A model generated the notes under the pieces. The model saw only the letters and a program-made list of their open reading frames with translations, had not been told where the DNA came from and ran no database searches. From a bacterium (GTDB lineage Bacteria; UBP7; UBA6624): 22,098 nt of DNA. This document shows positions 1 through 22,098 of the stretch, piece by piece (positions within the stretch are counted from its first letter, which is position 1; each line of letters opens with the position of its first letter). A program made the position numbers and the translations under genes. The stretch is taken from NCBI GenBank assembly GCA_014384545.1, contig JACNFQ010000058.1, positions 1 to 22,098 of the forward strand, written 5' to 3'.

Positions 1-962
1 TTAGACTGCTGGTAGGCAGGATGCACTGCGCGAGTGGATCCGATCGTGAGTGACACACTGTGATCGGATGGTCCGTACACCGCTTCATGGCCCCAAGGGC
101 ACCCTGGGTATCCATAGGTGTGAATAACTTCTGATTGTCCATTCCTTTGATGGCCAATGTGGACCTCCCCCGTATAGTCCAAGGCGATCATTCCGTTCTG
201 GCCGCCTGAACCGAGGGACTCTTGCGTCCAATTTCCCGGTTCCCCGTATGTGAGTGTCAGACCAGATGACGTGATATAGACAACCCCATCATCACCAATG
301 GCGAGATCAGGATCCACACCACCACCCCAAAAGTCTACTGCCCAACCTGCTGGGATTTGGTAATAGTACGCAGAATCTGTCAAGATATGGACAGATCCAC
401 CCACATCCAAGGCGAGTGACATGTATCTCGGTGCACCCACGAAATCCACGTTGTTGAGGAACCAATTCCCCGCCGAGCCCTTGGCGTGTTTCAGATGCGT
501 ACCATTATGGTAACCGATATGTGCATCGCCTGCATCATCCACCTTCAATGTGAACCTAAAGGTGTTTGTATACATGTCATCCAGTATCTCAATGCCGAAA
601 ACCCCACCCAATGGCTTTGTTGCGACTTTGAGGGACCCTCCATCCAAGAAGGCTATGACAATACCGCCATTGGGCTTCACACCGATAGCAGTGGGCTTCC
701 TACTTGACGAAATGACCGCAATCTCTTCCGTTTGCCAAGTAGTGGGACTTGTACAAGGTGGGGGAGGCGCGCAGGACTCACACCCAGGCTGCATGCCGTA
801 CTGCCCTTCACCAATGTGGGGGATCGGTGAAGTGGCATCCATCAGGGGGTCATCTTGCACTCCTCGACTGCAACCCGTAGCCAAAAGGGAAACAACGCAG
901 AGAGTCAACCTCACAGCACTCAGCCCTTTGCTATTCAATTGCCTTTTCGGTGCCTTCAGCAT
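1..962 (-). CDS. Partial repeat-containing lipoprotein, open at left edge
   Basis: The minus-strand frame from the ATG at 962 runs without a stop for 320 codons to base 3 and continues outside the window. The N-terminus is basic (MLKAPKRQ), then a hydrophobic stretch ending in LLATGC, a lipobox with Cys about residue 32, so the protein is probably exported and lipidated. A Cys-, Pro-rich linker (GCESCAPPPPC) follows. The rest has recurring units of the form D-x-x-G-x-x-H-I: VDDAGDAHIGYHN, LDVGGSVHILTD, IGDDGVVYIT and LDYTGEVHIGH. Such units are typical of beta-propeller-like surface proteins. An AGGGAG ribosome site lies about 7 bases before the ATG. Function is unknown; ligand binding at the cell surface is only inference from the repeats. 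The plus-strand frames over this region are shadows. Confidence 0.75.
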   Translation of the reverse strand, partial: MLKAPKRQLNSKGLSAVRLTLCVVSLLATGCSRGVQDDPLMDATSPIPHIGEGQYGMQPGCESCAPPPPCTSPTTWQTEEIAVISSSRKPTAIGVKPNGGIVIAFLDGGSLKVATKPLGGVFGIEILDDMYTNTFRFTLKVDDAGDAHIGYHNGTHLKHAKGSAGNWFLNNVDFVGAPRYMSLALDVGGSVHILTDSAYYYQIPAGWAVDFWGGGVDPDLAIGDDGVVYITSSGLTLTYGEPGNWTQESLGSGGQNGMIALDYTGEVHIGHQRNGQSEVIHTYGYPGCPWGHEAVYGPSDHSVSLTIGSTRAVHPAYQQS

Positions 963-1029
963 GCGTTCTCCCTGGATCCCGAAATACGGTTCATCTTCCT
1001 AGGTTTTTCAAATTCCAATCTCGGTACTC

Positions 1030-1158
1030 CTACTGCTCTAAGAGTCGCTTGATTGCAATGACTTTTTTCATGAGTGCGGCAAGGAAGAGAAGGAGTGACC
1101 CTTGAATTAGCGCTACCGCGACAACCACCTGTTGATCTCCTACACGACCATCGCCCAA
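1030..1158 (-). CDS. Possible small membrane protein or shifted lipoprotein tail
   Basis: A 42-residue reading frame starts with TTG at 1158, just after the stop of the upstream lipoprotein gene. Its core VVVAVALIQGSLLLFLAALM is a convincing single membrane helix, followed by basic residues (KK, KR), which would place the C-terminus in the cytoplasm. A GGAG precedes an alternative GTG start within it. The same frame also overlaps the end of the lipoprotein gene in the -1 phase, so it could be a C-terminal tail of that protein separated by a single-base deletion. No family is recognised. This is a weak call; it may not be translated. Confidence 0.25.
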   Translation of the reverse strand: MGDGRVGDQQVVVAVALIQGSLLLFLAALMKKVIAIKRLLEQ

Positions 1159-1166
1159 GACCTGCC

Positions 1167-2066
1167 CTAATTGGGATCGACGATCCTCAATGCGACCAAA
1201 GGACCTGTTGCGGGAGAAACATATCGAACCTCTTCCCCTTGCGATCCTGTAATGGCTATAGCGTCCGATGGACCACCGGAAGGAACCCAAGGAGAGGGTT
1301 GCTCATTCCCCAATGCAGTGACCAAGGGAGAGATACCTGTGTCCACTACGATGCCTCCTCCACATGAGAATTCACACCAAAACCTAGTTGTGCCACTTCC
1401 TTGTGGCGCATTGGTGGATTGGTTCGCTCGGTATGAGTCCCTCCAAAGGACAGGGGGGGTGGGCGAATCTGCCGTTGCAAGACTCACATACGCCTCCTCC
1501 CCCCAATAATAGCTGGATTCAGCCGCCTCCCAGACCCCGCCGATGAGCAATGATTCACCGACCACTTCCAAGAAGGCACAGCTCAGGTTCACTTGGCTGT
1601 TGAAGAAGGCGAAGAGGTCGCTCGGGAGGGACACAACGTCTCCAAACGCCAGACTCCCGTCGGCACTCCGAAGAGCCAGAATATCTTCCTGGATTCCCAC
1701 ATCGTCACGGCCGTCAAAAGCCACCTCATTGGCACGACAAGTGGCCATTGGATACACGGTCCCATTGATTTTTACCTGTGTACCACCTCCCTCGGCACAT
1801 GGATCCAAGTTGGATACATAGACCCCTTCACCAATTTGCTGTGAGAGGGTCGTGTGGATAGCCATCTGGCAGAAATCCGAGCCAGACAGGACGCCAGCCA
1901 CAACCACATTCGCAGAGCCATCCCTTGATTCTCTGCTATAGACATCACCCACTGCAGGCTTACGCCAATAGGTCCACCCCACGCTGCCACCACCTCCACC
2001 GCCACCGCCACAACCGATTGCCAGAATAGCCAAGCACGCCAAAAAACCCCACCTTTTCATCTTCAT
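1167..2066 (-). CDS. Poly-glycine lipoprotein of unknown function
   Basis: The protein has 299 residues. The N-terminus MKMKRWGFLACLAILAIGC is a lipoprotein signal peptide with lipobox AIGC (Cys 19), directly followed by eight Gly residues, a flexible tether seen in many outer-membrane lipoproteins. The mature part holds several further Cys (in SDFCQMA, LDPCAEGG, MATCRAN, LSCAFLE, FWCEFSCGGG), which could form disulfides in the periplasm. I recognise no domain. A second in-frame ATG lies two codons in. An AGGAGG at 2081-2086 is 14 bases from the first ATG and 20 from the second, favouring the first. A TATAAT lies just upstream. The gene diverges from the XRE-propeller regulator gene, which may control it. 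The Gly tract is made of GGN codons and could be prone to slippage. Confidence 0.7.
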   Translation of the reverse strand: MKMKRWGFLACLAILAIGCGGGGGGGGSVGWTYWRKPAVGDVYSRESRDGSANVVVAGVLSGSDFCQMAIHTTLSQQIGEGVYVSNLDPCAEGGGTQVKINGTVYPMATCRANEVAFDGRDDVGIQEDILALRSADGSLAFGDVVSLPSDLFAFFNSQVNLSCAFLEVVGESLLIGGVWEAAESSYYWGEEAYVSLATADSPTPPVLWRDSYRANQSTNAPQGSGTTRFWCEFSCGGGIVVDTGISPLVTALGNEQPSPWVPSGGPSDAIAITGSQGEEVRYVSPATGPLVALRIVDPN

Positions 2067-2094
2067 GTATTCTTTTGTTTCCTCCTAAAGTTCT

Positions 2095-2100
2095 ATTATA
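2095..2100 (-). promoter_or_regulatory. Likely -10 box of the poly-Gly lipoprotein gene
   Basis: A perfect TATAAT on the minus strand, 8 bases before the AGGAGG ribosome site (2081-2086) and 28 before the ATG at 2066. No good TTGACA-like -35 is seen at the usual distance, so the promoter may be extended -10 type or need an activator. Confidence 0.5.
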
Positions 2101-2203
2101 AGTAAGATTTTGAAGTGGATGATGACTGAATTGGTAGACAAATGGGTGACAGATTGCTAAAATGATTAGGTAAGTGGGTTAATCTTTATGTATGGCTTTC
2201 CCT

Positions 2204-2236
2204 TTATCACCATGTTATCAGAGGTTTATCACACCT
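2204..2236 (+). promoter_or_regulatory. Three 11-bp direct repeats, putative operator
   Basis: TTATCA occurs at 2204, 2215 and 2226, at exact 11-bp steps, in the gap between the divergent lipoprotein gene and the XRE-propeller regulator gene. The first and third units share TTATCAC and the middle one is TTATCAG. A spacing of one helical turn puts the copies on the same DNA face, as for sites bound by adjacent regulator molecules. Binding by the neighbouring regulator is inference. Confidence 0.5.
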
Positions 2237-2306
2237 CTTGACCCCTTTTGGTGTGGAGCGCCACCTAGACTCGTCCCCTCAAGGGGGTGGTAGGGCTAAA
2301 CGTCGT

Positions 2307-3623
2307 ATGGAGAACAGGTACACGCAAAAGGGAGCACTGAAGCGAATAGCTAACTTGCTGGGGCTGACGATGACTGATTTGGCGAAAAAGTTGGGGGTTA
2401 GTAGATCGTTCCTTTATGCCCTAAAGGATGGGAAAAAAGGTGCTGGGCACAATCTCGCCCAGCGGCTCCATGAAATCTCGGGGTTGGCTTGGGAAGATAT
2501 CTTCAATGGAGGTCCAGGCTCGTTTTCCACTTCGATCCCTGCTACTTCAGTAGAAGTCCCCACCATGGAGTTGCGTTATTTGGAGGGATACAAGCTTCAG
2601 GCAATACACCTAGATACGTTTTCTTTGCTGGCTTGGAAAACCCAATGGGGGGTCGCTACAGGACGAGCCCATCCTGATGGCACTTTCGAGTTGGGACCTG
2701 TGCTAGCCCAAAGAATTGAAGGGGATAATACGGAGTTTGCGTTCTGTGCTCAAGGTAATCTGATGATCTCCAACACAACCAAGGGGAGGATCTGGGCTTT
2801 CTCACCAGAGGAACTTGATTCTCTTGAAGTGTGTGATTTGACGGGGTATGCGTATTTGAGCGATATTCGATCCCCCAATTTGGAGTTTGATGTTCGGTCG
2901 CGCTGGGATGTAACCCAGATGGGTTGCCTCATTGGGGACCATTGGCTCTTGAAACGGGGGAGTGGCAAAGACCGCGATCGACTCGTCCTCTTTGATCCCA
3001 CAACTCAAAAGGAGAGATTGCTAGACAAAGGGTACTCCCAATTCCCGACCGTCTTTGTGCGGAACGAATGGTGGTTATACCAAATGAACTTGCGCGGGGG
3101 CGACCCCCAATGGGGACCTCATATCATCAAGGCTCTTGACCTTACGAATCTAGAAGCAAGCCCCAAGATTGTGATGGAATGTCCCAAAATGGGTCCCCTA
3201 AACTATTCAGCTAAGTCGGGAGGTTGGTGGGCTTGGTTGGACAGGACTGAACACGCCATAAGAGCATGTTGGGGCGATTGGCCCGACCCCAACTGCGCTG
3301 AAACAGTCGCACACCCTGGCGAGGGGAGATACAAGAGGTTTCGGAATGTCACATATGGGCAATGGCACTGTGCCGTTGATTGTGATATCTTTGGGCGACC
3401 TTGGGTGGTCTTCCCCAATACGGCACCCCCAGGGTTGGTGGGTGCCGTACGAAACACCAAGGGAAAATGGAAGAGTTGTATCTTGGATCCCGGGGTTGGA
3501 AAAGGAATATTCCCCGCCATCCGCTGTTGGGGAAACGGTGCCATTGATGTGTGGCACCATGCCCACTTAGAAGGTTCGGTACGCCATACCCGTTGGCATG
3601 CAGACGATATACCCCCTCCCTAA
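2307..3623 (+). CDS. XRE-type HTH protein with C-terminal propeller-like domain
   Basis: From the ATG at 2307 the protein has 438 residues. Residues about 11-66 form a Cro/C1-type helix-turn-helix (MTDLAKKLGVSRSFLYALKDG), expected to bind DNA. A short linker leads to about 350 residues rich in Trp, Asp and Gly with roughly seven similar segments, for example FSLLAWKTQWGVATG, MGCLIGDHWLLKRG, VRNEWWLYQMN, KSGGWWAWLD, DIFGRPWVVFPN and CWGNGAIDVWHH. This looks like a seven-bladed beta-propeller, but I cannot name a family. No signal peptide or membrane segment is visible, so it acts in the cytoplasm. An in-frame TTG at 2238 would add 23 residues but lacks a ribosome site and lies beside the operator-like repeats; the ATG follows GGTAGGG. 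It diverges from the lipoprotein gene and probably regulates it or itself. Confidence 0.7.
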   Translation: MENRYTQKGALKRIANLLGLTMTDLAKKLGVSRSFLYALKDGKKGAGHNLAQRLHEISGLAWEDIFNGGPGSFSTSIPATSVEVPTMELRYLEGYKLQAIHLDTFSLLAWKTQWGVATGRAHPDGTFELGPVLAQRIEGDNTEFAFCAQGNLMISNTTKGRIWAFSPEELDSLEVCDLTGYAYLSDIRSPNLEFDVRSRWDVTQMGCLIGDHWLLKRGSGKDRDRLVLFDPTTQKERLLDKGYSQFPTVFVRNEWWLYQMNLRGGDPQWGPHIIKALDLTNLEASPKIVMECPKMGPLNYSAKSGGWWAWLDRTEHAIRACWGDWPDPNCAETVAHPGEGRYKRFRNVTYGQWHCAVDCDIFGRPWVVFPNTAPPGLVGAVRNTKGKWKSCILDPGVGKGIFPAIRCWGNGAIDVWHHAHLEGSVRHTRWHADDIPPP

Positions 3624-3730
3624 TGGGCTTAGGGGTCGTTTGGTGAATCGTGGGATGATGTTGCGGTCAAAGGACTTCGCCACCCGTGATTGTTGGGGAG
3701 TGAACGAGGCGTTGGGGTAAAGAGAAGAAA

Positions 3731-5068
3731 CTAAGGAAGGAGAGTGAGGTAGAGGGCTGCAAGTGCCAATTGAACCGCGGCAAAGCGCCAGGCAAGAGTA
3801 AAGAAACGAACAAAACCCAACTTAACCCCATGGCGATGGGCAATCGTTACAGCCACAAGCGTTGAAGCACTACCAATAGGTGTAAGGTTGCCCCCCAAGT
3901 TTGCCCCAAAAACGACAGCCCACCACGACCCCTCCGCCACCGGTGAAGCCTGATTACCAAGCACCCTAGCCAACACCGCTGCTAAGGGCACATTGTCGGT
4001 CACACTACTCGCACCAGCTCCGGCGACAAGCAGGGTTGCCGTTCCTACCTTCTCCCCCCATCCCAAGACGGTCGCAATCCCCCCTGCCAACGCATCTAAC
4101 ACTCCAGCATGCTCTGCCACACCAATCACCACGAAGAGAGACGCAAAGAATGCAAGAAGGTCCCAATCCAATCCCGAATAGACCCTGTCTGCAGTCGCTT
4201 TTTCGGCCCATAACATCGCTGCCCCAAATGCCAACGCCACAAAACCCAATCCCAAGTCTCTGACCACAGGAATCGCACTGGCAAAAGAGAAGACCAATAC
4301 TAGAAGGGCTAAGGCGACCCCTCCAATGCGGAATAATGCAGGGTTTACGATGGCATCATCTGGTTGGAACGCATTTACCTGTTCTGCAGCACGATCCCGG
4401 TCGTTGGGTGCCAACGCTTTGATACCGAAGCGTCTGCCACCCATCATGATGGTCACCACAGTTGCCACGACGACATAAGGAGCAGCCTTTAGGAAGAACG
4501 GCACAAAACCAATCCCCGCTGCTGCCCCCACAATGATGTTAGGTATACTTGAAATAAGCGTCAACAACCCACCCACATTCGTCAACAACCCCTCCACCAA
4601 CAGAAACCCCAACAACATATCCCTTCTCTGGAGTTTTTCTAAGGAAACGACCGTCAACGATCCCACAATCACCATCGCTGTCACATTGTTCAAGACAGCA
4701 CTAAAGAGTACTGTCATCACGCCATACAACCAAAGTAGCCGCCGGGGGTCTCCCCGACTTGCACGCGTTACACGAAGGGCGATAAAGTTATACAATCCAC
4801 TCTTGGCTGTCACTTCCACAAAAATCCCTGTACCCAAAACGATCGCTATCACTTCCCAATCTACCGGAGGGATATAGACAGGAATATGAATGTGATGCCC
4901 GCCCACCACCACATCACTCCCGGGCAAGATACCCATCGCCTGCCCCAACAACAACGCCACCACTGCAAACCCCGATGCAATCACACTCTTCTTAGCATGA
5001 ATTCTCTCTTCCATCGCCAAGGCTGCAACCATGCCCGCTAAGAGAAGCCCAAAAACTAGAGTCGTCAT
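3731..5068 (-). CDS. ArsB/NhaD (SLC13-like) family ion transporter
   Basis: The protein has 445 residues, nearly all in hydrophobic segments; about eleven membrane helices can be drawn. Family signatures of the ion-transporter superfamily (ArsB, NhaD, P-protein) are present: DWEVIAIVLGTGIFVEV early, LNNVTAMVIVG in the first half and GANLGGNLTPIGSASTLVAV near the end, the last being the conserved Asn/Thr/Pro hairpin of the second half. Likely an inner-membrane sodium/proton antiporter or anion permease; substrate cannot be told from sequence. The ATG at 5068 overlaps the stop of the Usp-like gene as ATGA, so translation is coupled and the two proteins probably work together. It is the last gene of the minus-strand operon and converges on the XRE-propeller gene across 107 bp, where I see no clear terminator. 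Confidence 0.8.
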   Translation of the reverse strand: MTTLVFGLLLAGMVAALAMEERIHAKKSVIASGFAVVALLLGQAMGILPGSDVVVGGHHIHIPVYIPPVDWEVIAIVLGTGIFVEVTAKSGLYNFIALRVTRASRGDPRRLLWLYGVMTVLFSAVLNNVTAMVIVGSLTVVSLEKLQRRDMLLGFLLVEGLLTNVGGLLTLISSIPNIIVGAAAGIGFVPFFLKAAPYVVVATVVTIMMGGRRFGIKALAPNDRDRAAEQVNAFQPDDAIVNPALFRIGGVALALLVLVFSFASAIPVVRDLGLGFVALAFGAAMLWAEKATADRVYSGLDWDLLAFFASLFVVIGVAEHAGVLDALAGGIATVLGWGEKVGTATLLVAGAGASSVTDNVPLAAVLARVLGNQASPVAEGSWWAVVFGANLGGNLTPIGSASTLVAVTIAHRHGVKLGFVRFFTLAWRFAAVQLALAALYLTLLP

Positions 5069-5910
5069 AACAACATCACGGGGAGTTGAGGCATCTCTAT
5101 CGCCAACGCATACGCTGTTCCATGCATCGCCTGTTGCCCGTCGTCTTTCGTAGAGACCACCAACAAGTCCACATCCTTTTCCCTTGCTAGCTCTTTGAAA
5201 ACTGCCGTATCGTGCCCGCTCTCTACGACACCCTGAACGGTCAGCCCTGGGCGCGTTCTTGCGAAAGATGCCACGGCACTCTTGATAAATCCCCTAGGCT
5301 CGTGAAGGAGTTGCTCCAAGATTAGAACAGGGGTTTCAGCACTATCCAAGTCGGGGATACGGCTGATCGCTTCTTTATACCTCTTGAAGACCAAATCATC
5401 TTCAACATGCACCAATAGAAGCATCCCCTCGGGTGCGGCCATAGCTGCACCCCAATCCACCAATGCCTCGTTATCCGCCAAATGGTCTGTTGCAACCATC
5501 ACTCTCTCTAATTGAGGGAGAGCGATTCCCCGTTGCGGCAAAGCAAGAACAGGGCGTGGTTGCGCTTGTGTTAGGACATCCAAGACCACACCTAAAGAGT
5601 GGGTGGGGTGAATAAATTCCTCCTTCAAAAACCTAGGGACGACAACGACATCTGGGTTTCCCTCTTCCACACCGCGCAATACGCTCTCTATATCTGTCCA
5701 CCCTCCTCCATCCATGAGCGACCAATTGCCCTTTCCCCCCAATCTAGAAGGGCTCAAGAACGCCTTTGCGTCCGCCATCCCCTGCCTCCCATCTTTCCCC
5801 TGGGCATCTGTCACATAGAGCAACGAATTGATCTCCACATCCGAGCCTTCATAGAGATGGCGCTCGGTATGGCGGAACGCACTTTCGAATTGATCTAACT
5901 TATCGCTCAT
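5065..5910 (-). CDS. Tandem universal stress protein (UspA-like)
   Basis: The protein has 281 residues arranged as two Usp-like halves. The second half (from about residue 135) begins LERVMVATDHLADNEALVDWG, a typical Usp beta-strand and helix, followed by LLLVHVEDD and ending DLLVVSTKDDG and LPVMLL. The first half is weaker, with PDVVVVPRF and RPVLALP as its last strands. The G-x2-G-x9-G(S/T) ATP loop is degenerate in both halves, so ATP binding is doubtful. Usp proteins commonly modulate transport or stress responses; here the coupled downstream gene is an ion transporter, so regulation of that transporter is a reasonable inference. The ATG at 5910 overlaps the stop of pabC (ATGA). Confidence 0.7.
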   Translation of the reverse strand: MSDKLDQFESAFRHTERHLYEGSDVEINSLLYVTDAQGKDGRQGMADAKAFLSPSRLGGKGNWSLMDGGGWTDIESVLRGVEEGNPDVVVVPRFLKEEFIHPTHSLGVVLDVLTQAQPRPVLALPQRGIALPQLERVMVATDHLADNEALVDWGAAMAAPEGMLLLVHVEDDLVFKRYKEAISRIPDLDSAETPVLILEQLLHEPRGFIKSAVASFARTRPGLTVQGVVESGHDTAVFKELAREKDVDLLVVSTKDDGQQAMHGTAYALAIEMPQLPVMLL

Positions 5911-6623
5911 TTGAGATAATCCAAGGCATCAGATGCCAGTTTTAGCGTGCGAATACCTGATGAAGAAGGCCCCCGGAGGTCGGTTGCCTGAATCAAATCA
6001 TCAACCTCGATTCGACCTTCTTCAAGGGGCTGTTCCTCAAAGCTCTTCGTTACCAATAGGGATGCTACTTTCGTGCTTCGCAACATTCCCTGTTTCGCAC
6101 TTGGGACAATCCACACACCATCCCATAACCCCATCACTGCCCAATGGCTCCCCTCTAACACCTCCCCCCCTTCTACTACGAAATAATCATCCCACCCTCT
6201 TTCTTGTTTCAAACTCTTCCTTACCTCCGTACGCCCCAGTACCGAAAGATGTTTAACATCAGGAGCAGGGACAGTTGGTACATCCGACAACCCGACACAC
6301 CCCACTTGAAGCACGACTCCTTTAGGAGGCTGAAGGCTTCCCTCCCACAGGTGCGCCATCCCCCAAGGCGACCCACCCTTCCACCTTGCCCATCGTAGTG
6401 TCCATTCCCCCTTTTGGTCACAAGGAGGCGTAGGACCAGGTCCCGAAGACAACCCCAGCGCTTGGCACCCCTTCGCGAAACGATCCTTATGGCGTTGGAG
6501 GTCCATTACTTTTCCATCAACAACAGACATCGTTTCATAGATGCCGTCCTTCTCCATGAGCGATAAGAAATCGAAGGATTCTTCATGCCACTTTCCCTCC
6601 TCCCACAAGATGCTCTTTACCAT
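5907..6623 (-). CDS. pabC: Aminodeoxychorismate lyase (class IV aminotransferase)
   Basis: The 238-residue protein belongs to fold-type IV PLP enzymes and should convert 4-amino-4-deoxychorismate to p-aminobenzoate and pyruvate for folate synthesis. Early motif IYETMSVVDGKVMDLQRHKD matches the family start. VKHLSVLGRTEVRKS aligns with the region of E. coli PabC holding the PLP lysine (GLKHLNRLE), and GEVLEGSHWAVM with the later Glu region, 33 residues on. QGMLRSTKVASLL fits the usual giL-x-G-x-tR motif. I chose the ATG at 6623, which overlaps the pabB stop (ATGGTAA), rather than an upstream in-frame start that would read through pabB. The pabB-pabC pair supports the folate role. A branched-chain aminotransferase is less likely given length and neighbours. 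Confidence 0.8.
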   Translation of the reverse strand: MVKSILWEEGKWHEESFDFLSLMEKDGIYETMSVVDGKVMDLQRHKDRFAKGCQALGLSSGPGPTPPCDQKGEWTLRWARWKGGSPWGMAHLWEGSLQPPKGVVLQVGCVGLSDVPTVPAPDVKHLSVLGRTEVRKSLKQERGWDDYFVVEGGEVLEGSHWAVMGLWDGVWIVPSAKQGMLRSTKVASLLVTKSFEEQPLEEGRIEVDDLIQATDLRGPSSSGIRTLKLASDALDYLK

Positions 6624-7897
6624 TGGATTCCTCCTTCTAAGACCGAGCCTAACGCTTGAGCTTTGGTCTGGCACTCTTTCCATTCCCTTTCGGGCGTGCT
6701 TCGCCATGTAATGCCTCCACCCACTCCATACTCTAAAGCACCATCTTTCCATAAAAAGGTGCGAATGGGCAACGCTAACCCTATATCGCCCCCATCAGCA
6801 AACCAACCCAACGCCCCGCAATAGATACCCCTTGGGCTCTTCTCTGCCTTATCTAAATGAGGCACAACGGTTGAACGGGGTGCCCCTGTTACCGAACCAG
6901 ACGGTAGCAAAGCTCTAACTTGTTCCCATGGGCGAACACCTTCTTTTAGTTGCCCTCTTATGGTAGCAATAGACTGAACGACAGTGGGCAGATGCCTCAA
7001 TGTGGGCACATCTCCCACTTGGACAGTTCCTACTCTGCAGCAACGATGAAAATCATCCCGAACCAAATCCACCACAATCGCCAACTCGGCACGCTCTTTG
7101 GGGTCTTCTAGCAGACAATCGTCCCCCACGCTTGCCGTCCCTTTCATCGGCTCGGAACAAACCCTATCACCCCTTCCTTCAAGGAACATCTCAGGCGACC
7201 CACACCCCACCGCCCAACCAGCCCCCGAAAAGAACGCCCCATAAGCACTACCGCTCCTCTTCCTGAATGCCCTATACAGCTCCCAAGGATTCTCTGCATC
7301 TCCGTGGAGCCGGAAAGTAAGGTTGGCTTCGTACATCTCTCCCGCCATGATTCTCTCTTTAATACCTTCTACAGCACCCCGATGCCACGACCTGTCATCT
7401 GACGCAACAGCAAGTTGCCCCGAAACCAAGGAGGGCGCAACCTCATGAACAGGGGGGGGGATTGGCGGGGGATCACCCGAACCTGTCCAATGCCATCCCT
7501 CTTGGGGATGGTGCGCAAAAACCCCCTCCACACGCCACAAGGTAGTGGGCCAATCGGGATGGTGGCTTGGGGAGTCCCATCCCACCCCTCTCCCTAAATC
7601 ATAGGAGAGCCACCCCACAAGACCACGCCCAAAGGGAGAGGGGCCGTCGTATGGGGGATGTTGAGCAACTTGCTCAAGCATCTCCCAAGGGGACTGACCT
7701 CTAGGTGATTCTCTCTCTTCTCCTTGAAAAAGAGAAGCCCCCTTGGCGGATGTGGGGGTAAGCGGGGTGGCAGAGGAGAGAGGAACGACATAGGACCAAC
7801 CGGGGGAAGGAGAACAATCATCCAGCCAAAAGACACCTCCTCGTTGGGACCACTTGCCCGCTAAGGTTTCCGGGGATTCCTCAAGATCTATCTTCAA
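6617..7897 (-). CDS. pabB: Aminodeoxychorismate synthase component I
   Basis: The 426-residue protein is a chorismate-binding enzyme that aminates chorismate in p-aminobenzoate and folate synthesis. The C-terminal half carries the family motifs: MYEANLTFRL, SPEMFLEGRGD, SEPMKGTA (a PabB-type P-x-K-G-T with catalytic Lys, where anthranilate synthase has P-x-A-G-T), VDLVRDDFHR, LPSGSVTGAPR and GGGITWRSTPEREW. The N-terminal half is less conserved, with GLVGWLSYDLGRGV as its recognisable piece. The glutaminase PabA is not in the window and must be elsewhere, or ammonia is used. The start is TTG at 7897, overlapping the nfo stop as TTGA with no clear ribosome site, so re-initiation after nfo is likely. 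pabC follows directly. Confidence 0.88.
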   Translation of the reverse strand: MKIDLEESPETLAGKWSQRGGVFWLDDCSPSPGWSYVVPLSSATPLTPTSAKGASLFQGEERESPRGQSPWEMLEQVAQHPPYDGPSPFGRGLVGWLSYDLGRGVGWDSPSHHPDWPTTLWRVEGVFAHHPQEGWHWTGSGDPPPIPPPVHEVAPSLVSGQLAVASDDRSWHRGAVEGIKERIMAGEMYEANLTFRLHGDAENPWELYRAFRKRSGSAYGAFFSGAGWAVGCGSPEMFLEGRGDRVCSEPMKGTASVGDDCLLEDPKERAELAIVVDLVRDDFHRCCRVGTVQVGDVPTLRHLPTVVQSIATIRGQLKEGVRPWEQVRALLPSGSVTGAPRSTVVPHLDKAEKSPRGIYCGALGWFADGGDIGLALPIRTFLWKDGALEYGVGGGITWRSTPEREWKECQTKAQALGSVLEGGIQW

Positions 7898-8730
7898 GAG
7901 AGTTGACGGAGCTTGGCGAGATTGATTCGGTCCATCCCCTCTCCACTGGGTGTCTCAATAATCCCCGGAATCTCTCTAATGCGGGGCAAAGATAGGAACG
8001 CCCTAAACCCCTCTTCTCCAATCTCACCAAGACCGATATGTTCGTGACGATCCTTTCGGCTTGCAAAGGGCACTTTACTATCGTTGAGATGCGCTACCCT
8101 TACTGTCTGCCACCCCAACACCCGATCGATCTCTTCAGATAGTGTAGCGACATCCTCAACTGTACGCAAGTCATACCCTGCCCCAAAGAGGTGGGCTGTA
8201 TCTAAACAGACCGAGAGCCTTTCTGTGGGCCCTTCATCTCTAATCTTGGCCAAATGCTCCAACCTAAACCCTAAGTTCTTCCCTGTGCCTGCTGTTATCT
8301 CAAGGGCTACAAAGCACCCTCCTTGAGCTTTCTCCACAGCTATCTCTAACCCTTCCTTGATCCTTGTAAAACCCACATCCTCACCATCCCCCCCATGGCT
8401 ACCTGGATGAAGGACCAAGTCTGTGATGCCCAACTGATGGCATGCTGACAACTCGTTCACTAATGACAAAATGGACTTCTGTCGGGTCTCGGGACTTGGG
8501 CTGGCTAGATTAATAAGGTAACTGGCGTGTGCCACTGGTGGCAATAAGAAACCTCTAGCCCCTTCACGAAATATCTCGGCCTGCTCTGATGTGAAACTCG
8601 GGGGTTTCCATTGCCTGTTAGGTTTGACAAAGATTTGGAAAGTATCTGACCCCGCTTTTGTCGCATGCCCCACTGCATTCTGAATGCCTCCTGCAATCGA
8701 GTGGTGTGCGCCCATTGCGGGTCGGTTCAT
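7894..8730 (-). CDS. nfo: Endonuclease IV (AP endonuclease)
   Basis: The 278-residue protein is a zinc-dependent apurinic/apyrimidinic endonuclease of base-excision repair, of usual family length. It begins with GAHHSIAGG and FQIFVKPNRQWK. All nine metal ligands of the family can be placed: His in VAHASY, His in VLHPGSH, Glu in ALEITAG, Asp and His in CLDTAHLFGAGYDL, His in VAHLNDSK, Asp and His in RKDRHEHIGLGE, and Glu in IIETPSG. It should therefore be active. The ATG at 8730 overlaps the miaA stop (ATGA) and its own stop overlaps the pabB start, so it sits inside a tightly coupled operon. Confidence 0.95.
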   Translation of the reverse strand: MNRPAMGAHHSIAGGIQNAVGHATKAGSDTFQIFVKPNRQWKPPSFTSEQAEIFREGARGFLLPPVAHASYLINLASPSPETRQKSILSLVNELSACHQLGITDLVLHPGSHGGDGEDVGFTRIKEGLEIAVEKAQGGCFVALEITAGTGKNLGFRLEHLAKIRDEGPTERLSVCLDTAHLFGAGYDLRTVEDVATLSEEIDRVLGWQTVRVAHLNDSKVPFASRKDRHEHIGLGEIGEEGFRAFLSLPRIREIPGIIETPSGEGMDRINLAKLRQLS

Positions 8731-9590
8731 ACGCTTTGTAATGCCAAGTGGAGATTCTCATCGGTATCCACCCCGTCCAATAAGAGATCCATTCGCAAAC
8801 TTCTACCCCAAGATCTTTGCCGTTTGGCTAGCCGTTTGGTGTTCTGAAGAATACGACTTTTCACTTGCTCTTCTTCCCCACCCTCTAAGAACTCGCTATA
8901 CCCAATCGTTTTCCCTAAGACGGGGCTTTCGGGATACGCCTCCCACAGTGCCTCTGCTTCTTGGGGCAAACCCCTCCTCCACATCACTTCAATCCTCGTT
9001 TCCATCCGCTCCTCAACGCATTGCCGAGGTGGGTTTAGGTAAACTGTCTGCGCCTCAAGAGGGTTGCCAATCCCCGGCTTTACCCCCGCCTCAACCAACT
9101 CCAAGGCCCGAACCAACCGTGGGTAATCTTCAGGTGTCAGATCACTGGCTCTCTCGGGACTAAGTGCTGTTAGTCTTTTGTATAGAAACCCTGGAGACTC
9201 CTCTTCTTGAGCCATCCACCCCTCCCGTTTTTGAGGGTCGGGAGGCGTCTGCCCTAAATCCCATCCGGCTAGGAGAATCTTCATATAAAACCCTGTCCCA
9301 CCCACAACCAGAGCCCTCTTTCCTCGTTCATGAATCCCCACGATTTCTCCCAATGCTTTTTCCCTCCATTGGGCAGCGGTTACCTGACGATTGGGGGTCT
9401 CCATATCAATCAAGTAATGAGGGATTCCCTGGCGTTCAACCTCTGTGGGTTTCGCTGTTCCAATATCCATTCCCCGATAGAAAAGACGGCTATCTGCATT
9501 GACCACCTCGCCCCCAATCTCCTTGGCTAAAGCAACCGCCAGTGCTGTCTTACCACTCCCCGTGGGTCCAAAAAGTAAGAGAGGTTTCAT
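8727..9590 (-). CDS. miaA: tRNA dimethylallyltransferase
   Basis: The 287-residue protein transfers dimethylallyl from DMAPP to A37 of tRNAs reading codons that begin with U. The start LLLFGPTGSGKTALA is the P-loop, followed by NADSRLFYRGMDIGTAKPT, which binds the tRNA and the substrate, then LVVGGTGFYMKILLAG. The later DYPRLVRALELVEAG and IGYSEFLEGG match the family, and the NTKRLAKRQRSW near the end is the conserved tRNA-contact motif. It is slightly shorter than E. coli MiaA but has every core motif. ATG at 9590 overlaps the stop of the MFS gene (ATGA), and its stop overlaps nfo. Confidence 0.95.
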   Translation of the reverse strand: MKPLLLFGPTGSGKTALAVALAKEIGGEVVNADSRLFYRGMDIGTAKPTEVERQGIPHYLIDMETPNRQVTAAQWREKALGEIVGIHERGKRALVVGGTGFYMKILLAGWDLGQTPPDPQKREGWMAQEEESPGFLYKRLTALSPERASDLTPEDYPRLVRALELVEAGVKPGIGNPLEAQTVYLNPPRQCVEERMETRIEVMWRRGLPQEAEALWEAYPESPVLGKTIGYSEFLEGGEEEQVKSRILQNTKRLAKRQRSWGRSLRMDLLLDGVDTDENLHLALQSV

Positions 9591-10783
9591 CGTATTGGTT
9601 TCTTTACAGGAAGGGAACGCTCTTTTTCAGAAAGCAGAACCATCAAGACCGCTGAAAGAGTTGCCAATCCCACCAGAACCCATAACCAATCTTGGAACCC
9701 CTGAAATTCCTTTCCTAACAACCGAGCCCCCCACCACGCCCCCACGCTCCCCATCCCGAAACTAATGAAGAACTGAATTCCATACCCCAACCCCCGATGA
9801 CCCTCACCCACAAACCGGGGTAGCAAGCTGTTGGTCAAGGGTTGATGCCCAAAGACGACACCCCCCATCAAAGCCACCCAAACGAGTGACCCAACCCCTT
9901 GCACCCACCCTGACACGAGCCCTAAGAGTGCCAAGCCACAAAAAAGGAGAGCCGTTTGACGGGCTAGGTGTCCCGGCTTTGCCCACTTCCCAGAAAGAAG
10001 CTGGAAGAGGATACCCAACCCCAATGCAACCGACGAAAAGAGGGGACCTACCCCTTCAGCCACTTTGGGCAAGGACGAGAGACCAATCCCTAGGATTGCT
10101 GGCAAGTAAGTAATCAACATCCTGTAATAGATACCCACTACCCCTTGCCAACAGAAGAAGATTCCATACCCTGGTCTTGTTTGCGTCAGAAACTCCTTCC
10201 AATGGTCTCGTTTTCGACCTGCCCGCACATCACACTTTGGCAGTGTCAAAGCGACCAGTCCTGCCCCCAAAGAAACCGTCCCAATCCCCACAAAGAAAGG
10301 AACGATACCCAAAGCTTCCATCCCCACATAGGCAATGAAGGGTGCAGAACCAATCCCGGCATTCCCAAAGACACCATGTAATGCCATCGCTGAAGGTCTT
10401 CTCTCTAGGGGAATACCCCCCAAGAGAGCCAACCCCGCAGGATGGTAAAGACCACACCCTGCCCCCACCAGTGCGAATGCCCAACGGAACGATTCTGGGT
10501 GGACTCCATCACTCCCTAGAGATGCCACCATCCACAACCCCAAAGCGACCAAGATACCTGTCAAGAGAAGAACGAATCGGCTCCCCCAAAAATCGGTCAA
10601 AAACCCCGACACCAATGCAAAGATCCCAAACAGAAGGTATCCCCACATCCCCGCCTCGCCTATCCCAAACAGATCTCCACCTCTAACCGCCGCCAAGGCA
10701 ACGAGAGCTGGATGGGTCATCATCGCAAAATGGATGAGAAAATGGAGCGAACCTGCTACCCCTACGGTACGAACCACGGGCAT
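9587..10783 (-). CDS. MFS transporter
   Basis: The 398-residue protein has about twelve hydrophobic segments with a charged loop near the middle (DVRAGRKRDHWKEF), the 6+6 plan of the major facilitator superfamily. After helix 2 it has LTDFWGSRFVLL, the family's loop 2-3 motif (D-x2-G-R-R type). GAGCGLYHPAGLALLGG resembles the fosmidomycin-resistance (FSR)-like branch, whose members have a conserved YHP after helix 4. Substrate is unknown; efflux of a small molecule is possible. Start ATG at 10783 shares one base with the stop of the propeller gene (TAATG). Confidence 0.8.
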   Translation of the reverse strand: MPVVRTVGVAGSLHFLIHFAMMTHPALVALAAVRGGDLFGIGEAGMWGYLLFGIFALVSGFLTDFWGSRFVLLLTGILVALGLWMVASLGSDGVHPESFRWAFALVGAGCGLYHPAGLALLGGIPLERRPSAMALHGVFGNAGIGSAPFIAYVGMEALGIVPFFVGIGTVSLGAGLVALTLPKCDVRAGRKRDHWKEFLTQTRPGYGIFFCWQGVVGIYYRMLITYLPAILGIGLSSLPKVAEGVGPLFSSVALGLGILFQLLSGKWAKPGHLARQTALLFCGLALLGLVSGWVQGVGSLVWVALMGGVVFGHQPLTNSLLPRFVGEGHRGLGYGIQFFISFGMGSVGAWWGARLLGKEFQGFQDWLWVLVGLATLSAVLMVLLSEKERSLPVKKPIR

Positions 10784-11823
10784 TACTCCACGCCAAGTTT
10801 GAACTGGTATGCAGTACCGTCACTACCCACAACGAAGAGATCTTGCCCCCACATCAAGGGAGGTGCTTGAACCCCACTAGGAATGGGATACCATAGAACC
10901 TGACTGCCCGTTTGAGCATCAAAGAAACCGACTCCATTCCCCGTGGAGGAACCGGGATCCCGAGACCCCACAACGACCAACCCCTTTCCTACTGCTGGCA
11001 TCGTCAGAACACCATTTGCCTCAATGGACCAAAGATGCTCCCCTTGGGGATCTAGTCTCAGAAGAGTTCGCCCTACGGGGATAAAGAAACCACCCTCGCC
11101 AAAAAGACCGCCATTGTGTCGACTATCATCCCAATCTTCAACAGGATGGCTCAAGATTTCTTCGCCTGTGGCACCTTCCAAGACGACGACGGCACCCACG
11201 ACACCCCCTACTTTCAGAGCTACCAATCCATCTCCCCAAACGGGGGGAGCCGCCAAGGCCGTTTCGGTCTCGTACACCCAGATAGAAACGCCTTTATCCA
11301 CATCATAAAGAACGAGTCGCCCCCCTTGCCCCTCGGTGCGCCCACCGGACAAGAGCACTCGCCCTACGCCCGCATGGACGGGATGACCAAACCACACCGC
11401 TGGTGTGACCGACGAGAAGGTCTGCTGGACCTTTTCACCATTTCGCCCTATTGAAGTAACGAATCCCGGACCACTATGGACCAAGACACCTCCTTTCCAG
11501 GATAGGGGGGCACTGGCACGTCCGGGTACATCGGAGACCCAAGCCTCTGTTCCGTCCAGCCCAAATGCGGTGACTTGATTCTTGAATGTCCCCGCTAGAA
11601 CCAAATGTTCAGGCGTTGCTGCCGCTTGGGGCTGAATCAGCAACCTCATCCCCGAATCCCAGCTTGTAGTTTCCCAAACAGCGACTCTCCCCCCTGAGCC
11701 AACGAAGAGAAGATGGTCTGCCACCACAATAGGACGCATAAATGGGTCCTCATCTTTGCTTAGCATCGGTACCGACTGCTGAAACACCACGCTTCCCGCC
11801 CACAAAAGTGCCAGCATCATCAT
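10783..11823 (-). CDS. Secreted PQQ-like beta-propeller protein (BamB-like)
   Basis: About 346 residues. After an N-terminal hydrophobic segment (MMMLALLWAGSVVF) the protein is a run of similar blades: LLFVGSGGRVAVW, LVLAGTFKNQVTAFGLDGTEAW, GRLVLYDVDKGVSIW, GLVALKVGGVVGAVVVLEGATGEE, GRTLLRLDPQGEHLW, GVGFFDAQTGSQVLW and DLFVVGSDGTAYQF. These are PQQ/BamB-type repeats (ending in a Trp), so a periplasmic propeller of about seven to eight blades is expected. I start at the ATG at 11823, 9 bases after AAGGAGG. An in-frame ATG at 11850 would add MAIRRRTLS, which gives a better basic signal-peptide start, and there the ribosome site would itself encode the Arg run. With the LptA-like gene just upstream, a role in envelope assembly is plausible but unproven. 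Confidence 0.75.
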   Translation of the reverse strand: MMMLALLWAGSVVFQQSVPMLSKDEDPFMRPIVVADHLLFVGSGGRVAVWETTSWDSGMRLLIQPQAAATPEHLVLAGTFKNQVTAFGLDGTEAWVSDVPGRASAPLSWKGGVLVHSGPGFVTSIGRNGEKVQQTFSSVTPAVWFGHPVHAGVGRVLLSGGRTEGQGGRLVLYDVDKGVSIWVYETETALAAPPVWGDGLVALKVGGVVGAVVVLEGATGEEILSHPVEDWDDSRHNGGLFGEGGFFIPVGRTLLRLDPQGEHLWSIEANGVLTMPAVGKGLVVVGSRDPGSSTGNGVGFFDAQTGSQVLWYPIPSGVQAPPLMWGQDLFVVGSDGTAYQFKLGVE

Positions 11824-11825
11824 GC

Positions 11826-12572
11826 TCAAAGTCCTCCTTCTGATGGCCATGCCAAGTGGAACTTGCCCGTTGCCTCTATCGAGCCAGTCACTCCATCCAA
11901 TGTGAGTAAGTCAGCTGTCAGGACACCACCTTCACCAAAAAGGAGCGTTCCTTCTTCGATATGGAGAAAATCTCCATCTTTTTCAAAGGCACTCCCTGTA
12001 GCACCGTATTCTTCCCCTTCCCCCCATGTCAGATTCATTTCTACATCTCCCCTACCCCACAATCGCCCTCTCTCTAAATCTCCTCCCATCGTTGTCGCCC
12101 TTACTATCACTCCCTCCCCCCTAATCTCGGATCGCCCCCCCATCTGGTCCTCGTGGAGCAAGAATGACCCTTCTGCCACAGAAAGCTCCATCAAACAGTG
12201 GCAACTAAATCTATACCCTAGGATTTCTGCTCTGACTCCTGACTTTCCTGGATTCAGAATGACCGTTTCTTCGGTCAAATCAATATCACCAGCTTCGATG
12301 TGGCTTTCTTCATCATCAAGGACGATGCCCCCCACGGCGTGTAGTGTCGGTGGAGCGTCTCCCTGAGTCGGAAAAAGCACAGTTGTCCTGCCCCCAGACA
12401 ACAAGATCCTTCCCTCCATCTGTACTCGACCTCCTTCAGGAAGGACGACTTCTAGGAGATTCTCCTTCCGATCAAATAACATCGGCTCGCCTTCAACACG
12501 CCACCCCAGACTTTCAGTGGATTCCATCCCCCACAAAGGGAAAAGGAAGGGGAGAAAAAAGAGCATTCTCAT
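11826..12572 (-). CDS. LptA/OstA-like periplasmic protein
   Basis: About 248 residues from the ATG at 12572 (a GTG one codon earlier is possible). A short hydrophobic signal (MLFFLPFLFPLWG) precedes a mature part built from alternating strands of the type found in the OstA/LptA jelly-roll: VVLPEGGRVQMEGRILLSG, AVGGIVLDDEESHIEAGDI, EIRGEGVIVRATTMGGDL, GRLWGRGDVEMNL and VLTADLLTLDGVTGSIEATG. Such proteins move or anchor lipopolysaccharide across the periplasm. Sequence similarity is in pattern rather than in specific residues, so LptC or an unrelated beta-rich protein is possible. It lies 33 bases after the recombinase gene and its end holds the ribosome site of the propeller gene. Confidence 0.5.
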   Translation of the reverse strand: MRMLFFLPFLFPLWGMESTESLGWRVEGEPMLFDRKENLLEVVLPEGGRVQMEGRILLSGGRTTVLFPTQGDAPPTLHAVGGIVLDDEESHIEAGDIDLTEETVILNPGKSGVRAEILGYRFSCHCLMELSVAEGSFLLHEDQMGGRSEIRGEGVIVRATTMGGDLERGRLWGRGDVEMNLTWGEGEEYGATGSAFEKDGDFLHIEEGTLLFGEGGVLTADLLTLDGVTGSIEATGKFHLAWPSEGGL

Positions 12573-12605
12573 CACCAGACAAGAGATTCTAGGGGGTCTT
12601 CCCCT

Positions 12606-13505
12606 CTACCCTTCAAGAGTCGCATGGGGATGGAATCGCTCCCATGCTTGGCGCACATCTTTTTCCAGAAGATGCGTATAAATCTGTGTCGTTTGGAGGT
12701 CGGCATGCCCCAACAACTCTTGAATCACACGGAGGTCTGCTCCATGAGCCAAGAGGTGGGTAGCGAAAGCATGGCGAAAGGCGTGAGGTCCCACCCCTTC
12801 GCCCTCTGCTCCCGCCCCATCAAGTGCTTCCTTGACCACCCGGAACGCTGTTGCCCTGTCCATATGGCCTGACGCACCACCTCCCGGAAAGACGAAAACT
12901 CCCTCGGGGACAACGTCGTGCCACCTCTTAATCCACCCTAGGGCGCTTCTTCCAATGGGCACCTGCCTCATCTTTCCCCCCTTTCCCGTTACCCTTACAT
13001 ACCCCTCATCTAGGTAAAGCCCCCGCCAAGGAAGTGAGACCGCCTCACTTACCCTTAGTCCTGAAGAGTAGAGGAGTTCCATCAAGGTGCGATTGCGCAC
13101 GCTCTTATCTGTATCTCCCGATTCGTGCGCAAGTGCTCGTTCTACTTCTCTCTCGGTAAGCACCTTGGGTAGTGTCTCCTCCTTTTTGGGGCGAACGCCT
13201 TCGCCCATGGGAAAGGGTGGCCCCCCCCTTCGCAAGACGAATCGGAGCAGTGTCCGCACCGCCGCCAATGCCTGTGCGATTGCGGCTGAGCCAAGCCCCT
13301 CAGCGTCCATCAAGTTCCGAAAGGTAGGAATCCACCCTTCTTCGCTCTGACCAAGCGCCCCCATTTCCAATCGTTGTAGATACCTTTTCCAATGGAGGGT
13401 ATAAGCCGAAATGGTGTGGCGGGAGGCATCCCGTGCCCCTGCTAACTCTCTGCGTAATGCAGGGAGGTATTCTCTAAGAACGCGTGCAGCCTTAGCTGGC
13501 TTGAT
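12606..13505 (-). CDS. xerC: Tyrosine recombinase XerC/XerD with apparent ATC start
   Basis: Read from 13505 the protein has 299 residues, the usual Xer length. It would resolve chromosome dimers at dif with a partner Xer. The N-terminal core-binding domain includes ASRHTISAYTLHWKRYLQRL, matching the typical S-x-H-T-x-x-A-Y start of Xer proteins. Catalytic residues are Arg 151 (SSGLRVSEA), Lys in VTGKGGKMR, HAFRH, LGHADLQTTQ and Tyr 276 (IYTHL). The first ordinary start, TTG at 13370, would cut off 45 conserved residues. The only start-like site upstream is ATC at 13505, six bases after GGAGGG. It follows the TAG of the aminotransferase gene in the same frame. XerC versus XerD cannot be decided. 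It is part of an ordinary operon, not a mobile element. Confidence 0.82.
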   Translation of the reverse strand: MKPAKAARVLREYLPALRRELAGARDASRHTISAYTLHWKRYLQRLEMGALGQSEEGWIPTFRNLMDAEGLGSAAIAQALAAVRTLLRFVLRRGGPPFPMGEGVRPKKEETLPKVLTEREVERALAHESGDTDKSVRNRTLMELLYSSGLRVSEAVSLPWRGLYLDEGYVRVTGKGGKMRQVPIGRSALGWIKRWHDVVPEGVFVFPGGGASGHMDRATAFRVVKEALDGAGAEGEGVGPHAFRHAFATHLLAHGADLRVIQELLGHADLQTTQIYTHLLEKDVRQAWERFHPHATLEG

Positions 13506-13508
13506 GCA

Positions 13509-14681
13509 CTACCCTCCAGAACTCACTTTGGGGAGTTCTTCTTTGAGAATCCCCAAGGCGCGGCTGATGTTCTCTTGGGAATTGGCATAAGAAAGACGGA
13601 TGTACCCCTCTCCGGCAGGACCAAAATCATCACCTGGCAACAAAGCGACCCCACAGTCCAACATGTGGTCGCTGATCGCTTTACCTGATTTCCCTGTTTG
13701 AGAGATATTGGGGAACGCATAAAACGCACCCCTGGGCAAGACACAAGATAGACCATCAATGTCGTTGAGTCCATCCACAATCAAACTGCGTCGGGCTTTG
13801 AACTCCTCAAACATCATTTGGGAGGGCTCTTGGGTGCCTTCTATGGCGACAATCGCAGACGCCTGTGCCACCCCATTGACACAAGATGTATTGTTGTTTA
13901 GGTATAGCCCCAACTTATCAATAAGTGCCTTGGGACCCGCTCCATACCCCACACGCCATCCTGTCATTGCGTAGGTCTTTGAAAGCCCATCCACCAATAC
14001 TGTTCGCTCCTTCATACCGGGGAATGAGGCGATGGAATGGTGGGTTCCGTCATAGATAATTCGAGAGTAGACTTCATCAGATAGAACCGAGACATCATGT
14101 CTGACCGCCATTTCCGCAATCCTCCCCAGTATCTCTCTCCCCAAGACTCCCCCCGTGGGGTTTTGGGGCGAGTTCAAAATCAGCAAAGAAGTACCCGGCA
14201 ACTCTCTCTCTAGCACTTCTAAGTCAAAGGCAAAACAGTCCTTTTCAACCAAAGGAATACCCACCCCCTTAGCCCCCACAAAAGCCGCCAACGAATGGTA
14301 TGAGGGGAAACCAGGATCAGGATACAACACCTTTGAACCCGGCTCCACCAACGCTTGCACGACAGCCATAATGACTGGTTTTGCACCCGGTGCTACGACG
14401 ATGTTCTCTGGTCCCCAATCCACGCCTCGGGATTCCCTAAGCTCTTTCGCCAAGCACTCTCTAAGAGGCATTACACCTAAACTAGGAGTGTATCCATGGG
14501 TCCATCGCTCATCCAAAGCCGCTTTCGCCCCCGCAACGATATGGGCAGGTGTTGGGAAGTCTGGTTGGCCGATTTCTAGGTGAATAACCTCTTTACCTTC
14601 TGCTTCAAGCGCCTTAGCCTTGGCTAAGACTACGAATGCTCCTTCGGGTTGGAGACTGGTAATTCCTCTTGTGAACTTCAT
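13509..14681 (-). CDS. Class I PLP-dependent aminotransferase
   Basis: The 390-residue protein is a fold-type I aminotransferase of the aspartate aminotransferase family. Visible residues are HLEIGQPDFPTP at the start, the GYTPSLG loop, APGAKPVIM, NSPQNPTGG (Asn about 170-174), LSDEVYSRIIYDG (Asp 202, Tyr 205), the PLP lysine at 235 in DGLSKTYAMTGWRVGYG, and YIRLSYANSQENI with the substrate-carboxylate Arg. Likely substrates are aspartate, alanine or aromatic amino acids; the sequence does not decide. It is the first gene of the minus-strand operon. The ATG at 14681 has no ribosome site, but a TAGAAT lies six bases upstream, so the transcript may be leaderless. Its TAG stop is in frame with the following recombinase. 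Confidence 0.88.
   Translation of the reverse strand: MKFTRGITSLQPEGAFVVLAKAKALEAEGKEVIHLEIGQPDFPTPAHIVAGAKAALDERWTHGYTPSLGVMPLRECLAKELRESRGVDWGPENIVVAPGAKPVIMAVVQALVEPGSKVLYPDPGFPSYHSLAAFVGAKGVGIPLVEKDCFAFDLEVLERELPGTSLLILNSPQNPTGGVLGREILGRIAEMAVRHDVSVLSDEVYSRIIYDGTHHSIASFPGMKERTVLVDGLSKTYAMTGWRVGYGAGPKALIDKLGLYLNNNTSCVNGVAQASAIVAIEGTQEPSQMMFEEFKARRSLIVDGLNDIDGLSCVLPRGAFYAFPNISQTGKSGKAISDHMLDCGVALLPGDDFGPAGEGYIRLSYANSQENISRALGILKEELPKVSSGG
13512..13517 (-). promoter_or_regulatory. Strong ribosome site before the XerC/D ATC codon
   Basis: GGAGGG on the minus strand, encoding the last two Gly of the aminotransferase, then TAGTGC, then ATC. The spacing of six bases is near ideal for initiation at ATC at 13505; no ATG, GTG or TTG is correctly placed in the recombinase frame. 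Confidence 0.5.
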
Positions 14682-14687
14682 GGTGGC

Positions 14688-14714
14688 ATTCTAGTTTTTA
14701 TCGCAGTCTAGAAT
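14688..14714. promoter_or_regulatory. Inverted repeat with two outward TAGAAT boxes
   Basis: ATTCTAG (14688-14694) and CTAGAAT (14708-14714) are perfect inverted 7-bp arms around a 13-bp spacer, in the 40-bp gap between the two divergent operons. Each arm reads TAGAAT toward its gene, six to seven bases before the ATG. If these are -10 boxes, both transcripts would start at or next to the start codon (leaderless). The symmetry would also suit a dimeric repressor. Confidence 0.5.
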
Positions 14715-14721
14715 AAGGGAA

Positions 14722-15306
14722 ATGGAAAGCCCCCCCACATTAGCCGAAGAGATTCAAAATGAACTCTGCATTGACCTCCGCCACCTTCGTGATTGGTGGG
14801 GGGCAGATAGTGTGATGGCATCCCGTACCCTTTGCACTTTGGGTCTGTCCCGAATGATCCAACTCATCTTGGATAACGAGCGGGAAAAAGTATTATCTTC
14901 CCCTGACCTTTGGCTGATGCAAGACGCATCTGCTGCTACAGACATCTCCCCATACCCTGTGGACTTTGACCGCCTTCTTGAATGGCTCCGTGCCCAATCA
15001 ATAACCTCTGGTCTTGCTCCTGTGGACCATCCCTTGTACCAGTTTTATCAGAAATTTCTCCCTGCTCTTTCAGAGTGGGGACGATTAGAGGCAGCCGATG
15101 TAGGGCTAGCACCCCCTGTTGAACCCTCAGGAAAAGGAGGGGGATTCTTTGGTAAGTTGTTCTCTAGAGCAGAACCCGAAGAAGAGCGGTTGCCCCTACG
15201 AGAGATTCAAGACATTCCCGGGTTTTTTGCGTTCTGGAAAGAAGTGGACGGGTGGAGAAACCCCACAGAGAATGAGGAATCGCCCGAAAAAGGGAATTCC
15301 GAATGA
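14722..15306 (+). CDS. HdrC-like protein lacking Fe-S cysteines
   Basis: The 194-residue protein aligns with heterodisulfide reductase subunit C. SRMIQLILDNEREKVLSSPD and LWLMQDASAATDISPYPVD match the HdrC stretch R-x-I-I-R-L-V...EEVLSS..IWLC, C-x2-C-x2-C-x3-C-P and G-V-D. The four cluster cysteines are replaced by Met 66, Ala 69, Ala 72 and Ser 76 with spacing and the following Pro kept. The first cluster region (about 16-30) retains only Cys 16. RLLEWLRAQSITSGLAPVDH and FLPALSEWGRLEAADVGL match the C-terminal helix region. Thus it should not carry [4Fe-4S] clusters. A low-complexity tail rich in Gly and Glu follows. It is coupled (ATGA) to the HdrB-like gene. Electron transfer is unlikely; a scaffold role is inference. 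Confidence 0.6.
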   Translation: MESPPTLAEEIQNELCIDLRHLRDWWGADSVMASRTLCTLGLSRMIQLILDNEREKVLSSPDLWLMQDASAATDISPYPVDFDRLLEWLRAQSITSGLAPVDHPLYQFYQKFLPALSEWGRLEAADVGLAPPVEPSGKGGGFFGKLFSRAEPEEERLPLREIQDIPGFFAFWKEVDGWRNPTENEESPEKGNSE

Positions 15307-16217
15307 AAGTCACCTATTTTCCCGGGGGGCTACTCACCTCCAATTACAAGGACTTTGAGAACTCGGTCTCTCGCTGTTTGCGACGATTGGGTGCCGATTA
15401 CGAGTTGATTCATAACTGGAGTGGAACCGGTGATGAAGGGACTTATTTCAACGACCCCCTTGCCGCCCTAGCTCTCCCTTTACGCAACTTGGTAATCGGC
15501 GAAAAATCGACACGGAATGATCTCTTCTTTGTCCCTGACCCCCTTTTGTACCAGACTTTTGAGCGTGCCGTCCAACGCCTTGAGGAACCTCGGAATGACG
15601 CCCTTCGTCAACGGATGGTAGACACCTTGGGTCTCCCCTACAGTGGCAGGATGCGACCCGTAAACATCCTCCACATGCTGAAGTCTCACACAGCGGGTAA
15701 GAAATTTGACAGACTCATTATGCGTCGTCTTGAAGGTGGCGATGAAGAAAACCCCACGCCCCTACGGGTTGCTGTCCATACACCCCCTGAGTTGATGCGC
15801 CCCGTAGAACGGTTGAGAATCGACCGACCAGAGAGCCCTGTTCTTCTCAAGAATCTCCTCCAAAAAGCAGGAGCCCACTGTGTGGATTGGGCGTCTGCTT
15901 CTCGTTGGCTGGGAGGGTATTTGGGTGAGATTGACCAAGCATCTGCACTTGCCTTGGCAAAACCTGTGATTGAGGATGCACATGTTGCTGGGGCTGAGGT
16001 GATCGTCACTCTAGAACCTCGAGCCTTGCAAACTCTTGACCAATACCAAAAGGAAGCTATGGGAACCCTAGGACTCCAAGGAGACCCCTTACCGATCATG
16101 TACGCTACCGATTTGCTCAACTTGGCGCTAGGTGTGGGTGCGGCAACTCTTGGTACTGGGTTCCATATCACCTCTTGCAATCCCGTCTTTGAGAGGATTG
16201 GATTGACGATTCAGTGA
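15303..16217 (+). CDS. HdrB-like protein with both CCG motifs lost
   Basis: The 304-residue protein aligns along its length with heterodisulfide reductase subunit B (two CCG domains). In domain 1, VTYFPGGLLTSNY has Gly 9 for the PGC cysteine, HNWSGTG has Gly 41 and Thr 42 for the Cys pair, and FVPDPLLYQTF has Pro and Leu for C-x2-C. In domain 2, VAVHTPPELMRP has Pro for the Cys, then IDRPESPVLLKNLL and GAHCVDW are conserved, Trp 202 and Leu 203 replace the Cys pair, and LEPRALQTLDQYQ has Glu 238 and Ala 241 for C-x2-C. LPIMYATDLLNLALGV matches the C-terminal helix. The fold is probably kept but the noncubane clusters cannot form. Only three unrelated Cys remain. Its stop overlaps the next GTG. 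Confidence 0.65.
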   Translation: MKVTYFPGGLLTSNYKDFENSVSRCLRRLGADYELIHNWSGTGDEGTYFNDPLAALALPLRNLVIGEKSTRNDLFFVPDPLLYQTFERAVQRLEEPRNDALRQRMVDTLGLPYSGRMRPVNILHMLKSHTAGKKFDRLIMRRLEGGDEENPTPLRVAVHTPPELMRPVERLRIDRPESPVLLKNLLQKAGAHCVDWASASRWLGGYLGEIDQASALALAKPVIEDAHVAGAEVIVTLEPRALQTLDQYQKEAMGTLGLQGDPLPIMYATDLLNLALGVGAATLGTGFHITSCNPVFERIGLTIQ

Positions 16218-16990
16218 CATCCCTCCCTTCGGGGGATTTCTTACTCTTTCTTGGCACAGGCGGAGGACGCTCGGCGATGGTTTCGGGCATGCGTGGAACC
16301 GGAGGGTTGTTCCTCCAAACAGAAGAAGTCCGTCTCGTTATTGATCCGGGTCCCGGCGCCCTTGCAGCTCTTCACCAATACGACATTGACCCTTGGGGAC
16401 TGGATGGCATCTTGATTACACATCTCCACATGGACCATGTAGGAGATGCCAATGTGCTCCTAGAAGCTGCCACCTCAGGAGGACATAAGAAACATGGCGT
16501 ATTAGCAGCACCTCTTGAAGCTCTTGAAGGCCCCCAACGCGTTATCTACCGATACCGCCGCCCCTTCCTCAAGGAGGTCGTCGTTTGGGAAGAGAACAAG
16601 GTCGTACAAATAGGAGATGTCCAAGTTGAGGCAGTGGCAAGGTATCTTCATGGGGGATTAGAGACTTTCCGACTCCACTTTACGGTCGGAGAGAAAAAGG
16701 TCGCTCTTTTTACCGACGGAGCCACGACCACAGGTGCACGACGCATGGCGGGGGCTGATATCGCGATTCTTCACTGCTTGCTCCCTATCCCCCTTCCCTC
16801 CATTGACCATTTAGACCCCACCCTTTGTGCCCAGATCCTCCAAGAAACGAAACCCTCACAGTCCTTTTTGACGCATTTTGGGTCAGGAATACTCAAGAAG
16901 AAAATCTCTGAACAGATTGCCCACACTTGCGAGAAAGAAACAGGTGTTCCTTGCCTTGCTGCGCGGGATGGGCTTATCGTTCCGCTATGA
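16214..16990 (+). CDS. Metallo-beta-lactamase-fold hydrolase
   Basis: The 258-residue protein has the MBL fold signature: FLGTGGGR near the start, VIDPGPGAL, then THLHMDHVGDAN (His 70, His 72, Asp 74, His 75) for two metal ions, a later YLHGG, ALFTDGATTTG and FLTHFGSG supplying further ligand candidates. It should be a cytoplasmic metal-dependent hydrolase, closest in pattern to RNase Z-like or phosphodiesterase-type members. Substrate is unknown. GTG at 16214 overlaps the stop of the HdrB-like gene (GTGA) and its own stop overlaps the glcD-like ATG (ATGA). Its place between Hdr-like and oxidase genes suggests a shared pathway, but this is context only. Confidence 0.75.
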   Translation: MTSLPSGDFLLFLGTGGGRSAMVSGMRGTGGLFLQTEEVRLVIDPGPGALAALHQYDIDPWGLDGILITHLHMDHVGDANVLLEAATSGGHKKHGVLAAPLEALEGPQRVIYRYRRPFLKEVVVWEENKVVQIGDVQVEAVARYLHGGLETFRLHFTVGEKKVALFTDGATTTGARRMAGADIAILHCLLPIPLPSIDHLDPTLCAQILQETKPSQSFLTHFGSGILKKKISEQIAHTCEKETGVPCLAARDGLIVPL

Positions 16991-18326
16991 ATCTAGCACC
17001 ACTCCGAGAGTCTGTTCGGGGAGAACTCCGCGATGATGACAGTATCCTAGCGACCTACAATCGGGATGCCTCCCGTCTGAAAGCAAGGCCTTTGGGCGTC
17101 TTTTGGCCTCTAGATACAACCGATGTGCATTCCGTGGTTCATTGGGCGAGAGAGAGATCTATACCCCTCGTTCCGCGAGGGGCAGGAACAGGTCTCGCAG
17201 GGGGGTCGGTCGGGCAAGGCTTGATTGTAGATACCGCCCGCCTGACCCAAATAGAGATTCAAGAAGATAACCTGCTGGCGATTGTGGGAGCAGGCGTTAT
17301 CAATACCCACCTCCAAGATGCCCTCAAACCCTACCGCCTCTTTTGGCCCCCAGACCCCTCCAGCCATCGCATCAGTTCATCGGAGGAAACCTAGCAACAA
17401 ATGCTGGGGGGCCTTCTTGCCTGAAATACGGTGTCACACGCCATTGGGTATTGGGGGTAAGAGCTGTCTTGGGCACAGGAAAAGAGATTCGGACAGGGAG
17501 TCTTTCGCACAAGGATGTAGCAGGGTATGACTTGACCGGTTTATTGGTTGGTTCGGAAGGGACATTGGGTATCCTGACCGAAGCGACCCTACGATTGGCG
17601 CCTATCCCTGAAGCGAGAGGGACAGTCGTTGCAACCTTCCCATCACTAGAAGACGCAGCTTTGGCTGTTCAACAGGTGCGACAAGCCGGCATCACGCCCG
17701 AAGCGATGGAGTTTATGGACGGGGCTACCCTTTCCGCTGTAGATGACGCATTTTCGTTAGGGCTACAGAATGTACAAGCACTCTTGTTGGTTGGATTGTC
17801 TGGCCATCGCCTCGCCGTTGCCCAAGAGACTCAAGATGTATATCGTCTCTTGGAGAAAGGGTCTCTTCGTGTAGACCTAGGGCTAGAGAAAAATGAGATT
17901 GAACGCCTGTGGCTTGCTAGACGGTCCGCTTTTGGCAGCTTAGCAAGGAGGGCGGGCAACCTTTGGGTAGAAGATATCTCTGTGCCCCTTTCTTCTCTTG
18001 CTACGATGGTAAGGAAGATTGACTTGATTGCCCAAAAACATGACCTCTTGGTTGCGACACTTGGGCATGCTGGAGATGGAAACCTCCATCCTCAGTTCTC
18101 GCTGAGAGGAGAACCCGATGAAGAAGATCGCATCAAGGAAGCGATTGAGGAGATTGTCTCCCTAGCCGTGTCCTTGGGGGGCACCCTGACGGGGGAGCAT
18201 GGCGTGGGGCAGGAAAAGAGAGACTTGCTCCCTTCGGCACTTGACCAGGGCGCCTACAAGACGATGGAAGAGATCAAGAAGGTCTTTGACCCTTTGGGGA
18301 TTATGAACCCCGGAAAAGTCCTCTAG
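16987..18326 (+). CDS. glcD: GlcD-like FAD oxidase subunit, interrupted by a -1 shift
   Basis: An FAD-linked oxidase (PCMH-type) of the glycolate/D-lactate dehydrogenase family. The first frame from ATG 16987 holds LVPRGAGTGLAGGSVG and ends with FWPPDPSSHR, then a stop at 17392-17394. The second frame carries QFIGGNLATNAGG, LKYGVTR, DVAGYDLTGLLVGSEGTLG, LATLGHAGDGNLHPQF, GTLTGEHGVGQEK and GIMNPGKVL. Family sequence has five residues between P-D-P-S-S and I-G-G-N; inserting one base between about 17362 and 17376 restores this exactly. The protein would then have about 446 residues, close to family length. Neither half alone should be active. No convincing slippery site is present, so a sequencing deletion or real mutation is likely. 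The next gene encodes the GlcF-like partner. Confidence 0.82.
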
Positions 18327-18327
18327 G

Positions 18328-19353
18328 GTGAACATTGAGGATTGTGTCGGTTGTGCCCTGTGTCAACCTGTCTGTCCCACTTTCCAAGAGACTCGGCTGG
18401 AGGGAGCAAGTGCCCGAGGAAAAATCGCCTTTTTGGCTGCTTATTCCCGTGGAGAACTCTCCGAAACAGACCCCCATTGGGGAGAGACCATGACCCTATG
18501 CACCTCCTGCTGGGCTTGTGAAGAGGCGTGTCCAGCTGGCCTTTCCATAAAAGACCTCTTCTTGGAATGGAGAGAGAATCATCCCCCCACCCAATGGGAA
18601 CGCCACCTAAGAATGTTGCTCCGTTTGGCCACCATTACGCCCTTAGGAGTTCGAACCCTCCTACCCCTCTTCTTCTTGCCACTTCGAGGTTTGAAAAGTA
18701 GATGGAAAGCGCCTTTGCCCGTCACCTCAATCCACCCACCAAAAAGCTTCTTCTTCCCCGGGTGTTTCTCACGATACGCTGTGCCAGATGCTGCTACAAG
18801 TTCCTACAAGAGAGTGCTCTCTTTAGACTCGTTCAAAGATGTGGCTGTTGTTCCCTCTGGTCTCTGTTGCGGAAGTGCACTCATCAACAATGGATTATTG
18901 AAAGAACTCCCTGCCACCGCCACCCCCTTTCTTGAGTGGCTAGAAAAGAGAAACCCCTTGGCTGTCATTACCGCTGACAATACCTGTGGTCAGACCTTGC
19001 GCACCCTCCACCACTCTCTTCCCTCTCACCTAGAAAAGCGTTGGAAACGATTTGCTCCTCGCTTTCAAATTCTCCAAGAGATTGACCCCCACTTCCCCCC
19101 CAAAGAGGGATTTCAGAGTGCTTGCCATAATGAGCATCGTTGTGACAAGCCCGAAGCAACCTGTTGTGGATTTGGCGGAAGTTTTAGGTGGCAACACCCC
19201 TCTCTTTCTAGGAGGATTGGTAAGAGGAGACTCCGCCACTTAGGGTTCCATGAGGGAGGTGATATTCGGGTAGAAGGTCCCGGTTGCCTTGCTCACCTGC
19301 GGAGACTCGTCCCGCCTTCCCAACGGGCGAGAATAAGACCATGGACAGATTGA
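18328..19353 (+). CDS. glcF: GlcF-like iron-sulfur oxidase subunit
   Basis: The 341-residue protein is the electron-accepting partner of the FAD oxidase. Two complete C-x2-C-x2-C-x3-C-P sites are present (Cys 6, 9, 12, 16 and Cys 58, 61, 64, 68) for [4Fe-4S] clusters. A first CCG domain reads FFFPGCFSRY, LCCGSAL and DNTCGQTL; a second reads SACHNEH, ATCCGFGGSFRW and GPGCLAHL. The second domain is unusually short between CH and CCG, and the whole protein is shorter than typical GlcF (about 400). Start is GTG at 18328, one base after the stop of glcD. Substrate might be glycolate, D-lactate or another 2-hydroxyacid; unresolved. It keeps its cysteines, unlike the HdrB/HdrC-like pair upstream. 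Confidence 0.8.
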   Translation: MNIEDCVGCALCQPVCPTFQETRLEGASARGKIAFLAAYSRGELSETDPHWGETMTLCTSCWACEEACPAGLSIKDLFLEWRENHPPTQWERHLRMLLRLATITPLGVRTLLPLFFLPLRGLKSRWKAPLPVTSIHPPKSFFFPGCFSRYAVPDAATSSYKRVLSLDSFKDVAVVPSGLCCGSALINNGLLKELPATATPFLEWLEKRNPLAVITADNTCGQTLRTLHHSLPSHLEKRWKRFAPRFQILQEIDPHFPPKEGFQSACHNEHRCDKPEATCCGFGGSFRWQHPSLSRRIGKRRLRHLGFHEGGDIRVEGPGCLAHLRRLVPPSQRARIRPWTD

Positions 19354-19766
19354 GGGTGTTGGTGCTTTCTAGGAGGCTTCCTCCTTTGGGGGGTGAACCA
19401 GGCAAACGAGCGTGGATAGTCGCCCAATGGCTGGCAAAAAACCCCCAACTCCAAACGATTTGGATTGCCCCAGGTCCTCCGGAGCATAAGACCCGTATTA
19501 TTTTGGGTCCCGATGATCAATCAGGCGTTGAGATAGCGTATATCCGTATGCCCCTTTTCCCCTTCATGGATCCGCTTTTTCTCCTTCCATCCCTCGTTGA
19601 ACGGGGCATCCACTTTGCCCAAGGTGCCCAACTGGTAGCAACCCCCCAAGGGGATGCCCTTCTTGCCGCAGCAGTCGAGGGGATTTCTCCCTCTTGCCCC
19701 CAATTTCGGTGGAATCTAAAGAAACCACTCAAAGGTTGGCCTTTACCCTCCATGGAGGGAGGATAA
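19341..19766 (+). CDS. Hypothetical protein between glcF and moaA
   Basis: From the ATG at 19341 (overlapping glcF by 13 bases) the protein has 141 residues. It begins LRVLVLSRRLPPLGGEPGKR, followed by LAKNPQLQTIWIAPGPPEH; this resembles the N-terminus of GT-B type glycosyltransferases (P-P-x-G-G...R) but the protein is far too short for a complete one. Later parts (FAQGAQLVATPQGDALLAAAV) show no known motif. It is not a MobA, whose G-G-x-S-x-R-M-G-x-x-K signature is absent. Its last codons hold the GGAGGGAGGA ribosome site of moaA, so the gene end seems natural. The lack of homologous motifs might also reflect a shifted frame. Function unknown. Confidence 0.5.
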   Translation: MDRLRVLVLSRRLPPLGGEPGKRAWIVAQWLAKNPQLQTIWIAPGPPEHKTRIILGPDDQSGVEIAYIRMPLFPFMDPLFLLPSLVERGIHFAQGAQLVATPQGDALLAAAVEGISPSCPQFRWNLKKPLKGWPLPSMEGG

Positions 19767-19773
19767 TCCCCCT

Positions 19774-20732
19774 ATGGTTGCTCTCCAAGATTACTTGAGG
19801 ATTTCGGTCACAGATCGCTGTGATTTTCGATGCCTTTACTGCCTTCCCAAAGGTCTGCCCCCACCCCAAAGGCGTGCCTCCCTTTTGACCTACGAGGAAC
19901 AAGTCGTTGTTGCCCAAACTGTAGAGAACTTGACACCCCTCAAGAAAGTCCGCTTGACAGGAGGGGAACCTCTCCTAAGGCAAGATCTTCACCACTTGGT
20001 TGGACTCCTTTCGTCCCTGCCCAGCCACCCAACGATTGCCTTGACGACGAACGGTGTTCGGTTGGCAAAAGCACTTCCCGCCCTTATGGATGCAGGTTTG
20101 ACCACTGTCAATATCAGTATTGACCACCCCGATTCCGACCCCTTTTCTCGGCTAACAGGTGGGGGGAACCTATCGAAGGTTTTGGAGGGGCTTCGTGCCG
20201 CAAAGTCCGCGGGGATTCACCCCTTACGCATCAATAGTGTGATGACGAAAGAGACGGTTGCTGTTATCCCTGCCCTTATCGAGTTGGCGGTCAATGAGGG
20301 AGCTGATTTACGCCTGATTGAGATGATGCCTTTCGGGGATAACAAGGACTATTTTGGGGCACATGCTGTTTCTGCTTCTCAGATTGAAACTGCCCTTGCC
20401 CCCCATGTGGGAAAGAGGGTTCAACCAGAGCAAAGGGGACGGGGGCCAGCAAGAGACTACGCCCTTTCTGGCACGCCCCAAACCGCGGGTGTGATCGCTG
20501 CTTTCTCTGACCCGGGATGTGAGACTTGCTCCCGCCTTCGTGTCTCTTCAACAGGGAGAATCTCTCACTGTCTTTTCCAGACAAATGGGGTTGAACTCTT
20601 CCCTTCCTGCGCCCCTTACAACGGGTCCAACTCCTATCAGCACTCAAGACTGTTGTCTCTAAGAAACGAACCCACAACCCTTTCCAAACTGGAGAAAGTA
20701 GTTGGCATTCGTTATCGGAGATAGGGGGATGA
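19774..20732 (+). CDS. moaA: GTP 3',8-cyclase MoaA, C-terminus shifted by one base
   Basis: A radical-SAM enzyme of the first step of molybdopterin synthesis. CDFRCLYC (Cys 16, 20, 23) binds the SAM cluster, VRLTGGEPLLRQD and LTTNGVRL are family motifs, and CETC with Cys 266 (C-x2-C-x13-C) binds the second cluster that holds GTP. The direct frame reads to a stop at 20722-20724 after an atypical tail that lacks the terminal Gly-Gly needed for catalysis. One inserted base near 20596-20598 gives a tail containing FLRPLQRV, VVSKKRTHNPFQTGESSW and the terminal LSEIGG, stopping at 20730-20732, total about 319 residues and ATGA-overlapping moaD. A strong GGAGGGAGGA precedes the ATG at 19774. Confidence 0.9.
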
Positions 20733-20962
20733 GCGAGTCTGTGACGGTTCTTCTGTTTTCAGTCCTTCGTGAGCGTTTGGGTTGGCACGAAAAGGAGATT
20801 CCTTGGCGGGAAGGAATGTCGCCCCAAACTCTTTGGGAAGAGTTGATAGAAGGAGATAGAGGTGGCGTTGCCCCTGCCATTGACCACACCTTTGTACCTT
20901 GGTCTGCACCTATCAAGCCGGGAGATGAAATCGCCTTTGTCCCCCCTGTGGCGGGTGGATGA
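20729..20962 (+). CDS. moaD: Molybdopterin synthase small subunit MoaD
   Basis: A 77-residue ubiquitin-like sulfur carrier; its C-terminal Gly-Gly (VPPVAGG) is thiocarboxylated and inserts into the MoaE active site to form the dithiolene of molybdopterin. VTVLLFSVLRERLGWHEKEI is the N-terminal strand pattern, and IKPGDEIAFVPPVAGG the family end. I start at ATG 20729 (MSESVTV), which overlaps the restored moaA stop as ATGA; a TTG at 20702 would add a non-family N-terminus. The stop overlaps the moaE ATG (ATGA). Confidence 0.9.
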   Translation: MSESVTVLLFSVLRERLGWHEKEIPWREGMSPQTLWEELIEGDRGGVAPAIDHTFVPWSAPIKPGDEIAFVPPVAGG

Positions 20963-21345
20963 CTGTCCTGTTCGTTGATGGTGCACTTTCTCCTCTAGAA
21001 AGACCGAATGCCGATAGGGCAGGTGCATGGGTTCTCTTTGAAGGTACGGTTCGAAGCCCCAATAAGGGACTCGTGGTGGAAGCACTCCTCTATGAGGCAT
21101 ACCCACCCATGGTTGAGGCTGAGGGGCTACGTATCTGCGAAGAAGCAGAGAAAAAATGGGACATCGTTGAACTCCATCTTCGCCATGGCTCTGGGAGGCT
21201 TCGCCCAGGCGAGATCGCTTTCCAAGTGGGTGTGTTGGCAGGTCATCGCGAGGAGGCCTTTGCCGCCGCAAGGTGGATCGTTGAACAAGCGAAAAAACGG
21301 CTACCCGTTTGGAAAGAAGAGAAAAAAGGGGGAAAGGAAAGATGA
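20959..21345 (+). CDS. moaE: Molybdopterin synthase large subunit MoaE
   Basis: A 128-residue protein that, with MoaD, converts precursor Z (cPMP) to molybdopterin. Family motifs in order: GAWVLFEGTVR, YEAYPPMVEAEG, LRHGSGRLRPGEIAFQVGV, GHREEAFAAARW and the active-site KKRLPVWKEE with the conserved lysines. The highly charged tail ends in KGGKER. Its ATG overlaps the moaD stop and its stop overlaps moaC, so the synthesis genes are translated in a coupled row. All expected elements are present. Confidence 0.93.
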   Translation: MTVLFVDGALSPLERPNADRAGAWVLFEGTVRSPNKGLVVEALLYEAYPPMVEAEGLRICEEAEKKWDIVELHLRHGSGRLRPGEIAFQVGVLAGHREEAFAAARWIVEQAKKRLPVWKEEKKGGKER

Positions 21346-21794
21346 AACCGACTCACCTGGATCGTGACGGGAAGGCTCGAATGGTAGATGTTTCCGGAAA
21401 ACCCCCCCTCAGACGACGCGCTGTTGCAGAAGGGAAAGTCCACTTTCCACCCCCCGTTGCAACGACCCTCAGAGATGACCCCATTACTGCCAAAGGGGAC
21501 CTGCTAGCGGTTGCTCGGATTGCGGGGATTCAGGGTGGGAAGAAGTGTTCGGAGCTGATACCCCTTTGCCACCCCTTGCCCTTATCGCATATTGGGGTTG
21601 ATTTTGCTTGGGAGGGAGACACCCTCTGTATCACCGCAGAGGCTACAACGACGGCGAATACAGGCGTTGAAATGGAGGCACTTACTGCGGTCAGTATTGC
21701 GGCATTGACGGTCTACGATATGGCAAAGGCGTTGAGCCGAGAGATTTCCATTGGGGGAATCTCTTTGGGTGAAAAGACGAAAGAGAGCGTCTAG
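21342..21794 (+). CDS. moaC: Cyclic pyranopterin monophosphate synthase MoaC
   Basis: A 150-residue protein that acts after MoaA to make cyclic pyranopterin monophosphate. Signatures: THLDRDGKARMVDVSGK at the start, AKGDLLAVARIAGIQGGKK with the catalytic Lys, SELIPLCHPL with the conserved His, GVEMEALTAVSIAALTVYDMAKA with the catalytic Asp. The tail (ISLGEKTKESV) is shorter than the usual K-x-G-G-K-S-G end. The start is ATG at 21342 (ATGA with moaE). Its TAG stop lies in a CTAG palindrome shared with the stop of the convergent cytidine deaminase gene. Confidence 0.93.
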   Translation: MKPTHLDRDGKARMVDVSGKPPLRRRAVAEGKVHFPPPVATTLRDDPITAKGDLLAVARIAGIQGGKKCSELIPLCHPLPLSHIGVDFAWEGDTLCITAEATTTANTGVEMEALTAVSIAALTVYDMAKALSREISIGGISLGEKTKESV

Positions 21795-22098
21795 GTTTTG
21801 TTTGTTCCCCTAAACCCTTCTGGCAACAAGGAATGGAGAAGGACTCGTTGTGTCAATTCTGAACCCACAGCTAGGACGTGGAGTTCTGGACCTCCAAACT
21901 CGAACAACATCTGTCGGCACGCCCCACAAGGAAAAATACCCTTTTCTTCTGGGGTAACGACTGCGATTGCTTCAAAAACACGGTGTCCCGCTGAAAGAGC
22001 TGATGCCAAAGCTACCCGTTCGGCACAGATACCCAATGTAGGTATCACAGGCTCTATGTTTGCTCCCACAAAAATCTCTCCTGTCGTTGTACAGCGAG
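21791..22098 (-). CDS. cdd: Cytidine deaminase, N-terminus beyond right edge
   Basis: The minus-strand frame is open to the edge of the window, giving 101 residues plus stop; the N-terminal part is outside. Zinc-site motifs are clear: GICAERVALASAL (C-A-E with catalytic Glu and Cys ligand) and IFPCGACRQMLFEF (P-C-x2-C). The visible start, TTTGEIFVGANIE, matches the family's strand before the substrate-binding N-x-E. It should deaminate cytidine or deoxycytidine in pyrimidine salvage. Apparent inner starts are not used because the N-I-E region upstream is conserved. It converges on moaC, sharing stop bases. Confidence 0.93.
   Translation of the reverse strand, partial: RCTTTGEIFVGANIEPVIPTLGICAERVALASALSAGHRVFEAIAVVTPEEKGIFPCGACRQMLFEFGGPELHVLAVGSELTQRVLLHSLLPEGFRGTNKT

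Follow-up and report, generated by a model that had tools for sequence, protein, structure and literature searches.

A putative heterodisulfide reductase-type complex stripped of nearly all iron-sulfur cluster ligands in one bacterial family

Two overlapping genes in the window (the whole stretch of 22,098 nucleotides analysed, contig JACNFQ010000058.1 of assembly GCA_014384545.1, from a bacterium of the GTDB lineage UBP7, UBA6624) encode homologues of HdrC and HdrB in which the cysteines at all 18 canonical positions have been replaced. Together with the proteins of a second locus in the same genome they very probably (roughly 0.9) make up a cluster-free Hdr-Flx complex. Hdr complexes are the textbook iron-sulfur electron wires of anaerobes, in which electrons pass from FlxA to HdrA and on to HdrB, and HdrB cleaves disulfides at noncubane clusters. 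Primed names (HdrC', HdrB', HdrA' and so on) denote here the cysteine-less homologues of the canonical subunits; G000 is the source genome, G001 belongs to a second genus of the same family, and G002 is a further relative (62% complete).

The HdrC'-HdrB' Gene Pair

HdrC' (14,722–15,306, plus strand, 194 aa) and HdrB' (15,303–16,217, plus strand, 304 aa) are both unbroken frames that share a 4-bp ATGA overlap. HdrB' matches TIGR03288 along its full length (E = 3.1e-17, residues 3–299 on model positions 2–290), with a score of 62.8 bits where the curated cut-off is 345, and also matches the solved HdrB chains in the PDB (E = 4e-12), while the Pfam search gave no PF02754 match. HdrC' has no match in the Pfam and NCBIfam searches; profile-profile comparison with canonical HdrC (hhalign) gives E = 1.7e-10 over residues 45–123, and BLAST against a small database gives E-values as low as 3e-11. 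The AlphaFold model of HdrC', built template-free from two cysteine-less sequences, resembles over residues 2–112 the HdrC chain 8rwn_C of the Elp-Hdr complex (Z 10.5, 99 residues), the best unrelated chain scoring only 3.6; its C-terminal half is of low confidence and the Foldseek match to the HdrC chain reaches only E = 1.1. The model predicts that HdrC' retains the fold of HdrC. The model of HdrB' is unusable (mean pLDDT 37), and its assignment relies on the profile, the PDB chains, the alignment and the ortholog in G001; alignment and ortholog likewise support HdrC'. An earlier sequence-only reading had proposed this homology and the intact frames, and both are borne out, the homology by the profiles, BLAST and the HdrC' model, Hdr matches having been obtained in the profile searches.

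Ligand columns were defined by alignment with two canonical operons (genomes G042 and G013). All eight cysteine sites of HdrC' are replaced, L22, W25, A28 and M32 in the first set and M66, A69, A72 and S76 in the second, so that in G000 the two CxxCxxCxxxCP motifs read L/W/A/M and M/A/A/S. The sequence-only reading had listed the second set correctly and had overlooked the loss of the first cluster. HdrB' has lost its common cysteine columns at 10 of 10 positions (G9, G41, T42, L81, Q84, P162, W202, L203, E238, A241) and with them the CCG motifs, which in HdrB bind two noncubane [4Fe-4S] clusters. The list given earlier for this protein agrees at G9, G41/T42, P162, W202/L203 and E238/A241, and what it called "Pro and Leu" corresponds to L81 and Q84. 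The GlcF-like protein of the window (18,328–19,353, plus strand), which lies outside the complex, serves as a control: family search and motif check confirm that it retains its ligands, with both CxxCxxCxxxCP motifs and the CCG motifs present.

The same overlapping pair occurs in G001 (contig PBAU01000009.1, isolate SP4379), with 47% identity between the genera for HdrC' and 50% for HdrB', and there too all 8 and all 10 columns are replaced. It was not found in the 62% complete genome G002. The one close relative found is therefore as ligand-free as the pair in the window and does not keep the cysteines, in line with the earlier view that the folds had been retained without the clusters: the pair is ligand-free in two genera and the HdrC' fold is predicted to be kept.

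Surroundings of the Pair

In both G000 and G001 an aminotransferase gene precedes the pair, and a small ORF, moaA, moaE and moaC follow it. The small ORF belongs to no known family in either genus (window 19,284–19,766; G001 locus L034, 11,512–11,946). Elsewhere in the window, a 461-aa ORF (2,238–3,623) shows a weak N-terminal HTH_3 match followed by about 400 residues that match no Pfam family. The GlcD of the window is split over two frames (16,927–17,394 and 17,343–18,326), each holding part of FAD_binding_4; the split (16,927–18,326) is put down to a frameshift or an assembly error.

The sequence-only reading had suggested that the pair alone is a scaffold for the MBL-fold hydrolase (16,214–16,990, plus strand, identified by Pfam) or for a GlcDF oxidase, whose genes adjoin it in the window on its own strand. 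In G001, however, a NUDIX-like gene follows the pair where G000 has the MBL, GlcD and GlcF genes, and the searches of the G001 and G002 genomes turned up no GlcF or other CCG protein, so that the proposed partners are not conserved. The frame change in the window's GlcD and the presence elsewhere in the genome of partners with the same cysteine loss also argue against such a role, which is very improbable, and the HdrC'/HdrB' proteins are better viewed as part of the larger cluster-free complex. They are not the isolated pair first supposed, since equally cysteine-less HdrA-MvhD, FlxC, FlxB and FlxA are encoded elsewhere in the same genomes.

The Second Locus

A canonical HdrA query finds one match in each of G000, G001 and G002 (E 4e-74 to 2e-51). 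This HdrA' is fused to an MvhD/FlxD domain: its top NCBIfam match is NF040770 (HdrA2; E = 2.6e-134, 449 bits against a curated cut-off of 1100), and FlpD matches with E = 1.7e-22. FlxB' is HydB-like (HydB/ShyB, E = 1e-22 to 7e-21) and FlxA' is AsrB/PyrK-like (E = 2e-15). The order HdrA'-MvhD', FlxC', FlxB', FlxA' is identical in the three genomes, where the operon lies directly behind E3 and tatC (G000, locus L053, 3,615–8,675 on contig G000:C16, minus strand; G001, L054, 7,015–12,030; G002, L055, 3,418–8,435). In G000 and G001 the E1, E2 and E3 genes of a 2-oxoacid dehydrogenase and tatC precede it on the same strand; the stretch read in G002 has E2, E3 and tatC before it. The tatC frame of G000 overlaps that of HdrA'. 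Near the contig end in G002 (G002:C15, L055, 223–1,065) the E2 frame is joined at its start to membrane-protein-like sequence, probably a misjoin.

The canonical operons of G042 and G013, which belong to other families, run HdrC-HdrB-HdrA-MvhD-FlxC-FlxB-FlxA. Subunit by subunit, each cysteine-less protein has its match there, with the BLAST match for HdrC restricted to one of these operons. Every subunit type of FlxABCD-HdrABC is thus encoded in G000, HdrC and HdrB in the window and the rest in L053. No second, canonical Hdr was found in these genomes, each of which has one HdrA; the genomes are incomplete, and a canonical Hdr could therefore be absent from the assemblies only.

Cysteines and Cofactor Motifs Across the Complex

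Over seven domains, 81 cysteine columns are common to the two canonical complexes, although some of these may not be ligands, and G000 keeps 4 of them (77 are gone). Three of the residual four are in FlxB' and one is in a stretch of HdrA' that aligns poorly; the Fe-S ligands that every FlxABCD-HdrABC subunit carries are for the most part missing here. Five FlxB' cysteines (L053, 4,424–5,443; C130, C139, C140, C313, C319) are conserved in 3 of 3 genomes, two of which occupy new positions next to a canonical one, and a rearranged metal site is therefore possible in this subunit. These cysteines speak for a reading in which clusters are partly retained through other ligands or a rearranged site and electrons take a shorter route. 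The replacements among the 81 are mostly G, L, A, S and T, with His once, Asp three times and Glu three times, and inspection reveals no cluster-capable set in HdrA', HdrB', HdrC', FlxC', MvhD' or FlxA', which makes partial retention improbable.

HdrA' keeps, in the alignment, the GGGVAG motif for FAD, and in G000 E and K still align with E356 and K409, which lie at the flavin N5 of HdrA (PMC12054007); Cys203, Cys521 and Cys534 are conserved. In FlxA', by contrast, an alignment judged by eye and unscored suggests the loss of the SSPxR motif and of the glycine-rich nucleotide loop, so its flavin and nicotinamide nucleotide motifs seem to be gone. These features bear on the main rival to the favoured platform reading, a flavin-only oxidoreductase in which the FAD of HdrA', perhaps with Cys521/Cys534, would carry out two-electron hydride or thiol chemistry, for example on the dihydrolipoamide of the adjacent E2/E3, the other subunits shaping the substrate site. 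The retained FAD motif, E356 and K409, the three cysteines and the gene order E1-E2-E3-tatC-HdrA' all speak for it; the apparent loss of the FlxA' motifs, which leaves no evident hydride donor, speaks against it. Such an enzyme is possible, if rather doubtful.

Selection, Integrity and Origin

Strong purifying selection acts on the operon: HdrA', FlxC', FlxB' and FlxA', compared between two members of a single genus, have dN/dS values of 0.02–0.04, a comparison that is partly saturated because dS for the operon genes is 0.9–2.5. The E3 value was left out owing to a frame error, and for HdrB' and HdrC' the comparison is the 47–50% identity between genera. Conservation reaches 56% at the former cysteines and adjacent positions, against 49% elsewhere (Fisher p = 0.008), a p-value that is generous since alignment columns are not independent, and an effect that is uneven among subunits. 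This slight excess in the former ligand loops would also suit a flavin-only enzyme. The HdrA' trio forms one clade with support of 100/100 and a long stem in a tree whose root is untested, which is consistent with a single remodelling event.

All the genomes are incomplete metagenome assemblies, and pseudogene decay, misassembly or a misreading of the genetic code might be invoked for the missing cysteines. Unbroken ORFs and a common gene order in three assemblies, together with the low dN/dS, argue against decay or misassembly. A changed code fits no better, because the former ligand sites carry varied sense codons and the family's other Fe-S proteins keep their cysteines (GlcF, MoaA and SdhB in G000; SdhB and LipA in G001). 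This whole group of explanations is extremely unlikely, and the loss is particular to the complex and reflects neither a missing Fe-S pathway nor an altered code.

The bacteria of this small group respire oxygen; COX1 of a heme-copper oxidase and SdhB are encoded in G000, G001 and G002. HdrB-like proteins serve SDH in some organisms; a role for HdrB' as SDH membrane anchor was rejected, since SDH has ordinary SdhC/SdhD-like membrane genes in these genomes. Contig G001:C15 (L046), which carries a second, different SDH/FRD set and TonB/ExbD-like genes, gives a Bacteroidota-like impression and is a possible contaminant of the G001 assembly.

Distribution

In 386 genomes sampled across the domain, an HdrB profile at E <= 1e-25 finds only G000 and G001, and among the loci fetched from a looser search of a largely overlapping sample, every protein except that of G001 is canonical. 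The FlxC and HdrA profiles, run on about 386 sampled genomes, likewise lead outside the family to canonical proteins alone at the loci inspected; the phylum sample comprises three genomes and the survey covers a small fraction of bacterial families. With the HdrA profile the HdrA' trio scores 1490–1647 bits and the next match, a canonical protein, 433. The 27 canonical HdrA proteins inspected have 27–38 cysteines and three CxxCxxCxxxC motifs each, against 6–10 cysteines and none of these motifs in the trio, and normal motifs are present in all of the best-scoring HdrA, HdrB and FlxC relatives that were inspected outside the family. A pattern scan of 84,980 species recovered G001 alone, its two short patterns being liable to miss distant members, and a scan with a single protein found no cysteine-less relative. 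Two collections carry little weight here: viral contigs yielded no cysteine-less member, and the plasmids two records annotated as HdrB-like. In the literature searched, which excludes preprints and most subscription papers, no cluster-free Hdr is described, in agreement with the earlier claim that the pair is undescribed.

Comparison with Known Systems

The Desulfovibrio NADH dehydrogenase/heterodisulfide reductase FlxABCD-HdrABC (Ramos et al., 2015, as cited in PMC5296606) shares with the present proteins the seven subunit types and the HdrC-HdrB overlap as a pair, and the four operon genes stand in the same order as in G042 and G013. It differs in that here 77 of the 81 cysteines are gone, HdrA is fused to MvhD, the genes lie at two loci, the FlxA motifs are seemingly lost and a heme-copper oxidase is encoded in the same genomes. 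The fused MvhD-type domain recalls HdrA2B2C2 of Methanosarcina acetivorans (PMC5296606; NF040770), from which these proteins depart in the missing ligands and in a score far under the 1100-bit cut-off. In archaeal Hdr clusters a molybdopterin-oxidoreductase-like subunit without a cofactor site has been proposed to be structural after ligand loss (PMC12054007); there one subunit is silenced, whereas here nearly all are. Gene order also links Hdr-like proteins to lipoate in the sHdr-lipoate sulfur oxidation system (PMC6067878), which however uses dedicated lipoate-binding proteins, the neighbours here being E1-E2-E3 of a 2-oxoacid dehydrogenase.

Proposed Function and Implications

Nearly all iron-sulfur sites of a FlxABCD-HdrABC-type complex would have been removed by ligand replacement, with the subunits presumably still able to assemble. 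Without the clusters there would be no electron path from FlxA through HdrA to HdrB and no disulfide cleavage by HdrB; one-electron transfer between subunits would be impossible, and electron bifurcation with it. The FAD of HdrA' would be the only likely redox centre, perhaps joined by one rearranged metal site in FlxB'. Taken as a whole, this explanation is likely, provided that the role may be either that of a platform or that of a flavin enzyme. The preferred version, a platform that bears flavin and is otherwise redox-silent, is put forward tentatively; judging from gene order, it may serve the neighbouring lipoyl-dependent dehydrogenase. Selection seems to retain the complex for a function different from the known one. 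The broader proposal is that, in one lineage, a bifurcating metalloenzyme complex gave up nearly all its clusters and acquired a new function for which selection maintains all subunits together, as a whole-complex pseudoenzyme or a flavin-only enzyme; this is somewhat more likely than not.

If true, the case, from bacteria that possess a terminal oxidase, would show that an Hdr-type complex can be put as a whole to a task not dependent on an electron chain. It would provide a natural experiment in which the structural and redox roles of the Hdr complex are separated, and it cautions that Hdr/Flx gene names alone do not justify inferring bifurcation or sulfur metabolism.
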